Assembly (NCBI RefSeq): GCF_000943565.1
Contig: NZ_JTDW01000003.1
Coordinates: 1 to 64,000 of the forward strand
Reading direction: 5' to 3'
Length of the DNA: 64,000 nt
From: Neotamlana sedimentorum
GTDB taxonomy: Bacteria; Bacteroidota; Bacteroidia; Flavobacteriales; Flavobacteriaceae
Position 1 is the stretch's first letter. Every line of letters starts with the position of its first letter. The notes below the pieces were generated by a model, which worked only from the letters and a program-made list of their open reading frames with translations, was not told where the DNA came from and made no database searches. Below, in pieces: positions 1-64,000 of this stretch. A program made the position numbers and the translations under genes.

Positions 1-100
1 AAAAAAAAAGTGAGCCACCACAGCTCACTTTTACCAACTAAACTAAATAAGACATTAAACTAATTATTAATGAATTTTGTCACTCTGTTAGAGTATATAT
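1..100. repeat. Direct repeat, copy 1 (hairpin unit)
   Basis: About 98 bases that recur almost unchanged at 391-490. Each copy holds a strong GTGAGC/GCTCAC hairpin, the phrase aactaaactaaataag and a small ACTCT/AGAGT hairpin whose loop differs between copies while the stem is kept. A further partial copy of the aactaaactaaataag phrase lies at 370-386. Read on the minus strand, each unit ends in a hairpin followed by a T run, as a small transcript would. No protein is encoded. Confidence 0.8.
6..32 (-). terminator. Rho-independent terminator of repeat copy 1
   Basis: Perfect 10-bp stem (6-15 with 23-32, core GTGAGC/GCTCAC) around a 7-base loop. On the minus strand it is followed by a run of T (positions 9-1), so the transcript would run leftwards. 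Confidence 0.6.
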
Positions 101-108
101 TTTATCGA

Positions 109-170
109 TTTTTATTTTAATAGACTTAAAAAAATCTACCACCAATTTTTTAAGTCTATTAAAATAAAAA
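109..170. repeat. Perfect 25-bp inverted repeat
   Basis: Positions 109-133 and 146-170 are exact reverse complements around a 12-base loop. The stem is AT-rich with a central AGACTT/AAGTCT. It may be a bidirectional terminator or a cruciform. Its length is well beyond what a simple terminator needs. Confidence 0.75.
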
Positions 171-259
171 TGATTTCGATAATTATTTTAATAATGTTTA
201 ACAATGCAAATTTAAAATAGAATTTTATTAAAAAAATAAATGAAATTGATGAGTTTGTA

Positions 260-300
260 TGCTATATTAACTAAGATTTCATATTAAAGTTAATATAGCA
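260..300. repeat. Inverted repeat, 13-bp arms
   Basis: tgctatattaact (260-272) is the exact reverse complement of 288-300. There is no T tract next to it, so its role as terminator or operator is open. Confidence 0.5.
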
Positions 301-390
301 TAGTTAAAAGGTAAAAAAGTTAAAAATTGTTTTGTAGAATTGTTTTTTTGTGTTATTTTCACAAAATATTAACTAAACTAAATAAGGCAA

Positions 391-490
391 TAAAAAAAGT
401 GAGCCACCACAGCTCACTTTTACCAACTAAACTAAATAAGACATTAAACTAATTATTAATGAATTTTGTTACTCTAATAAGAGTATATAT
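391..490. repeat. Direct repeat, copy 2 (hairpin unit)
   Basis: Second copy of the 1-100 unit, offset 389-390 bases. The hairpin at 395-421 is identical. The ACTCT/AGAGT mini-hairpin has a different loop but an intact stem, which suggests selection on structure. Together with copy 1 it forms a tandem pair of putative minus-strand small RNAs or untranslated leaders. Confidence 0.8.
395..421 (-). terminator. Rho-independent terminator of repeat copy 2
   Basis: Same 10-bp stem as at 6-32 (395-404 with 412-421), followed on the minus strand by a T run at 398-392. Confidence 0.6.
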
Positions 491-512
491 TGTCAACGAT
501 TATCTAAACACA

Positions 513-545
513 CCTTAATAAAACACTAAATTGTTTTTATTAAGG
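513..545. terminator. Hairpin with T tract
   Basis: ccttaataaaaca (513-525) pairs with 532-545 with a single-base bulge and is followed by ttttttt on the plus strand. It sits at the same relative place beside repeat copy 2 as the 25-bp inverted repeat does beside copy 1. The rest of 546-788 is AT-rich spacer with no other feature that I can support. Confidence 0.5.
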
Positions 546-788
546 TTTTTTTATTTAGTTAAGCATTGATATATTTTATAATGTTTAACATTACAAATAT
601 AAAAACGTATTTCATCGATAAAAACAATTTTTTTATCTAGTTTATATGCTAAATTAACAGTTAATAAATTGTTAATTGATGATAATGTTAAAATAACATA
701 TATTTTTGAGAAATATATGTACAATGTATGCATAATAAATGTTAATTTTGTACTGTAATAGTATCGTTGTCCTTAAATACTAATTATT

Positions 789-1682
789 ATGATTAATAAA
801 AAACCTACTTTTAGAAAACTTACGCCCAGTTTTGGTAGTTCAATTCTAATAAAACAACACGTTGATACTCTTGATAAGAATGCTGCTTATTGGCATTTTC
901 ATCCAGAGTTAGAGCTTATTTATGTAAATAAAGGTCAGGGTAAAACGCATATTGGTAATCATTTATCATATTTCAATAATAGTCAATTAATCTTAATGGG
1001 TTCTAATTTGCCTCATAATGGATTTACAGATAGATTAACAGCTACTGGTACAGAAACAACCATTCAGTTTAAAGCTGATTTTTTAGGTGAAGAATTTTTA
1101 AACGTTCCTGAAAGCGCAAATCTAGCTGCACTATTTGATAGAGCTAAAAAGGGTATACGCTTTAAAGTGAATACAAAACAAAAATTAGGTCCTAAAATTG
1201 AAGAATTAAATGATTATGAAGGCTTGATGAAAGTTATTAAGTTTTTGGAAATTTTAGAATATTTAGCAACAACCGACGATTATGAATTATTAAATGCCGA
1301 TGGTTTCGCTTTTGAAGCTGAAGCTCAAGATAGTTCAAAAATTGATGTTGTATTTAAATATGTAAATCAAAATTTCCAAAATCATATTTCATTAGATGAA
1401 ATAGCGGATAAAGTAAGTATGACAGTTCCGGCATTTTGTAGATATTTCAAAAAAGCTACAGGAAAGACTTTTACGCAATTGGTTAATGAATACAGGGTTG
1501 TTCATGCAACAAAATTACTTAATGAAAGCCAAATGAGTATAGCCGATATTTGTTACGAATGCGGATTTAATAATTTTTCGCATTTTAACAAACAGTTTAC
1601 CGAAATTACAGGAAAAACGGCGTCAAACTATCGCAAAGAAATTAAGTTAATTATCCAAGATTCAGCACAAAAAGCGGTTTAA
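789..1682 (+). CDS. AraC-family transcriptional regulator
   Basis: A 297-residue one-component regulator. The N-terminal ~100 residues look like a cupin ligand-binding barrel (WHFHPELELIYV, then LPHNGF). The C-terminal ~100 residues are the AraC/XylS double helix-turn-helix: first helix pair around SLDEIADKVSM, second around SIADICYECGFNNFSHFNKQF, the family signature. Flavobacterial proteins of this build usually control carbohydrate or stress genes, and no target is visible nearby. It stands alone after a ~780-base gene-poor stretch and overlaps the end of the convergent HD-domain gene by 4 bases. The family call is secure, the ligand unknown. Confidence 0.93.
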   Translation: MINKKPTFRKLTPSFGSSILIKQHVDTLDKNAAYWHFHPELELIYVNKGQGKTHIGNHLSYFNNSQLILMGSNLPHNGFTDRLTATGTETTIQFKADFLGEEFLNVPESANLAALFDRAKKGIRFKVNTKQKLGPKIEELNDYEGLMKVIKFLEILEYLATTDDYELLNADGFAFEAEAQDSSKIDVVFKYVNQNFQNHISLDEIADKVSMTVPAFCRYFKKATGKTFTQLVNEYRVVHATKLLNESQMSIADICYECGFNNFSHFNKQFTEITGKTASNYRKEIKLIIQDSAQKAV

Positions 1683-2335
1683 GACTTACCATCCCATTCG
1701 TTATAAAATTGATTTAAAAATTCAAGCATATATTTATGTCTTTTGCTTGCAAGTTTTTTAGCAGTTTCAGTATTCATTTTATTTTTTAAAAGTAATAACT
1801 TTTCATAAAAATGATTAATTGTAGGTGCTGTTGATGTTTTGTATTCAGCTTTAGTCATGTTTAAATTTGGCTTTATGGCTGGGTCAAACATGGGTCTGTT
1901 TTTAAATCCTCCATAATTAAAGCATCTGGCAATACCTATAGCGCCAATTGCATCTAGCCTATCAGCATCTTGAATAACCTTTAATTCTTTTGATGTAAAA
2001 GTTACTTTTCCTGAGAGTGAATTTTTAAAGGAAATATGTTTAATTATGTTTATAACATGCTCTATTATAGTAGAGTCAATATTTAATTTAAACAAAAATT
2101 CGCGCGCCATATGAGGTCCAACAGATTCATCTCCATCATAAAATTTACTATCAGCAATATCGTGAAGGAGAGCGCCTATTGAAACTATTAGTAAATCTAC
2201 AGTTTCACTTTTTGCAATCAATAAAGCATTGTTGTAAACCCTTAATGTATGAAACCAATCGTGGCCGCCTTCGGCATTTGTCAAAGTTTTTTTTACAAAC
2301 AGCTTTGTTTCATTAATAATTTGTTCTTGTGTCAT
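1679..2335 (-). CDS. HD-domain phosphohydrolase
   Basis: A 218-residue cytosolic metal-dependent phosphohydrolase of the HD superfamily, similar to the YedJ type. The metal-binding pattern is visible: H25 and H29 (GGHDWFHT), the HD doublet at 58-59 (LLHDIAD) and a downstream Asp around residue 123 (QDADRLDAIGAIG). Substrates of this subfamily are poorly defined; nucleotides are usual. It starts 6 bases after the stop of the acyl-ACP desaturase gene on the same strand and is probably cotranscribed with it and with plsC. Its 3' end overlaps the AraC gene tail to tail. Confidence 0.9.
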   Translation of the reverse strand: MTQEQIINETKLFVKKTLTNAEGGHDWFHTLRVYNNALLIAKSETVDLLIVSIGALLHDIADSKFYDGDESVGPHMAREFLFKLNIDSTIIEHVINIIKHISFKNSLSGKVTFTSKELKVIQDADRLDAIGAIGIARCFNYGGFKNRPMFDPAIKPNLNMTKAEYKTSTAPTINHFYEKLLLLKNKMNTETAKKLASKRHKYMLEFLNQFYNEWDGKS

Positions 2336-2341
2336 TACAAA

Positions 2342-3334
2342 CTATTTATTTGCTGCGGGTTCTACCCATTTAAATTGATATGAGTTTTCTGGAATTTTAA
2401 TACGATCGGCTAATCTATACATACGGTTAGGGAGTTTCATTAGGTAATCTCTAGCTTTTTCAGCTTCGTCTGTTAAGTTAGTTACCTTATCAATTTCCCA
2501 ACGATTAATTAGTTTTTGAAGAATATCTACATAATCAGTTGAGGTATAAACACCAATGCGCTGTGCTGTGTTTGAGAACTCTTCAAAAGCTGTACTTATT
2601 TTATCTCCAGACTCGCGTAAAAAATGTGCTGGCATAGTTATTTTTTGCTTCATCATGTAGTAAAAAGCCATCATCATTTGGCTTGGATCTACTTTAAAAA
2701 TACGATCTACAAATTCAGCGTAAGCATTATGATGACGCATTTCGTCGCCCGAAATTATTTGACACATTTTACCTAGTCGCTTATTACCAGCTTTTTTTGC
2801 AATTTTTGCCACACGGTTATGTGAAATATAAGTTGCTAATTCTTGAAAACTGGTGTAAACAAAGTTTTTGTAAGGGTCTCTGTCGGTTCCAATATCAAAT
2901 CCATCTGAAATCAAATATTGCGTAGTTTTTTCAATCTCTCGCATATTTACTCTTCCCGATAAGTATAAATACTTATTAAGTACGTCGCCATGGCGGTTTT
3001 CTTCTGCAGTCCAGTGCTTAACCCATTTTGACCACCCATTTGGTTGTCCTACTTGATCTACACCTTCAACATCCATTAACCACGATTCATAAGTTGGTAA
3101 AGCTTCTTCGGTAATCATATCACCTACTAATACTACCCAAAAGTCGTAAGGCAATTCTTTTGATAGCTCTCTAATTTCTTCAATTTCGTCGAAAAAAGTA
3201 TCGCCTTCAGAATTTGGTAAAAAATCGGTTGGTTGCCAGATAGTATCGATCGGAATTAAATATTTTTCTATTAATGTCTCTACATCTTTTTCTAGAAATT
3301 GCATAACTTCTAGTCTTACATTTTTTAATGACAT
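2342..3334 (-). CDS. Acyl-[acyl-carrier-protein] desaturase
   Basis: A 330-residue soluble di-iron desaturase that introduces a double bond into ACP-bound saturated acyl chains. The two iron-ligand motifs of the plant/actinobacterial stearoyl-ACP desaturase family are present: EENRH at 111-115 and DEMRHH near residue 198. There are no transmembrane segments, which separates it from membrane DesC-type enzymes. It lies 13 bases downstream of plsC on the same strand, so a lipid-synthesis operon (plsC, desaturase, HD hydrolase) is likely. The length is normal for the family. Confidence 0.95.
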   Translation of the reverse strand: MSLKNVRLEVMQFLEKDVETLIEKYLIPIDTIWQPTDFLPNSEGDTFFDEIEEIRELSKELPYDFWVVLVGDMITEEALPTYESWLMDVEGVDQVGQPNGWSKWVKHWTAEENRHGDVLNKYLYLSGRVNMREIEKTTQYLISDGFDIGTDRDPYKNFVYTSFQELATYISHNRVAKIAKKAGNKRLGKMCQIISGDEMRHHNAYAEFVDRIFKVDPSQMMMAFYYMMKQKITMPAHFLRESGDKISTAFEEFSNTAQRIGVYTSTDYVDILQKLINRWEIDKVTNLTDEAEKARDYLMKLPNRMYRLADRIKIPENSYQFKWVEPAANK

Positions 3335-3347
3335 TTTATTTAGTTTT

Positions 3348-4082
3348 TTAATGAATAGCTTCTTTTATTGTTGATTCAATGGTGTTAATAAGTGCTTGTT
3401 TATCTTCGAAATCGGAAAGTTTCAAGGGTTTATGAACTTGAATTTTTAAATGAGCACCTATACCCATAGGAAATTTACCAAATTTAACCAATTTCCATGA
3501 GTTATTAATGGTAACTGGAACAATTAAAGCCGATGGTATTTTTTTAAACAGTATTTCCAGTCCTTTTGTTTGAAATACTCTTGGTTTCCCATTTTTACTT
3601 CTAGTACCTTCAGGAAAAATGGCAGCAGCACGTTTTGTTGTTTCTATGTATTCACCAAATTTCATAATTGCAGGTAAGGCTTGTCTTGGATTTTTGCGTT
3701 CTATTAAAACCGAGCCGCCATGACGTAAATTATAAGATACGCTAGGTATGCCTTTACCAAGTTCTTTTTTGCTAATAAACTTTACATGATGCTTGCGTAA
3801 ATACCAAATTAATGGTGGAATATCGTACATACTCTGGTGATTCGCAATAATTATTAATGGCGTTTTTTCTGGAATTTTATACGGATTTACGTAGGTAAAA
3901 CGAGTACCTAAAACGTTTAAACAACGCATAATAAAAAACTGAAGCCAATCGACACTAATTTTTAATGCTTTATAACCAAAAACATTATTACAAAACCACT
4001 GAATGGGATGAAAAATTAGTAATGTTAACCCAAAAAGAATAAAATATATTACCGTTAAAGGATAAGCTAGTATTTTTTGCAT
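3348..4082 (-). CDS. plsC: 1-acyl-sn-glycerol-3-phosphate acyltransferase (PlsC-like)
   Basis: A 244-residue membrane acyltransferase that makes phosphatidic acid from lysophosphatidic acid. The N-terminus has a hydrophobic anchor (residues ~5-25). The catalytic NHxxxxD motif is NHQSMYD at 81-87, and the acceptor-binding FPEGTRS lies near residue 155. It is first in the apparent operon with the acyl-ACP desaturase, which fits supply and use of unsaturated acyl groups. Flavobacteria often carry several PlsC paralogues, so this may not be the essential copy. Confidence 0.92.
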   Translation of the reverse strand: MQKILAYPLTVIYFILFGLTLLIFHPIQWFCNNVFGYKALKISVDWLQFFIMRCLNVLGTRFTYVNPYKIPEKTPLIIIANHQSMYDIPPLIWYLRKHHVKFISKKELGKGIPSVSYNLRHGGSVLIERKNPRQALPAIMKFGEYIETTKRAAAIFPEGTRSKNGKPRVFQTKGLEILFKKIPSALIVPVTINNSWKLVKFGKFPMGIGAHLKIQVHKPLKLSDFEDKQALINTIESTIKEAIH

Positions 4083-4359
4083 ACAGCAAAAATAACGAAA
4101 ACTACATTTTTATATAGCGAAACTTAAGCTATATTTTTATGAATTATAATTGAAATAATGACTTAATAAAGCTTTTTAATTGGCATTTAAAAGAAGTTAA
4201 TACAGCTTCATTTATTATACAAAAACCAAACGACAACCTTGTTATATTAATAGGTACCTTTTTCGCACCCTATTTTACCAAAAAGCTATAACACTAATAG
4301 ATTTAATTTTGAAGCTTAAATAACGTAAACGTAGTAAAAACAAGGAAAGTTTAATGCAT
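4083..4359. other. Intergenic, AT-rich, no gene seen
   Basis: The stretch between the plsC start and the tRNA-Asn terminator. It has stops in all frames within short distances and no convincing repeats. It presumably contains the plsC promoter. Confidence 0.5.
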
Positions 4360-4391
4360 AAAAAAAGCCCAACATTTCTGTTAGGCTTTTT
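4360..4391 (-). terminator. Terminator downstream of tRNA-Asn
   Basis: aaaaagcc...aaca gaaa tgtt..ggcttttt hairpin directly 3' of the tRNA-Asn gene on the minus strand, with a T run. Confidence 0.75.
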
Positions 4392-4392
4392 G

Positions 4393-4466
4393 CTCCTCAG
4401 GCTGGGCTCGAACCAGCGACCCTCTGATTAACAGTCAGATGCTCTAACCAACTGAGCTACTGAGGA
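4393..4466 (-). tRNA. tRNA-Asn(GTT)
   Basis: A 74-nt cloverleaf on the minus strand. Acceptor arms TCCTCAG/CTGAGGA pair over 7 bp with discriminator G. The anticodon stem TCTGA/TCAGA encloses loop CTGTTAA, giving anticodon GTT. The T-loop TTCGAGC is canonical. CCA is not encoded. Confidence 0.97.
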
Positions 4467-4564
4467 AGGTTGTGCTTTGTCTTAGCGAGCGCAAATATAT
4501 ATATTATTTTATATTCTGCAAAAACAAAAACAAAAAATATTTGTTTTTTTTCTCTGCGATTTTA

Positions 4565-5911
4565 TTAATTAAAAATAGCTTTATAAATATCGTTTCCGTT
4601 AGCGAATAGTACTAAAGCAATAAGTATAAAGAAACCAACCATTTGCGCGTATTCCATAAACTTATCTCCTGGTTTTCTACCCGAAATCATTTCGTAAAGC
4701 AAAAACATAACATGTCCACCATCTAAAGCTGGAATAGGTAATAAATTTAAAACACCTAGCATTATAGATAAAAATGCAGTGATGCCCCAAAACACTTGCC
4801 AACTCCAAAATTCTGGAAATATATCGTAAATAGCTTTAAATCCACCAACACCTTTGTACGCTCCTGTACTTGGCGTAAAAATAGCTTTTAATTGCCCCCA
4901 ATACGACACTAATTTTTCTTTAGTTTTGGTTAAACCAACTGGAAAAGATTCAAAAAAACCGTATTTTTTAGTTTCGAAAGTGTAATAACCTAAGGCTTCT
5001 AATGTTTTTGGAGTAGATCCAGAAGCATAAATCAAACCTAATTTACCTTCGTTGCTAATTTTTAATGGTAATGTAATTTCAGTGTCATCACGTTTTACTT
5101 TTGCTGTAACCTGTTGTCCTTTAAAGGTTTGTAAAGCCGTTTTAACTTGATCGGCGTATTTTGTTTGTATATCATTTAAACCTACTACAATATCTCCTTT
5201 TTGTAACCCACTATTAATGTTTCTTGAAGAATCTGGAACCTCAACAATAATGAAAGGCTCGCGTAAATCGATAAAATCCTTTTCTTTTGAGTCTATTAAT
5301 TGAGCTAAGAAGTCTTCTGGCATTATAACGGTCGACTCTACGCCGTCTCTTTCTATACTTATTTCTTTACCAAATAAAACTTTTTCAGAAATTTCGGAGA
5401 AGTTCGTAATTTTTGATCCATCGACTGCTAAAATTTTATCGCCAGTTAATAAACCAGCTTTGTTAGCTACTGTGTTTTCGATTAAAACACCATCTTTTAT
5501 GTTATCGTTTGGTAAAAATCTATCGCCATAATAATAACTCATTCCAATATAAATAAGAATCGCTAATAAAAAATTAACGGTTACACCACCAAGCATAATT
5601 ATTAAACGTTGCCATGCGGGTTTAGATCGGAATTCCCATGGTTGTGGTTCTTGAGCCATTTGCTCGGTGTCCATACTTTCATCAATCATTCCAGAAATTT
5701 TTACATAGCCACCAAGTGGTAACCAACCAATACCATAAACAGTATCACCTATTTTCTTTTTAAATAATGAAAATTTCACATCGAAAAACAAATAGAATTT
5801 TTCAACTCTAGTTTTAAAAGCTTTTGCAGGAATAAAATGCCCTAATTCGTGTAAAATAATTAGTAAGGAAAGACTCAGTAAAAACTGAGATATTTTTATA
5901 ACAAAATCCAT
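4565..5911 (-). CDS. rseP: RIP metalloprotease RseP (site-2 protease)
   Basis: A 448-residue intramembrane zinc protease of family M50. The zinc motif HELGH is at 21-25 in the first transmembrane helix, and the third metal ligand sits in the C-terminal motif LLPIPALDGGH near residue 395. Two PDZ-like segments lie in the periplasmic middle part (around 130-200 and 215-290), the usual RseP layout. Its role is cutting membrane-bound anti-sigma factors and signal-peptide remnants in the inner membrane. It stands between tRNA-Asn and a divergent SCO gene and looks monocistronic. Confidence 0.95.
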   Translation of the reverse strand: MDFVIKISQFLLSLSLLIILHELGHFIPAKAFKTRVEKFYLFFDVKFSLFKKKIGDTVYGIGWLPLGGYVKISGMIDESMDTEQMAQEPQPWEFRSKPAWQRLIIMLGGVTVNFLLAILIYIGMSYYYGDRFLPNDNIKDGVLIENTVANKAGLLTGDKILAVDGSKITNFSEISEKVLFGKEISIERDGVESTVIMPEDFLAQLIDSKEKDFIDLREPFIIVEVPDSSRNINSGLQKGDIVVGLNDIQTKYADQVKTALQTFKGQQVTAKVKRDDTEITLPLKISNEGKLGLIYASGSTPKTLEALGYYTFETKKYGFFESFPVGLTKTKEKLVSYWGQLKAIFTPSTGAYKGVGGFKAIYDIFPEFWSWQVFWGITAFLSIMLGVLNLLPIPALDGGHVMFLLYEMISGRKPGDKFMEYAQMVGFFILIALVLFANGNDIYKAIFN

Positions 5912-6074
5912 ATTGTGTTTTCAGTCAATTTTTTATAATCGCACAAAAGTAAGCTTTTAAACCAACTTTAAAAAGGGCAAAGCCATTTGTACAGGTATTT
6001 AACAATAATTTATACCTGATATTAATTTTTAAGCTCTAATTTTCAATGTATTTTTGTTTAAATTTTTAGATTTT

Positions 6075-6749
6075 ATGTTATCCTTTTTTAAAGATTACAA
6101 AAAGTTTGCTGTAGTTTTTGCAATTATATCGGTAGTTATTCTTGCGTTAATTTACAATACACTTAATGTTTACCAACCGCTAAACATTTACCAACCTGCT
6201 ATGGTTGATGAACAATTGGTAGACAGCACCATACAACACCAACGTAAATATCATAAAATAGCCAATTTTAGTCTTGTAAACCAAAATGGTAAAACCATTA
6301 CACAAGATGATTATAAAGATAAAATTTATGTAGCCGATTTCTTTTTCACCACTTGCCAAACCATTTGCCCTATTATGACAAAAAACATGGCCGATATACA
6401 AAAAGAAATTAAAGATGATGATGAAGTTATGCTATTATCGCACAGCGTAACTCCAGAAATTGACACTGTTGCTCAACTTAAGCGTTATGCCAAAGAAAAA
6501 GGTGTTATTGATAGTAAATGGAATTTAGTTACTGGCGATAAAAAACAAATTTATGAACTCGCTAGAAAAAGTTATTTAGCGGTAAAAGACTTTGGTGATG
6601 GAGGCCCTTTTGATATGATACACACTGAAAACTTTATGCTTATTGATAAAAAACGACAAATTCGTGGGTTTTACGATGGCACAAATAAAGACGATATTGA
6701 GCGTTTACTTAACGATATCGATATTTTAAAGGAAGAAGACAAACAGTAG
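6075..6749 (+). CDS. SCO1/SenC family copper chaperone
   Basis: A 224-residue membrane-anchored, periplasmic thioredoxin-fold protein that delivers copper to cytochrome c oxidase. One N-terminal transmembrane helix (residues ~9-28) is followed by the SCO fold. The copper/redox motif is TTCQTICP, and the conserved His is in DMIHTENF near the C-terminus. I chose the ATG at 6075; an upstream in-frame TTG at 6054 would add seven residues. It may share its downstream region with the structured RNA at 6752. Confidence 0.92.
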   Translation: MLSFFKDYKKFAVVFAIISVVILALIYNTLNVYQPLNIYQPAMVDEQLVDSTIQHQRKYHKIANFSLVNQNGKTITQDDYKDKIYVADFFFTTCQTICPIMTKNMADIQKEIKDDDEVMLLSHSVTPEIDTVAQLKRYAKEKGVIDSKWNLVTGDKKQIYELARKSYLAVKDFGDGGPFDMIHTENFMLIDKKRQIRGFYDGTNKDDIERLLNDIDILKEEDKQ

Positions 6750-6751
6750 TT

Positions 6752-6850
6752 AGCCTACCGCATTAGGGATTGCAGTGGATAGCTTTTGGCGAGGTGCGCA
6801 TCGAGCCAAAACTAGTAACGAAAAGCCCGACCCTTTAGGGGAATGCCCTA
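6752..6850 (+). ncRNA. Probable structured RNA, Flavo-1-like
   Basis: A GC-richer island between two genes, with the phrases gcattagggattgcagtgg, a stem TTTTGGC/GCCAAAA (6784-6813) and gcccgaccctttaggggaa. From memory, this series of phrases recurs between genes across Flavobacteriia and resembles the Flavo-1 RNA motif; I could not run a covariance search. The strand is a guess based on neighbours. Confidence 0.5.
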
Positions 6851-6877
6851 AAACACTGTGGTATTTAGAAAACTTTA

Positions 6878-6904
6878 AACCTGAAACTTTGAACCTGAAA
6901 CTTT
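6878..6904. repeat. Tandem repeat aacctgaaacttt x2
   Basis: A 13-base phrase repeated with a period of 14 (6878-6890, 6892-6904) just upstream of feoA. Short simple repeats of this kind are common in flavobacterial intergenic DNA. Confidence 0.6.
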
Positions 6905-6945
6905 TTTACATTATTTTTGCTTCTTTAAAATCAATCTAAATAAGT

Positions 6946-7179
6946 TTGCAACATACATTAGCTCATCTAAAAAAAGGAGAAACTGCTGTAATTACAGATG
7001 TGTCGTCTCGCGAAATTCCTTTAAAACTCTTAGAAATGGGGTGTTTACCCGGTAATACTGTAGAGTTATTACAGATTGCACCACTAGCAGATCCTATTTA
7101 TTTAAATATAAACGGTTCGCATTTAGCGATAAGAAAAGAAACGGCTGCGCTTATTTTAATTGAAAAAACTGCTAAATGA
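6946..7179 (+). CDS. feoA: FeoA, ferrous-iron transport accessory protein
   Basis: A 77-residue cytosolic SH3-like protein that assists FeoB. The family core is visible: hydrophobic strand with KGETAVI, then LLEMGCLPGNTVELLQIAPLADP and the closing ALILIE. The only in-frame start upstream of the core is TTG at 6946; no ATG is available. Its last 4 bases overlap the feoB start (ATGA), so translation is probably coupled. Confidence 0.92.
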   Translation: MQHTLAHLKKGETAVITDVSSREIPLKLLEMGCLPGNTVELLQIAPLADPIYLNINGSHLAIRKETAALILIEKTAK

Positions 7180-9278
7180 GTAAACAAATAAACGTTGCTT
7201 TAATAGGAAACCCTAACACAGGTAAAACTTCGGTTTTTAACGCCTTAACGGGTTTAAACCAAAAGGTTGGTAATTATCCTGGTATTACTGTTGATAAAAA
7301 AGAAGGTATTTGCAAACTACCTCGCGGACTTAAAGCACATATTTTAGATTTGCCAGGAACTTATAGTTTAAACGCATCGTCGCTTGATGAAAGCGTAGTT
7401 ATCGAGCTACTTTTAAATAAAAATGACAAAGATTTTCCTGATATAGCTGTAGTTGTTACCGATGTTGAAAATCTAAAGCGTAATTTATTACTGTATACTC
7501 AAATTAAGGATTTAGAGATACCTACACTTTTGGTTATAAACATGGCCGATAGAATGGTAAAAAAAGGTATTTCTCTTGATATTGCTCATCTTGAAAAACA
7601 GCTTCATACCAAAATTGCCGTTATTAGTACGCGTAAAAACGAAGGAATAATTGAATTGAAAGAGTTTATTACAAACTACGGTGTGCTTAGTACTAAACCA
7701 TGTTTAGACATAAGTACTATTGATGATGCCTACTTTAAAAATTTAAAGAAAGCTTTCCCGAACCAGCTGCTTTATAAACTTTGGTTAGTTATTACGCAAG
7801 ATGTAAATTTTGGAAAAATTCAACGAAACGATTTTAACGACATTAACGATTTTAAAACAAAGGATACTGCCGATTTAAAACGATTACAACAAAAAGAAAC
7901 CATAAAACGCTACCAGTTTATAAATACTGTTTTAAAAGATGGCCTTAAGGTTGATTTAGCCGCAGCTACCGATTTACGCATTAAACTAGATAGAATTTTA
8001 ACGCATAAAGTATGGGGTTACCTCATCTTTTTTGTGATATTGTTTTTAATGTTTCAAGCCGTTTACGATTGGGCAGGACCACCAACCGATTTTATAGACG
8101 AAAGCTTTGCAGCGCTTGCAGACTGGGTTAAAAACACCTTGCCACCAGGCGTATTTACCAACTTATTAGCCGAAGGTATTATTGCTGGTATTGGTGGTGT
8201 CATGGTTTTTATTCCGCCAATTGCATTCTTATTTTTATTTATTGCCCTGCTTGAAGAAAGTGGTTATATGAGTCGTGTTGTATTTTTAATGGACAATATT
8301 ATGAAGCGTTTTGGCCTTAGTGGAAAAAGCGTTGTGCCCTTAATTTCTGGAAACGCTTGTGCTGTTCCTGCTGTTATGGCCGCTAGAAATATTGAAAATT
8401 GGAAAGAACGCCTTATTACCATTTTAGTTACACCGTTTACTACCTGTTCGGCAAGGTTGCCTGTTTACGTTATAATTATTGCACTAGTAATTCCTGAAGG
8501 CACATTTTTAGGAATGAGTTACAAAGCTTTAACCTTAATGAGTCTTTATATTATTGGTTTTTTAACAGCAATAGTTTCGGCTTATGCTTTAAATAAAGTC
8601 TTAAAAATAAAGAGTAAAAGTTACTTTGTAATGGAAATGCCAAGTTATAAAATTCCGTTATTTAAAAATGTAGCTTTAAGTGTTTACGAAAAAACGCGAA
8701 CTTTTATTTTAGAAGCTGGTAAAATAATTTTAGCTATTTCCATTGTGCTTTGGGTACTTGCATCGTACGGCCCTGGTGATAATTTTAATAATGCTGAAAC
8801 GATTGTAAAAACTGAAAATCCGACACTTTCTGAAACCGAATTAGACGATAAAATTGCAGCACACAAGCTAGAATACAGTTATATTGGTATTGTTGGAAGA
8901 GCCATTGAGCCTGCTATTCGACCGTTAGGTTACGATTGGAAAATAGGTATCGGACTTGTAACATCGTTTGCAGCTCGCGAGGTTTTTGTGGGTACTTTAG
9001 CAACTATTTATAGTGTTGGTAGTGCCAACGATAATGAAGATGAAGACACCATAAAAAGTAAAATGGCTGCCGAAACGTATAGTAACGGCACCAAAGTTTT
9101 TACTCTAGCAAGTGGTATTTCGTTGTTATTATTTTACGCTTTTGCTATGCAATGTATGAGTACGCTAGCCATTGTAAAACGCGAAACCAACAGCTGGAAA
9201 TGGCCAATGCTTCAACTGGTTTTTATGAGTGGTTTAGCTTATGTTACCGCCCTAATTGCTTTTCAGTTTTTGAAATAA
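7176..9278 (+). CDS. feoB: FeoB, ferrous-iron transporter
   Basis: A 700-residue inner-membrane Fe(II) transporter. The N-terminal G domain has G1 GNPNTGKTS at 11-19, a G3-type DLPGTYSL and G4 NMAD. A helical spacer follows, then a membrane domain with two GATE-like halves (around 270-470 and 500-695) that contain the conserved Cys-Pro region (SGNACAVPAVMAAR). The length is typical. It is in an operon with feoA and the small Cys-rich protein at 9305. A Fur- or DtxR-type site was not recognised upstream. Confidence 0.96.
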   Translation: MSKQINVALIGNPNTGKTSVFNALTGLNQKVGNYPGITVDKKEGICKLPRGLKAHILDLPGTYSLNASSLDESVVIELLLNKNDKDFPDIAVVVTDVENLKRNLLLYTQIKDLEIPTLLVINMADRMVKKGISLDIAHLEKQLHTKIAVISTRKNEGIIELKEFITNYGVLSTKPCLDISTIDDAYFKNLKKAFPNQLLYKLWLVITQDVNFGKIQRNDFNDINDFKTKDTADLKRLQQKETIKRYQFINTVLKDGLKVDLAAATDLRIKLDRILTHKVWGYLIFFVILFLMFQAVYDWAGPPTDFIDESFAALADWVKNTLPPGVFTNLLAEGIIAGIGGVMVFIPPIAFLFLFIALLEESGYMSRVVFLMDNIMKRFGLSGKSVVPLISGNACAVPAVMAARNIENWKERLITILVTPFTTCSARLPVYVIIIALVIPEGTFLGMSYKALTLMSLYIIGFLTAIVSAYALNKVLKIKSKSYFVMEMPSYKIPLFKNVALSVYEKTRTFILEAGKIILAISIVLWVLASYGPGDNFNNAETIVKTENPTLSETELDDKIAAHKLEYSYIGIVGRAIEPAIRPLGYDWKIGIGLVTSFAAREVFVGTLATIYSVGSANDNEDEDTIKSKMAAETYSNGTKVFTLASGISLLLFYAFAMQCMSTLAIVKRETNSWKWPMLQLVFMSGLAYVTALIAFQFLK

Positions 9279-9304
9279 TTTGAAAATAAAACGACTAATA
9301 CCAC

Positions 9305-9439
9305 ATGAATAACTTGATACAAAACATACTCGTTATATCTACGTTAGTAATTGCGGTGGTATTTTTATTGAAGAAATTTGTTTTTAAAGGCAAAAAATCT
9401 TCAAAAAAATCGTGTGGTAATGGTGATTGCGGTTGTTAA
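9305..9439 (+). CDS. FeoB-associated Cys-rich membrane protein
   Basis: A 44-residue protein. One transmembrane helix (residues ~5-22) is followed by a Lys/Ser-rich linker and the Cys cluster SCGNGDCGC at the C-terminus. This architecture matches the small FeoB-associated Cys-rich family (FeoC-like in position but unrelated in sequence). It starts 26 bases after feoB, and its end abuts the convergent pgl gene with only one base between. The Cys cluster may handle iron or a metal-sulfur site; that is inference. Confidence 0.85.
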   Translation: MNNLIQNILVISTLVIAVVFLLKKFVFKGKKSSKKSCGNGDCGC

Positions 9440-9440
9440 A

Positions 9441-10151
9441 TTATTTTATTTTAACAGCTGCATCTTCATCTAAAAACCAATATAAATTATCACTTGCTGG
9501 GTTTACTAAACTTGCAGGATAGTTTTTAGAAACTTCGGCAGTATTAATAATTTCGTCAACTTTTTCTGCTTTACTCGCTCCGGTTACTAAAAAGGCTACT
9601 TGCTTCGCATTATTAATAATTTTGCCGGTAATAGACACACGCTTTTGTGCCGATTCTGGATGTGTTGCCACAACGCAACTTTCGGCTGCATCCCAAAGGT
9701 TTATTTCGTGAGGAAAAATAGAAGCAGTATGCCCATCATCACCCATTCCAAGAATAACTAAATCGAATTGCGGAATATCATGTTCTATTTCTAAAGTTTC
9801 ATTTAAAACCATAGCATAGCGTTTGGCTTCTTCATTTGGGCACTCTTCACCTAAAACTCTAAAAATATTTTCTTGAGGTATATCAATTTTAGATATTAAA
9901 TGCTCAACCGTCATTAAGTAATTGCTCTGCTCGTTTGTTGGTGGTACGCAACGCTCGTCGCCCCAATACAAAAATACTTTGCTCCAATCTAAATCGTTAA
10001 AGTTTTCGGCGATATAATCAAAAATCACTTTTGGTGTACTTCCGCCAGATAAGGCAATGGTTAATTTATCGTTAGTTCTAATTAATTCTTTTAAATATAT
10101 CGCGAAGTATTTGGCAACTTCGGCTTTGTCTTTATAAATTTTCAGTTCCAT
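9441..10151 (-). CDS. pgl: 6-phosphogluconolactonase
   Basis: A 236-residue cytosolic enzyme of the second oxidative pentose phosphate step, hydrolysing 6-phosphogluconolactone. NagB/RpiA fold signatures are ALSGGSTPK at 33-41 and LGMGDDGHTASIFP near residue 133, which holds the catalytic His. The length is normal. It overlaps the 3' end of zwf by 20 bases on the same strand, so the two are translated from one message. Confidence 0.95.
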   Translation of the reverse strand: MELKIYKDKAEVAKYFAIYLKELIRTNDKLTIALSGGSTPKVIFDYIAENFNDLDWSKVFLYWGDERCVPPTNEQSNYLMTVEHLISKIDIPQENIFRVLGEECPNEEAKRYAMVLNETLEIEHDIPQFDLVILGMGDDGHTASIFPHEINLWDAAESCVVATHPESAQKRVSITGKIINNAKQVAFLVTGASKAEKVDEIINTAEVSKNYPASLVNPASDNLYWFLDEDAAVKIK

Positions 10152-11688
10152 TATTTTTAATATTTAATACGCAATACGAAGGCTCATCGGCTAAGTTTTT
10201 ACAAGGATTTCTCCAAAAACCACGTCCTTCAATTAAATCGTCGGCATGTAAAGGCCCCCAAACACCAGCAGAATAACCATGTACAATGGCCGATTTGCTT
10301 TCGTTCCAATATTTTAAAATTGGATCTACAAAAGCCCAAGCTGCTTCAACCTCATCGGCACGTGCATAAAGCGTAGCATCGCCTTGCATGGCATCGAGCA
10401 ACAAGCGTTCGTAAGCTTCCATAATATTGTTGCCTTCATCTAAATCAGAATAATAAAAATCCATATTAGCACGCTCAACATTAAAGCCTTGCCCTGGTAC
10501 TTTTACACCAAACTTCATTAAAATTCCTTCGTCTGGTTGAATGCGTATAATAAGTTTATTATCGGTATCAAAATCTTGATCTTTAAAAATGTGATGATGC
10601 GACGGTTTAAAATGTATTACAATTTCGGTAACTTTTGTTGGCATTCGCTTAGCAGTACGCACATAAAAAGGCACATCTTTCCAACGCCAATTATCTATAT
10701 AAAATTTAATAGCTGCAAAGGTTTCTGTGGTCGATTCTGGATCTACACCTTCTTCTTCACGGTAACCTTTTACGGTTTCACCATTTATTATGGCGCTTGT
10801 ATATTGCCCACGAATGGTATGATTAAAAAGGGTTTCTTCGTCGTCCATTATTCGTAACGATTTTAACGCCTTAACCTTTTCGTTTCTAATTTCTTCAGGA
10901 TCGTCGCTAATTGGCGGTTCCATAGCAACTATCGATACAATTTGCATTAAGTGATTTTGAAACATATCGCGTAATGCACCAGATTTGTCGTAATAACCAC
11001 CACGATTACCAACCCCAACACTTTCGGCATTAGTAATTTCTACGTGACGAATGTAGTTTCGATTCCAAAGTGGTTCAAAAATGGTATTAGAAAAACGGGT
11101 TACCAATAAGTTTTGTACTGTTTCTTTACCTAAATAGTGGTCTATTCGGTAAATTTGTGATTCTTTAAAATACTTTTGTAAGCCAATGTTTAATTCTTTC
11201 GCTGTTTCTAAGCTATAACCAAAGGGTTTTTCAACAATTAAACGTTTCCAGCCAACACCTTCCACACTTAAATCTACAGCTGCTAAATTTTTAGCAACGG
11301 TTTCGTAAATACTTGGTGGCAATGAAAAATAAAACACAAAATTGTGGTTTATTTTAAACTTGCTATTAAGTTCGTGTATTCTTTCTTTTAGCGGTGTAAA
11401 ATCTGTGTCGTAGCCATCGCCTAAATCTTTGTAAAAAAGTTTTTTGGCAAATTCGGCTTTTGTAGCGTCGCTATTTTCAGCATCATCTTTTAAAAACTCA
11501 CTATTAAAAACCACACGGTTTCTAAAATCGTCGTCAGATAAGTCGCTGCGACTGGTTCCTAAAACCACGAAATTTTCGGGTAAAAAATTACCTTTATGTA
11601 AATCGTATAATGCAGGAATTAATTTTCGTTTTGTTAAATCGCCCGATGCCCCAAAAATGATAAGCATCTGCTCGTCCATAGACTTCAT
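10132..11688 (-). CDS. zwf: Glucose-6-phosphate 1-dehydrogenase
   Basis: A 518-residue cytosolic enzyme that oxidises glucose-6-phosphate with NADP. The Rossmann motif GASGDLTKRKL is near the N-terminus (13-23), and the substrate-binding, catalytic signature RIDHYLGKE lies near residue 181. It is upstream of pgl in the same transcript and divergent from gnd across a 170-base gap, so all three oxidative pentose phosphate enzymes are adjacent. Two Met codons lie close at the start (MKSM); the first is used here. Confidence 0.97.
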   Translation of the reverse strand: MKSMDEQMLIIFGASGDLTKRKLIPALYDLHKGNFLPENFVVLGTSRSDLSDDDFRNRVVFNSEFLKDDAENSDATKAEFAKKLFYKDLGDGYDTDFTPLKERIHELNSKFKINHNFVFYFSLPPSIYETVAKNLAAVDLSVEGVGWKRLIVEKPFGYSLETAKELNIGLQKYFKESQIYRIDHYLGKETVQNLLVTRFSNTIFEPLWNRNYIRHVEITNAESVGVGNRGGYYDKSGALRDMFQNHLMQIVSIVAMEPPISDDPEEIRNEKVKALKSLRIMDDEETLFNHTIRGQYTSAIINGETVKGYREEEGVDPESTTETFAAIKFYIDNWRWKDVPFYVRTAKRMPTKVTEIVIHFKPSHHHIFKDQDFDTDNKLIIRIQPDEGILMKFGVKVPGQGFNVERANMDFYYSDLDEGNNIMEAYERLLLDAMQGDATLYARADEVEAAWAFVDPILKYWNESKSAIVHGYSAGVWGPLHADDLIEGRGFWRNPCKNLADEPSYCVLNIKNNGTENL

Positions 11689-11858
11689 ATTGTTTTGTTA
11701 ATTTATTGAAAAGTAAGCTTTTTTAAAACCTATTTCATTAATAACTAAATAATTTATTTTACTTTTGAAACACTGTGTTTTTCGGCATTCAATATACGCT
11801 TTATTTTCTAGGTGTTTAAAGGATTTTAGTCGATTTCACTTAAATTTAACTACAAATT

Positions 11859-13274
11859 ATGAGCGATAAAAAATACGATTTCGGATTGGTTGGTCTTGGT
11901 GTTATGGGCCGCAACTTTATATTAAATGTAGCAGACAATAACTTTTCGGCTTTTGGCCACGATTTAGATCAAGAAAAGGTAGATGCTTTAATAGAAGAAG
12001 GCGGAAATACAGAAAAAGTAAACGCATCGTCCGATTTAAAAACATTTATTGATGCACTTAGCACACCACGAAAAATTATGCTTTTAGTGCCTGCTGGAAA
12101 AGTAGTTGATATTGTAATAGATAGCTTAATCCCTCATTTAGATAAAGGTGATATTATTGTTGACGGCGGAAATTCGTTTTATACAGATACCGATCGTAGA
12201 GATGCCTATTTAGAAGAAAAAGGCATTCACTTTTTTGGAGCCGGTGTTTCTGGTGGCGCAAAAGGCGCCAGAAAAGGCCCAAGTATTATGCCTGGTGGCG
12301 ATGCCGAAGCTTATAAAGTGGTGCAACCCATTTTTGAAGCGGTTTCTGCAAAATACAAAGGCGAACCTTGTGTGGCCTACATGGGTAAAAAATCGGCCGG
12401 AAATTATGTAAAAATGGTTCACAATGGTATTGAGTATGGCTTAATGCAACTTACCAGCGAAATTTACGATTTACTTAAAAAAGCAGGTGACTTAACTAAC
12501 AGCGAGCTTCATAAAACGTATTCTGAGTGGAATTCTGGAAGATTACAATCGTTTTTAGTTGAAATTACTGCCGATATTTTTACTGAAAAAGATGATAAAG
12601 GTGATGGCGATTTAGTTGATAAAATTCTAGATAAAGCCAAACAAAAAGGAACCGGAAAATGGACATCGCAAAACGCCATGGATTTAGGAATTCCTGTACC
12701 AAGTATAGATATTGCGGTGAGTATGCGTGAAATTTCGGCCTTAAAAGACGAACGTATTTTAGCTGATGAATTATACGGCAGACCAACACCTGAAGCTATT
12801 GATAAAGCCGAGTTAACCAAGCTAGCCGAAGAAGCCTTGTATTTTGCATTTATTATTACCTACGCACAAGGGTTACACCAATTAACAGATGCATCGAAAG
12901 AATATGGTTATGGCTGCGATTTAGCTGTTATTGCCAAAATTTGGAGAGCAGGTTGTATTATTAGAGCTGCTTTGTTAGCCGATATTACTGAAGCTTACAA
13001 CGATAACCCAGAACTTAAAAATTTACTTTTAGCACCAAAATTTGTTGAAAAAATACAGTCTACCGTAGCTTCGGCAAGAACATTGGTAAGTTATGCTGCT
13101 AAAAGCGGAATTCCTGTACCAGGTTTATCAAATTCGTTAACCTATTTCGATGCTTACACCTCTAGTCGTTTGCCATTAAATTTAATACAAGCGCAACGCG
13201 ATTATTTTGGTTCGCATACCTACGAAAGATTAGACATAGAAGGCATTTTCCATACCGAATGGGAAAAGGAATAG
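11859..13274 (+). CDS. gnd: 6-phosphogluconate dehydrogenase (decarboxylating)
   Basis: A 471-residue cytosolic enzyme that converts 6-phosphogluconate to ribulose-5-phosphate, CO2 and NADPH. NADP-binding GLGVMGRNF lies at 12-20. The family signature GAGVSGGAKGARKGPSIMPG is near residue 128, and catalytic KMVHNGIEYG near residue 186. The C-terminal all-helical domain is complete. It is divergently transcribed from zwf-pgl and followed by its own terminator at 13293. Confidence 0.97.
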   Translation: MSDKKYDFGLVGLGVMGRNFILNVADNNFSAFGHDLDQEKVDALIEEGGNTEKVNASSDLKTFIDALSTPRKIMLLVPAGKVVDIVIDSLIPHLDKGDIIVDGGNSFYTDTDRRDAYLEEKGIHFFGAGVSGGAKGARKGPSIMPGGDAEAYKVVQPIFEAVSAKYKGEPCVAYMGKKSAGNYVKMVHNGIEYGLMQLTSEIYDLLKKAGDLTNSELHKTYSEWNSGRLQSFLVEITADIFTEKDDKGDGDLVDKILDKAKQKGTGKWTSQNAMDLGIPVPSIDIAVSMREISALKDERILADELYGRPTPEAIDKAELTKLAEEALYFAFIITYAQGLHQLTDASKEYGYGCDLAVIAKIWRAGCIIRAALLADITEAYNDNPELKNLLLAPKFVEKIQSTVASARTLVSYAAKSGIPVPGLSNSLTYFDAYTSSRLPLNLIQAQRDYFGSHTYERLDIEGIFHTEWEKE

Positions 13275-13292
13275 CCTATTAAAACCTTACTA

Positions 13293-13331
13293 TAAAAGTC
13301 TGCATAATATTTTAAGTTATGTAGGCTTTTA
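13293..13331 (+). terminator. Terminator after gnd
   Basis: A 15-base stem (13293-13307 with 13317-13331) with G:U pairs, 9-base loop, followed by atgtttt. Confidence 0.6.
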
Positions 13332-13376
13332 TGTTTTGTATTAATTCATATATTTGAAAAAAACCAAACTAAATAT

Positions 13377-14255
13377 ATGAAAACCAAACAATTATTTTTG
13401 CTGTTTGCCTGCATTGGTATGGCAGCTTTTTCTCAAAAAAAAGGACAATCTATTGCTTTATTAGATAAAGATTTAAGCAATTTTGATATCTGGCTAAGCA
13501 TTCCGCATTCCTCGGTTACAGATTTACCAGAAGGCACCTATCAATCGGATAAAATGAATTCAGGCGAACCCATAGGTTTAAACAACAACTTAAAAAATGT
13601 GTTTTCTATTATTGAAGAAAATGGCGAACCTGTTTTAAAAATTACAGGCGAAATTTTTGGTTGTATATCATCAAAAGCATCTTACTCAAATTATCACTTA
13701 AGTGTGTTATTTAAATGGGGCGACAAAAAGTGGGAACCACGACTAGACAAAAAACGCGATAGCGGTATTTTATACCATTGCTACGGGCCGCATGGGCGTT
13801 TTTGGAATACCTGGAAAACCTGTTTAGAATACCAAGTACAAGAAAGTGATTTAGGTGATTTTATTCCGTTAGGCGGAAACTCAGCAAAACCAAAAGTAGG
13901 TTCGCCAATTACCGATATTAGAGGCGGTTTTAAAGAAGAAAAACGATTCGATCCAAACTCTGAAGTTTACTCAGAAGGCAAAGGCTACATTCATGCGGCT
14001 TCAGAACACGATAAACCACATGGCGAATGGAACCTTTTAGAAATTTATGTTATTGGCAACAATGCGGTACATTTAGTAAACGGCGAAATTGTAATGGTGG
14101 TAGAAAATGCTAGAAAACACGATGGCACTATTTTAAACGAAGGCGAAATACAAATACAGTCTGAAGCTGCCGAATGTTATTACAAACAACTCACGTTAAC
14201 ACCAATAAAAAAGTTTCCAAAATTTATTTCTAAAAATGTTCGCTTTAAAGAATAA
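13377..14255 (+). CDS. Secreted DUF1080 / 3-keto-disaccharide hydrolase-like protein
   Basis: A 292-residue exported protein. A signal peptide (about residues 1-19, ending AAFSQ) is followed by a beta-sandwich of the DUF1080 family, related to concanavalin-like glucanases. Visible family phrases are [22 protein letters not shown] and [10 protein letters not shown], with the terminal segment [15 protein letters not shown]. Members bind or cleave sugars, some 3-keto-glucosides; the substrate here is not evident. It stands alone between gnd and the mntR operon, with a terminator at 14292. Confidence 0.85.
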
Positions 14256-14291
14256 AGAAACTCTTCTATAAACTTTAAAAAATTTCATATT

Positions 14292-14313
14292 ACCCCGAAC
14301 TAGTTTTCGGGGT
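14292..14313 (+). terminator. Terminator after DUF1080 gene
   Basis: accccgaa (14292-14299) pairs with 14306-14313, then ttcattt. Confidence 0.65.
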
Positions 14314-14420
14314 TTCATTTAAAAATTCAGTTTTAAAAACATTTTGATATGCTGAAACGCGTTCAGTATAACAAAAATAATGATATTCTATATTAGAATA
14401 CAGACAAAAATAAAACCCCA

Positions 14421-14448
14421 ACCCTTTAATACTCAAAATTTAAAGGGT
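14421..14448. terminator. Hairpin upstream of mntR promoter
   Basis: accctttaa pairs with ttaaagggt and is followed by gttttgtt. It probably isolates the metal-uptake operon from upstream transcription. Confidence 0.45.
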
Positions 14449-14450
14449 GT

Positions 14451-14510
14451 TTTGTTGCATATATTTAATTTTTAACTACATTTGAATAAATTTTTAAGCT
14501 TACTTAAAAA
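14451..14510 (+). promoter_or_regulatory. mntR promoter with DtxR-type operator
   Basis: The -33 region tttgttg starts at 14451, and an exact Bacteroidota -7 box TACATTTG lies at 14477-14484. Immediately after, where transcription should begin, is the inverted repeat tttttaag-ctta-cttaaaaa (14491-14510). It has the arm length and spacing of DtxR/MntR boxes, although the half-site sequence is AT-rich. This suggests metal-dependent autorepression. Confidence 0.6.
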
Positions 14511-14528
14511 TAATTTAAAGCAAATTAA

Positions 14529-15188
14529 ATGTCTGTAGCCATTGAAAATTTTGTAAAAGCCATTTACAAAAACGGAAAAAGCAAAACCAACAACACCAAA
14601 CCAGGTAATATTGCTAAAGTTCTAAACATATCTAGTGCTGCGGCAACCGATATGGCGCAAAAATTAGCTGCTAAAAATGTGGTTATTTACGAAAAATATC
14701 AACCCTTAAAATTAACTGAAAAAGGTAATAAAATGGCTTTAAGCATTGTGCGAAAGCATCGTTTATGGGAAAGCTTATTATTTAAATTATTCGATTTATC
14801 GCTACACGATATTCATAAAGAAGCCGAATTATTAGAGCATCAAACTTCCGATTTGCTTGCTGAAAAAATTAGCGAATATTTAGGCAACCCAAAATTCGAT
14901 CCGCATGGCGACCCAATTCCAAATGCCGATGGAGAAATTACAACTATAGATACTTCTATTCCATTATCAAAAGCCCAAGAAGGCAAAAGTTATATCATCT
15001 CAAGATTAATTAGCTCCGATAAAGAGTTTTTCGATTTTTGTTCGGCTAACGGATTAAAATACGGGAACACGGTTACAATCTCGAAGCAATTCATTTCGAG
15101 TAAAATGACTCAAATTTCAATTAACAATAACACCATTGTGCTTAACAGCGATTTCACCAACATTATCTACGTTAATGAAAACAATTAA
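14529..15188 (+). CDS. mntR: DtxR/MntR-family metal-dependent repressor
   Basis: A 219-residue iron- or manganese-sensing repressor. The N-terminal winged helix (residues ~1-65) contains NIAKVLNISSAAATDMAQKLAAKN, and the metal-binding dimerisation domain (65-140) has RKHRLWE and EAELLEHQTSD. A C-terminal SH3-like FeoA domain (~150-219) completes the long DtxR form. It leads the metal-uptake operon, and a matching operator lies at its promoter. Its stop overlaps the TonB receptor start by 14 bases. Manganese is my preferred ligand because of the linked TroA/Znu-type transporter, but iron or zinc is possible. Confidence 0.9.
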   Translation: MSVAIENFVKAIYKNGKSKTNNTKPGNIAKVLNISSAAATDMAQKLAAKNVVIYEKYQPLKLTEKGNKMALSIVRKHRLWESLLFKLFDLSLHDIHKEAELLEHQTSDLLAEKISEYLGNPKFDPHGDPIPNADGEITTIDTSIPLSKAQEGKSYIISRLISSDKEFFDFCSANGLKYGNTVTISKQFISSKMTQISINNNTIVLNSDFTNIIYVNENN

Positions 15189-17430
15189 ACTCCTTCTCTC
15201 AATTATATTAATTACGGTTTTACCACTAAATGCTCAAGAAGTAAAAGGTAAAATCACCTCAAAAAACGAAGCCCTTCCTTATGTAAACGTGTATTTAAAA
15301 GGCACTACAAAAGGTAACGCATCAAATGAGTTTGGCGATTATCAAATAAAAAATATTAAAGAAGGTAATTATACTATTGTAGCTTCGTTTACGGGTTATA
15401 AATCGGTTGAAAAACAAATTTTCATAAAAAACAACGAGGTACTAACGGTGCATTTTAATTTAAAAGAATCTGCACTGTTAGACGAAGTTACAGTTACCGG
15501 AACCTTAAAACCGGTATCAAGATTAGAAAGCCCAATTCCTGTTGAAGTGTATTCCGCTACATTTTTAAAACAAAACCCAATATCAAATGTGTTTGAAGCA
15601 CTTCAAAACGTTAATGGCGTGCGCCCACAACTTAATTGTAATGTGTGTAACACGGGCGATATTCATATTAACGGTTTAGAAGGCCCGTATACTCTGGTAT
15701 TAATAGATGGTATGCCTATTGTAAGTGGTTTATCAACGGTTTATGGCTTATCGGGTATTCCAAATTCATTAATCGAGCAAATAGAAATTGTAAAAGGTCC
15801 TGCATCTTCACTTTACGGTAGCGAAGCTGTTGGTGGTTTAATAAATATTAGAACCAAACAATTTTTTAAAGCACCACTAGTATTTACCGATGTGTTTTCT
15901 AACAGTTGGGGAGAAACCAATTTCGATTTAGGTTTTAAAACCAACGTTGGTAAAAAAGCCAATGTTTTAGTTGGCGCAAACTATTTTAATTACTCAAACC
16001 CCATAGATAATAACAACGATAATTTTACCGATGTTACGCTTCAAGACCGTATTTCGGTGTTTCAAAAATGGAATTTTGAACGCAACAGCGGAAAAGCTTT
16101 TTCCTTAGCCGGTCGTTATTTTTATGAAGATAGATGGGGTGGCGAAATGCAATGGAATTCATCTTATAGAGGTGGCAACGACATTTACGGAGAAAGCATT
16201 TATACCTCGCGCTACGAAATTATTGGTAATTACGAATTACCGGTTTCAGAACATATGAATTTTCAGTTTTCATATTCCGATCACGACCAAAATTCCGTTT
16301 ACGGCGATACACCCTATATTGCACAGCAAAAAATAGGTTTCGGACAATTACTTTGGGATAAATCTGTAAACAATCACGATTTACTTTTTGGCGTTGCAGC
16401 ACGATATAATTTTTATAACGATAACACCACTGCAACAGTACATGCAGATGAAGTTACAATACCTTCTATTTTTGCTCAAGATGAATTTTCTATAACCGAA
16501 AAACAACACATTTTATTAGGTGCTCGCTATGATTACGACCAACGCCACGGATCTATTTTTACACCGCGTTTAGCCTACCGTTTTAAGCCAACAAAAAACG
16601 ATATTATTCGCCTAAATGCAGGTACAGGTTTTAGGGTTGTAAACCTCTTTACAGAAGACCACGCTGCTTTAACAGGCTCAAGAGATGTTATTATTGAAGA
16701 AGAATTAAAACCAGAGCAATCGTACAACGTTACTTTAAACTATTTAAAAACATTAACTACAAATTCTGGCGAATTGTTTACGTTTGATGCCTCGTTGTGG
16801 TACACCCATTTTACCAATGCGATTATACCAGATTACGACACCAATCCAAATCAAATTATTTACGCAAATTTAGATGGTTATTCAACATCAAAAGGCGCAA
16901 GCTTTAATATTGATGCTATTTTAAACACTAATTTAAGAGCTTCAGTTGGTGCCACATTTCAAGACGTTTCTCAAACAGAAAACAATGTAAAAACACAACA
17001 AATACTAACCGAAAAATTTAATGGTGTTTGGTCGGTTTCCTATAAAAATTATAAAACTAACTTATCTGTAGATTACACAGGAACCATTTACGGCCCCATG
17101 CGATTACCATTATTAGGCGATTTAGATCCTAGAAGCGAATACTCACCAACTTGGAGTATTCAAAATATTCAGCTTACCTTTAACGGACTAAAACATTTTG
17201 AAATTTACGGCGGTGTTAAAAACATTTTAAACTGGACACCAAACAAGGGCAACCCGTTTATTATTGCTAGAAGCGACGATCCTTTTGATAAAAATGTAGA
17301 ATTTGATAACGATGGAAATGCAACAGTTACAGACGATAACCCGTATGCATTAACATTCGATCCGTCCTATGTTTATGCACCCAACCAAGGACGCCGTTTG
17401 TTTTTAGGTTTACGATTTATGATTAACTAA
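15175..17430 (+). CDS. TonB-dependent receptor, probable metal uptake
   Basis: A 751-residue outer-membrane receptor. I start it at ATG 15175 because a signal peptide (residues 1-19, ending LPLNAQ) begins there; 13 upstream codons are also open. After the signal come a carboxypeptidase-like regulatory beta domain (GKITSKNEALPYVNVYLKGT), a plug (LDEVTVTGTLKPVSR, the GPYTLVLIDGMP stretch, IEIVKGPASSLYGSEAVGG) and a 22-strand barrel ending in RRLFLGLRFMIN. The plug has a CNVC pair near residue 147, seen in related metal receptors. Its place inside the mntR operon argues for manganese, zinc or a chelate as cargo. Confidence 0.92.
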   Translation: MKTIKLLLSIILITVLPLNAQEVKGKITSKNEALPYVNVYLKGTTKGNASNEFGDYQIKNIKEGNYTIVASFTGYKSVEKQIFIKNNEVLTVHFNLKESALLDEVTVTGTLKPVSRLESPIPVEVYSATFLKQNPISNVFEALQNVNGVRPQLNCNVCNTGDIHINGLEGPYTLVLIDGMPIVSGLSTVYGLSGIPNSLIEQIEIVKGPASSLYGSEAVGGLINIRTKQFFKAPLVFTDVFSNSWGETNFDLGFKTNVGKKANVLVGANYFNYSNPIDNNNDNFTDVTLQDRISVFQKWNFERNSGKAFSLAGRYFYEDRWGGEMQWNSSYRGGNDIYGESIYTSRYEIIGNYELPVSEHMNFQFSYSDHDQNSVYGDTPYIAQQKIGFGQLLWDKSVNNHDLLFGVAARYNFYNDNTTATVHADEVTIPSIFAQDEFSITEKQHILLGARYDYDQRHGSIFTPRLAYRFKPTKNDIIRLNAGTGFRVVNLFTEDHAALTGSRDVIIEEELKPEQSYNVTLNYLKTLTTNSGELFTFDASLWYTHFTNAIIPDYDTNPNQIIYANLDGYSTSKGASFNIDAILNTNLRASVGATFQDVSQTENNVKTQQILTEKFNGVWSVSYKNYKTNLSVDYTGTIYGPMRLPLLGDLDPRSEYSPTWSIQNIQLTFNGLKHFEIYGGVKNILNWTPNKGNPFIIARSDDPFDKNVEFDNDGNATVTDDNPYALTFDPSYVYAPNQGRRLFLGLRFMIN

Positions 17431-17452
17431 ATGAAATAGACAATACATAAAA

Positions 17453-18370
17453 ATGAAAAAATCAATATTAATTATAGCGTTTTTCAGTCTTATTTTTGGC
17501 TGTAAAAACGAAAAAAAAGCATCAGGAAAACTACAAATAGTAACCACAACAACCATGATAACCGATTTGGTTAAAAACATTGGTGGCGATGTTGTAGATA
17601 TAAAAGGTTTAATGGGAAGCGGTGTCGATCCGCACCTTTACAAAGCAAGCGAAGGCGATGTTACCAAGTTAGCCAATGCCGATATTATTTTTTATAACGG
17701 TTTACATTTAGAAGGTAAGTTGGTTGAAGTTTTCGAAAAAATGAAAAACAAAAAAACCATTGCTATTGCCGATGCTTTAGATAAAAACACATTAATTGGC
17801 TCTGAGTATTTTGCGTCAAACTTCGATCCGCACATTTGGTTTAATATAGATTATTGGTTACAAGCCGGAGCTTTTGTATCGCAAACTCTTGAAGCGGAAT
17901 TACCTGAACAAGCAGAAACTTTCAGAAAAAATTGGGAAAATTACAAAGCGCAATTAATAACTTTAAAAGCTGAAATAACTAAAACCATTGAAGCTTTACC
18001 AAAAGAACAACGCATTTTAGTAACAGCACACGATGCGTTTAATTATTTTGGAAAATCTTTTAATTTCGAAGTTGTTGGTTTACAAGGTATTTCAACAGCA
18101 ACAGAAGCAGGCGTGCAAGATGTGCAAAAATTAGCCGCATTTATTATAGAACATAAAGTACGAGCCATTTTTGTAGAAAGCTCGGTACCAAAACGTACCA
18201 TTGAAGCTTTGCAAGCCGCAGTAAAATCGAAAAATCACGATGTCGCTATTGGCGGAACTTTATATTCCGATGCATTAGGAACAGCAGGAACAGTAGAAGG
18301 CACTTATATAGGCATGTTTAAATACAATGTAAAAACTATTGTTGAAGCATTGAAAGCCTCGAACGATTAG
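17453..18370 (+). CDS. Metal ABC transporter substrate-binding lipoprotein (TroA/ZnuA type)
   Basis: A 305-residue periplasmic binding lipoprotein. The signal ends in lipobox LIFGC with Cys at residue 17. The cluster A-I fold supplies the four metal ligands: His in GVDPHLYK, His in NFDPHIWF, His/Glu around TAHDAFNYFG and the acidic group in TLYSDALG. No long His-rich loop is present, which favours manganese or iron over zinc. It sits 22 bases after the TonB receptor and ahead of the ATPase gene, so periplasmic capture follows outer-membrane entry. Confidence 0.92.
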   Translation: MKKSILIIAFFSLIFGCKNEKKASGKLQIVTTTTMITDLVKNIGGDVVDIKGLMGSGVDPHLYKASEGDVTKLANADIIFYNGLHLEGKLVEVFEKMKNKKTIAIADALDKNTLIGSEYFASNFDPHIWFNIDYWLQAGAFVSQTLEAELPEQAETFRKNWENYKAQLITLKAEITKTIEALPKEQRILVTAHDAFNYFGKSFNFEVVGLQGISTATEAGVQDVQKLAAFIIEHKVRAIFVESSVPKRTIEALQAAVKSKNHDVAIGGTLYSDALGTAGTVEGTYIGMFKYNVKTIVEALKASND

Positions 18371-18408
18371 AATAATTTAGCATTATTGAATGTCCTTTTT
18401 TGACTTGG

Positions 18409-18434
18409 GTTATCCTGAGCATAATCGAAGGGTT
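18409..18434. repeat. Remnant of a dispersed flavobacterial repeat
   Basis: The phrase tatcctgagc-ataatcgaaggg resembles the cctgagcgnagtcgaagg type interspersed repeat common between genes in Flavobacteriia. It interrupts the otherwise tight operon between the binding protein and the ATPase. Confidence 0.45.
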
Positions 18435-18454
18435 TTTGGGACAAGCAAAAATAA

Positions 18455-19252
18455 ATGAAAGAAAATAAACAAACAGTCAACAGAACAACAAAGGTTATGA
18501 TTGATAATAAAAATAAAACAACACCAATCGCTGTAAAAGTAGACGACCTTACCGTAGCCTACAATTACAAACCGGTGCTTTGGGATATCGATTTAGAAAT
18601 TCCCGAAGGCGTTCTTATGGCTATTGTTGGGCCTAACGGTGCTGGAAAATCGACACTCATAAAATCTATTTTAGGTATTTTAAAACCTATTGCTGGAAGT
18701 GTTTCCATTTACGGAAAGCCATACGATAAGCAACGAAAACTAGTAGCCTACGTGCCACAAAAAGGTAGTGTAGATTGGGATTTTCCTACCACAGCACTCG
18801 ATGTTGTTATGATGGGAACTTACGGCAATTTGGGTTGGATAAAACGCCCAGGGCAAAAACAAAAAAAAGAAGCGCTTGAAGCTTTAGAAAAAGTAGGCAT
18901 GCTTCCTTTTAAAAACCGACAAATAAGTCAGTTATCCGGCGGCCAGCAACAACGTATATTTTTAGCCAGAGCCTTGGTGCAAAATGCCTCAATTTATTTT
19001 ATGGACGAGCCGTTTCAAGGTGTAGATGCCACCACCGAAATTGCCATTATAAACATTTTAAAAGCCTTACGAAAAGCTGGAAAAACAGTAATTGTAGTAC
19101 ATCACGATTTACAAACTGTTCCAGAATATTTCGATTGGGTAACCTTTTTAAACGTAAAAAAAATAGCCACAGGCCCAGTAAAAGATATATTTAACGACGA
19201 TTATTTAACAAAAACCTACGGCATAAATTACAAAGTAAGTATTCATAAGTAA
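18455..19252 (+). CDS. Metal ABC transporter ATP-binding protein
   Basis: A 265-residue cytosolic ATPase of the Mn/Zn uptake transporter. Walker A is GPNGAGKST near residue 69. The signature is LSGGQQQR, Walker B is IYFMDEPF and the switch His follows in VVHHDL. The N-terminal ~25 residues are extra and poorly conserved in appearance; a Met at codon 15 (18497) is an alternative start. It is encoded with the lipoprotein, acetyltransferase and two permeases. Confidence 0.95.
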
Positions 19253-19256
19253 CGTT

Positions 19257-19721
19257 ATGGAAATAAGACGAGCAAAACTCGAAGATGCAAATAAAATTAG
19301 CTATTTAGTAATTAACACATCGGCAACACATAACCCGAATAATTACAATACCATTCAAGCCACAACTTGGCAAAAATACAATACGCCAGCACGCATAAAA
19401 GCGCAATTGCAAGAACGCACTGTTTTTTGCGCCTTTTTAAATAACAAACTTGTTGGTACTATTGGATTAAAAGATAATTGGATTGTTGGATTTTACGTTA
19501 GCCATCATATGCGCGGTAAAGGCTTAGGTTCAGAATTAATTCGTTTTATAGAAAATTATGCCTTAGAGCAAAACCAAAAAGAATTATTTTTAATTGCAAC
19601 ACCATCGGCTGTAGCCTTTTATAAATCTAAAAATTACAGCATTACAAAACCCGTAATTGTAACTTTAGATCGTGTTGATTATGATGAATTTGAAATGCAT
19701 AAAAAACTAACTAAAAATTAA
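19257..19721 (+). CDS. GNAT acetyltransferase inside the metal-uptake operon
   Basis: A 154-residue N-acetyltransferase. The acetyl-CoA pyrophosphate loop HHMRGKGLGSELI lies near residue 82, and the C-terminal strand-helix AFYKSKNYS is typical. The substrate is unknown. It lies 4 bases after the ATPase stop and 26 bases before the first permease, so it is cotranscribed with the transporter although no transport role is known for this family. Confidence 0.88.
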   Translation: MEIRRAKLEDANKISYLVINTSATHNPNNYNTIQATTWQKYNTPARIKAQLQERTVFCAFLNNKLVGTIGLKDNWIVGFYVSHHMRGKGLGSELIRFIENYALEQNQKELFLIATPSAVAFYKSKNYSITKPVIVTLDRVDYDEFEMHKKLTKN

Positions 19722-19747
19722 TTTTTCGCTTTCGCGGAAATATAACA

Positions 19748-20875
19748 ATGAATATTAAAGAATACATAGAACTTCTTTTTACAGACTACACACTGCGCAC
19801 CATAACCTTGGGCACAGCCATTTTAGGTGCAGTAACAGGTATGTTAGGCAGTTTTGCAGTATTACGAAAACAAAGTTTGTTGGGCGATGCTATATCTCAT
19901 GCTGCATTACCAGGTATTGCCATTGCTTTTTTATTAACCGGAACAAAAGATTCAAACATTTTATTAATTGGTGCTTTGGTTAGTGGCTTAATTGGCACAT
20001 TCTGGATTCGAGGCATTGTTAAAAAGACGCATTTAAAATCCGATACTGCTTTAGGTTTAATTCTATCCTTATTTTTTGGTTTCGGTATGTTATTACTCAC
20101 GTTTATTCAAAAACAACCCAATGCCAATCAAGCAGGATTAGATAAATATTTATTTGGTCAAGCCGCAACACTTGTAGAAAGCGATGTATGGCTTATGGCT
20201 TTAATTTCAGGTATCTGTTTACTGGTATTATTGTTTTTCTGGAAAGAGTTTAAAATACTTTTATTTGATGCCGATTACACCAAAACCCTCGGCTTTAACA
20301 CCAAATTCATAGATGTTTTAATAACCTCGTTTATAGTTTTAGCCATTGTTTTAGGCTTGCAAACTGTTGGTGTAGTTTTAATGAGTGCTATGTTACTGGC
20401 ACCAGCTGCAGCAGCTCGCCAATGGACAAACAAACTAAGCACTATGGTGTTTTTAGCAGCACTATTTGGCGCGTTTTCTGGTGTATTTGGAACAGCCATT
20501 AGCGCCACACAAAACAATTTATCTACTGGTCCGGTAATCGTTATTATTGCAGGTATTTTTGTGCTATTTTCGTTTGTTTTCTCACCAAGTCGCGGATTAC
20601 TATTTAAGCAAATACGATTTATAAAAAACCGTCGCGATTTACAGCTTCATAAAACCCTAACATTTATGTTTCATATAGCCGAAGATCACGATAACATTTC
20701 GCATCCGCATGCTATTAAAATTTTAAATAATTTCCATGGATACACCCGCGGAACACTTCAAAAACTAGAAAAAAAGAATTTTGTAAAGTTAGATGGAAAC
20801 ATGTGGAGCTTAACCGAAGAAGGTTACAAAACGGCATCAAATTTATACAATCAGCAAAACAAAACCAATGAGTAA
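19748..20875 (+). CDS. Metal ABC transporter permease with C-terminal winged-helix-like tail
   Basis: A 375-residue inner-membrane permease of the ABC-3 family, with eight or nine hydrophobic helices (~15-285) and family phrases LLGDAISHAALPGIA and LLAPAAAARQW. Unlike the usual ~280-residue permease, it has a soluble C-terminal ~85 residues that read like a DtxR-type winged helix (FHGYTRGTLQKLEKKNFV, then WSLTEEGYKTA). Its stop overlaps the next permease by 8 bases. The extension could sense metal or couple transport to regulation; that is inference. Confidence 0.92.
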   Translation: MNIKEYIELLFTDYTLRTITLGTAILGAVTGMLGSFAVLRKQSLLGDAISHAALPGIAIAFLLTGTKDSNILLIGALVSGLIGTFWIRGIVKKTHLKSDTALGLILSLFFGFGMLLLTFIQKQPNANQAGLDKYLFGQAATLVESDVWLMALISGICLLVLLFFWKEFKILLFDADYTKTLGFNTKFIDVLITSFIVLAIVLGLQTVGVVLMSAMLLAPAAAARQWTNKLSTMVFLAALFGAFSGVFGTAISATQNNLSTGPVIVIIAGIFVLFSFVFSPSRGLLFKQIRFIKNRRDLQLHKTLTFMFHIAEDHDNISHPHAIKILNNFHGYTRGTLQKLEKKNFVKLDGNMWSLTEEGYKTASNLYNQQNKTNE

Positions 20876-22028
20876 CGCACAATTAGAAATACAACTTATT
20901 GCAAGTATTGTTGCAATTGCTTGCGCTATTCCGGGTACATTTTTGGTGCTTCGTAAAATGGCCATGATAAGCGATGCTATTAGTCATTCTATTTTACCAG
21001 GCATAGTCATCGGTTTTTTTATTACCCAAGATTTAAATTCGCCATTACTTATTTTATTGGCTGCATTAACCGGAATTATAACGGTTGTTTTAGTAGAATA
21101 CATTCAAAAAACGGGTTTAGTAAAAGAAGATACGGCTATTGGTTTAGTATTCCCAACCTTATTTAGTATTGGTGTTATTTTAATTGCTAAAAATGCTAAC
21201 GATGTCCATTTAGATGTCGATGCTGTTTTACTTGGCGAACTCGCCTTTGCGCCTTTCGATAGAATGATAATTTCTGGTGCAGATGTTGGTCCAAAATCCT
21301 TATGGATTATCGGCAGCATTCTACTCATTACCATCGCACTGCTTTTTGCCTTTTTTAAAGAACTTAAAGTAAGCACTTTTGATGCTGGTTTAGCAGCTTC
21401 GCTTGGGTTTTCGCCGGCTGTAATTCATTACGGACTCATGACGGTCTCGTCTATTACAACCGTTGGAGCTTTTGATGCCGTTGGAGCCATTTTAGTAGTT
21501 GCTTTAATGATTGCGCCACCCGCAACAGCCTACTTATTAACTACCGATTTAAAAAAGATGCTTTTATACTCGGTTTGTTTTGGTGTGTTCTCCGCTATTT
21601 CTGGCTATTGGTTAGCACATGGTTTAGATGCTTCCATATCTGGTTCCATAACCACCATGTTAGGCATCATCTTTTTATTAGTGTATTTATTTGCTCCAAA
21701 CAAAGGTGTTATTGCTGTTTTATACCGCGAAAAGCAACAACGCACCGAAGTACTTTTACTAACGTTTTTATTGCATTTAAAAAATCATACCGATGAAAGA
21801 GAACGCCATGTAAACCACTTAAACGAACATATAAATTGGCAAAAAGTAAGAAGCAAAACCGTGTTAGATTTAGCCTTAAAAAACAATATGATTAAGTTTA
21901 ATAAAAACATTGTGTCGTTAACCGAAAAAGGCGATGCTTTTACTTCGCAAGCCATCGATTATATCATTACCAACGAAGATGCTCAAATTGAAGATATGAA
22001 AGATGATTTCTTTTTGTTTAGGGGATAG
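20868..22028 (+). CDS. Second metal ABC transporter permease with C-terminal tail
   Basis: A 386-residue ABC-3 family permease, partner of the preceding one. The membrane part covers ~10-285 (MISDAISHSILPGIVIGF, then LMIAPPATAYLL). A cytosolic extension of ~95 residues follows, again with helical segments and the winged-helix-like ending IVSLTEKGDAFTSQA. Two different permeases with parallel extensions suggest a heterodimer whose tails act together. It is the last gene of the operon. Confidence 0.92.
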   Translation: MSNAQLEIQLIASIVAIACAIPGTFLVLRKMAMISDAISHSILPGIVIGFFITQDLNSPLLILLAALTGIITVVLVEYIQKTGLVKEDTAIGLVFPTLFSIGVILIAKNANDVHLDVDAVLLGELAFAPFDRMIISGADVGPKSLWIIGSILLITIALLFAFFKELKVSTFDAGLAASLGFSPAVIHYGLMTVSSITTVGAFDAVGAILVVALMIAPPATAYLLTTDLKKMLLYSVCFGVFSAISGYWLAHGLDASISGSITTMLGIIFLLVYLFAPNKGVIAVLYREKQQRTEVLLLTFLLHLKNHTDERERHVNHLNEHINWQKVRSKTVLDLALKNNMIKFNKNIVSLTEKGDAFTSQAIDYIITNEDAQIEDMKDDFFLFRG

Positions 22029-22148
22029 TAGGGCAAAGAGGTTGTGTTTATATTACTTACAGTGTAGCGAAGAATATTAAATAAATAAAAGTTTTTAACT
22101 AGATTTTTTTAAGTTATATGACTAAAAAATAAACCTTAATTTAGTGAT

Positions 22149-22508
22149 ATGGCAAAACACAACGAATTAGGGAATAAAGGCGAGCAAATGGCGGTAGATT
22201 TTTTAATTGAAAACAACTACGCTATTCTAGAACGCAATTACCGTTTTAATAAAGCTGAAGTCGATATTATTGCCCAAAAAGAAGATATTCTCGCCATAAT
22301 TGAAGTTAAAACGCGCTCTACTACCGATTTTGGGAATCCGCAAGATTTTGTAAAACCTAAACAAATAAATAATCTGGTTAAAGCAGTTGACGAATACGTT
22401 ACAATAAACGAATTAGATGTAGAAGTTCGTTTTGATATAATAGCGATTGTGAAAGATGGCAAACAATTTAAATTAGAGCATTTGGAAGATGCTTTTTATC
22501 ATTTTTAA
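22149..22508 (+). CDS. YraN/UPF0102 family nuclease-like protein
   Basis: A 119-residue protein of the YraN family with a restriction-endonuclease-like fold. The PD-(D/E)xK-type elements are visible: E in GNKGEQMA, D of AEVDIIAQ, and EVKTR. Cellular function is not established; a role in DNA processing is suspected because relatives share a Holliday-junction resolvase-like core. It is a single gene between the metal operon and the ars genes. Confidence 0.92.
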   Translation: MAKHNELGNKGEQMAVDFLIENNYAILERNYRFNKAEVDIIAQKEDILAIIEVKTRSTTDFGNPQDFVKPKQINNLVKAVDEYVTINELDVEVRFDIIAIVKDGKQFKLEHLEDAFYHF

Positions 22509-22668
22509 TAATGATATCTATAAATTAATTGCCGAATTTTCACGGCCTTGTTCAGGTTTTGTAACCTAATTAAACTTAGCATTTAAAAAAACATCGAAGA
22601 ACCTAAAAAACATTAAAATTATGTTTTAAAATTAGATGCTTCGATAGATTCTTATTTACATTGAATTG

Positions 22669-23286
22669 CTAAATATTAGCAAAAATATATTTCATTTCGG
22701 TTGCGATTTGCAAGCTACGTTCAGCATAAACTTTACTTTGTTCTGGTGTACCGTCTGATGCTTTTGGGTCTTCGTAAGTAATAGCAATACGTTTATCGCA
22801 ACCTGCTACAAATGGGCAACCACCATCGGCCGACGAACAAGTCATTATTGCTGCAAAGTCACTGTCAGGATTAAAAGGATCACTATAAATTTTAGAAAAA
22901 GCAATAATAGCAGGATTGTTTTTAGTGTATTTTATGGCATAAACAGGATTGTTACTATCGGATAATTTTAAAATTTGAAAACCTTGATTTTGTAATGTTT
23001 CGCCAACTTTCGGGAACATTGCCGTGGCTTCGGTTCCGCCAGAATAACAAGTCACATTATCAATATTAAAAAAGGTAGCCATAGTTTGTGCCCAAATTTG
23101 GGTTAAATGGCTTCGGCGAGAATTATGTGTACAAATAAAATTGATGTTAATTGGCGCTTTAGCTTCAATTTTAGCCTTAATATATTCGGTTAACGGATTT
23201 AAAACGGCTTTTCTTTCTTCAGAAATTGTATTGGTGTTTAATGAAACTATGGTTTGGTTAATAGTTTCAAAAAGAGGTGTTTTCAT
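22669..23286 (-). CDS. ArsC-like low-molecular-weight phosphatase fold protein
   Basis: A 205-residue cytosolic protein with the phosphatase/arsenate reductase loop CTHNSRRS (CxxNxxRS type) near residue 46. Further Cys residues follow in MTCSSADGGCPFVAGC, as expected for a thioredoxin-linked arsenate reductase. I start at ATG 23286; an open frame continues upstream to 23349 into the preceding gene but begins with an unlikely segment. It is downstream of a DUF6428 gene and arsR, supporting arsenate reduction. Confidence 0.85.
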   Translation of the reverse strand: MKTPLFETINQTIVSLNTNTISEERKAVLNPLTEYIKAKIEAKAPININFICTHNSRRSHLTQIWAQTMATFFNIDNVTCYSGGTEATAMFPKVGETLQNQGFQILKLSDSNNPVYAIKYTKNNPAIIAFSKIYSDPFNPDSDFAAIMTCSSADGGCPFVAGCDKRIAITYEDPKASDGTPEQSKVYAERSLQIATEMKYIFANI

Positions 23287-23332
23287 AGAGTTTGAATTAA
23301 ATATATCTTTTTTTTGAATGATAAATTTATGC

Positions 23333-23833
23333 TTAACAGCAGTTTCCATCTGGAGAACAACAAGGTTCGCTGCTTGAGTTTTCTAAAACAGGAGCTTCTT
23401 CTGGCACTCCGCAAATACCTTTTGCTTTACAATCGGTTTTTTCTACAGCTAACTTAAAAATGATATTGTTATTACGTATTTCAAAATCGTTAACAAATAG
23501 TTGTGCTGTATGAAAATTAGCGTTGCTATATTCAAATTTTACTTCCGCATTGGCTTCATAAGACTTTAGTTTTCCAACTTTATTTAAAATGCCTAAAGCT
23601 TTTAAAACAGTCATATATTCTGTTTTTCCTAATTCACTTGGGCTTTCCCAAAGCTGAATTACGGTTTCTTTCCAAGCATCAGTTTGTGCACCACAGTCTA
23701 CAGATTCGATGGTAACGTGTTTAACTTCGGTGATATGATAATTAGCGCCAACCAATAAATTTGGAGCATATTCAAATAGTAAATTTTTATTTTTATTTTG
23801 ATTTAAAACGTTTAATAATTCTTGTGTTTTCAT
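23333..23833 (-). CDS. DUF6428 family protein in the ars operon
   Basis: A 166-residue soluble protein of a family I recall from flavobacterial ars operons (DUF6428). Its function is unknown. The last ~35 residues are Cys-rich (CKAKGICGVPEE, then PCCSPDGNCC), which suggests thiol binding of arsenite or another soft metal. It lies between arsR and the ArsC-like gene in a compact minus-strand operon. Confidence 0.75.
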   Translation of the reverse strand: MKTQELLNVLNQNKNKNLLFEYAPNLLVGANYHITEVKHVTIESVDCGAQTDAWKETVIQLWESPSELGKTEYMTVLKALGILNKVGKLKSYEANAEVKFEYSNANFHTAQLFVNDFEIRNNNIIFKLAVEKTDCKAKGICGVPEEAPVLENSSSEPCCSPDGNCC

Positions 23834-23905
23834 GGTTTTAAAATTTAATAGTTATGTTGAATTTTAATTGAAAAGCATAAAACTATGCAGTTAAATAGGT
23901 TTGAT

Positions 23906-24229
23906 TTAACAACAATTAGATTTTGTGTTGTTAAAAAACTGGTTTAAATGTTGTTGAATTTCATTCCAACGTTCTACGTTTATACAATAGCAGATACTTT
24001 TACCTTCAATTTCTCCTTTTAACAAGCCTATACTTTTAAGCTCTTTTAAATGTTGAGAAATAGTAGCTTGTGCTAAGCCAATTTCTTCTACTAAATCATT
24101 ACAAATACAAGAGTTTTGGTTACCTATATATTGAAGAATAGCAACTCTTGCCGGGTGTCCAAGCACTTTAAAAAACTGTGCTAAGTCGTTTTGGTTGGTT
24201 GTAAAAATATCTGATTTTGTGATACCCAT
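23906..24229 (-). CDS. arsR: ArsR/SmtB-family repressor
   Basis: A 107-residue winged-helix repressor released by arsenite. The alpha-3 metalloid motif is present as CICNDLVEE (residues ~40-48), followed by recognition helix QATISQHLKEL. The C-terminus ends in SNCC, a possible third ligand. It heads the operon, with a palindrome at 24247 just upstream of the start. The family is certain, arsenic specificity is inferred from neighbours. Confidence 0.92.
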   Translation of the reverse strand: MGITKSDIFTTNQNDLAQFFKVLGHPARVAILQYIGNQNSCICNDLVEEIGLAQATISQHLKELKSIGLLKGEIEGKSICYCINVERWNEIQQHLNQFFNNTKSNCC

Positions 24230-24246
24230 AATTTCATTATAATTAT

Positions 24247-24258
24247 ATATTGCAATAT
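24247..24258. promoter_or_regulatory. Candidate ArsR operator
   Basis: The perfect 12-bp palindrome ATATTGCAATAT lies 17 bases upstream of arsR, where an autoregulatory site is expected. Confidence 0.5.
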
Positions 24259-24326
24259 TACGATGATAAAAGTAATAAAAAAAGCCTAAACCCTTAAATT
24301 TTGACTTTTTAAATATATTTTAACGC

Positions 24327-24767
24327 TTAAAACCAGCCTTTTTTACCTATTTGGTACGTAGCATAAAACTCTTCATCAGATTTGGTTAAGTAAATAATAC
24401 CTTCAATTAAACCAATAAGTCCAATAATGGATGCACCAATACCACAGGTAATAACTGTTATAGCAAGCATAATAATACCTTCTTTACTGTAGCCTAAAAT
24501 AAATTTATGTACACCCAGAGAGCCAAAAATTATAGCCAAAACTCCTGCTAATACTTTTTTGTTTTCTCCAGTAACTTCGTTAAAGGTTTCTTTGGCGTTA
24601 TTTGCAAATTCTGTGGCTGTTTCTTTAGCATCATCTGCAAATTCTTTTGCTTTTTCTTTGGCCTCTTCTGCAAATTCTTCGGCTTTACCGGCAGCTTTTT
24701 TTGCGCCGTCTTTGGCATCACCTAACATTTCGTTTAGGTCATCGCTTAAATTTTTTTCATCAGACAT
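24327..24767 (-). CDS. TM2-domain protein with Ala/Lys/Glu-rich helical head
   Basis: A 146-residue membrane protein. Residues 10-70 are a repetitive amphipathic helix of ~11-residue units (DAKE/EEAKEKAKEF), reminiscent of LEA or apolipoprotein repeats. The C-terminal ~75 residues form a TM2 domain (LGVHKFILGYSKEG, two helices). Function unknown; the head could lie on a membrane or bind nucleic acid. It is separate from the ars operon (~97-base gap). Confidence 0.85.
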   Translation of the reverse strand: MSDEKNLSDDLNEMLGDAKDGAKKAAGKAEEFAEEAKEKAKEFADDAKETATEFANNAKETFNEVTGENKKVLAGVLAIIFGSLGVHKFILGYSKEGIIMLAITVITCGIGASIIGLIGLIEGIIYLTKSDEEFYATYQIGKKGWF

Positions 24768-24860
24768 GATTAGTGTATATTTTGTAATTGATTAATGTTT
24801 AAATTTAGTGAAAAAATTAGTTATACTAGTTTGTAGTTGTTCTTTTAATTTTGTTACAGC

Positions 24861-25625
24861 TTATCGAATAAATAACAGTATACCAGCAATGGCTGTAATT
24901 ATTAAAATAAACTTTCTGTAGTTTACATTCGAAATAAGTTTAACAATATAGGCTCCTGTAAAAAAACCTATAATGGCGGCGGGAATAAGTACCGAATTTA
25001 AAACCAATGTTTCAACAGTAACGGTTTTCCAAACAAAAATGTGAAAGGGTAGTTTAAACAGATTTATTATAAAAAATAACCAAGCTGCGGTACCAATAAA
25101 TTCATTTTTTTTAAATCGAATAGCTAAAAAATACACATTAGAAATGGGGCCTGCCAAATTACCAACCATTGTAGTAAAACCTGTTAAAAACCCCATGATG
25201 CCAGAGAAAAATTTATTGTTTGGCATATTGTTGTTTTGTAGCCGCTCTGTAAAAAGCATGATACCAACAGATATTAAAACGATGATTGCCATGAGCCGTT
25301 TAAAAACGATTTCGGAAATATCGTTACCAACCCAAACACCAACTAAAACGCCAACAATCATCCAGGGGATTAACTTTTTTATAATACTCCAATTGGCATG
25401 TTGGTTATAATAGGTTACGGCTAAAATATCTGCGACAATTAACATAGGAAGTAAAACTCCTGTCGAGGCTTTTTCGCCAAAAACAAAGGCCATAATTATT
25501 ACAATAAATATGCTAATGCCTTTTAATCCTGCTTTTGAAACGCCTAAAATAAACACGGCAAAACTAATTGCTAGCCATTGTAAAGTCGATAAATTATACG
25601 ATTCTAAAATTTCGATGTAAGTCAA
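24861..25625 (-). CDS. TSUP family (TauE/SafE) permease
   Basis: A 254-residue inner-membrane protein with about eight transmembrane helices and the family half-repeats (FILGVSKAGLKG near the N-terminus and GFLTGFTTMVGNLAGPISN in the middle). TSUP proteins export or import sulfite, sulfonates or other anions. The substrate cannot be read from sequence. It is monocistronic or the end of a transcript with the downstream acetyltransferase region. Confidence 0.9.
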   Translation of the reverse strand: MTYIEILESYNLSTLQWLAISFAVFILGVSKAGLKGISIFIVIIMAFVFGEKASTGVLLPMLIVADILAVTYYNQHANWSIIKKLIPWMIVGVLVGVWVGNDISEIVFKRLMAIIVLISVGIMLFTERLQNNNMPNNKFFSGIMGFLTGFTTMVGNLAGPISNVYFLAIRFKKNEFIGTAAWLFFIINLFKLPFHIFVWKTVTVETLVLNSVLIPAAIIGFFTGAYIVKLISNVNYRKFILIITAIAGILLFIR

Positions 25626-25657
25626 TATATGTTGTTTAAGAAAAAAATTAATATTGT

Positions 25658-26110
25658 TTAAAGTTGAAGCTTTAAACCTTCATGTGATGCCGTAAAACCT
25701 AATTTTTCGTAAAATTTTATGGCTTCGGGACGTTTTTTATCGGAGGTGAGTTGTATTAAAACAGCGCCTTGTTCTTTAGCGCGATTTATGGCCCATTTGA
25801 ACATGGTTTTTCCATAACCTTTACCGCGATATTCTTGTTTTATATGCACCGATTCTATTTGCACGCGCAAGCTTCCTAAGCGATTCAAATATTGCAAAAA
25901 GGTAAGTTGAAGTGTTCCTATTATTTCGTTTAACTCGTTAACTACAACCATAAGTTCTTGGTTTTTGTCTTCGTCTATCCTTTTAAAAGCGTCGGTATAA
26001 ACTTTGGGTAAAGGATTTTCGAAACGTTCGCGAGTTTTTCCCAATTTGTCATCGGCAAACATAGCAATTATTGAAGGTAAATCTTCTAAAGTAGCTTTTC
26101 TAAAAATCAT
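25658..26110 (-). CDS. GNAT acetyltransferase
   Basis: A 150-residue GNAT enzyme. The acetyl-CoA loop is QEYRGKGYGKTMF near residue 94, followed by AIKFYEKLGFTASHEGLKL at the C-terminus, as in the family of small aminoglycoside- or peptide-type acetyltransferases. Substrate unknown. It is part of a minus-strand cluster (TPR gene, GNAT, DUF4286, GNAT) with 24-base or smaller gaps. Confidence 0.9.
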   Translation of the reverse strand: MIFRKATLEDLPSIIAMFADDKLGKTRERFENPLPKVYTDAFKRIDEDKNQELMVVVNELNEIIGTLQLTFLQYLNRLGSLRVQIESVHIKQEYRGKGYGKTMFKWAINRAKEQGAVLIQLTSDKKRPEAIKFYEKLGFTASHEGLKLQL

Positions 26111-26134
26111 AGCTTTTATGATTGATTCTTATAT

Positions 26135-26479
26135 TTAATTTTGAGAAAATTTATTGGTGAAATTCACGGTAAATTCGTCTATTATTTCCAATTCGGTACG
26201 GAAGGCAAGCATTTTATCGGCGAACTTTCTTAACCCTTCACTACGCAATGTATCGGCATGTGAGTTGTAATAATCCTCTAGGTCTTCGCGCGAATTGGTA
26301 CGGTATTGCACCGAGTAGGTAACACCACCCATGTCTTCTGTTACTAATACTTTGGTTAGTGTTGCGTTAGTAAATTTTCCAGTAGCTAAAACTTGTGGAA
26401 TATGTTCCTGTTTCATCCAGTTTAACCACTCTTCGTGAATGCTTTCGTCTATGTTTGAGGTTACATTATATATGTACAT
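26135..26479 (-). CDS. DUF4286 family protein
   Basis: A 114-residue ferredoxin-like-fold protein of the DUF4286 family, typical of Bacteroidota (IYNVTSNIDESIHEEWLNWMK near the N-terminus is the family's start). Dimeric alpha/beta-barrel relatives include monooxygenase-like proteins. No function is known. It is packed 2 bases after the upstream GNAT gene. Confidence 0.85.
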   Translation of the reverse strand: MYIYNVTSNIDESIHEEWLNWMKQEHIPQVLATGKFTNATLTKVLVTEDMGGVTYSVQYRTNSREDLEDYYNSHADTLRSEGLRKFADKMLAFRTELEIIDEFTVNFTNKFSQN

Positions 26480-26481
26480 AA

Positions 26482-26994
26482 TTATAATTTTTTTGTAAAT
26501 AACTCAAGTTCTTTTCCGTCGTTAAACGGAATAATTATTTTTTTAAATACAAATCCTAATTTACTTAATAGCTTAATTGAATTTTTGTTTTCTGCTTGTA
26601 CAATGGCTAACAGCGCTTTTAAACCATGTTTGTTTTTAGCAAGTTTTATGACTTGCTCTGAAGCTTCAAAACCAAAACCTTTGCCTTCATATTCTGGTAA
26701 AAAGGCAAAACCTAAATCTACTTCTGGTAATTCTTCTCGTTTTATTAGTCCGCAAGTACCAATGGGTTTATGGTTTTCAGATTTTAAAAGCACCTTATAA
26801 AACCCAAAACCGTGGTTGTTATAACTTTGTAAATGCCCATTTTTTATGCGAATTTCGGCATCTTTTATGGTTTTAGTGTTTCTGTCTCCAATATATTTTA
26901 TCCAATTTGGGGAATTTACTAATTCTAGAAAAAATGGCGCGTCGTTTAAAGTAAATTTTTCTAGTATTAATCGTTCTGTTTCGGCTACTTTCAT
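26482..26994 (-). CDS. RimJ/RimL-type GNAT acetyltransferase
   Basis: A 170-residue acetyltransferase of the ribosomal-protein-type GNAT group. It begins ETERLILEKF, with the acetyl-CoA loop LPEYEGKGFGFEAS near residue 100 and the ending NSIKLLSKLGFVFKK. Substrate unknown. It starts 2 bases after the TPR gene stop and is probably cotranscribed. Confidence 0.9.
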   Translation of the reverse strand: MKVAETERLILEKFTLNDAPFFLELVNSPNWIKYIGDRNTKTIKDAEIRIKNGHLQSYNNHGFGFYKVLLKSENHKPIGTCGLIKREELPEVDLGFAFLPEYEGKGFGFEASEQVIKLAKNKHGLKALLAIVQAENKNSIKLLSKLGFVFKKIIIPFNDGKELELFTKKL

Positions 26995-26996
26995 CT

Positions 26997-28805
26997 TTAA
27001 TTTATAGCATCGCCACGCAAAGCCCTAAAGCGTTTTCGGGCATCGACAAAATAAATACTATCGGCATGATTAAATATAATTTGCTCGTATAGTTGTTTTG
27101 CTTTTTCTGGTAAGTTTAGTTCGGTTTCGTAAATCTTGGCTAAATAAAAATAAGCATCGTCTACCAAAATGCCGTCGCGATAGTTTTCAATTAACACTTC
27201 GTAATTTACTTTGGCCTTATTAAATTCTTTTTTAAGCTCAAATAGTTGGGCTTGTTTAAATAAAGTTTGAGCAATTATAGGTTCGGTTTTATGGGCTTCT
27301 AAAATGTTATCGAGTAGCTGTATGGCTTCGTCGTTTCGGTTTTGAAACGCTAACAAATCGGCTTTGGCATAAATTTTTAATGCGGTTTGTAGCGAATCTT
27401 CATATTTATTATCGGTAATAAGTAATTTTAAATTTAAGGCATCGTTTGCAATTAACTGCGAGGTGGACGATTTTAAAATTTTAAGCTGAGATTCTGCCCA
27501 TTTAAAGTCGCCTTTGTAATAACTTGTTTTAGCGACTTTAAACCGCGCTTCTTGCGATAAAGTACTGTTTTTTAAGTTGCGCTGAATTTGCGTATAATAA
27601 ATTAAGGCTTGATTAAATTTTTCTTGCAACACCAAAATATCGGCGAGTTCTAACTTAACTCTAGCCGATTGAAATTTAGACAAAGGCAATTCGAGCGTGG
27701 TTTTTAATAGACGTGAAGCTTCATTCGTGTCTTGTAAATAAAAAGCCAAAAAATGCGCATAGGCTATTTTTAAACTTAAAACTTCTTTTTCTTGAATTAC
27801 ATCTGTTTCAGCAATCATTGTGCTGTTGTTATTTTGAGATAATAATTCTAAATATTTAGCTTTTATTGCAGGATATGCTTTAGGTTGTGCTTCTTTAATT
27901 TCTAATTGAAGAAGTTCGTGGTGTGCTTGTAATTTGTCTTCATTAAATTGGGATATCTCAATAAGGTATTTGTAAATATCTTTAGCGATTTCAGTATTAT
28001 TTTCTCTAATGGCAATTTCAGCTAATTCTTTAATTCTGTCGGTTCCAATTGGTTCTCGTTTATAAATTGCCTTTTCTTGTATAAAAGCTTTTTCAAATTG
28101 TTTTTGTTTAATAAATAACCAACTTAAAAACTCGTTCCAAACTAATTGGGGCTGTTGCTGCATGTTTTTTAGCAGCATTTTTCTTAATAAAATATTATTA
28201 TCATTAAAAGGGTCTTCGCTAATAAAATCGTTTATGGCTCGTTTTACATCGCGTGCTAAAGCTGGGCGTTTTTCGACATAACTTAAATAGCTAGCAAACA
28301 TTTTTTCAATATTACCTTGTTCGCCATAAATTTGGGCTAATTGCAGGCTAAAATTATATTCTGGATTAATAATCATAGCCTTTTCGTAGGCTTCAATGGC
28401 TTCTTTTAATAAACTATGACTTTGAAAACTTCGGGCTACAGCATAAACATTACTGGCACGTTTATCTATGGCGCTTAAAGCTTCTTTATAATGTTTTTGT
28501 GCAGAAATAGTATCGTTTTTTAATTGAAAATTATAACCAAGTTCAACAATAAAAGCAGCGTATTTAATGCGTGTCATTAATTGGGTTAAAAAGGCTTCGG
28601 CTTCGTTGTACTGTTCTAATTGTTGGTGTGTAGATACTATTTGGTTAACAATTGTGATGTTTGATGGTGACTCTTTGTATAGTTTTTTATACTCAACTAA
28701 AGCTTTTTCGTATTCACCATTTTTAAAGTAGGCTTTGGCAATAACATCGTTTTGAGCAAAACCTAATGTTGTAATTAAAAGAAATAAGAAAACTAATAAT
28801 CTCAT
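26997..28805 (-). CDS. Periplasmic tetratricopeptide-repeat protein
   Basis: A 602-residue exported protein. The signal peptide ends LGFAQ (residue ~18), and most of the chain is TPR-like 34-residue helical pairs (KAYFKNGEYEKALVEYKKL, EAIEAYEKAMIINPEY, ALIYYTQIQRNLKN and others). The last repeats resemble BamD/Tol-Pal YbgF modules (DAYFYLAKIYETELNLPEKA). It probably serves as a scaffold in the periplasm. It is first in a cluster with GNAT and DUF4286 genes, whose link to it is unclear. Confidence 0.88.
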   Translation of the reverse strand: MRLLVFLFLLITTLGFAQNDVIAKAYFKNGEYEKALVEYKKLYKESPSNITIVNQIVSTHQQLEQYNEAEAFLTQLMTRIKYAAFIVELGYNFQLKNDTISAQKHYKEALSAIDKRASNVYAVARSFQSHSLLKEAIEAYEKAMIINPEYNFSLQLAQIYGEQGNIEKMFASYLSYVEKRPALARDVKRAINDFISEDPFNDNNILLRKMLLKNMQQQPQLVWNEFLSWLFIKQKQFEKAFIQEKAIYKREPIGTDRIKELAEIAIRENNTEIAKDIYKYLIEISQFNEDKLQAHHELLQLEIKEAQPKAYPAIKAKYLELLSQNNNSTMIAETDVIQEKEVLSLKIAYAHFLAFYLQDTNEASRLLKTTLELPLSKFQSARVKLELADILVLQEKFNQALIYYTQIQRNLKNSTLSQEARFKVAKTSYYKGDFKWAESQLKILKSSTSQLIANDALNLKLLITDNKYEDSLQTALKIYAKADLLAFQNRNDEAIQLLDNILEAHKTEPIIAQTLFKQAQLFELKKEFNKAKVNYEVLIENYRDGILVDDAYFYLAKIYETELNLPEKAKQLYEQIIFNHADSIYFVDARKRFRALRGDAIN

Positions 28806-28856
28806 AAGGTAAAGATAACAATTGTTGGTTTTACATACCGTTTAATTTACACTTTT

Positions 28857-28889
28857 AATAAAAAGTGCCCGATATGATATCGGGCACTT
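28857..28889 (-). terminator. Strong terminator, 13-bp perfect stem
   Basis: aagtgcccgatat (28863-28875) pairs exactly with 28877-28889. On the minus strand a TTTTTAT tract follows. It ends transcripts coming from serS or the small frame at 29132. The stretch 28890-29131 holds nothing else that I can support. Confidence 0.8.
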
Positions 28890-29131
28890 ACCAACCAAAA
28901 ATAATTTTCTATTAACGTTTCATTAATTGATAATCGATTGGGGACAGTCTTAAATTTCTATGGATTAAGAAATGACTATTTTGAAAAAAACTTGTGATTT
29001 TGTTTTAAGTCTATGTTTAAACTAAATAAAATGATGGATCTATTTTAAAACTAAAATGAAGCAGCATAAAATATGATAATGCGTTTTGGGTAAAAACGTT
29101 TAAACAAGATATAATAAAAATGAAGTAAGCC

Positions 29132-29254
29132 TTATTTACTTACTATAGCGGTTTTATTATCTTCAGATTTTACAATTTCGAAATCTGAAAACAACACTTT
29201 ACTTGCTACTACAGCGAGAGCAACTAAAAGTATTATGCGTTTTAAATTTTTCAT
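29132..29254 (-). CDS. Putative 40-residue membrane or secreted peptide
   Basis: An open frame of 41 codons on the minus strand, starting ATG. Residues 1-5 are basic (MKNLKR), 7-22 form a hydrophobic helix (IILLVALAVVASKVLF), and the tail is charged. It fits a signal-anchored small protein. It lies alone between serS (minus) and the terminator at 28857. No family is recognised; the composition is consistent with expression but conservation is untested. Confidence 0.45.
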   Translation of the reverse strand: MKNLKRIILLVALAVVASKVLFSDFEIVKSEDNKTAIVSK

Positions 29255-29399
29255 GGGTTAAGTAGGTTAACAGTTTTTGGTTAAGCTAACTTGATAAAAA
29301 TTTTAAAAAACACAAAGAAACACACAATAAAATCGTTAAACAACGATTATTTTGTGCGTTTCATCGATAAAAAATTGATTTTGTCTTAAGATACTAGAA

Positions 29400-30671
29400 C
29401 TAATCGATTATTTTAAAGCCAGTGTAAGGTTGTAAAACTTCTGGAATTTCTATACCATTTTCGGTTTGATAGTTTTCTAAAATACCAGCTAGTACTCTTG
29501 GTAATGCCAACGAACTACCGTTTAAAGTATGTGCTAATTCGTTTTTACCATCGCTATTTTTAAAACGTAACTTTAAGCGATTAGCTTGAAAAGTTTCGAA
29601 ATTTGAAACCGATGAAATTTCTAACCAACGGTCTTGCGCTGTCGAGAACACTTCAAAATCGTAAGTAAGGGCAGAGGTAAACCCTAAATCGCCACCACAT
29701 AAACGTAAAATGCGATATGGTAACTTTAATTCGTTTAAAATACCTTTTACATGTTCTACCATACCTGTTAAAGCATTGTATGAATTATTTGGATGTTCTA
29801 CACGAATAATTTCAACTTTATCGAATTGATGTAAACGGTTTAAACCACGAACGTGCGCACCATAACTTCCGGCTTCACGACGAAAACATGGTGTGTAACC
29901 GGTAATACCAATTGGTAAATCGGTTTCGTTTAAAACAACATCGCGAAACATATTGGTTCCTGGAACTTCTCCTGTTGGAATTAAATATAAATTGTCGCCA
30001 GCAACGTGATACATTTGCCCTTCTTTATCGGGTAATTGACCAGTGCCAAAACCTGAAGCTTCGTTTACCAAATGTGGTAATTGATATTCGGTGTAGCCCG
30101 CTTCTGTATTTTTATCTAAAAAATAAGCAATTAAAGCACGTTGTAATCGTGCGCCTTTTCCTTTGTAAACAGGAAAGCCAGCGCCTGTAATTTTATTACC
30201 AAGCTCAAAATCTATAATATCGTACTTTTTAGCAAGTTCCCAATGTGGCTCTGCTTTATCGTATAATTTTGGAATATCGCCAGCTTCAAAAACAACTTCG
30301 TTATCTTCATCTGAGTTTCCACTAGGCACAATCTCGTTGGGTACATTTGGTATTTTGTACAACAATTCGTTTAATGCTTCGGCTTTAGTGTTTAAAGCTT
30401 CAGTTAAGGTTTTAGAGGCTTCTTTAAGCTCCGAAGTTTTTTCTTTTAAAGTATTAGCTTCTTGCGCTTTCCCCGATTTGTATAAGTTTCCTATTTCTTT
30501 CGATAAAGAGTTCGATTCGGCTAAAGTATTATCTAATTGTGCTTGAATACTTCGGCGTTCTTCATCAAATGTTAAAACATCAGCTATCATTTGCGCAGCA
30601 TCAATGTTACGCTTTTTTAAACGCTCAATAATTAAATCTTTATTCTCTCTAATAAAAGGAACTTGTAACAT
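29400..30671 (-). CDS. serS: Seryl-tRNA synthetase
   Basis: A 423-residue class II synthetase that charges tRNA-Ser. The N-terminal coiled-coil arm covers ~30-105 (ERRSIQAQLDN and following heptads). The catalytic domain has motif 2 TPCFRREAGSYGAHVRGL near residue 260 and motif 3 LNGSSLALPRVLAGILEN near residue 384. Length and layout are standard. It appears to be a single transcription unit. Confidence 0.97.
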   Translation of the reverse strand: MLQVPFIRENKDLIIERLKKRNIDAAQMIADVLTFDEERRSIQAQLDNTLAESNSLSKEIGNLYKSGKAQEANTLKEKTSELKEASKTLTEALNTKAEALNELLYKIPNVPNEIVPSGNSDEDNEVVFEAGDIPKLYDKAEPHWELAKKYDIIDFELGNKITGAGFPVYKGKGARLQRALIAYFLDKNTEAGYTEYQLPHLVNEASGFGTGQLPDKEGQMYHVAGDNLYLIPTGEVPGTNMFRDVVLNETDLPIGITGYTPCFRREAGSYGAHVRGLNRLHQFDKVEIIRVEHPNNSYNALTGMVEHVKGILNELKLPYRILRLCGGDLGFTSALTYDFEVFSTAQDRWLEISSVSNFETFQANRLKLRFKNSDGKNELAHTLNGSSLALPRVLAGILENYQTENGIEIPEVLQPYTGFKIID

Positions 30672-30748
30672 GGGTTAAATTTTAAGTGACAAATTTAATG
30701 AAATACCCCAAGTAACGAAATATTTATGCTTTAGTTTATAAAGTAAAA

Positions 30749-32065
30749 TTATTTGGGTTTCGATGGTAAAATCCAATCGCTATGTTTTAAAGCTTGCCAC
30801 TCAACATTTGCTAAATCTACCTTAGGGTTTATAAACAATTTGTAGGGTTTGCGGTTTACACTAACGCGGCAAGTAACATATACTTCAATTTCTTGATTTT
30901 TTGCTTTAAAGTCCTGTTTTAAGTGTTGGGCGAATTGCCAAATAACATCTGGATTTATGGCTAATTTTCGCTTTTGTTTTTTGGTTAAATATTGGTTTAA
31001 ATTAATTCTTATGCGCTCGCCAGTGGTTTTATTTTCTATTTGATAAGAAATTATACCGCTTTTAGAACGTAGCATCATGCGCCACGATAGGCGATGGCCT
31101 TCTTCGGTCCAGAGCACATCGTCTTTAAAAAAGTGATGGCGTAATGGTAACCCAATTTGTACAATAAAATAAATTGAAAATAGTGCTATAAAAAAATTAT
31201 TGCTTTTTGGAATAATAATCTCATTTGAATTGTAAAGCGATTTTTTCTTTAAAAATAACTTTTGAATGGTTTCTGCTTCAAAGAAAAACAAGGTAAATGC
31301 TAAAGCTAAATACGGAAATATGCCAATTTGAAGCACAAACGAGTTGAACAAATGAAATATAATTGAAACTATAAAAATGAATTTTCTCGTGGGTTTAAAT
31401 AGCAATAAAGGAACCACTAAGCCATCAAATAAAATACCACCATAAGTTAAAAAATAATGAAACCACTTTTGTTGAAGCAAAGGGCCAACCAACGGGTAAT
31501 CTGCTTTTCCGCTCATTAAATTGGCAATAAAAGTGGTGTTTAACCAATCGGGGTAAAACTTAGCTACCGAAGCATAGGTGTAAACAATAAATAATTGCAA
31601 AACAATAACCCATTTGCACCATTGTGGCATGGCATTGCTTTTTATTTTAGGGTTTATTTTCGCGTCTATCGAGGCATATTTATGTGCTGGCATAAACACC
31701 ATAATACTGCTAATTAAAATTAACAAATAGTAATGGTTGTTGTACGAGGTTTTTTGCATTAAATAACTCGCCGTCCACATAAGTGTAAAGCTAATTATGG
31801 CTAAACGGTATTTGTAGCCTAACATTACTAGCAAGCCAAAAATGCCCATTAAGGCGTAGTAAAAATACATGCCGTTTCCGGGAAGTGGCTGTAACCATTC
31901 GAAACCAATAAATGAAAATGTAAACTTAGGCGTTACCAAATTTATTTTTACCCAACCGGTAAAAATGGCACCAACCGACTCTAAAAAACACAGTAAACCA
32001 AAACACATTCGGAAAATAACTAAAGCCGAATTATCGATGTGTTTAAATAAAAACGATTTAAGCAT
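30749..32065 (-). CDS. HTTM-domain (vitamin K-dependent gamma-carboxylase-like) membrane protein
   Basis: A 438-residue membrane protein whose N-terminal ~290 residues contain several hydrophobic helices of the HTTM type (horizontally transferred transmembrane domain; KHIDNSALVIFRMCFGLLCF at the start). A soluble C-terminal part follows that includes LPLRHHFFKDDVLWTEEGHRLSWRMMLR. Bacterial relatives resemble gamma-carboxylases but their substrates are unknown. The start overlaps the end of ribF by 8 bases on the same strand. Confidence 0.88.
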   Translation of the reverse strand: MLKSFLFKHIDNSALVIFRMCFGLLCFLESVGAIFTGWVKINLVTPKFTFSFIGFEWLQPLPGNGMYFYYALMGIFGLLVMLGYKYRLAIISFTLMWTASYLMQKTSYNNHYYLLILISSIMVFMPAHKYASIDAKINPKIKSNAMPQWCKWVIVLQLFIVYTYASVAKFYPDWLNTTFIANLMSGKADYPLVGPLLQQKWFHYFLTYGGILFDGLVVPLLLFKPTRKFIFIVSIIFHLFNSFVLQIGIFPYLALAFTLFFFEAETIQKLFLKKKSLYNSNEIIIPKSNNFFIALFSIYFIVQIGLPLRHHFFKDDVLWTEEGHRLSWRMMLRSKSGIISYQIENKTTGERIRINLNQYLTKKQKRKLAINPDVIWQFAQHLKQDFKAKNQEIEVYVTCRVSVNRKPYKLFINPKVDLANVEWQALKHSDWILPSKPK

Positions 32066-32993
32066 TTTGAGCTGCTATAAATTGTAACGAGGTTTCTTTA
32101 TCTTTTTTTAATTGCTGTGTTAAGGCTTCAACCGATTCAAATTTTTGTTCATCGCGAATGCGCTTTAACAGTTCAATTTGTAGGTTTTTGTTGTAAATAT
32201 CGTTGTTGAAATTAAAAAAATGTACTTCAATAGTTTGGGTGTTTCCGTTTACAGTTGGGTTTACTCCAATATTCATCATACCATAAACTGTAGTATTTTC
32301 AATGACAGATTTTACAACATACGAACCTTGTTTTGGTATAATTTTATAGTCTTCAGAAATTAAAATATTCGCGGTTGGGAAATTTATGGTTTTTCCCAAT
32401 CCTTTTCCTTTTGTTACTGTGCCGTTAAGCATAAAATTATAACCTAAATAATTATTTGCCGTAGTAATATCACCTTCAATAAGTGCTTTTCTAATTTTTG
32501 TAGAACTTACCGAAACATCGTCAATATCTTGTGCTGCTATTTCTTCCACTGCAAATCCGTAAGTTTCTCCAAATACTTTTAAGTTATTAATATCGGCATT
32601 TCGGTTGCGACCAAAGCGATGATCGTAACCAATAATTACTTTTTTAGCATTTAATTTATCAACTAAAATTTGTTTTACAAACTCTTCGGCCGATAAACGT
32701 GAGAATTCTTTAGTAAAGGTTTTAATTAATAAAAAGTCTAAGCCTAAACTATTTAAAATAGTATAACGCTCGTTTATGGTGTTTATTAATTTAATATTCG
32801 ATTCTTTTTGCAATACCATTCTGGGATGCGGGAAAAAGGTAAGTACTACCGATTTTAAACCTTCCAATTTTGAGGTGTTTACAAGTTGCTTTATAATTTT
32901 TTGATGCCCAATATGTACGCCATCAAAAGTGCCAATGGTAACCACCGAAGGTTGATTAATTGAATATTTTTCTATATTTTTAGTTTGACTCAC
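32058..32993 (-). CDS. ribF: Bifunctional riboflavin kinase / FAD synthetase
   Basis: A 311-residue cytosolic enzyme making FMN and FAD from riboflavin. The N-terminal adenylyltransferase half has GTFDGVHIGHQK at 17-28 and SSTKIRKALIEGD. The C-terminal flavokinase half has GTVTKGKGLGKTINFPTANI and NIGVNPTV. The length is typical. It is divergent from the secreted protease gene at 33055 and coupled to the HTTM gene. Confidence 0.96.
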   Translation of the reverse strand: MSQTKNIEKYSINQPSVVTIGTFDGVHIGHQKIIKQLVNTSKLEGLKSVVLTFFPHPRMVLQKESNIKLINTINERYTILNSLGLDFLLIKTFTKEFSRLSAEEFVKQILVDKLNAKKVIIGYDHRFGRNRNADINNLKVFGETYGFAVEEIAAQDIDDVSVSSTKIRKALIEGDITTANNYLGYNFMLNGTVTKGKGLGKTINFPTANILISEDYKIIPKQGSYVVKSVIENTTVYGMMNIGVNPTVNGNTQTIEVHFFNFNNDIYNKNLQIELLKRIRDEQKFESVEALTQQLKKDKETSLQFIAAQNA

Positions 32994-33054
32994 TTGGTTT
33001 AAAAGTCAATTATATTAAGATTTATTATATTTGGAGTAATTAATAGCCCCAACC

Positions 33055-35718
33055 ATGAAAACAAATCTACGTTATGTTTTATCAATAGCAATGTTTTTGA
33101 CGATTTTTTCGGCTTCAGGTCAAGCATTTTTTTTCAAAAAAGAGTCTTCGCAAAGTAAATTTTCTAATAATTTAAAATCGGTTACAAGTGGTAGTGTATA
33201 TCAGTTTGATAATATGGCGCTTTCTCAATATTTACAAAAACAACATACTAGCTTAAATAAGGACACTGAGCTTGCCTTAATGTTACCAGATAGCGATGAT
33301 AATTTAGTGGAATACATGGTTACAGAAGCCTCTGTAATGCATCCCGATTTGCAAGCTAAATATCCTGATATTAGATCGTACGTTGGGTATCAAACCAATA
33401 ATCCTTCGGTTGTTGTGCGCTTTAGTTTATCTCCAAACAAAGGGTTTACTGGAGTGGTTTTAGGTGCTGAAAGTACGTTAACCATATCGCCAGACGAAGC
33501 TAATTCTAACTTAATTTCGGTTAAAACTAAACCTGATTTATTAAAGGAAAATAGTTTTTTATGTAAAACATTAGATAACCTTAAAAATCAAGCAACACAA
33601 AAAGTTGGCGAGCTTAAAGATGCCGACGATAGTCAAAAACGTACCTACCGAATTGCTATTTCGGTTACTGGTGAATATGCGGCATATCACAGAGGTACTT
33701 TAGCTGGAGTAAATGCTGCCTTAGCGGCAAGTTTAACCAATGTAAATGCTGTTTTTGAAAACGAATTTAATGTGTCGTTGCAGCTAATTGCTAATAACGA
33801 CGATATTATTTATTTCGATGAGAATACAGATCCTTATTCAAATACTGGCAATTATTATAGTGAGTTAGCTAATGAGCTTGATTCCAAAATATTAGAAGCT
33901 AACTACGATGTAGGACATTTATTGGCTACATCTACTGGTTACGAGGGTGATGCCGGTTGTATAGGTTGTGTTTGTAATAATGGTGGTACCGTAGGAGTAA
34001 ATCATAAAGGAACTGGGTTTACGGCAGGTTTAGAGCCGGGAGGAATTACTTTTGATATTGATTTGTTTGCACACGAATTAGGACATCAATTTGGTGCATC
34101 GCATACGTTTACATATGGGAGTAATGAAGGCTATAATTCGCATATGGAACCAGGAAGTGGTTCTACTATTATGGGATATGCTGGAATAGCAGGTTCTTAC
34201 AACGTGCAAGGGAATAGTGATGCTTATTTTCATGCCATTTCAATAGAACAAGTAGCAACAACCATAAAAGGCACAAGTTGCGCAACCGTTACAAATACTG
34301 GAAATACAACGCCTACAGCAAATGCAGGCCCAGATTTAATATTACCTATTGGTACAGCATTTAAGCTAATTGGTTCGGGTAGTGATGCCGATGGCGATAC
34401 GATAACATATTGTTGGGAGCAGTTTAACGAAAATAATGCATCAACTACATTTCCAAATTCAAACTCTACCAACTCAAACTCGGTGTTGTTAAGGTCCTTT
34501 GCTCCAACTATTAGTAATGTTAGGTATTTTCCTAATTTAACCGATTTGAAGTTTGGCATAGATGCTAATAAATGGGAAAAAGTACCAAATGTAAATAGAA
34601 CGGTTGATTTTAGATTAACGGTTAGAGATAACAAACCAGGTGGAGCCAATAATACACACGACGATATGGTAGTAACTTTTAGTGCAAGTTATGGGCCTTT
34701 CGAAATTACATCTCAAAACACTTCAGGAATTGTTTGGTCTGGGGGTAGTACCGAAACCATTACCTGGGATGTAAACAACACAAATAGTTTATCAGGTGCC
34801 TCGAATGTAAACATATTATTGTCGACCGATGGCGGTATATCTTATAACGAAATAGTGAATAATGTACCAAACAACGGGAGTTATACACTAACGGTTCCTA
34901 ATACGCCTTCGCCATATTGTAGAATAATGATTGAACCAACAAACAACAATTTTTTTGCAATAAATACCGAAGATTTTGCCATAGATTACAACGTAAACAC
35001 TAATTGTACCACTTACAACTCTTCTCCAAATTTAAATTTAACAATTACAGATAATACAGATTCTTTTAGCCAAAGTAGTTCTATTTTTATTGGAGATACA
35101 GGCGTTATTGAAGATTTAAACATTGGTATTGATATTAGCCATGCATTCATTGGCGATTTGGTAATAGCTTTAACTAGTCCAGATGGCACTACAAAGTTGT
35201 TAAAGTCGTTTGATGACTGTTTTAGTGAAGACGATATGTTAATGGTTTTTGATGATAATGCGCAACCGTTAGATTGTAGCGATGCGGCAAGTAACAGATC
35301 ATATGAATCTATAAGAAGCTTACTATCGAGTTTTAATGGTGAAAATTTAAGTGGAAACTGGACGCTTTCTTTAGGCGATTTTGGTAATGGAGATGTTGGG
35401 ACTTTAAATTCTTGGTATGTAGAGGTGTGTGAAACTACAGAAACCGGATTAGATGTTGAAGATTTTGAAATATCGGGCTTAAAAGTTTACCCCAACCCTA
35501 ATAAAGGTGAATTTACCGTGCAATTAGGTAATTCTGAATCGGATTTTTTAAACCTTAAAGTTGTTGATGTTAGAGGTCGGGTTATTTATAAAAACACCTT
35601 TGAAAATCGAGGTTATTTTAAAGAAAATATACAATTAAATACAGCTCAAACAGGTGTGTATTTTTTAAGTATTGACGATGGTAAAAACCAATCGATAAAA
35701 AAACTTATTGTAAAATAA
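33055..35718 (+). CDS. Secreted reprolysin-like metalloprotease with P domain and type IX sorting signal
   Basis: An 887-residue secreted zinc protease. Order: signal peptide (1-~23), propeptide (~25-190), metzincin catalytic domain with HELGHQFGASH at 340-350 and a following Met-turn (STIMGYAG), a linker and Ig-like region (~420-640), a proprotein-convertase P domain (~655-800, IGDLVIALTSPDGT) and a C-terminal type A sorting domain (KVYPNPNKGEF to KKLIVK). The last domain directs export by the type IX system, so the host has it. It is probably involved in protein degradation outside the cell. Confidence 0.94.
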   Translation: MKTNLRYVLSIAMFLTIFSASGQAFFFKKESSQSKFSNNLKSVTSGSVYQFDNMALSQYLQKQHTSLNKDTELALMLPDSDDNLVEYMVTEASVMHPDLQAKYPDIRSYVGYQTNNPSVVVRFSLSPNKGFTGVVLGAESTLTISPDEANSNLISVKTKPDLLKENSFLCKTLDNLKNQATQKVGELKDADDSQKRTYRIAISVTGEYAAYHRGTLAGVNAALAASLTNVNAVFENEFNVSLQLIANNDDIIYFDENTDPYSNTGNYYSELANELDSKILEANYDVGHLLATSTGYEGDAGCIGCVCNNGGTVGVNHKGTGFTAGLEPGGITFDIDLFAHELGHQFGASHTFTYGSNEGYNSHMEPGSGSTIMGYAGIAGSYNVQGNSDAYFHAISIEQVATTIKGTSCATVTNTGNTTPTANAGPDLILPIGTAFKLIGSGSDADGDTITYCWEQFNENNASTTFPNSNSTNSNSVLLRSFAPTISNVRYFPNLTDLKFGIDANKWEKVPNVNRTVDFRLTVRDNKPGGANNTHDDMVVTFSASYGPFEITSQNTSGIVWSGGSTETITWDVNNTNSLSGASNVNILLSTDGGISYNEIVNNVPNNGSYTLTVPNTPSPYCRIMIEPTNNNFFAINTEDFAIDYNVNTNCTTYNSSPNLNLTITDNTDSFSQSSSIFIGDTGVIEDLNIGIDISHAFIGDLVIALTSPDGTTKLLKSFDDCFSEDDMLMVFDDNAQPLDCSDAASNRSYESIRSLLSSFNGENLSGNWTLSLGDFGNGDVGTLNSWYVEVCETTETGLDVEDFEISGLKVYPNPNKGEFTVQLGNSESDFLNLKVVDVRGRVIYKNTFENRGYFKENIQLNTAQTGVYFLSIDDGKNQSIKKLIVK

Positions 35719-35726
35719 TAGTTTTT

Positions 35727-36353
35727 TTATTTACCATTAAAGGTGTTCATAGTATTATTTACACCAGCTAAAGCAAAGGATTTTATAAGTTCTACCGATT
35801 TTTCTAAGCGCTCTGTAAGTTGATTTTCTTCTTCGGTGGTCCAATCACCTAAAACATAATCTACTTGTCGGCCTTTGCTAAAAGCATCGCTAATTCCAAA
35901 CCTAAAGCGGTTGTATTTTGTGGTATTTAGTTTAGCTTGAATGTCTTTTAAACCGTTATGTCCGCCGTCGCTTCCTTTAGTTTTTACTCGAATACTACCA
36001 AAGGGTAAATTTAAATCGTCGGTAATTACTAAAATGTTTTCTAACGGAATTTTTTCTTGAGTTTGCCAATACAAAACGGCTTTTCCGCTTAAATTCATAA
36101 AGGTGTTTGGCTTTAAAAAAATAAAGGTTCTGCCTTTTAGTTTAAAGGTTGTAAGGTCTCCAAGTTTTTTTGTTTCAAATGTTAGGCCTTCTTGTTTGGC
36201 AAAGAAATCTAAAACTTTAAAACCAATATTATGGCGCGTGTTTTCGTATTTCTCACCAATATTTCCTAAACCAACTATTAAAAATTTTTTCATAGGATTT
36301 TGTTCTTCTATGTCACTTTTTCTTCGGAATAATTTGTACAAAAACTGAAACAT
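35727..36353 (-). CDS. pth: Peptidyl-tRNA hydrolase
   Basis: A 208-residue cytosolic enzyme that releases peptides from stalled peptidyl-tRNA. The core begins FLIVGLGNIGEKYENTRHN, which holds the catalytic His, followed by FLKPNTFMNLSG and DDLNLPFG. About 20 residues precede the usual Met (codon 21, 36293); flavobacterial homologues often have such an extension, so I keep the longer start. It is in the conserved order prs-rplY-pth, but a terminator separates it from rplY. Confidence 0.95.
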   Translation of the reverse strand: MFQFLYKLFRRKSDIEEQNPMKKFLIVGLGNIGEKYENTRHNIGFKVLDFFAKQEGLTFETKKLGDLTTFKLKGRTFIFLKPNTFMNLSGKAVLYWQTQEKIPLENILVITDDLNLPFGSIRVKTKGSDGGHNGLKDIQAKLNTTKYNRFRFGISDAFSKGRQVDYVLGDWTTEEENQLTERLEKSVELIKSFALAGVNNTMNTFNGK

Positions 36354-36377
36354 AAATAGTGTTTTTGTAAAAATAAA

Positions 36378-36418
36378 AAAGCATTCCGAATCTTAATAAT
36401 TTCGATTCGGAATGCTTT
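36378..36418 (-). terminator. Terminator after rplY
   Basis: A 15-bp perfect stem (36378-36392 with 36404-36418, core GCATTCCGAATC) followed by a T-rich tract on the minus strand. Confidence 0.85.
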
Positions 36419-36440
36419 ATATTTTAATTTAAATCTGAGC

Positions 36441-37058
36441 TTATTCTGCAGCAGTAGCTTCAGCTTCAGTACCTTCGCCTTCAGCTTCATCTTCGTCATC
36501 ATCAGCAACAGCTGTTCTAGACGTTTTAATTTGTGTAACTACAGTGTTATCAGAATGTAAGAACGTGTAATCTTCAGCAGGTAACGAACCAACATAAACT
36601 TTATCACCAATTTTTAAAGGTGTAATGTCTATTTCGATAAAATCTGGTAAGTTAGCTGGTAAAGCTTTAATACGAAGCTTTCTTAAGTTTCTTCTTAAAA
36701 CACCACCGTTTTTAACACCACGAGAGTTACCTACTAATTGTACAGGAATATCAAGTGCGATTTCTTTATCATCAAATAATTGATAGAAGTCAACATGTAA
36801 AATTCTGTCGGTTACTGGGTGAAATTGAATGTCTTGAAGTACAGCATTTAAAGTTGTACCGTTGTCTAGCTCAATCACAACTGTATGCGCATTTGGTGTG
36901 TATACAAGTTTAGAGAAAGCCAATTCTGCCGCAGAGAAATGTACTGGCTTATCTCCTCCGTATAATACGCAAGGAACCTGACCAGCATTACGTAAGGCTT
37001 TTGTTGCTTTTTTGCCCACGCTTTCTCTTTGAGATCCATTGATTGTAATTGATTTCAT
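36441..37058 (-). CDS. rplY: 50S ribosomal protein L25 (Ctc form)
   Basis: A 205-residue 5S rRNA-binding protein of the long general stress (Ctc/TL5) form. The N-terminal L25 domain covers ~1-95 ([20 protein letters not shown]), and a beta-rich C-terminal domain runs to ~185. An acidic, Ala/Glu-rich tail ends the protein. It is the second gene after prs, 24 bases apart. Confidence 0.96.
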
Positions 37059-37082
37059 TTTCTATTTATATTAATTATTAAA

Positions 37083-38024
37083 TTACATTAAAAATTTTGA
37101 AGCAATAGATTGGTTGTTATGCACTTTGTCCATTACTTCGGCAAACAAATCGGCACAGCTTAAAACTCTAACTTTGTCGCTTAAAGGCTTTACTGGTATC
37201 GAATCTGTTACTATTAACTCTTCTAATTTAGAGTTGTTTATTTTATCGTATGCATCGCCCGATAATAGTGGGTGAGAACAAATAGCTCTAACACTTAATG
37301 CACCACGTTCCATCATCAAATCGGCTGCTTTTGTTAAGGTTCCTGCGGTGTCTACCATATCGTCTACTAAAACCACATTTTTTCCAGTAACATCACCAAT
37401 TAATTCCATATGAGAAATAACATTGGCTTTAGCACGTTGCTTGTAACAAATAACCACATCGCTTTTTAAGGCTTTTGCATACGAATATGCTCTTTTCGAA
37501 CCTCCCATATCTGGAGAAGCAATGGTTAAATTTTTTAGATTTAAGCTTTCTAAATATGGTAGAAAAATAGTAGATGCAAATAAATGATCGACTGGTTTTT
37601 CGAAAAAACCTTGAATTTGGTCCGCGTGTAAATCCATCGTTATAATACGCGTTGCGCCTGCAGCTTCCAACATTTTAGCAACCAATTTTGCTGCAATAGG
37701 CACTCTTGGTTTATCTTTTCGGTCTTGTCTTGCCCAACCAAAGTAAGGTAAAACGGCGGTTATATGTCTTGCTGAAGCGCGTTTAGCAGCATCAATCATC
37801 AATAACATTTCCATTAAGTTTTCTGGCCCTGGGTTGGTAGAACCAATAATGAAAATACGAGTGCCACGAATAGATTCTTCGTACGAAGGTTGAAATTCGC
37901 CATCGCTGTAGGTTGATGTAATTACATTTCCTAATTCGGCACCAAATGCCTTAGCTATTTTTTCGCCTAAGACTTTACTTTGCTTACATGCAAAAATTTT
38001 GGCTTCGGTAATAACAATAGGCAT
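37083..38024 (-). CDS. prs: Ribose-phosphate pyrophosphokinase
   Basis: A 313-residue cytosolic enzyme making PRPP from ribose-5-phosphate and ATP. Signature stretches: DGEFQPSYEESIRG, MDLHADQIQGFF, and the PRPP-binding loop VVLVDDMVDTAGT near residue 215. It is the promoter-proximal gene of prs-rplY, divergent from the tRNA-Leu locus. Confidence 0.97.
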   Translation of the reverse strand: MPIVITEAKIFACKQSKVLGEKIAKAFGAELGNVITSTYSDGEFQPSYEESIRGTRIFIIGSTNPGPENLMEMLLMIDAAKRASARHITAVLPYFGWARQDRKDKPRVPIAAKLVAKMLEAAGATRIITMDLHADQIQGFFEKPVDHLFASTIFLPYLESLNLKNLTIASPDMGGSKRAYSYAKALKSDVVICYKQRAKANVISHMELIGDVTGKNVVLVDDMVDTAGTLTKAADLMMERGALSVRAICSHPLLSGDAYDKINNSKLEELIVTDSIPVKPLSDKVRVLSCADLFAEVMDKVHNNQSIASKFLM

Positions 38025-38122
38025 AGGTAACTTGTTGTTTTAGAGTGAGCAAACACTGCGTTATTTTTAACGAGCTGCAAATTTATACATTTATTTTAAC
38101 CTAAAAAGTATTTAGTGGTTAA

Positions 38123-38157
38123 TTTTGGCTTAAATATTAAAATTATATTTATTTTTG
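38123..38157 (+). promoter_or_regulatory. Promoter reading into the tRNA-Leu locus
   Basis: TTTTG (38123-38127) and an exact -7 box TATTTTTG (38150-38157) with 22 bases between, ~30 bases ahead of the first tRNA-Leu remnant. This is the usual distance for a tRNA promoter in this phylum, so it was probably the promoter of the original tRNA-Leu. Confidence 0.55.
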
Positions 38158-38187
38158 CAGACTAATAACCAAATTGGTTGTTAAAAC

Positions 38188-38236
38188 GCTCAAGTGGCGG
38201 GATTGGTAGACCTGTCTGCCGACAGGCAGGCGCGCT
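38188..38236 (+). pseudogene. tRNA-Leu 5' remnant split by a palindrome
   Basis: gctcaagtggcgggattggtaga (written here as 38188-38210) and cgcgct (38231-38236) are the acceptor strand and D-arm of a tRNA-Leu, differing from the copy at 38511 by one base. A 20-bp insert separates them. After 38236 the similarity stops, so the gene cannot fold into a tRNA. Confidence 0.8.
38211..38230. repeat. 20-bp near-palindrome inserted in tRNA D-arm
   Basis: CCTGTCTGCC followed by GACAGGCAGG: CCTGtCTGcc/GACAGgCAGG folds on itself. It sits exactly between ggtaga and cgcgct of the tRNA D-arm and precedes the GIY-YIG gene by 24 bases, so it may be the end of a small mobile unit. Confidence 0.65.
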
Positions 38237-38254
38237 AAGTTAAATATTTTATTA

Positions 38255-38500
38255 ATGTATTATATTTATGCCATTGCAAGTGTTGAAAGAAACTACATTT
38301 ATGTAGGAATGACCAAAAATCTGAAAAACAGATTAAAAAGACATAATTCTGGTTGGGAGAAAACAACTAAAGCTTATAGAACATTTAAGCTTATTTATAT
38401 CGAGCCAGTTGGTTTAGATAGAAATGAAGCAAGGAAAAGAGAAAAATACTGGAAATCTAGTATTGGAAAAGAAAAGCTTCGAAAAAAGAGAGACAATTAA
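38255..38500 (+). CDS. GIY-YIG nuclease family protein
   Basis: An 81-residue single-domain nuclease. The GIY...YIG core is YYIYAIASVERNYIYVGMT (residues 2-20), then RLKRHNSG with the conserved Arg and RNEARKREKYWKS with the catalytic Glu. Such small proteins are abundant in Bacteroidota, and some GIY-YIG domains act as homing endonucleases. Here it lies between two tRNA-Leu fragments and downstream of a palindrome inserted in the first, which suggests a mobile unit that targets tRNA-Leu. The biological role is inferred. Confidence 0.88.
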   Translation: MYYIYAIASVERNYIYVGMTKNLKNRLKRHNSGWEKTTKAYRTFKLIYIEPVGLDRNEARKREKYWKSSIGKEKLRKKRDN

Positions 38501-38510
38501 ACCTCATTTT

Positions 38511-38554
38511 GCTCAAGTGGCGGAATTGGTAGACGCGCTGGATTCAAAATCCAG
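38511..38554 (+). pseudogene. tRNA-Leu 5' half
   Basis: 44 bases running from the acceptor 5' strand (gctcaag) through the D-arm and the complete anticodon arm (ctggattcaaaatccag, anticodon CAA). It then stops, followed by 14 AT-rich bases and the intact tRNA-Leu. There is no T-arm or 3' acceptor strand. Confidence 0.85.
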
Positions 38555-38568
38555 ATTTGAAATTTAAT

Positions 38569-38650
38569 GCCTCGGTGGCGGAATTGGTAGACGCGCCGGA
38601 TTCAAAATCCGGTACTGCAAGGTGTGTGGGTTCGATTCCCACCCGAGGTA
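38569..38650 (+). tRNA. tRNA-Leu(CAA)
   Basis: An 82-nt complete tRNA with short variable arm. The anticodon stem CCGGA/TCCGG encloses TTCAAAA (anticodon CAA). The T-arm GTGGG-TTCGATT-CCCAC is canonical. Acceptor GCCTCGG pairs with CCGAGGT, with a G1:U72 wobble, and the discriminator is A. It marks the left boundary of the conjugative element. Confidence 0.93.
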
Positions 38651-38651
38651 C

Positions 38652-38683
38652 GAAAAAGCTTAGATGAAAATCTAGGCTTTTTT
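38652..38683 (+). terminator. Terminator after tRNA-Leu
   Basis: aaaagcttagat-gaaa-atctaggctttt stem with one G:U pair, followed by a T run. Confidence 0.8.
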
Positions 38684-38690
38684 TATGCTC

Positions 38691-38712
38691 AGGTACAACA
38701 TAGGTACAACAT
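38691..38712. repeat. Tandem 11-bp repeat, possible integrase arm site
   Basis: aggtacaacat occurs twice back to back (38691-38701, 38702-38712) just inside the element end. Tandem short repeats beside a tRNA are typical arm-type sites of tyrosine recombinases. The integrase itself is not in the window. Confidence 0.5.
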
Positions 38713-38748
38713 TTGGAGTTTTTGATTTATCTCATTTGAATTGTACGC

Positions 38749-38783
38749 TTTTGACTATTAATACTATTGAATCGTATTATTTG
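38749..38783 (+). promoter_or_regulatory. Candidate promoter of the structured block
   Basis: TTTTGAC at 38749-38755 and TATTATTTG at 38775-38783, close to the Bacteroidota consensus but with one extra base in the -7 box. It would produce an RNA covering the structured block before ssb. Confidence 0.3.
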
Positions 38784-38849
38784 GGTGTCTGGTTAATAGT
38801 TTTTAATATGCCGTAATTGTTTTTATTCCCACTCAGCACATTCCCCTAC

Positions 38850-39470
38850 ATTCCAAGCCTGCCTGCTTAAAAAGTAGGCAACCACTTCATTTCGGGAAAA
38901 GAGCTTCACTACAAAGGTCTTGGACACCGTACCCGATTTCTACTTTCCATTTCGCTAACCCGATCCGCTAAGCTGGAACGGGACACTACATTCCCAATCC
39001 GAAATAGGGTACGAAGTCCGCTTTCTCATCGGAAAGTCATCACTTCGGTTTTCTTAACAGGATTTTCGGCATGGTCTTCTTGAGCCCTTACTCGAAAATC
39101 CTTAAAAACCGAACCGCTGTCTTACACATTTTAAGGGGTTTATAATGGATAAAGCCTTTGTTGTTTTTCGGGGCGTCGAAAAACAGGCACGACATAACCA
39201 ATTCTAAAATAAACCCAGCCACTCATTTCGCTTAACTGTCGGTACGCTCAAATCGTAACCGGATTTATAAGAATTGCTAATGCCCTTATGGAACTTGTCA
39301 AGACTATACGAGTTTTAGTGTAAAATAAGGTTTCTACTTCCTTGAAAATCAAAGGATTTTACTACGTCGCAAACACACCTGATTTTGCCCTAAAAGTCTT
39401 GACAAAACCCACTCTATCCATTGTGCGGTGCACGAAAGAAAAGAACAAACACCCCTTAAAATTATATCTG
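38850..39470 (+). ncRNA. Large gene-free structured block upstream of ssb
   Basis: About 620 bases without an open frame but full of paired segments. A hairpin lies at 38860-38880. Arms 38922-38940/39001-39019 match at 16 of 19 positions, and arms 39044-39068/39093-39113 form a long hairpin. A nested domain is closed by 39128-39139/39451-39462 (12 bp, perfect) and 39144-39151/39415-39422 (8 bp). It contains hairpin 39162-39185 (9 bp) and stem 39295-39305/39395-39405 (11 bp). This suggests a large structured RNA or a single-strand DNA origin. Which one is not known; strand is inferred from ssb. Confidence 0.6.
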
Positions 39471-39514
39471 TTTTAAATCAATAGGGGAAATATAAATCAC
39501 TTAAATATTTCATT

Positions 39515-39859
39515 ATGAGTACTATTAAAAATCACGTACAGTTAATTGGAAACGTTGGACAAGAACCAACCATTACGAACCTTGAAAGCGGAAAGAAAGT
39601 AGCCCGTTTTTCACTAGCCACAAATGAGTATTACAAAGACAGTAAAGACGAAAAACAAACGGATACGAATTGGCATACAATTGTAGCCTGGGGCAAGACT
39701 GCTGAAATCGTTGAGAAGTTTGTCGAAAAAGGCAAAGAAGTAGGAATCGCAGGAAAATTAAAAACCCGAACCTACACAACGGACGACGGAAACCAACGCT
39801 ATGTTACCGAAGTGGTAGCGGATGAAATCCTTTTGCTTGGAAGTAAAGGCGATAAGTAA
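39515..39859 (+). CDS. ssb: Single-stranded DNA-binding protein
   Basis: A 114-residue OB-fold protein coating single-stranded DNA. Family phrases: GNVGQEPTITNLESGKKVA at the N-terminus, DTNWHTIVAWGKTAE and VEKGKEVGIAGKL. It lacks the long Gly/Gln linker and the DDDIPF-type acidic tip of chromosomal SSB, so it is a short element-encoded version. It is the first gene of the element, after the structured block, and ends with a terminator at 39871. Confidence 0.94.
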   Translation: MSTIKNHVQLIGNVGQEPTITNLESGKKVARFSLATNEYYKDSKDEKQTDTNWHTIVAWGKTAEIVEKFVEKGKEVGIAGKLKTRTYTTDDGNQRYVTEVVADEILLLGSKGDK

Positions 39860-39870
39860 ACCTAAAATTA

Positions 39871-39907
39871 AAGAGGGCGTTCCTCTGGAAAGTTGCGCCC
39901 TCTTTTC
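39871..39907 (+). terminator. Terminator after ssb
   Basis: gagggcg (39873-39879) pairs with cgccctc (39896-39902), followed by tttt. Confidence 0.75.
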
Positions 39908-39935
39908 ATTATTCAAATTTGAAAAATCCAAAACA

Positions 39936-40385
39936 ATGAAAGCACAAGTTAATGAAATAAAAATCAGTTACAAAGGCGGGTTAAAATCTTCTATGTGGCA
40001 TAAAATTAGTAGTTCAAAGGATGCAGCTGAACTACTGTATGAGGATTGGGATAAAGACACAATAGGCATACAAGAAACCTTTAAAGTCGTTCTTTTGAAC
40101 AATAGCAATAAGGTAAAAGGGGTATATCAACTTTCGCAGGGTGGAATTACAAGCACTCAAATAGACCTTCGGATATTGTTTGCGGTTATACTAAAATCTT
40201 TATCAGTAGCTATAATTTTAACGCACAACCACCCAAGCGGAAAATTACAACCTAGTGATGCAGACAGGAGCTTAACGAACAAGATTAAAAAGGCATCCAA
40301 ATTATTCGATATTACCATTCTCGACCATTTGATATTTGCGCCTGATGGCGATTACTATAGTTTTTCTGATAACGGAATTTTGTAA
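39936..40385 (+). CDS. RadC-like JAB-domain protein
   Basis: A 149-residue protein with the JAMM metal motif LTHNHPSGKLQPSDAD (residues ~94-109) of RadC-type JAB proteins. It lacks the N-terminal helix-hairpin-helix region of full RadC. I start at ATG 39936; an open frame extends upstream through the ssb terminator and is unlikely to be translated. Mobile elements of Bacteroidota commonly carry such short RadC homologues near the origin region. Activity is unproven. Confidence 0.88.
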   Translation: MKAQVNEIKISYKGGLKSSMWHKISSSKDAAELLYEDWDKDTIGIQETFKVVLLNNSNKVKGVYQLSQGGITSTQIDLRILFAVILKSLSVAIILTHNHPSGKLQPSDADRSLTNKIKKASKLFDITILDHLIFAPDGDYYSFSDNGIL

Positions 40386-40396
40386 AATAAAAGGCT

Positions 40397-40594
40397 ATGG
40401 TATATCTCAATTTTACAGACTTGAGCAAAGAGGCTCAAAACCGACTTTTGGAAACTTCCAAAGAAGATGTGAAACGAAAATTTGGGGATAGTATTCGCAA
40501 ATACGTAACAGAAAATTATGGCTGTTTTGAAACAATGATTGAAGAAGAGGCACTTCGGAATTTATATTCCTACACCTACGTTTTCAATCCATAG
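40397..40594 (+). CDS. Small element-encoded protein of unknown function
   Basis: A 65-residue soluble, charged protein (LNFTDLSKEAQNRLLETSKE at the start) predicted mostly helical by eye. It lies 11 bases after the RadC-like gene and is followed by a perfect terminator, so both form one transcript. No family is recognised; position suggests an accessory of DNA processing. Confidence 0.65.
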   Translation: MVYLNFTDLSKEAQNRLLETSKEDVKRKFGDSIRKYVTENYGCFETMIEEEALRNLYSYTYVFNP

Positions 40595-40615
40595 TATTCA
40601 ATAGAAATTAAACAG

Positions 40616-40644
40616 ACACCTCTAAAATTTTAGAGGTGTTTTTT
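40616..40644 (+). terminator. Terminator, 24-bp perfect palindrome
   Basis: acacctctaaaa (40616-40627) pairs exactly with 40628-40639, then ttttt. Confidence 0.85.
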
Positions 40645-41028
40645 GTATGTAATCTATCCTACGTCAATAAAAAAACGTATCTTTATTTCGCTGAAATTCA
40701 GCATTCAAATTAAAGTAAGGTTATCCACTTTTCGACTTTCGCCGATACCCTTACATATCGAAAAATAACATATCGGAAAATCATTTTTCCTTGAAAATGG
40801 CAATTGGCTTTTTAGCCGGATTGTATGGATTTTTGTCACGCTTGCGCGTGACGAAAAGGAATAGCAAGAGGGTAACACGCTACGCGATGTTAAAAATTTC
40901 TTTTCATTTTTAAATAACTGATTATCAGTAATTTGAAAACATTTTAATTTCCTGACAATCAACGATTTGCGACAAACGGGCTGGAAACACCCATTTTTTG
41001 GGAAGATTTTGCGACAAATCGGCGAAAT
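40645..41028. other. Candidate oriT region
   Basis: A 384-base gene-free stretch just before the mobilisation genes. It contains a near-perfect 12-bp hairpin at 40830-40857 (core gtcacgc-ttgc-gcgtgac) and direct repeats tttgcgacaaa at 40966-40976 and 41008-41018, 42 bases apart. Hairpin plus direct repeats next to an accessory protein and relaxase is the usual origin-of-transfer layout. The nick site cannot be placed. Confidence 0.55.
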
Positions 41029-41409
41029 ATGGACTCATTTATTGGCATCAGATTCAAAAAGGAAACAGCAAAACGTTTTCAAACATTCTCACGTACTTAC
41101 TTTAAATCGCATACCGAGGCAATGTCCACGATGCTCGATTTTTTCTTCTACAATGAAATTTCGCCAAAGGAAAAATTAGGTCCAACTGGACGAACAATTG
41201 AAGCCAAATTACTCAAAAGAATCAATGCGGTCATTGCTATAATGCGTGACGTAGAAAAGACCCAAACCAAACCTACCGTAGCGATGATTCAATCCCTTTT
41301 TGAGAACGAGGAGCCAAGCAAAAAACCTTTGATAGTTGAAAAGAAATATGCCGAAGAAAAGAAGGAAGTACGCTTTCGTGAAAAGCGGGATCTAAAAAAC
41401 GAACTCTAA
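41029..41409 (+). CDS. BfmA/BtgA-family mobilisation accessory protein
   Basis: A 126-residue basic DNA-binding protein of the BfmA/BtgA type that helps the relaxase at oriT. Visible phrases: FQTFSRTYFKSHTEAMSTMLDFFF and GRTIEAKLLKRINAVIAIMRDVE, probably a ribbon-helix-helix head and helical tail. The C-terminus is Lys/Glu-rich. Its gene directly follows the candidate oriT and precedes the relaxase by 11 bases. Confidence 0.85.
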   Translation: MDSFIGIRFKKETAKRFQTFSRTYFKSHTEAMSTMLDFFFYNEISPKEKLGPTGRTIEAKLLKRINAVIAIMRDVEKTQTKPTVAMIQSLFENEEPSKKPLIVEKKYAEEKKEVRFREKRDLKNEL

Positions 41410-41420
41410 TTTTTTGAGCT

Positions 41421-42452
41421 ATGTATATCACCATCACACCTCAAAAATTAGGAACAAATTACTCACAGAGTTCGGCGGATTTCGTAGGGTATTTAGAGAA
41501 AGAAAATCAAGGTTTGGAACAGCAGGATATGGAACATTTTTTCAATCAATATGGCGATGAGATTTCTGCTAAAGAGGTGGTCAAGGAAATTGATGGAAAC
41601 ACAGCAAAACTGAAAAAGAAAGAACCCAAGTTTTATTCGATTACGGTCAGTCCTTCAAAGTATGAATTAAGAAAACTTCAGGACAATAGTCAAGATTTAA
41701 AACGATACACCAGAGAGCTGATGAAGGATTATGCTGCATCCTTCAATCGGGAAATCAACGGACGACCTGTTACGGTTGATGATATAAAATACTTTGCGAA
41801 AATCGAGCATCAGAGAACTTTTAAAGGAACAGATTTTCAGATTAAAGAAAACCAACCGTATGCAACTAAAATACTTCAGCTCAAAACGGATATCCGTAAT
41901 ATTCAAGAGGGACGAGCTGAGGGAAATATTAAGAGTATGAAAAGAGAAATTGCTAAACTTGAAAAACAAGCACCGCACCAACAAAACGGAAAACGGATAA
42001 CTCAGGGAATGAAAAAAGACGGCGAGCAAAGCCACATCCATATCATTGTGAGCCGGAAGGATGCATCCAATACGTTCAGCCTTTCCCCAGGTAGCAAGCA
42101 CAAAGCTTCAGAAGTTGAGATGCACGGCAAGACTGTAAAACGAGGTTTTGACCGTGACACATTTTTCGCGAAAGCGGAACAAACCTTTGACAAGGCTTTT
42201 GATTATAAGCGCAACTACGCAGAGAGCTATAAAGCCAAAAAGACATTCGTCAAAAACCCAAATCTCTACTTTTCTGCTTTGATGAAACTGCCAGCCAATG
42301 AAAAGGCTTTGGCTTTTAAAATCATAAGCAAATCAGGATTGCCTGTTGTGCCGAGTATTCCAGTAAGTCAGGCGCAAATTGCGCTTCGTGTTTTCAAAAG
42401 ATTAAGACGTGGCGCTGAAATAGCAATTAAATCAAGTTCCATCGGAATCTAA
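41421..42452 (+). CDS. MobB-type relaxase (DUF5712 family)
   Basis: A 343-residue DNA relaxase that nicks oriT and stays bound to the 5' end. The metal-binding histidine pair is SHIHIIVSRKD (near residue 203). The nucleophilic Tyr is probably among the early Tyr residues (Y2 or Y14) but cannot be settled by eye. The middle ~130-195 is charged and helical. It is shorter than large plasmid relaxases, as usual for Bacteroidota elements, and is cotranscribed with the coupling protein 5 bases away. Confidence 0.85.
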   Translation: MYITITPQKLGTNYSQSSADFVGYLEKENQGLEQQDMEHFFNQYGDEISAKEVVKEIDGNTAKLKKKEPKFYSITVSPSKYELRKLQDNSQDLKRYTRELMKDYAASFNREINGRPVTVDDIKYFAKIEHQRTFKGTDFQIKENQPYATKILQLKTDIRNIQEGRAEGNIKSMKREIAKLEKQAPHQQNGKRITQGMKKDGEQSHIHIIVSRKDASNTFSLSPGSKHKASEVEMHGKTVKRGFDRDTFFAKAEQTFDKAFDYKRNYAESYKAKKTFVKNPNLYFSALMKLPANEKALAFKIISKSGLPVVPSIPVSQAQIALRVFKRLRRGAEIAIKSSSIGI

Positions 42453-42457
42453 TCGTT

Positions 42458-44038
42458 ATGCAAATAGATAACCTTATAACGACACTTTCAATTATTGGTA
42501 TGGCCGGTATTGTTTTCTATGTGATATTTCGGATAAGTAGATACGCATTCATCATTAATTTTCTTGTGCTTGGTGCGATGGTGTTCTATTTGACCGAGGA
42601 AAACCGACTGATTCTGATTTCTCTCTATCTGGCTTGCCCTCTCATATTAATTAACATAGGACTATATGTGTTTCTTCATAAAACGGACGAGCTGATAAAT
42701 GGCGACGGTAAATACAAGGTCAACTTCGCTACTACTAAAGGTAATTTCAAACTGGATAATATTAAACGTGGGGCATCCGTCATCGGATCCGCTGGAAGCG
42801 GAAAAACGGAAAGTGTAGTGTATGGATTTCTAAGGCACTTTCGTGAAAATAATTTCTGCGGTATTATCCACGACTATAAAGATTTTGAATTGACCGAAAT
42901 GGCGTATCCGCTTTTCAAGGATAGCGATATTCCGTTTAAGGTCATTTCCTTTGATAAAATTATCCATCGGGTAAATCCTATTGCGCCACGCTATTTAGAG
43001 AATGAGGAAAGCGTAAACGAAGTTTCACGGGTGTTAATTGAAAACCTTTTAGAGCAAAGAGAAAGCGGAACAACTGGCACGACAAAATTCTTCAACGATG
43101 CTGCGGAAGGATTGATTGGTGGATTGATTTGGAAACTAAAAACTGACTATCCTAAATACTGTACGCTGCCACATCTAATAGCCATTTATCAGATGCTCGA
43201 TACCGACAGCCTAATTCAATTTTTGGAAACCAATACCACATCACGAGCAATGGCAGATGCTTTTATAAGCGGTAAAGATTCGGATAGGCAGACCGCAGGT
43301 GTAAAAAGCACCCTGGCCAATGCGTTGAAACGAATTAGTACACAACGGATTTTTATGGTATTATCCGCAGATGAAGTGCCGTTAAATGTAAATAGCGAAG
43401 ATAATCCTGCAATAATTGCTGTAGTGAACAATCCGAAATTTGAGACCTCTTACTCGCCTGTAATCGCAACTATTATTCACACGATTACCAAACAAATGAG
43501 TGTGCGAAATTCAAAACCTTCATTTTTGTTGATGGAAGAAGCGCCGACCATCCGCTTGTTGAATATGCACCGAATTCCGGCAACGTTGCGTAGTTACGAC
43601 ATCGCTACTATTTACGTGATGCAGGATAAAATCCAGAACGATATGATGTATGGAGATAAGGCGAGCAAAGCTATTTTGAGCAATTTGTCCTACCAGTTTT
43701 TCGGTAAGGTAAATGACCCAGATACTGCTAAATATTATGAACGCTTTTTTGAAATTGTAAAGAATCCGACCAAGAGTGTAAGTCGAGGGCATAATCTGGA
43801 TTTCGATACACGCATTACTACTGGCGAAAAGGAAATCCCAAAAATAAGAGCTGATGTTTTCTTTAGATTGAAACAAGGTGAATTTATAATCTATGCTGAT
43901 GGAAAGGATAAGAAAGTACAGTTTAAATTAGCTAATATTAAAAGACAGTTGCCAGAAGAAACAAAGCAGTTTTCACAAGCTGAATTGACAACCAATTTTG
44001 AAAGGGTTTATGATGATGTGCGGTCGATATTTAGTTAA
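42458..44038 (+). CDS. Type IV coupling protein (TraG/VirD4 family)
   Basis: A 526-residue inner-membrane ATPase that brings the relaxase-DNA complex to the transfer channel. Two N-terminal hydrophobic segments (~8-75) are followed by Walker A GSAGSGKT at 110-117, with Walker B PSFLLMEEAPT near residue 355. The layout and length match Bacteroidota VirD4-like proteins. Its 3' end overlaps the convergent HEPN gene by 4 bases, which marks the start of the cargo zone. Confidence 0.93.
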   Translation: MQIDNLITTLSIIGMAGIVFYVIFRISRYAFIINFLVLGAMVFYLTEENRLILISLYLACPLILINIGLYVFLHKTDELINGDGKYKVNFATTKGNFKLDNIKRGASVIGSAGSGKTESVVYGFLRHFRENNFCGIIHDYKDFELTEMAYPLFKDSDIPFKVISFDKIIHRVNPIAPRYLENEESVNEVSRVLIENLLEQRESGTTGTTKFFNDAAEGLIGGLIWKLKTDYPKYCTLPHLIAIYQMLDTDSLIQFLETNTTSRAMADAFISGKDSDRQTAGVKSTLANALKRISTQRIFMVLSADEVPLNVNSEDNPAIIAVVNNPKFETSYSPVIATIIHTITKQMSVRNSKPSFLLMEEAPTIRLLNMHRIPATLRSYDIATIYVMQDKIQNDMMYGDKASKAILSNLSYQFFGKVNDPDTAKYYERFFEIVKNPTKSVSRGHNLDFDTRITTGEKEIPKIRADVFFRLKQGEFIIYADGKDKKVQFKLANIKRQLPEETKQFSQAELTTNFERVYDDVRSIFS

Positions 44039-44565
44039 CCTTTCGCCATCCAAAATTCCAAATCAAAATTTTTGAGTCTCTCGACAAAGGCTTGTTGAGA
44101 AATCATTACATCATCTACTCTGCTAACAAGCTTCTTGATATAAGATAGTCTGACAGACTTACCGTGACCAAAAATCCACTTTTTCCCGTTAGGCTCTTCT
44201 TCAAATTTCATTTTAGGACTACTACAATAAATAATAATGTCGTTGTCTTTGGCTTTTGGCTCTGACCATATACCGTGAATAAATGAATTCCTTTCGGATT
44301 TTATGTAGCTGACTTCATTCAAAATTCCTGCAAGAACCTGGGGTTCGTAATTGTGCTTCTTATTGATTGTCTTAATGATTTGAATGTTCTCATTAAGGCC
44401 ATTCTTTTCAAAAAGATAGGCATTGAGTACATCATCATCCGATATAAATGCACCGAGCATATCACGGACAAGTACTTCCATTTTGGCAAACCTATCGGAA
44501 AGCAACCCTATGTAGAAATAGAATTCTTTTTCGGTGTCTGTATATTCTTTGTAGCGTTTTGCCAT
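44035..44565 (-). CDS. Small HEPN-motif protein
   Basis: A 176-residue soluble, mostly helical protein with the Rx4-6H motif RNSFIHG at residues 92-98, the hallmark of HEPN RNases. The N-terminal helices (YFYIGLLSDRFAKMEVLVRDML) fit the HEPN fold. No further domain is visible. It is downstream of a larger HEPN-motif gene, 33 bases away on the same strand. HEPN proteins are often toxins or RNases in defence and toxin-antitoxin systems. Which role applies is not known. Confidence 0.65.
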   Translation of the reverse strand: MAKRYKEYTDTEKEFYFYIGLLSDRFAKMEVLVRDMLGAFISDDDVLNAYLFEKNGLNENIQIIKTINKKHNYEPQVLAGILNEVSYIKSERNSFIHGIWSEPKAKDNDIIIYCSSPKMKFEEEPNGKKWIFGHGKSVRLSYIKKLVSRVDDVMISQQAFVERLKNFDLEFWMAKG

Positions 44566-44598
44566 ACGGTCGAATTATTTTTTATTTACTCTGTTAAC

Positions 44599-45999
44599 TT
44601 ATTCTTCTTCGCCAGACTTATCGAAATTAATGTTACGAATAGATTTGTACGATTTCCAATAATTTTTATTAGTCATCAATCCTGGAATAACATCGTCATG
44701 GCCAAACTCATAAGGATACTCTTCTAAGAGCTCAGTTTTATATTTAGAAATGTGTTCACCGTAAAACTGAATAATATCTCGATGATTTTTTACGATATCA
44801 AAAATGGATTGGGAAAGTAATTTAGCATAACGTTCCTCAGACTTGGACTGTTTGGTGTGGATGATTTCGTTTCGTAGGTTTTCAAGCTCTGTAAAAGACA
44901 TCCACCAATTTTCTTGACTTGGATCCGGTGTATTTAATATAGGGCGTATTATTTTTTTGAATTTATCACGAAGTGGAAATTTGCGCTCTATGGCTTCTTT
45001 AGAGTATATGGTCTTTACGCCATTTGCTTCTGTTTGGTATTCCCATCCAGATGGGATACAGATGTTAGCGAAAGCTTCCAAAGCGGTATAGGCAAAGATT
45101 ACCGCCTCAATTATTATCTCAAAATAATCATAATATTCTTTTTGGATTTCTAAAGATGGGAAGCTACCGGACCATTGCTTATGACGTGGAAGAATTACTT
45201 TGTCATAGAATTCGCGAGCCTGATTTAAGCATCTTTCAGATATATTAGAATATAGGGCGACGTCATTTGGCTGAATCAACATTGTTTCTAAATGGTCAAA
45301 AATAAGTACCCAATTAGAATCAAAGATGAAGCGATGAGTAAAGTTATCCTGATTGAGCATTATATGAGGTTTCTTAACACGCCAATCCCTATCTTTTCTG
45401 TAGTTATTAGTAAATTCCTTTCCCACCTCTAGTAAAGGATTGAGAACTTTCCAGCTACCTTCTGAAAAGGTTAAATACTTTCTATTGTTTCTTCTTGAGT
45501 ATGAATTGTGAATCGTATTTTTCAACTCGCTCTCTTTTTCTTGATGTAGGTGAGCTATTGTCTCAAAAGCTGATGAAAGCATTGATACGTAATCAATATC
45601 CTTAGGTTTTGGATGAAATAGAAATTTTAAGACATACTTGCCTTCAAAGTTAAAATAGAGAGCAAAAGGCGCTAAGGTCATACCTTCTATTTGTGACATA
45701 CTTTTGAAAATATCTAAGAAGGAATCAAATTTTTCAAGAAAATCGGTATATGCCTTCGATGCTTGAATCACCTTGTTTTCAATAAAAGGAACAGAGGCAT
45801 ATATATCAAAAAGTGATGCATTGTAAATCCAGTCTCTGTCTTCAATTTCTTTATCATCTACTGAAACTACATTGGCAGATATTTTAACTGGTGCGTCTAA
45901 TGTTTTCAAATTTTCAGTTAAGACTTTGTCTATATAAAGTTTGAACTCTGGTCTATCTGCACTAAAAAGTAGGTCGCTATCAAAAATTGGAAAATTCAT
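44599..45999 (-). CDS. Large protein with C-terminal HEPN motif
   Basis: A 466-residue soluble protein. I start at ATG 45999; an upstream TTG at 46053 would run into the divergent promoter. The N-terminal ~290 residues are not recognised. The C-terminal part (295-415) is helical with AYTALEAFANICI and the Rx4-6H motif NLRNEIIHTK (R376, H381), as in abortive-infection-type HEPN proteins. It is paired with the smaller HEPN gene and divergent from hipBA. The pair is a candidate RNase defence unit; function is inferred. Confidence 0.65.
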   Translation of the reverse strand: MNFPIFDSDLLFSADRPEFKLYIDKVLTENLKTLDAPVKISANVVSVDDKEIEDRDWIYNASLFDIYASVPFIENKVIQASKAYTDFLEKFDSFLDIFKSMSQIEGMTLAPFALYFNFEGKYVLKFLFHPKPKDIDYVSMLSSAFETIAHLHQEKESELKNTIHNSYSRRNNRKYLTFSEGSWKVLNPLLEVGKEFTNNYRKDRDWRVKKPHIMLNQDNFTHRFIFDSNWVLIFDHLETMLIQPNDVALYSNISERCLNQAREFYDKVILPRHKQWSGSFPSLEIQKEYYDYFEIIIEAVIFAYTALEAFANICIPSGWEYQTEANGVKTIYSKEAIERKFPLRDKFKKIIRPILNTPDPSQENWWMSFTELENLRNEIIHTKQSKSEERYAKLLSQSIFDIVKNHRDIIQFYGEHISKYKTELLEEYPYEFGHDDVIPGLMTNKNYWKSYKSIRNINFDKSGEEE

Positions 46000-46002
46000 A
46001 TA

Positions 46003-46036
46003 TTGTTGTATATTATCAACAAAAATAGTAAATTTG
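46003..46036 (+). promoter_or_regulatory. hipB promoter with palindromic operator
   Basis: An imperfect palindrome ttgttgtatattatcaacaa (46003-46022) covers the -33 region TTGTTG. An exact -7 box TAAATTTG follows at 46029-46036, 21 bases on. The hipB start lies 19 bases after it. This geometry fits HipB autorepression and may also affect the divergent HEPN gene whose start is at 45999. Confidence 0.65.
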
Positions 46037-46054
46037 TGGTAAATATGCAACAAA

Positions 46055-46342
46055 ATGAATTCTAAGAAAACAGTTCTGTTACCAAAATATCAGAAAGTAT
46101 TTGAGCATTTGGGCGAGAATATAAAGCTTGCACGAAAGCGAAGAAAGCTCACAGCTGAGCAGGTTTCCGAACGTGCGGGTATTAATCGGACTACATTGTA
46201 TAGAATAGAAAAAGGCGACCCAGCGGTTGCCATAGGTTCTTATTTTAATGTTTTCAGAGTTCTCAACTTGGAAGATGATTTTAAAAAGCTAGCAGTAGAT
46301 GATGAATTTGGCAGAAAACTTCAAGACCTTGATTTATTATAA
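46055..46342 (+). CDS. hipB: HipB-like XRE antitoxin
   Basis: A 95-residue DNA-binding antitoxin. One XRE/Cro helix-turn-helix covers residues ~18-72 (ENIKLARKRRKLTAEQVSERAGI and TTLYRIEKGDP). It precedes hipA by 5 bases, the usual antitoxin-toxin order, and has a palindromic operator at its promoter. Confidence 0.9.
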   Translation: MNSKKTVLLPKYQKVFEHLGENIKLARKRRKLTAEQVSERAGINRTTLYRIEKGDPAVAIGSYFNVFRVLNLEDDFKKLAVDDEFGRKLQDLDLL

Positions 46343-46347
46343 GAAAG

Positions 46348-47598
46348 ATGGCAACAGGAAAATTTGACATATATGTTTTTGCTGATTGGGTAGGTCTTAA
46401 AGAGCCAACACTAATAGGAACTTTATCGGCACATTTTGCCAAGGGAAAAAAAGCATTCAGTTTTGAGTATGATAAAGATTGGTTAAAAACTGATGCACAA
46501 CGATTGTTAGACCCGGACATCGATTTTTATTCTGGTCCGCAATATCCAACCAACAAAGAGAATTTCGGAATCTTTTTAGATAGTATGCCAGACACTTGGG
46601 GGAAGACTTTAATGAAACGTAGGGCTGCCCAAGATACTAGAGCAAATAATGAAAAGGCTCGTACACTCTATGAAATAGATTATTTACTTGGGGTTTTTGA
46701 TGAAAGTAGAATGGGTGCGTTGCGTTTCAAAACAGATTTAGAAGGTCCTTTTTTAGATAATGATGATAGAACGCCAACACCACCTTGGTCATCATTGGGC
46801 GATTTACAAGAAGCCGTCAAACAGTTAGAAAGTGACGAACAAAATGATGATATACGAAAATGGATTGCAGTGCTGATTGCGCCAGGTTCTTCATTAGGTG
46901 GTGCCAGACCAAAAGCTAACATTTTTGATATCCAAGGAAATCTATGGATTGCCAAATTTCCGTCAAAAACAGATACAGTTGACAAAGCTGCTTGGGAATT
47001 TTTAGCCTATCAATTAGCTACTGCAGCGGGTATAGAAATGGCAGATTCTAAAATAGAGAAGATTAGCGGTCAGTATCACACATTCTTAACAAGACGGTTT
47101 GATAGGGACAATGGAAAACGCATTCACTTTGCGTCCGCTATGACGATGACAGGAAATACCGAAGATATCATAAAAGAGTCTGCACCTAGTTATCTCGAAA
47201 TCGTAGAATTTATAGAAAATTATGGTGCAGATGTAGAAGCCAATTTGCATCAGCTTTGGCGACGCATCGTTTTCAATATTACTATTTCAAACACCGATGA
47301 CCATTTGCGAAATCACGGATTTATATTAACCGATAAAGGTTGGGTTTTATCGCCAGCCTATGATTTGAATCCATCCATAGAAAAAGATGGTTTATCGCTA
47401 AATATCGATATGGATGATAATGCTTTAAACTTTGATTTGGCTAAAAGTGTTGGTGAATATTTTCGATTGAGCGAAAGTGAAATGGAAACTATTTTGGATG
47501 AAGTCCTATCTGTTGTAAAAGAGTGGAAACATATTGCAGAGGAAATGGGAATAAAAAGAAGTGAGGTGGAATTGATGGAAGGGGCTTTTAGATGGTAA
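46348..47598 (+). CDS. hipA: HipA-like serine/threonine kinase toxin
   Basis: A 416-residue kinase of the HipA family. The N-terminal subdomain covers ~1-130 and the Gly-rich loop is SLGGARPKA at 182-190. ATP-binding Lys is K203 (WIAKFP), the catalytic loop is SNTDDHLRNHG at 314-324, and the metal-binding Asp is in AYDLNP at 337-342. All kinase elements are intact. E. coli HipA phosphorylates glutamyl-tRNA synthetase and arrests growth; targets vary in other homologues. It may stabilise the element or serve in phage defence. Confidence 0.92.
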   Translation: MATGKFDIYVFADWVGLKEPTLIGTLSAHFAKGKKAFSFEYDKDWLKTDAQRLLDPDIDFYSGPQYPTNKENFGIFLDSMPDTWGKTLMKRRAAQDTRANNEKARTLYEIDYLLGVFDESRMGALRFKTDLEGPFLDNDDRTPTPPWSSLGDLQEAVKQLESDEQNDDIRKWIAVLIAPGSSLGGARPKANIFDIQGNLWIAKFPSKTDTVDKAAWEFLAYQLATAAGIEMADSKIEKISGQYHTFLTRRFDRDNGKRIHFASAMTMTGNTEDIIKESAPSYLEIVEFIENYGADVEANLHQLWRRIVFNITISNTDDHLRNHGFILTDKGWVLSPAYDLNPSIEKDGLSLNIDMDDNALNFDLAKSVGEYFRLSESEMETILDEVLSVVKEWKHIAEEMGIKRSEVELMEGAFRW

Positions 47599-47645
47599 AG
47601 GCAGGATGAATATTGTTAAAAATTATAATTAATTAAAATGGTACA

Positions 47646-49244
47646 ATGAACACCAAAGGTGATTTTTCTTCTTTAATATTTTTAAAAAAAGTCAATACGC
47701 GTAGTATTGAAAAGTTCCAATTCTGGAGGGATATTCAGCAATTTTACCAACATAATAATGTAGAAGATGTTGAGCTTTTCGTAAGCTGTTTTGCTAGTAT
47801 AAACGAGTTTTTTAAATCTGATTTTTCAAGTGGTCAATTTTACACTTGGCTTGAGAAGTACTCTGAGACCAACCCAGAAATTGCTAAACAAATAAAAGAA
47901 GAAATTGAGAAGAACCTCTCAAGGGATACTTATGAGTTTTGGGCAAGTATTGTTTACGGATTGAATAAGGTCGGTGAAGACTTTGTAGACGAAATAATCA
48001 ATAATATAGAATCCGATGTCAGTTTCAGAATCTCTGCCGGGTTTCGCGCAGCAACAATAATAAACCTTGAAGAAAAACACTCCTTTTGCGATAGAATTAA
48101 CAAGCTAATAGACATCAATAAGTTTAAAGAAATTCTTGAAGACATTGATTGGGCATACTTGATGAATTTTTATACTCGTCATCTAGAGGATTTTCCAAAA
48201 TTTAATAGTAGAATACAAGAGCTCTTTAAAATTGAATCATCGTATATCTATTCTGCACTAGTTAGAGCTTTAAATTCTTTTATTGAATTAGAGAAGAATG
48301 AGGAGCTATTTCATCTGTCAATTAAGCATCTTGCAAAAGTTCCGCTTCAATATTCTGGCATTTACAATTCTTTAAATTTTTCGCTTGATAAATTTTTAGA
48401 CTCCAATCCTGAGATTATCAAAATATTTCTTGAAAATTGGATTGATTTTCATTTGCCAAGTGCAAATGGTATGCAAGTTTTAGAGCATCTTTTGAACAAT
48501 TTCAACGATAAAAATTCAAAGTATTTTCATAAGCTAATATCAACTTGGCTATTAAAATCACATAATTATGGTCTTGCAGTTCAATATGTGATTAGTGAAA
48601 TTAGAAGCACAAGAGATTCCTTGCAATTAGATAGTGCTTGGATAAAAGAATTGAATGAAGAGGAAACTATTCTATTGGCTTTGAGAGTAATCGGTTTTGC
48701 TTGGGATAAAGATGTTGCCTATAGAATGCTCTTTCAAATATTGGCAGAGAATCTTGAATCACAGGAAATAATAAATCATACCGCAAGTTTAATTTATTCT
48801 GAATTGCTTTTAAATTACCCGTCATTGATAGAAAAACTTAGTAAGGAAAAAGTCTCTGATAAAAAACACAAAGCTATAATTAAACAAATTACGGGTAAAG
48901 CGGACGATTTTTTTAACCGACTAAGCAATCTTCCAATTCACGATGAATTTAATCCATCTGAAAAGAGATTGTCTTACTATAATAAAGTCCAATTTAGTGG
49001 TCTAGGTAATGAAGCAATTGAAAATAGGAAACCATCATTTTTAGATTTCGCAGACAAAACACAATTAAGAGTGGGTAAAGGTTTCTTTTCAAAAACTGAA
49101 CAAGGTTTCACAGAGGTAATGGAACCAAAAAGTATTTCTCATTCAATGGAAATGCCAAGATTAGAATTTATTGACCCAATTGGGCAACAGGCAAAAAGAC
49201 TACATTTCAGATACATTTCAAAAGATGAACTTTATAATTCGTGA
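47646..49244 (+). CDS. Unknown 532-residue all-helical protein
   Basis: Not recognised. It is soluble, acidic to neutral and predicted mainly helical from its regular hydrophobic spacing, reminiscent of HEAT-like repeats over ~30-400 (for example VEDVELFVSCFASINEFF, SYIYSALVRALNSFIELE). The final ~90 residues are less regular. No ATPase, nuclease or helix-turn-helix motif is seen. It follows hipA by 47 bases, and its stop overlaps the next gene's start by 20 bases, so the two products are probably made together and may act as a complex. Confidence 0.7.
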   Translation: MNTKGDFSSLIFLKKVNTRSIEKFQFWRDIQQFYQHNNVEDVELFVSCFASINEFFKSDFSSGQFYTWLEKYSETNPEIAKQIKEEIEKNLSRDTYEFWASIVYGLNKVGEDFVDEIINNIESDVSFRISAGFRAATIINLEEKHSFCDRINKLIDINKFKEILEDIDWAYLMNFYTRHLEDFPKFNSRIQELFKIESSYIYSALVRALNSFIELEKNEELFHLSIKHLAKVPLQYSGIYNSLNFSLDKFLDSNPEIIKIFLENWIDFHLPSANGMQVLEHLLNNFNDKNSKYFHKLISTWLLKSHNYGLAVQYVISEIRSTRDSLQLDSAWIKELNEEETILLALRVIGFAWDKDVAYRMLFQILAENLESQEIINHTASLIYSELLLNYPSLIEKLSKEKVSDKKHKAIIKQITGKADDFFNRLSNLPIHDEFNPSEKRLSYYNKVQFSGLGNEAIENRKPSFLDFADKTQLRVGKGFFSKTEQGFTEVMEPKSISHSMEMPRLEFIDPIGQQAKRLHFRYISKDELYNS

Positions 49245-50883
49245 ATACATATCAATTCTTAAGGAAGACGGAGAGTTAGATTCTTTGTTGGCAGACCTAC
49301 TTTTTGAGCAAGGATATACTATTAAATACAAACCAGAAAAGGGTAGGCAATACGGTGTTGACATATTAGCATTTAAAAAAGAAAAGCAAAAAGTTGTTGA
49401 AATTAGAATTTTAACCGTAAAACGAGATAATATCACGAGAAGTGCTTGGAACGGTAGTGTTAATGCAGCCAAACAATCTCTTGAAGAAATTCTTGAAGTT
49501 TATTTAAATAAACATCTTACACAACAAGAACAAAAACTTCCTATAAGAATCACACTAGCAACGAATGGTGTCATTTCACAAAACTTAGATTTAGATTGGA
49601 CTTCATTTAAGGAAAAACATAGTAAGGATAATATTGTTATTGACTTTTTAGGTATTGATGATATTACAAATCAAGTAAAAGATGATTTTCTATTTGATAC
49701 ATTACTTGATAAAGAGAATCAGGCATTATTTCGAAAGACTTTGGCATTTATGGACTTAACTGATTATCAATATCATCATTATATTCAGCTATTAGATGCT
49801 CTTTTTGATAAGGCAATCCTGAGAAAACGTGAACTTCAAAAATTAATACGTTTAATAAAATTATTATTGGATTTAATGTTTAAGTGGAGCGATGAAGTTG
49901 GTAACCTAAAATCTGCAGTTACACTTAGCCATATAACGCTGTTGAAAACGTATAACTTTTTAACAAAGAGTAACAAACTAAAGCTTAAATACATTCAAGA
50001 AGAATATTTCAAAATTTACAGCTTGAGTCGCCTAATTGCTGTAGATTATTATAATAAAGTCAATGACCATTATTTTGTGGAACAGAGCGTACAGCGCTAC
50101 TCAAAAAACCATTTGGAGTATGGCTTAAGAACTTGGGAAGAATTGGGGCTAATTTCTATTCTTGGTCATTTTGAGTTGCAACAATATTGGGTATATCTTC
50201 AGACTAAAAATAAAGCCGGGCAAGAAATATTCTTGCGTTCGCTTACAGATGTGAACAAATCCTTGACATCCTTTATTTCAAAAAATTCATCTTTAAATTA
50301 CCCTTTATATGACGACCATTTGATAGAATTTAACTTAGCAATGCAGTTTCTACGGATGTACCAAAAAGATGATTTTTGTTTAAATTGGATTGAGAAAATC
50401 CTGATATCGCTTCATAATCAATATCGCATAAAACAATTATTTCCGCTCTTTAGACCAGACTATGAAAAGTTAGTTGACATATATTTTGGTAAATCAAAAC
50501 AAAAATTAGAATCTTCAATGTTGTTAGCGAGTATACTTGATTGGTGTGTTATTTTAGATTCAGAGGAAACATACAACAAGGTTGTAGAGCTTGTCAAGCT
50601 TTTTGACCAAAAAATAAGTATTCAGACTTGGTATCCAACAGAAGATACGGTAGATATCTGTTTAGCTGAGGGGTATTGTTCTAAGTCCGGTAACGTTTTT
50701 TCATTTAAGAATATACCGTCATTCAAGGAGTATAAAAACAACATAATTGAATTACGAGAAAAGTTTGTTGAGGCTAAAGAATTCAAGCCCTACAATTTGG
50801 GTATGGAAGTTTTACATCACATTGCATCATTTCATCATAAACAGCTTCCATTACCATATTTATATCATCGTTTCGTAAAATAA
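49225..50883 (+). CDS. Unknown 552-residue protein with Mrr-like nuclease head
   Basis: I start at ATG 49225; an upstream TTG is less likely. The N-terminal ~150 residues resemble a PD-(D/E)xK/Mrr restriction-nuclease fold: LLADLLFEQGYTIKYKP, then GVDILAF with Asp46 and VVEIRIL with Glu59 and Arg61 where Lys is usual. The remaining ~400 residues are helical and not recognised; Trp and Tyr-rich segments lie near 320-350. It is translationally coupled with the preceding helical protein. A DNA-targeting defence effector is plausible, but no named system fits. Confidence 0.65.
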   Translation: MNFIIREYISILKEDGELDSLLADLLFEQGYTIKYKPEKGRQYGVDILAFKKEKQKVVEIRILTVKRDNITRSAWNGSVNAAKQSLEEILEVYLNKHLTQQEQKLPIRITLATNGVISQNLDLDWTSFKEKHSKDNIVIDFLGIDDITNQVKDDFLFDTLLDKENQALFRKTLAFMDLTDYQYHHYIQLLDALFDKAILRKRELQKLIRLIKLLLDLMFKWSDEVGNLKSAVTLSHITLLKTYNFLTKSNKLKLKYIQEEYFKIYSLSRLIAVDYYNKVNDHYFVEQSVQRYSKNHLEYGLRTWEELGLISILGHFELQQYWVYLQTKNKAGQEIFLRSLTDVNKSLTSFISKNSSLNYPLYDDHLIEFNLAMQFLRMYQKDDFCLNWIEKILISLHNQYRIKQLFPLFRPDYEKLVDIYFGKSKQKLESSMLLASILDWCVILDSEETYNKVVELVKLFDQKISIQTWYPTEDTVDICLAEGYCSKSGNVFSFKNIPSFKEYKNNIIELREKFVEAKEFKPYNLGMEVLHHIASFHHKQLPLPYLYHRFVK

Positions 50884-50896
50884 TAAAGTATAGAAA

Positions 50897-51259
50897 TCAA
50901 AAAGGCCCTTTCTCTCTCGGTCCTTTACTAGTCACCTTCCATTGGTTATCCTCTTTGATGAGCTTAAAGACACCAGACTTTCCATCAAAAGAGGTTTTAT
51001 ATTTCACCCAGGCAATTTCACCTTCAATAGCCTCATCCAAAATTTCTACTTCGATTTCTTTGTCAGAATCTGGAAGCATATTTTGTACCGTAATCAAACT
51101 GGCATATCCTTCTGCTGTAGTATGCTTTTTTAAAGCTGACTCATCTTTTGAAAAAAAGCTTTCAGCAACAACTTGCGCTGTTTCGGTGTGAGACATATTG
51201 TTATTCTCTGCGCAGGAAACAAACAGAAGTACGAGTGAGCAAATGACTAATCTTTTCAT
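50897..51259 (-). CDS. DUF4878-type lipoprotein
   Basis: A 120-residue exported lipoprotein. The signal ends in LLFVSCAEN with the lipobox Cys near residue 16. The rest is a small NTF2-like/DUF4878 domain (VVAESFFSKDESALKKH, then KVTSKGPREKGPF). I start at ATG 51259; the longer frame at 51286 overlaps traN. It lies just downstream of traN on the same strand and may be the last gene of the tra operon. Confidence 0.75.
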   Translation of the reverse strand: MKRLVICSLVLLFVSCAENNNMSHTETAQVVAESFFSKDESALKKHTTAEGYASLITVQNMLPDSDKEIEVEILDEAIEGEIAWVKYKTSFDGKSGVFKLIKEDNQWKVTSKGPREKGPF

Positions 51260-51266
51260 AATATTA

Positions 51267-52106
51267 TTAATTTGGGTTATTGACATACCTATGTGCTATT
51301 TTCAGTTTAATATTTCGTTCGCCATCTTTCTCGTTCAATTCCAAAATTGCCCTGCGGTCATTGGATAATGAAAATTTGGGCAATACATAAACGAACCTTA
51401 CCATTTCACCTTCTACAATTTTTGAAGGAAGGCGATGTCTGTAAATAGGTTCTTGATACAAACGCTGTAAAGATTTCTTTTTTCCTTTTTGTCGAGTTTC
51501 GATGCAAAGGTTCAAGAAATTAAGGTCGTAATCCAAGGTGGAATTATTCTCAATCTGGATAACGAAGTAGAGTTCTTCTTTATCAAAAACAATATTCTCA
51601 ACACTCAAAACAATGCTTTCGTTTCGTTTTTTAATTCGACCTATACGCTGGTTTCTGTTAAGAAGATAAGTGCAGAATTTTTGATAATAATACGTTCTGT
51701 TGTCTATACTTTTTTCAGAAGTTTCAGCCTGAATCGAATCGGTTACGATTGGTCTTTCATTCCCAATACTATTCGACAATGGGATGAAATAATTGAGCTT
51801 TGAAAGCTGTTTTTTATACCTTACAATATACGAAAAAATTGAACCATTTCTATTGACTACCAGTAGATTACTTTCTTTCCCGGGCTTTGCCTGAAGTAGT
51901 CCAAAATATTGTTCTTTTTCACGATTGTAGGTAAAGACAAAATTATCTGAACCGGTTATGCCTTGCCGAATAGGTTCTGGAAAGAATAGCGCAACATTTT
52001 TAGTATCGTTGGCATAAATGGTATCAAGTACGTGAGGCGTTTGTGCGTTCGCTTTCGCGAAAGCGAAAACAAATATCATTATGAATATATAATTATATCG
52101 TCTCAT
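51267..52106 (-). CDS. traN: Conjugative transposon protein TraN (DUF4138)
   Basis: A 279-residue exported protein of the transfer apparatus. A signal peptide (1-~22, ending AKANAQ) is followed by the DUF4138 domain (NVALFFPEPIRQGITGSDNFVF). Bacteroides TraN is thought to act like VirB9 in the outer-membrane core. It overlaps traM by 4 bases. A perfect palindrome with core TTTCGCGAAA (52048-52067) falls inside its signal-peptide coding region. Confidence 0.9.
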   Translation of the reverse strand: MRRYNYIFIMIFVFAFAKANAQTPHVLDTIYANDTKNVALFFPEPIRQGITGSDNFVFTYNREKEQYFGLLQAKPGKESNLLVVNRNGSIFSYIVRYKKQLSKLNYFIPLSNSIGNERPIVTDSIQAETSEKSIDNRTYYYQKFCTYLLNRNQRIGRIKKRNESIVLSVENIVFDKEELYFVIQIENNSTLDYDLNFLNLCIETRQKGKKKSLQRLYQEPIYRHRLPSKIVEGEMVRFVYVLPKFSLSNDRRAILELNEKDGERNIKLKIAHRYVNNPN

Positions 52107-53032
52107 AGCTTTGGTTTTAGAATTAATCTGTAATTATTTAACACAGTTACTTTTACACTTCTATTTCGTCGTCTAAACACCTGTGTAATTCCGCCTACTT
52201 GCGGAACGGTAGGGATATTGATATCGTCTATAATATCATCCAAGACTTCGGTAGAAACTTCTGCCCTGAAGTTGTTTTCTACGTATATGCCCTCACTACC
52301 ATCAGACAAATCGAAGGCCTTGAGCTTTGTGGGATGGTGATTTATGTTTTCAATTTCAATCAAAGCACGGTTGGGCTGAAAGCTGATAAATCCGAAAATG
52401 GGTGTGTTTTTGGGCATCAGCTTTCCGTTTATTGTAGCCTCTTTGGTCAGGCGCATCCGTAACCTGGTATTTGCCTTAACGACTTGGTCGCCATCGACGA
52501 CCACGTAAATGGTGTTATCTGTAGAACCGAGAATTGAAACTTCATTCGGTTTAGGTGTAGCGGCAAAAAACAGTTGGTGTTCCAAACCCAGTTCTTTCGC
52601 TTGGATTTTTTGTTCTCTTTTGACTTCGGCAGAATCAACTTCCGTCGTATTCTTGTTTGCGATTTTTCTCTGCCCTATGTTTCTGTATGTTTTTTCCGAA
52701 TACTGAATTTTACCGGCATCGTAAATACTATCTACAATGCGTTCTTTCTCTCGTTCTGGAAGGTCTGGGTCGTAAAAGCCCAGGGAATCAATTAGTTTTT
52801 CATTATAGATACTTGGTGCATTGGTTTCACGCACTTCCTTTAGGTCGTTAATAGCATCTAGCTTAGACTCGTACTCTTGCTGATTTTCTTCCAATTCTGG
52901 AACTAAGGTCTGTTCAAGATTTTCATTTTCACTCTCATCATCGCCCATCACTAGAACGGAATAGGAAATCAGGAAAATAAAAATCACAGCTAAGACTGCT
53001 GAAAAGACGATTTTATTTTTTTCTACCTTCAT
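52103..53032 (-). CDS. traM: Conjugative transposon protein TraM
   Basis: A 309-residue inner-membrane-anchored protein. One transmembrane helix (~10-30) is followed by a charged, helical linker rich in Glu and Lys (~35-160). The C-terminal domain (~165-309, TNTRLRMRLTKEATINGKL in part) is beta-rich, like VirB10 in position. It overlaps traN by 4 bases and traK by 20. Length is somewhat short compared with CTnDOT TraM. Confidence 0.9.
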   Translation of the reverse strand: MKVEKNKIVFSAVLAVIFIFLISYSVLVMGDDESENENLEQTLVPELEENQQEYESKLDAINDLKEVRETNAPSIYNEKLIDSLGFYDPDLPEREKERIVDSIYDAGKIQYSEKTYRNIGQRKIANKNTTEVDSAEVKREQKIQAKELGLEHQLFFAATPKPNEVSILGSTDNTIYVVVDGDQVVKANTRLRMRLTKEATINGKLMPKNTPIFGFISFQPNRALIEIENINHHPTKLKAFDLSDGSEGIYVENNFRAEVSTEVLDDIIDDINIPTVPQVGGITQVFRRRNRSVKVTVLNNYRLILKPKL

Positions 53033-53642
53033 CGTTTAATTTTTTTAAGGTGTTCTCGAAATAGTTTGTAATCAACAATCCGTGTGGATTGTTTGGAAAG
53101 TTTCTGTCAACCGTTATGAGGTTTCCGCTGGAAACCAATTCATAGGTATCGATGATTGAGCCTCTGTTGATTTCAAAAATGGTTGTGGTCGTGAAACTGT
53201 AAGTACCATTGCTTTCTGAAATTCTCGAATCGATACTCAATACTTTCTGCACCAATGAATACTGTAATAATCGGTTATAGACACCATCAGCTTTTTTCTG
53301 ACGGTACAGATTGTCCACAGCACTATTGCCCAACCAAAGGGCTTTTTCCAAATTCCGCTCATAGTTACTGGCATCAATGTTATAGAAGTAGTTGTGGAAC
53401 AACTCTAAATGCGCCAAAGCTTCCACTCTAAAATTTTCCTTTTGGGTCACAAGTTTCAGCGGAATAATACTGCCATCAGTATTGATGGCAAAGGCGCTGT
53501 TAAGGGCCGCTTTATTCGTTTTAAAAGCCATCCAAAGGGAAAAAGTGCTAGAGAGCATTGCAAAAATGACAACTGCCAACACGATAAACCTGTTTAACTT
53601 TAAGATGTTATAAATGTTTTTATAAGGTGTTTTCATTTTCAT
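53013..53642 (-). CDS. traK: Conjugative transposon protein TraK
   Basis: A 209-residue VirB8-like inner-membrane protein. A short cytosolic N-terminus is followed by one transmembrane helix (~18-36, VLAVVIFAMLSSTFSLWMAF) and a periplasmic domain typical of TraK (ELFHNYFYNIDASNYERNLEKALWLG). It is coupled to traM by a 20-base overlap and lies 5 bases from traJ. Confidence 0.92.
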   Translation of the reverse strand: MKMKTPYKNIYNILKLNRFIVLAVVIFAMLSSTFSLWMAFKTNKAALNSAFAINTDGSIIPLKLVTQKENFRVEALAHLELFHNYFYNIDASNYERNLEKALWLGNSAVDNLYRQKKADGVYNRLLQYSLVQKVLSIDSRISESNGTYSFTTTTIFEINRGSIIDTYELVSSGNLITVDRNFPNNPHGLLITNYFENTLKKLNDEGRKK

Positions 53643-53647
53643 TAGAA

Positions 53648-54490
53648 TTAACTGGTAAACAATCTCAGGGTAAACGAAGTAGCGCGTTTGTATAATTTGA
53701 ATTTTAGAAAGACAATAAATCCTACTGAACCTAATTGAACGACTGGTGCAAAAAAGCCCTGGCCCACATCGGTCCCAAAAAGGTTAGTCCAGAAGTTGGT
53801 ATTGATTTCAGTATAAAGGGCATTTATAAATACATTGACAAGAAAAAAAGCTGGAACAAGCATATAGACCGCAGCGTACAATTTGAAAAACGTGTAAGCA
53901 AGCGAACGGAACTTTTCAAATACTGCCAAACTAATGACCAACGGAAAGAATGCCTGCATTATTCCCAATAGGAAGAATCGTTCTGCCAAGAACAATGGAT
54001 AAATGAACAAATCCAATATCCAAAGAAAAAGACTGATGATAAAAGCAAATATTTTGAAACCGTAAAGTGGTGTTACCAAGGCTTCGTACAACAACGTCAT
54101 CGCAGCCTGAGCCACTGCGATGATACTAACATCTTCTTCAATTGGGATGTCCTGCATCTGCAAAGGCAATAAGGCTGGTGCGGTACCACGATATTGTGCT
54201 TCTATGGAAACAAGTATGCCATCAAAGAAACCAAGTACTTGTGTAGAGAAAATGACCAGAATAACGATTGCAAAATTCCTTGCAAGTTCGCCAGGACTCA
54301 ATCCCCAAGTGTAACCGTCCTTATCTGCAATACCTTCATTGTATTTTTTAAGAATATTTACTAGAAAGAACAAGACAGCAAGCGTTTTCATTCCGGCAAT
54401 GGTGTATTGCGAAAAGTCGCTGGCCTGTATGGTTTGGTACACCGTATCAATGTATTCCAGTCCAATCCCTAAAAGTATGGTCGCAGTCAT
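53648..54490 (-). CDS. traJ: Conjugative transposon protein TraJ
   Basis: A 280-residue multi-spanning membrane protein, VirB6/TrbL-like, with about seven hydrophobic segments (for instance ~25-45, 75-95, 120-150, 155-180, 185-215 and 255-275). It contributes to the inner-membrane pore. The shorter length than CTnDOT TraJ seems genuine because start and stop are both tight against neighbours. Confidence 0.88.
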   Translation of the reverse strand: MTATILLGIGLEYIDTVYQTIQASDFSQYTIAGMKTLAVLFFLVNILKKYNEGIADKDGYTWGLSPGELARNFAIVILVIFSTQVLGFFDGILVSIEAQYRGTAPALLPLQMQDIPIEEDVSIIAVAQAAMTLLYEALVTPLYGFKIFAFIISLFLWILDLFIYPLFLAERFFLLGIMQAFFPLVISLAVFEKFRSLAYTFFKLYAAVYMLVPAFFLVNVFINALYTEINTNFWTNLFGTDVGQGFFAPVVQLGSVGFIVFLKFKLYKRATSFTLRLFTS

Positions 54491-54492
54491 CT

Positions 54493-55125
54493 CTAATATT
54501 CGGTATCTCGGTTATTGACCTTATCCTGCATTTTTCTGAAGGATATAATGTCGCGATAGCGCTTAGTTTTGGTGGTAATGTTGGAAACCATTTCTTTAGA
54601 TTCCTTTTCTTTTTGCTTCAATACTTCAGCACGTTCAGCATCGGTCATTTTCAAATAATCGCTGGATAATACTTCATCGATAAAGTCAACCGTATCTAAA
54701 GAGTGCTGGACTATGATATTGAATGATTCTGTTACCCGAGTTACTTCTTCTGGCTTGATGTAGGGCGAGTTCAGAATATCCTGTAAATCATTTTGCATTA
54801 CTTGGATAAGCCGCTGATTATTCTGCGCAATTTCCTCTACCGCTCTAAGTTGTTGAACAACACTAGATACTTTTTCTATAGCTTCCTTGGCATCTTTCAA
54901 AAACTTTACAGATTTAATGAGCTGGCTCGTTTGTTTAGCCGATTCTACGAGCGATTTTACCAAGCTGATAAAATTGGTGTTGTCATAAACGGGCATTCCC
55001 TGAGCGGAAGCACCTTTAGGGAATAAAAGGGCAAACGCTAAGATTAACCCGAACAACATTGTTTTGATTTTTGTTTTACTCATAGCGGAATATTTGTTTT
55101 GGTATTCGTGAATCTTCGATTTCAT
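54493..55125 (-). CDS. traI: TraI-like protein (DUF4141)
   Basis: A 210-residue exported, helical protein, VirB5-like in position. A signal peptide (ending GASAQ) follows a 14-residue basic extension; ATG 55083 is an alternative start that would remove it. The mature part has long helices (SLVKSLVESAKQTSQLIK, VSSVVQQLRAVEEIAQNNQ), fitting the DUF4141 family. It lies 5 bases after traG. Confidence 0.85.
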   Translation of the reverse strand: MKSKIHEYQNKYSAMSKTKIKTMLFGLILAFALLFPKGASAQGMPVYDNTNFISLVKSLVESAKQTSQLIKSVKFLKDAKEAIEKVSSVVQQLRAVEEIAQNNQRLIQVMQNDLQDILNSPYIKPEEVTRVTESFNIIVQHSLDTVDFIDEVLSSDYLKMTDAERAEVLKQKEKESKEMVSNITTKTKRYRDIISFRKMQDKVNNRDTEY

Positions 55126-55130
55126 AATTT

Positions 55131-57533
55131 TTATGTTTTAGATGTGAATTCAATTATTGCTTTTTGCATATCCTGATACTCGTTATAGAGCTTCATTATT
55201 TCCTCGTTTTCTTTACCGTCGGTCAGATAGGCGGCATACACTTCTTTGGGAACTTCAAGACGGAAAATGTTACTTTCTCTACCAATCTTGATGAACATTT
55301 CGGTGTATTTCCGTGGTCCGGAAAGGTTGTTTTTGATGGACTTTAATTGGTTTAAATCGTGGCTAGATAGGTTGAGTCGTTTGACCAATTCGTCATAGCC
55401 TTTTTCGTTGTTCAAGCTGTAGATGACTTGTGTATTTTCAAGTATGCTCGCAGAAGTCGAATTATTCGGAAGCTGATTGATGGATTGCAAAATAATCCCA
55501 ATCGCACCATTTTGTTTACGAATGGCTTGGTAATAGAATTCCACACTTTCCAGTACGTTGTCAAACTTCAGTTGTTTGGCAAATTCATCAAATAGGATAA
55601 TGCCTTTTTCAGCACGATTCTTCCAAATAGTTCTTTGGATAGCCGACTTAATCAGCTTCAGCATTACGGACAGGATTTCCTTGTTATCCTTTACTTCATC
55701 CAGTTCAAAAACAATCAAACGTTTGTCCTCAATTTTATAGGTCTGGTCTTCGCTAACTTCAAAGAGGAATCTATATAGACCATCGCCGACATATTCGGAC
55801 ATTACGTGCAAGAAGCTGGTAATATTGAAATAGTCGGGATGGATTTTTAGGGTGTTCAGAAGGTCTTTCTGATTTCGCTCTATAAAATTGTAAAAACCAT
55901 CCAGCGAATGATTTTCTGAAGTATTGTTGTAGTAATGGCGCAGTATCTTTTTAACCGAAACCGATTGTGCTTTGGTCACTTTTAAATCAGAGGCGAACAG
56001 TTCAAATAAGAATACAGATAAGTCTTCCAAACGTTCAGGTGTGAGATCGTTTACATCACTTATATAAAAAGGATTAATGCCTAGATTCTTTCCACTTTCA
56101 TAACGAAGCACGGTGTATTTCTCAGGATAGAGTTTGGCAAACTTGGTATAAGAACCACCCAAATCTATTATGACTAGACGGACACCGCTCTCAAAATATT
56201 GGCGTAGAATGTTATTTGCTAAAAAAGACTTGCCTTCGCCCGTAGGGGCGAAAATGGCGAAGTTGCGTGCCTTGATACGCTTCTTACGTTCGTCCCAAAC
56301 ATCTTTTAGAACAGGAACGTTATGTTCTCTATCATTAAAGATGATTCCGGTAGCATCTGAATTGTAATTCGTGTTATTGATAAATAAGCATAAAGCATGT
56401 TTTAAATCAGTAACATATAAATCATTATTTGAGAAGTTGGATGAAAAACAGCAGTAACTATTTAGGATGTAGTTCTTCCGTTCTTCGCCTCTTGGATAGT
56501 ATGGGATGATATCCAGTTCCTTAAACTCGGTTTTTATTTTTGAACCGATTCGGCTCAAATTTTCAGGGTTTTTATCCCAATACACAATATTTAAATGTCC
56601 ACGAATAATTCGTGCATTATCATCGGCATTAATTTGGTCCAAAATGTGTTGAATTTTACCAAGTACTACTTTGTTTTGTGAACCGAAATTTGAACTTTTA
56701 TTGAGTTCTTCTACTTTCTTGTCAAGCTGCTTGCGCCATTTCTGTTTGTCATCCAGATACAGAATTTGGTTGACGATATGGTTCTCATTAAGCGTAAGCC
56801 CTAAGCCATCAATAAACCCTTGGTGAAACACAAAATCGTCAGAAGTGAATTTCTCATTGGTCTTGCTACTTTGTACACTTTCGCCAAAGCACAGTTCGCT
56901 ATTGATGGCTAGGGCATCAAAATGGTTTTCGCCAATATTGACGCTTTTCTTTTCTAATATGATGTCCGTATCAAATCCTTCATTAAAACCATTGAAATAG
57001 CTATTCGTGAGTTGCTGAATCTCTTCCGCTCTAAGCGAAATAAATTCCATCTTTCGGCTGTTGTTTATAAAGGAAATTGAATCGCTTACCGAGCTAGCAA
57101 AACTTTTTACGTTGTCATCCAATTCTTGAACAATTCCCTTGGAAGCCTTCCGGAACGGATTGACATATTTTGAATTGTTAAGTGCTTTGTTCTTGGTCAG
57201 GATGAAGAACAAATAGCATTTATGTACTATATGTCCACGGCCTTTGAAATGCTCGTGCGTGGCTTTTTCCAGAAAGGTTGTGTTTGGAAGTTGATTTGAA
57301 GTATAGGATTTCTTTAGGTAGATATCCTGTTTATGAACCACAGTCCCAACAGGCAGGGATTTCAAAGCCTGAAACCAAGCACCGTGCATATCCTCAAAAT
57401 CCTTTTCGGATAAAGAATAGATTTCTGGAAGTGTACCTTCATAGCATAAGACTACATTGCCATTATTGGCAAAAATGATATTGTCCTGAATATCTGTAAT
57501 GGGTCTATATTCTGATAGGTTAATCTTATTCAT
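55131..57533 (-). CDS. traG: TraG conjugation ATPase (VirB4-like)
   Basis: An 800-residue ATPase that powers the type IV secretion channel. The N-terminal ~400 residues are the CagE/VirB4 N domain. Walker A lies near residue 430 (IFAPTGEGKS), Walker B near 660 (RAEKGIILFDEFAKQLK), and the following Gln-rich motif is IGIILQSINQLPN. Full length. It overlaps traF by 8 bases and is the main engine of the operon. Confidence 0.95.
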   Translation of the reverse strand: MNKINLSEYRPITDIQDNIIFANNGNVVLCYEGTLPEIYSLSEKDFEDMHGAWFQALKSLPVGTVVHKQDIYLKKSYTSNQLPNTTFLEKATHEHFKGRGHIVHKCYLFFILTKNKALNNSKYVNPFRKASKGIVQELDDNVKSFASSVSDSISFINNSRKMEFISLRAEEIQQLTNSYFNGFNEGFDTDIILEKKSVNIGENHFDALAINSELCFGESVQSSKTNEKFTSDDFVFHQGFIDGLGLTLNENHIVNQILYLDDKQKWRKQLDKKVEELNKSSNFGSQNKVVLGKIQHILDQINADDNARIIRGHLNIVYWDKNPENLSRIGSKIKTEFKELDIIPYYPRGEERKNYILNSYCCFSSNFSNNDLYVTDLKHALCLFINNTNYNSDATGIIFNDREHNVPVLKDVWDERKKRIKARNFAIFAPTGEGKSFLANNILRQYFESGVRLVIIDLGGSYTKFAKLYPEKYTVLRYESGKNLGINPFYISDVNDLTPERLEDLSVFLFELFASDLKVTKAQSVSVKKILRHYYNNTSENHSLDGFYNFIERNQKDLLNTLKIHPDYFNITSFLHVMSEYVGDGLYRFLFEVSEDQTYKIEDKRLIVFELDEVKDNKEILSVMLKLIKSAIQRTIWKNRAEKGIILFDEFAKQLKFDNVLESVEFYYQAIRKQNGAIGIILQSINQLPNNSTSASILENTQVIYSLNNEKGYDELVKRLNLSSHDLNQLKSIKNNLSGPRKYTEMFIKIGRESNIFRLEVPKEVYAAYLTDGKENEEIMKLYNEYQDMQKAIIEFTSKT

Positions 57534-57804
57534 AATTGAAACCAGAGTTTCTTTTGTTACTTAGTATTCTTGGGAAGACCTTTGCCATTTGAAATAGCTG
57601 TGGGTTATGTGTTATTCTCGTGAGGGCTACATATAAAGCAGTATTAAAAACGAGAACGCCAATTATTATCCCGAAACTGAAAGAGAAAATGATAATGAGC
57701 AACGAAGCCAAAATGGACACCATCATTAGGGCGAACAGGGAAATGGGCAGCCCAAAAATGACTGCCCTTTTTCTAATGTTTTTATAGACCTCATACTTTT
57801 TCAT
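57526..57804 (-). CDS. traF: TraF (DUF4133)
   Basis: A 92-residue inner-membrane protein with two close transmembrane helices (~20-60), VirB3-like, of the DUF4133 family (YKNIRKRAVIFGLPISLFAL at the start). It overlaps traG by 8 bases. Confidence 0.88.
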   Translation of the reverse strand: MKKYEVYKNIRKRAVIFGLPISLFALMMVSILASLLIIIFSFSFGIIIGVLVFNTALYVALTRITHNPQLFQMAKVFPRILSNKRNSGFNYE

Positions 57805-57840
57805 AAGTCAATGCATTATTGCCAAATGTCGCTTAGCGAC

Positions 57841-58128
57841 TTAGACTACGATTCCAATGAGATATGTGAAGATTCCGACTACAGCTCCAGCAATCAAAAC
57901 AAACACTAGTACTCTCGTAATCCCTTTTTTAAGGTCTGCGTTTTCCCCAAAGAAGTGTCCTGCATTAAATAGGAAACCAACCAGAAAGATGACACCTAAT
58001 AAAATGGGAAATATGGTTCGGATGGTATCGCCTACATCATTAACTGAATCTTCAATGCCACCAATTTGAGCAAAAAGCGAAGTGGATAAAAGCGAAAGAA
58101 TGGTTGCTAAATAATGTGATTTTTTCAT
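57841..58128 (-). CDS. traE: TraE (DUF4134)
   Basis: A 95-residue small membrane protein of the DUF4134 family, VirB2-like. A signal peptide or first helix (1-~20, LFAQIGG) is followed by two hydrophobic helices with FPILLGVIFLVGFLF. It probably forms the pilin-like subunit. It is the first gene of the tra operon, with regulatory DNA upstream at 58129-58316. Confidence 0.9.
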   Translation of the reverse strand: MKKSHYLATILSLLSTSLFAQIGGIEDSVNDVGDTIRTIFPILLGVIFLVGFLFNAGHFFGENADLKKGITRVLVFVLIAGAVVGIFTYLIGIVV

Positions 58129-58176
58129 AACGTAACGGATTAAATTTTCGAGTTATTTCGTTATGAGAAATTTACA

Positions 58177-58210
58177 TATATTTGATTATAAATAACTGAA
58201 AATCAAATAT
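58177..58210. promoter_or_regulatory. Inverted repeat in the divergent traE/amidase promoter
   Basis: atatttgatt (58178-58187) is the exact reverse complement of aatcaaatat (58201-58210). A -7 box TATATTTG at 58177-58184 overlaps the left arm and could serve the amidase gene. The symmetric site may be an operator controlling tra expression. Confidence 0.5.
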
Positions 58211-58316
58211 TTGTGAATAAAATATTATTTGAAATCAATTGAATTTAATTGCTGTTATTTGGTATCAAATGCTATGGATTTTTGAAGTGAAGTTGTTGAT
58301 AACCTGAAAATTAAAA

Positions 58317-58976
58317 ATGAAAAAAGTGCTCAAAAACGTCAGTTTTGTCTTTTTGCTTCTAAAAATGTGCATCATTTTTGGACAAGAATCGAGTACTCAA
58401 AAACGAATTGTAATTGATGTTGGACACGGTGGAAAAGATGCTGGTGCAATAGGCATAAATGGAATTCAAGAAAAGGATGTTGTACTCAATATTGCAAATT
58501 CCATTCTGAAGCTAAATAAAGAATTAGATACCCCTTTGGATATTTACTTAACCAGGTACACCGACACACTCATTTCTTCATTGGATAGGTCGCAGCTCGC
58601 CAAAGCCCTAAAAGCTGATTTATTTGTGTCCTTGCATTGTAATCATTCGGATAATCCTAATGCGAGAGGTGTTGAAGTTTATGTGTCAAAAAAGCAATCG
58701 ACATATTCTAAAGTATCTACTTGGTTTGCTTTTCAGTTACAAGCTGCATTTAACATTGAACTGGGTTTTGAGAGTAGAGGCGTTAAGTTTGCTAATTTTC
58801 AGGTATTAAGGGAAACTGTTGATTATTGTTCGGCTGTGCTTTTGGAATTGGGGTTTTTGAGTAATGGGGATGAGAGTAAGTATTACCAAAAGACAGAATC
58901 TTCTAAGATTTTAGCTCTTTTTATTTTGAGAAGTTTAACTGAAAAATTGGGTGATTATGAAAGAGTTAGGTATTGA
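58317..58976 (+). CDS. N-acetylmuramoyl-L-alanine amidase
   Basis: A 219-residue exported cell-wall amidase of the Amidase_3 family. A signal peptide (~1-22, ending IIFGQ) is followed by zinc ligands in VIDVGHGGKD, the Glu of NGIQEKD and SLHCNHSD, and the catalytic Glu in LLELGFLSN. It is divergent from traE. Such enzymes open peptidoglycan for the transfer channel. Confidence 0.92.
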   Translation: MKKVLKNVSFVFLLLKMCIIFGQESSTQKRIVIDVGHGGKDAGAIGINGIQEKDVVLNIANSILKLNKELDTPLDIYLTRYTDTLISSLDRSQLAKALKADLFVSLHCNHSDNPNARGVEVYVSKKQSTYSKVSTWFAFQLQAAFNIELGFESRGVKFANFQVLRETVDYCSAVLLELGFLSNGDESKYYQKTESSKILALFILRSLTEKLGDYERVRY

Positions 58977-59081
58977 GGTTTACAACATTATGAAGCAAAT
59001 AATTATTTTAAAATTGGAATATATTATCAAAATAATGAAAAAAATATTAAATAGTGGAAATTAAATGTACTAAAATGGAAA

Positions 59082-59097
59082 TATATTTGTATATTTG
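59082..59097 (+). promoter_or_regulatory. Tandem -7 boxes upstream of ietA
   Basis: TATATTTG occurs twice in direct succession (59082-59089, 59090-59097), 35-50 bases before the ATPase gene. No convincing -33 box was found at the right distance, so only one of them is likely used. Confidence 0.4.
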
Positions 59098-59131
59098 TAA
59101 AAATTAGATATTTATATATAGAAAATATAGT

Positions 59132-60319
59132 ATGGCAGATAACTTTAACATAATAAGAGCACTTTGTAGGACGGCGTTAACAAACCCAAGCGATGCACTT
59201 ATTCATCAAGTTGAAAGATTAATCAAGAACCTTGAAAAGGAAGGAAAGAAAAAGGAAGCTAAATCGCTTAGCGCTTTATTAGCGTCTGGAAAAAAAGATG
59301 TCCATATGTCTCCTAGCAGAATTGAAAAATCATTTCTACATAATAGAGGTGAAAGTTTAACGAACAATACTGTAATTCCTGTAGACAAAGAAACAGCTAC
59401 TCCTCTTGCTGAAGTTTTTTTTGCTGAGGATTTACCTACCGAGATGCCTGTGTTTGATATAAAAATGGAAGAGGTTATAATTTCAATAATTAATGAGTGG
59501 ATGAAATATGATAGATTATTAGAGATAGACGCATCGCCTGCGAACTCTTGTTTAATTTATGGAGTTCCTGGTACTGGTAAAACCCATTTGGCTAAATGGA
59601 TTTCAAAAGAAATTAATATCCCAATTGTTCTTGCAAAATTAGATGGATTAATGTCATCGTTTTTAGGGACTACCTCCAGAAATATTGGCAATCTATTCAA
59701 ATTTGCCAATAGATATAACTGCGTATTGCTACTCGATGAATTTGATGCTATCGCGAAATTGCGAAATGACCCTCACGAAGTAGGGGAAGTTAAGCGAGTA
59801 GTAAATACTTTATTACAGAATCTAGATTCAAGGAGGGGAATTGGTTTTACTATAGGAGTTACCAATCACGAAGGATTACTAGACCCTGCAATTTGGAGAA
59901 GGTTTGATGTTCAAATTGAAATTCCAAGACCCACACAAAAAGTAATGATGGAGCTGTTGAAAGAGTTTTTAAAGCCTATAGATTTAGCTGATAGCGAAAT
60001 GAAATTTTTAACGTGGTGTATTGAAGGTGCTTCTGGAGCTGATGCAAAAGTATTGGCTAATTGGATTAAAAAGTCTTCTATTCTTAGCGATAAAACACCA
60101 ATGGTAGATACAATGAGAAAGTTTGCATTATTAAATACTGGGAGAGTTAAGGATGATAAGAGAAACCTGTTTATTGGTAACGATGAAAATTTAATTTCGA
60201 CACTCATAAAAGATGAAAATTATGCCTTTAAACAAAAAGATATTGCCTCATTATTTGGCATGACACAATCATCATTAAGCAAATTACTTTCAAAACAAAA
60301 AGAAGTAGAAAATATTTAA
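59132..60319 (+). CDS. ietA: AAA ATPase of an IetAS-like system
   Basis: A 395-residue soluble AAA+ ATPase. The N-terminal ~110 residues are charged helices without a recognised domain. The AAA core has Walker A GVPGTGKTH near residue 146, Walker B VLLLDEFDAIAK near 202, sensor GFTIGVTNHEG and Arg finger in AIWRRFD. The C-terminus has a helix-turn-helix-like segment (QKDIASLFGMTQSSLSKLL). It is 3 bases upstream of a subtilase gene. This ATPase-subtilase pairing matches IetAS, first described on Agrobacterium Ti plasmids and later reported as a phage-defence system. Confidence 0.82.
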   Translation: MADNFNIIRALCRTALTNPSDALIHQVERLIKNLEKEGKKKEAKSLSALLASGKKDVHMSPSRIEKSFLHNRGESLTNNTVIPVDKETATPLAEVFFAEDLPTEMPVFDIKMEEVIISIINEWMKYDRLLEIDASPANSCLIYGVPGTGKTHLAKWISKEINIPIVLAKLDGLMSSFLGTTSRNIGNLFKFANRYNCVLLLDEFDAIAKLRNDPHEVGEVKRVVNTLLQNLDSRRGIGFTIGVTNHEGLLDPAIWRRFDVQIEIPRPTQKVMMELLKEFLKPIDLADSEMKFLTWCIEGASGADAKVLANWIKKSSILSDKTPMVDTMRKFALLNTGRVKDDKRNLFIGNDENLISTLIKDENYAFKQKDIASLFGMTQSSLSKLLSKQKEVENI

Positions 60320-60322
60320 AGT

Positions 60323-62806
60323 ATGTCAAATAGTCCAGTACAAGTAATTTTAAACACCAACGATTTTATCGAGTCTTGGGAAAGAAATCCAGGAGGTTCA
60401 AATAAAGACTTTTTTGAAGATAATGATTTGGAATTCATTGCTCACAAGCAAAATATTCAGGAGCAGTTGAATCAAATTAAGTCTTTACAAATTGTCAGTA
60501 GTTATGCTCCTGTTTCCTATGCAAAAGTTATTCTAAAGCAAACAGCATTAGCTAAATCCCATAGGCCAACTTCACAGCTGTTCAAACCTGATGTCGCTCC
60601 AGTTGTTGGTGCTGGTGACTTAGGAGAATTATTTGTTGAGTTAAATCCGGATAGCGTCAATTATGTAACCTCAAGAATAGAACGTGCCGAACTAAAGACA
60701 AAATATAAAGAAAAGAATGGAAAACTGGTGGCAAACCCTTCTACTTACAGGAGTGAGCTTGGAGCGATTGAAGAAATTTTACCTTATTCTGCAAGTGATA
60801 AGCGAAAGTTTTCCTTAAAAGAAGGAGTTGAATGGCTTGCCAATCACCGTACTGGTGGAGCATATATTGTAGAATTATTTGATTCTCCACCTCCGAGAAA
60901 AGATTGGGATATGCTGCCACAAGATAAGTTGAAACTGTTCAGCACCTTTATAAGTGGACTTAGAGAATTAGGATTAGGGGTAACTGCTTTGAAGTTAGTT
61001 GATAGAATTGGTACAGGAACAATTTTTGGAATTAGAATTGAAAAAGGCTCTGATGCAGCAAAAGTAAATCTGACACTGTCCCCATCTTCCGCTGGTAGAA
61101 ATGAAAAGCCGATTGAAGTTGATTTGAATATAGATAAACATTCAAAGTTAATAGATTTCTTGGAAAGTCATCCTTTAGTGAAGAAAATTAACCTACCGCC
61201 AATTATTACGCAAAGTTATTCAAGAAAACCCTCTATTACAGGTGAAAATTTTAAGATTCCAAAGTTTAAGGAGAATCAGCAATATCCAAAAATTTGTATA
61301 GTCGACGGAGGGGTTTCGGACATTTATTCCGATTGGATTGAAAGGAGGTGGGGTTTATTAAGTCCATCGGATAAAGATGAGGCTCACGGAACTTTCATTG
61401 CTGGATTAACCATTCTAGGACAAAGTTTAAATGGTCAACAAATATGTAAAGAACTTGACGGTTGCAAAATCATCGATTTAGATATATTACCAAAGCAAGA
61501 AAAACACTCTACATATTATTCCAAACCACTTGAGTTTTTCAATGAACTTGAAGAAGCAGTACAACAGCTAACAATAGAAACTGGTGTAAGAATTTTTAAT
61601 TTCAGCTTAAATATTGATGAGCACGCTAGTACTTCTGGTTACAGTCTACCAGCTCAAATACTAGATGGAATAGCAGAGAAAAATGATGTTATTTTTGTCA
61701 TATCAGCAGGTAACACGAATGCACCTTGGATTAGAAAAGAGTGGCCAGATGATAATCTAGAGGCGTTAAAAATATTAGCTAAATCTAGAAATGATACAAT
61801 CAAGACTCCCGCAGAAAGCTCTAGAAACATAAGCGTTACTGCCCTAAACCCACCAGATGTCGACGGGACTATTCCTTATGCATTGAGTAATTATAGTTGC
61901 AGAGGCCCTGGTTTAAGAGCTGGATTGAAACCTGATTTTGCCCATATTGGAGGTTCTGGAACTAAAAGTGCTAAATTCGGTCACGGGTTATATTCATTAG
62001 ATGGGACTAGTAAAATTATTGATGGGTGTGGCACCAGTTATGCAGCTCCCAATGTAGCAAAAACTTTGGCCAGTTTAGATGCGTCAATTGAAGGGGCTGT
62101 CTCAAGAGAGACACTAATTGCCTTAGGCGTTCATAATGCAACGTTACCAAATTCTTTAGATAATAAAGATTTATCGAGTGTCGCAAAGGACTTAATAGGC
62201 TTTGGTATTCCAAATGGTTCAGAGGAAATACTTGAGGGAGACCCATCTTCAATTACTTTAGTTTTTGCGAATAGAATAATCAATAGGCATAAGATGAGTT
62301 TTAAATTCAGCTGGCCTTCGACCCTTGTGAAAAATGGAAAATGTACGGGTAAGGCTAAATTGACCATAGTTAGTACTCCGGATTTTGATTATAAATATGG
62401 GAGTGAGTTTGTGAGAATTAATATAGATGCCTATTTACGACAACAAAATCGAGATGGTAAATATGTTGGACGTCTTAAGTCAATATACACTCCAGATGAT
62501 GGAGAGAGTAGTTTGTACGAAAAAGACCAAATACAACATTCCTTCAAATGGAGTCCAGTAAAAGTTTATGAAAAGACTTTCCCTAAAGGAGTGGGTCCAA
62601 CTACTGATTGGTCATTAGATGTGGAATATTTGGCTAGAGATGGTGCTAAACTCCCGAAAAAGGGTGTTCCTTTTACCGCGATTTTAACTATCTCAGACCC
62701 TAAAAAAGAAGAACCCGTATTTAATGATATGAGACAGACATTACAATCATTAGGAGTTAATACAGTGGATATCAAAACAGCAACTAGAATCATACCTAGA
62801 GTTTAA
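60323..62806 (+). CDS. ietS: Subtilisin-like serine protease of an IetAS-like system
   Basis: An 827-residue S8-family protease. No signal peptide is seen, so it acts in the cytosol. The N-terminal ~320 residues are of unknown fold. The catalytic triad is Asp328 (IVDGGVSD), His355 (EAHGTFIAG) and Ser572 (GCGTSYAAP), with the oxyanion Asn in FVISAGNTNAP. The last ~180 residues are beta-rich. All active-site residues are intact. It is coupled to the AAA ATPase that probably controls it. Confidence 0.85.
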   Translation: MSNSPVQVILNTNDFIESWERNPGGSNKDFFEDNDLEFIAHKQNIQEQLNQIKSLQIVSSYAPVSYAKVILKQTALAKSHRPTSQLFKPDVAPVVGAGDLGELFVELNPDSVNYVTSRIERAELKTKYKEKNGKLVANPSTYRSELGAIEEILPYSASDKRKFSLKEGVEWLANHRTGGAYIVELFDSPPPRKDWDMLPQDKLKLFSTFISGLRELGLGVTALKLVDRIGTGTIFGIRIEKGSDAAKVNLTLSPSSAGRNEKPIEVDLNIDKHSKLIDFLESHPLVKKINLPPIITQSYSRKPSITGENFKIPKFKENQQYPKICIVDGGVSDIYSDWIERRWGLLSPSDKDEAHGTFIAGLTILGQSLNGQQICKELDGCKIIDLDILPKQEKHSTYYSKPLEFFNELEEAVQQLTIETGVRIFNFSLNIDEHASTSGYSLPAQILDGIAEKNDVIFVISAGNTNAPWIRKEWPDDNLEALKILAKSRNDTIKTPAESSRNISVTALNPPDVDGTIPYALSNYSCRGPGLRAGLKPDFAHIGGSGTKSAKFGHGLYSLDGTSKIIDGCGTSYAAPNVAKTLASLDASIEGAVSRETLIALGVHNATLPNSLDNKDLSSVAKDLIGFGIPNGSEEILEGDPSSITLVFANRIINRHKMSFKFSWPSTLVKNGKCTGKAKLTIVSTPDFDYKYGSEFVRINIDAYLRQQNRDGKYVGRLKSIYTPDDGESSLYEKDQIQHSFKWSPVKVYEKTFPKGVGPTTDWSLDVEYLARDGAKLPKKGVPFTAILTISDPKKEEPVFNDMRQTLQSLGVNTVDIKTATRIIPRV

Positions 62807-62824
62807 AATTAAAAATAATATCTT

Positions 62825-63070
62825 ATGGCAAATTATCACGTAACGCAAAAAAAAGGACAAAAAAACTGGAATGTAAAAAAAGCTGGAGGCCAAAATGCTT
62901 CGGCAACAGCACGGACTCAAAAAGAGGCAGAGAAGATAGCGAAACAATTTTCCTCTAACAGCGGTGGTGGTGAGGTAAGAATTCATAAACCAAATGGAGG
63001 GCCTATTAGAGATAGTGATACAGTAAAACCTGGAAATGACCCGAGGTCCATTAAGGATAAGAAGTATTAA
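62825..63070 (+). CDS. DUF2188 protein
   Basis: An 81-residue basic protein of the DUF2188 family (YHVTQKKGQKNWNVKKAGG, then EVRIHKPNGGPIRD). It is a small two-stranded fold of unknown role, frequent beside defence and mobile genes. It lies 18 bases after the protease gene and may be the third gene of that unit. Confidence 0.8.
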   Translation: MANYHVTQKKGQKNWNVKKAGGQNASATARTQKEAEKIAKQFSSNSGGGEVRIHKPNGGPIRDSDTVKPGNDPRSIKDKKY

Positions 63071-63078
63071 TTCTAAAA

Positions 63079-63741
63079 TCATTTCCTCTTATCTCCAGCA
63101 CCTTTATCAAAAGCAATAAGATTAAATAACTCTCGCATTCTGCTTCGAACACGATTGCCATAACGTTCCTCTAATTCTTCAGCATTGAGATTTGTGGTAG
63201 CGTGAGTTTTTATTTTACGTTTAGTATTTAGGTAGAGCTCGTATCGTGATAAGAGCACTTCGCCCATTACATTCAAATCTTTGCCGTAGAAACGACCTGC
63301 TGGTTCAACACCTAAATCATCAAAGCAATAAAATTTGGTGTTGCCGTATTCTTCAACGGTTTTGAAGCCTAAATGGTTAAAGCTGAAGGTTACATTCCGG
63401 CAAGGAATCATTTCGTAAGGTCGTTGCATTGGTACGATATGCCGAAGCAATTTCATTAAACTTGTCTTGCCACAGCCTACTGGTCCGGAAAGCAGGATGC
63501 CCTTTTCAACATCAATTTCATAGCGTTCACAATTTTCTTTGTCCCGAATGAAGTATGAACATAGTCCTAATAGGATATCCTTATCCTCTTCATAAATCCT
63601 GAATTTCTTTCCAAAGAGCAATTTGCCTTTGGCATTCAGATAAATCAAAATTTTTGGGAAGTCGTACAGAACGCTTTTCCCATCAAATTTTCCCAGCGAA
63701 TATTCTACGCCACCTTCGATAATTTTAGAGGGGTTGTCCAT
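63079..63741 (-). CDS. DnaC-like P-loop ATPase
   Basis: A 220-residue cytosolic ATPase of the DnaC/IstB-like type. I start at ATG 63741, overlapping the upstream gene by 17 bases; the frame is open further but that DNA codes the neighbour. Walker A is GPVGCGKTS near residue 91 and Walker B is KFYCFDDLG near 136, with a later Arg-rich RYGNRVRSRMRELF. Likely a helicase loader or regulator for the element's replication. Confidence 0.82.
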   Translation of the reverse strand: MDNPSKIIEGGVEYSLGKFDGKSVLYDFPKILIYLNAKGKLLFGKKFRIYEEDKDILLGLCSYFIRDKENCERYEIDVEKGILLSGPVGCGKTSLMKLLRHIVPMQRPYEMIPCRNVTFSFNHLGFKTVEEYGNTKFYCFDDLGVEPAGRFYGKDLNVMGEVLLSRYELYLNTKRKIKTHATTNLNAEELEERYGNRVRSRMRELFNLIAFDKGAGDKRK

Positions 63742-64000
63742 AGTCCTTGTTTTTAGTGGTCCGTAAGTTGTCCTTGATTTGGGACACTTCTTTTTTGTTT
63801 GATTTGTTTTCTTCTTCGAAAAGTTCCGTCCTGTCCATCCAGTTTGTAGCCAAGGCGCGCCAATCCCGTATCGGCTTTTTGTCGCTCGTTTGCCATTCTC
63901 GGTCGGCATAATGCTCGTAGAATTTTTTTCCTTCATCAGCATCAAAACCTTTTTCTTCAAAAAATAAAACAACGGCCTGCCTGCCCTTTGGTTGTTTTAT
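63725..64000 (-). CDS. C-terminal part of an element replication/regulatory protein (truncated by window edge)
   Basis: 91 codons to the stop, open to the window edge. The peptide reads FFEEKGFDADEGKKFYEHYADREW and DWRALATNWMDR, a pattern seen at the C-terminus of replication-associated proteins in Bacteroidota elements. It overlaps the DnaC-like ATPase gene by 17 bases on the same strand, so they form an operon. The N-terminal part is beyond position 64000. Confidence 0.7.
   Translation of the reverse strand: MKQPKGRQAVVLFFEEKGFDADEGKKFYEHYADREWQTSDKKPIRDWRALATNWMDRTELFEEENKSNKKEVSQIKDNLRTTKNKDYGQPL

Follow-up and report, generated by a model that had tools for sequence, protein, structure and literature searches.

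The region upstream of ssb

A gene-free block of about 630 bases (38829–39462) lies between a tRNA-Leu(CAA) gene and ssb; it belongs to an integrative conjugative element of Neotamlana sedimentorum and is situated at its left end (Table 1). Positions are those of the window, the whole stretch of 64,000 nucleotides analysed, unless the name of a locus (L) or genome (G) precedes them. A 20-base core from the 3' part of the tRNA recurs at L187:11431–11450 (attR, about position 75440 in window numbering), beside a tyrosine integrase gene. The 23-base repeat common to both ends of the element may represent integrase arm sites. A truncated 5' tRNA copy at 38517–38552 and a tRNA 3' half at the right end of the element fit integration into the tRNA-Leu gene. 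The attachment sites, the integrase and the linkage to mobilisation genes reported below bear out the earlier note, made from the letters of the window, which had called the block element-borne.

The RadC-like gene is followed by a 65-aa ORF and by a conserved intergenic region with inverted repeats, a candidate oriT, from the alignment of which no polarity of oriT could be read. The next gene, the putative mobC, owes this name to its position only. The DUF5712 gene is likewise a putative relaxase gene by position; Pfam gives no function for DUF5712, and no mention of this domain was found in the open-licence literature searched.

Other features mark the window. Judged by eye, 46055–47598 (plus strand) resembles a HipB/HipA pair, with one small helix-turn-helix gene and one gene of 416 aa. 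Also by eye, 59132–62806 (plus strand) contains an AAA-type ATPase gene and, after it, a large gene of subtilase-like sequence; the two may form a defence pair carried by the element. A Flavo-1 RNA, an Rfam family, was identified at 6748–6836 of the plus strand (49.5 bits, gathering score 42).

Table 1. Features at the left end of the element (positions in the window; +, plus strand; -, minus strand)
Feature	Position	Strand	Evidence or description
tRNA-Leu(CAA), left attachment site (attL)	38569–38651	+	ARAGORN; 20-base core repeated at L187:11431
23-base repeat common to both element ends	38692–38714		exact repeat at L187:11283
Module A2	38829–39026	-	branched structure, present in repeated copies in relatives; matched by model R1 with 160.7 bits
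Module A1	39034–39123	-	long hairpin separating A2 from B; contains inverted repeats I2 and I11
Domain B	39128–39462	-	335 nt; closing 12-bp stem 39128–39139/39451–39462
ssb	39515–39859	+	Pfam SSB, 1.1e-33
RadC-like JAB gene	39936–40385	+	Pfam RadC, 8.2e-35
Conserved intergenic region with inverted repeats	40595–41028		alignment of 22/39 non-redundant upstream regions
126-aa gene, in place of mobilisation accessory gene	41029–41409	+	no Pfam family above cut-off
DUF5712 gene	41421–42452	+	Pfam DUF5712, 7.2e-116
Type IV coupling protein gene	42458–44038	+	Pfam TrwB_AAD_bind, T4SS-DNA_transf

A conserved fold on the minus strand

The block holds no ORF of 60 aa or more, in agreement with its first description as free of open frames, and at least seven stops interrupt each of the six frames. 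Gaps in the alignment of relatives do not come in threes (by eye), and a decayed gene, one of the outcomes envisaged by the earlier note, was rejected. The stretch 38850–39470 folds better than shuffled sequences on both strands (z = −6.2 plus, −5.7 minus; 0/20 shuffles as good on either), and the degree of order is thus above chance, as had been claimed. The longest perfect inverted repeat in the block measures 12 bases, a length that none of 40 mononucleotide shuffles reaches. Both stems singled out beforehand are real: the closing stem of domain B is a perfect 12-bp inverted repeat, and the inner stem 39144–39151/39415–39422 is part of an 11-nt, 91% complementary repeat (39144–39154/39412–39422). 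The limits first proposed, 38850–39470, do enclose a structured gene-free region, but the conserved unit spans about 38829–39462; similarly, the domain described is real, but two further modules, A1 and A2, lie to its left, and the conserved fold is that of the minus strand.

What is evolutionarily conserved in the block is a fold of the minus strand, the strand opposite to ssb. The consensus fold of domain B (19 sequences) measures −85.2 kcal/mol on the minus strand versus −48.8 on the plus strand, that of domain A (A1 and A2, 18 sequences) −69.0 versus −10.0 kcal/mol, and A1 is paired on the minus strand in the same 18-sequence alignment. Homologues feature many compensatory changes, and the covariation that the earlier note had put forward as a check was therefore found: both sides have changed in 27 of the 40 pairs of A2 (34 sequences), and in 32 of the 108 pairs of B (19 sequences), in which the closing stem is invariant (identical in 19/19). 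None of 500 shuffles of A2 and B reaches any of five covariation measures, counts not to be read as probabilities, because the aligned sequences are related and the structures derive from the same alignments. When partners are slid by 1–3 columns, paired cells fall from 91.6% to 33–52% in A2, and from 96.5% to 36–52% in B. On the minus strand G-U pairs make up 9–15% of cells, A-C pairs 0.4–2%; this asymmetry and the compensatory changes over 335 nt point to a fold of the single-stranded minus strand. Letters in the loops of A2 and B are conserved. Single-sequence z-scores for A2 fail to tell the strands apart, whether computed with RNA energies (−2.9 and −2.7) or with DNA energies. Pairs predicted by RNAalifold with DNA and RNA energies number 10 versus 40 in A2, 52 versus 69 in B2 (a domain described below), and 100 versus 108 in B.

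Distribution and modules in related genomes

DNA of the region was matched in 61 of 296 related genomes, with a query which took in 169 bases left of the block, some matches covering these bases only. A search with the pattern of the closing stem added at least 118 further stretches. Among the matches listed (80 titles), nearly all come from Flavobacteriaceae or Flavobacteriales, one from a Saprospirales bin. A2 was identified in 76 of 249 sampled Flavobacteriaceae genomes. A draw across the phylum gave matches in 11 of 345 genomes; 8 of these belong to the same family, and 2 of the other 3 matches are weak. By blastn at E 1e-5, 38820–39515 has no match in 50,697 phage records or in 72,556 plasmid records. 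Five viral contigs match an 18-base pattern, none with a match to the A or B profile, and a phage or plasmid origin was rejected. A second A2 copy of the N. sedimentorum genome (G000:C32:72290–72466; loci L155 and L186) resides in a decayed relative of the element, in which the DUF5712 gene is broken.

B was found in 143 of 153 loci, directly beside A in 135 of these, and one locus carries a second, partial B. In the window B ends about 50 bp before ssb; among the 126 loci that extend 450 nt or more past a complete B, 123 have the start of ssb 36–97 nt from B (median 53), no ssb being detected in L061, L096 and L124. The locus counts are not independent, since the two collections from which the loci come overlap. 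Two consecutive ssb-like genes follow the block in L008, L068, L076, L078, L110 and L115.

Extra A2 copies are either arranged in tandem, about 35 nt apart, or kilobases apart with genes in between. In 12 loci B is missing, and another domain, B2, is found between A2 and ssb, followed by a short basic ORF. In nine of these 12 loci B2 also folds on the minus strand (−50.7 versus −15.6). In L029, L168, L177 and L194 the basic ORF (44–59 aa, MGSKSK...) is immediately upstream of ssb, and its start overlaps the outer stem of B2. A third conserved leader of about 185 nt, B3, fills the gap between A2 and parB in L189 and L190, and lies between A2 and an ORF of 52–64 aa in L004, L013, L038 and L167. 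In L070, A2 is followed by a small ORF, and then by a DUF932 gene.

Variable hairpin tips of A2 and B2 hold palindromes, such as GTCCCGATAGCTATCGGGAC (L007, L011, L013, L016, L038, L056, L194), as if small repeated palindromes had been inserted there. ParB and a 181-aa gene are framed by two A2 copies in L189 (5272–14791) and L190 (8267–12397). Four genes in opposite direction sit between the 181-aa gene and A2 in L189 and L192, and are absent in L190 and L193. Their order is presumably that of the Wadjet system; the 1057-aa protein of the insert has no match in Pfam.

Direction and placement

In loci where ssb was detected, every one of the 213 A2 copies has the same direction relative to ssb, the fold strand being the ssb template; the count includes redundant loci and leaves aside 27 copies in loci without ssb. 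Mobilisation genes are found beyond ssb in 58 of the 62 loci with at least 2.6 kb of sequence there. Of the 249 Flavobacteriaceae genomes, 76 carry A2, 71 DUF5712, and 60 both (Fisher p 3e-31). Among 150 A2 copies listed, 105 are within 30 kb of the DUF5712 genes used; 103 of these are found on the same side of the DUF5712 gene as ssb, their fold strand being the one opposite to that gene, and 72 of the 103 are 2.2–2.8 kb away from it. The exceptions are one copy in G132 and one in G175. Neighbouring dispersed A2 copies have the same direction in 26 pairs, opposite directions in one; the sole A2 copy opposite to its neighbour (G132:C6:135928–136101) is on the far side of the DUF5712 gene. A2 folds stand, in fixed direction, before the genes which probably enter a new host first.

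Comparison with the leading region of the F plasmid

In F, the genes for SSB, ParB, psiB, a small ORF and DUF932 share their strand with traM, traJ and traY, which they precede; 2 of 22 features of this stretch are on the other strand. We take oriT to be located between the leading genes and traM/traJ/traY. Pfam identifies DUF932 and ParB domains both in the leading region of F and in the flavobacterial elements.

According to the sections consulted of a report on F (PMC9849209), the single-stranded promoter Frpo2 is upstream of ssb, yfjA, yfjB, psiA and psiB, the single-stranded promoter Frpo1 upstream of ygeA and ygeB; both fold as single strands, and their deletion abolishes early expression. 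By position, ygeA-ygeB may be the counterpart of the small ORF and DUF932 gene. The Frpo block is itself repeated, being found at 15,378 places in the best 5,000 records. Two F copies and six relatives served as yardstick: they fold better on the transferred strand (−196.6 versus −174.8 on the other), feature 7.8% G-T versus 0.3% A-C, and have 7 versus 9 pairs with double changes, so that the transferred strand does not stand out by covariation. Since Frpo is large, folds better on the transferred strand and has 7.8% G-T, neither size nor the share of G-U pairs is an argument against single-strand DNA.

Like Frpo1 and Frpo2, the block is non-coding, large, located in a leading region, upstream of ssb, and repeated within one element; it is also found upstream of a small ORF and DUF932 group, matched by position. 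Its better consensus fold is that of the minus strand, which would match Frpo if this is the transferred strand. In contrast to Frpo it resides in another phylum, associates a module A2 with exchangeable domains B, B2 and B3, and lacks clear promoter boxes in A2 and B. Sequence similarity is also missing, as model R1 and the A2, A and B profiles match neither the leading region of F nor six Frpo-like pieces. In gene direction, TAnnTTTG was found within the block in 0 of 24 homologues, and the full Bacteroidota promoter consensus in neither A2 nor B. Sites with one mismatch are at chance level in B (1/24) and A2 (0/22); they occur in 8/12 B2 and 6/6 B3, both sets of related sequences, and in B2 on the other strand too (12/12). 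Having been searched for promoter boxes and for sequence homology with these results, the block is not assigned to Frpo/ssi.

Other structured elements

GOLLD, ROOL and OLE are large, branched, covarying noncoding RNAs, some linked to mobile elements. They and the block have size, branching and covariation in common; the block differs in that it matches no Rfam family and that its A2 modules occur in several copies tied to one direction. Rolling-circle plasmids and ICEs carry single-strand origins (sso), strand-specific folds which start second-strand synthesis; the block, a strand-specific fold as well, is likened to them by description.

A known Rfam family was rejected, including STAXI, which we take to be an Rfam family: in the window the block has no match at gathering score, permissive settings giving five chance-level matches far below it, and none of six relatives has a match at gathering score. 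The Rfam check proposed earlier thus assigned the block to no family. When the leading region of F was scanned against Rfam with E up to 0.1, neither STAXI nor any match at the Frpo places came up. In the sections consulted of Weinberg et al. (2010, PMC2864571), STAXI is a structured motif, tandem-repeated near ssb, antirestriction and integrase genes, for which the authors weighed single-stranded DNA against RNA. The block shares with STAXI, as there described, structure, tandem repetition, vicinity to ssb and the DNA-or-RNA question; unlike the block, STAXI is in that description a short pseudoknot in two or three copies (PMC2864571). Titles and abstract starts in the open-licence literature searched gave no description of the element. 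The family is new here, modular and in another phylum, and its nearest kind is that of the leading-region single-strand elements.

Function of the block

With moderate confidence, and by analogy, we read the block as a leading-region single-strand element which would work like Frpo/ssi, as a promoter or primer site, with no sequence similarity to them. Its probable site of action is the single strand that enters the recipient. If the element has the same transfer polarity as F, the minus strand is the strand sent, and the folded blocks occupy the place of Frpo; the collinearity with F suggests that this is the case. The minus strand, arriving single-stranded, would fold at A2-A1-B, and the folded region would let an enzyme, proposed to be RNA polymerase or primase, start RNA on it. 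Such a start would allow ssb and other leading genes to be expressed ahead of second-strand synthesis, or would prime the second strand. As no full promoter consensus is present in A2 or B in gene direction, the Frpo/ssi-like mechanism is offered as a proposal.

A new large, modular noncoding RNA of the GOLLD, ROOL and OLE kind, running leftward from near ssb and acting for the element, with B as its 5' domain and A1-A2 as its 3' domains, is the main alternative, and a tentative case can be made for it. It agrees with the covariation, with the excess of G-U over A-C pairs, with the conserved loop letters of A2 and B, and with A2 pairs being far more numerous with RNA than with DNA energies. 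Relaxed to TTG-N17-23-TAnnTTT, the promoter pattern is somewhat enriched upstream of B, being present on the minus strand of 39 of 79 sequences against a shuffled mean of 24.6, but the full TTG-N17-23-TAnnTTTG was found in 0/79 (minus strand, within 460 nt of B), no terminator-like site is nearby, and such an RNA leaves unexplained why A2 copies dispersed over kilobases keep one direction and the ssb side. A sigma-70-type promoter was rejected, the one match (38751–38780) comparing with a shuffled mean of 1.9. The earlier note had offered either an element-borne RNA or single-strand DNA structures near ssb. Single-strand DNA on the transferred strand is now favoured, because of the fixed direction and the place before classes of leading-region genes, but the RNA alternative still stands.

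Gene order alone suggested that A2 could be a recombination site bounding gene cassettes, like an integron attC folded on one strand. In several loci A2 copies, all in one direction, separate groups of accessory genes mostly in the same orientation, and this reading was initially preferred. It was dropped, and is now deemed very improbable, given that the ssb side of A2 is joined to a conserved domain (B, B2 or B3) and not to free cassettes, and that the foreign four-gene insert of L189 and L192 ends beside A2 at one side, its other end having no A2. A double-stranded control region or plus-strand ssb leader (protein binding site or riboswitch) is equally hard to credit: the invariant closing stem of B, as a protein site might have, and the closeness of B to ssb would suit it, but compensatory changes over 335 nt and the G-U asymmetry demand a single-stranded minus-strand fold.

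The favoured reading, a single-strand element of the leading region, may be taken further, to modular Bacteroidota switches in which a common A2 joins exchangeable B, B2 or B3, one set per leading operon. These would start RNA on incoming single-stranded DNA without Frpo boxes, hence by another recognition code or a dedicated factor. This extended form is speculative, and rather unlikely as it stands.

In the open-licence literature searched, gene expression from incoming single-stranded DNA has been shown for enterobacterial plasmids. If the reading as a leading-region single-strand element is true, the block would be a Bacteroidota counterpart, of independent sequence, placed before the same gene classes (SSB, ParB, DUF932), and model R1 would be a marker for leading regions and transfer polarity in Bacteroidota elements. 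If the block is RNA instead, it would define a new large modular RNA family, marking the 76 of 249 sampled Flavobacteriaceae genomes that carry A2. Either way, how these elements express genes or start the second strand on entry becomes testable.
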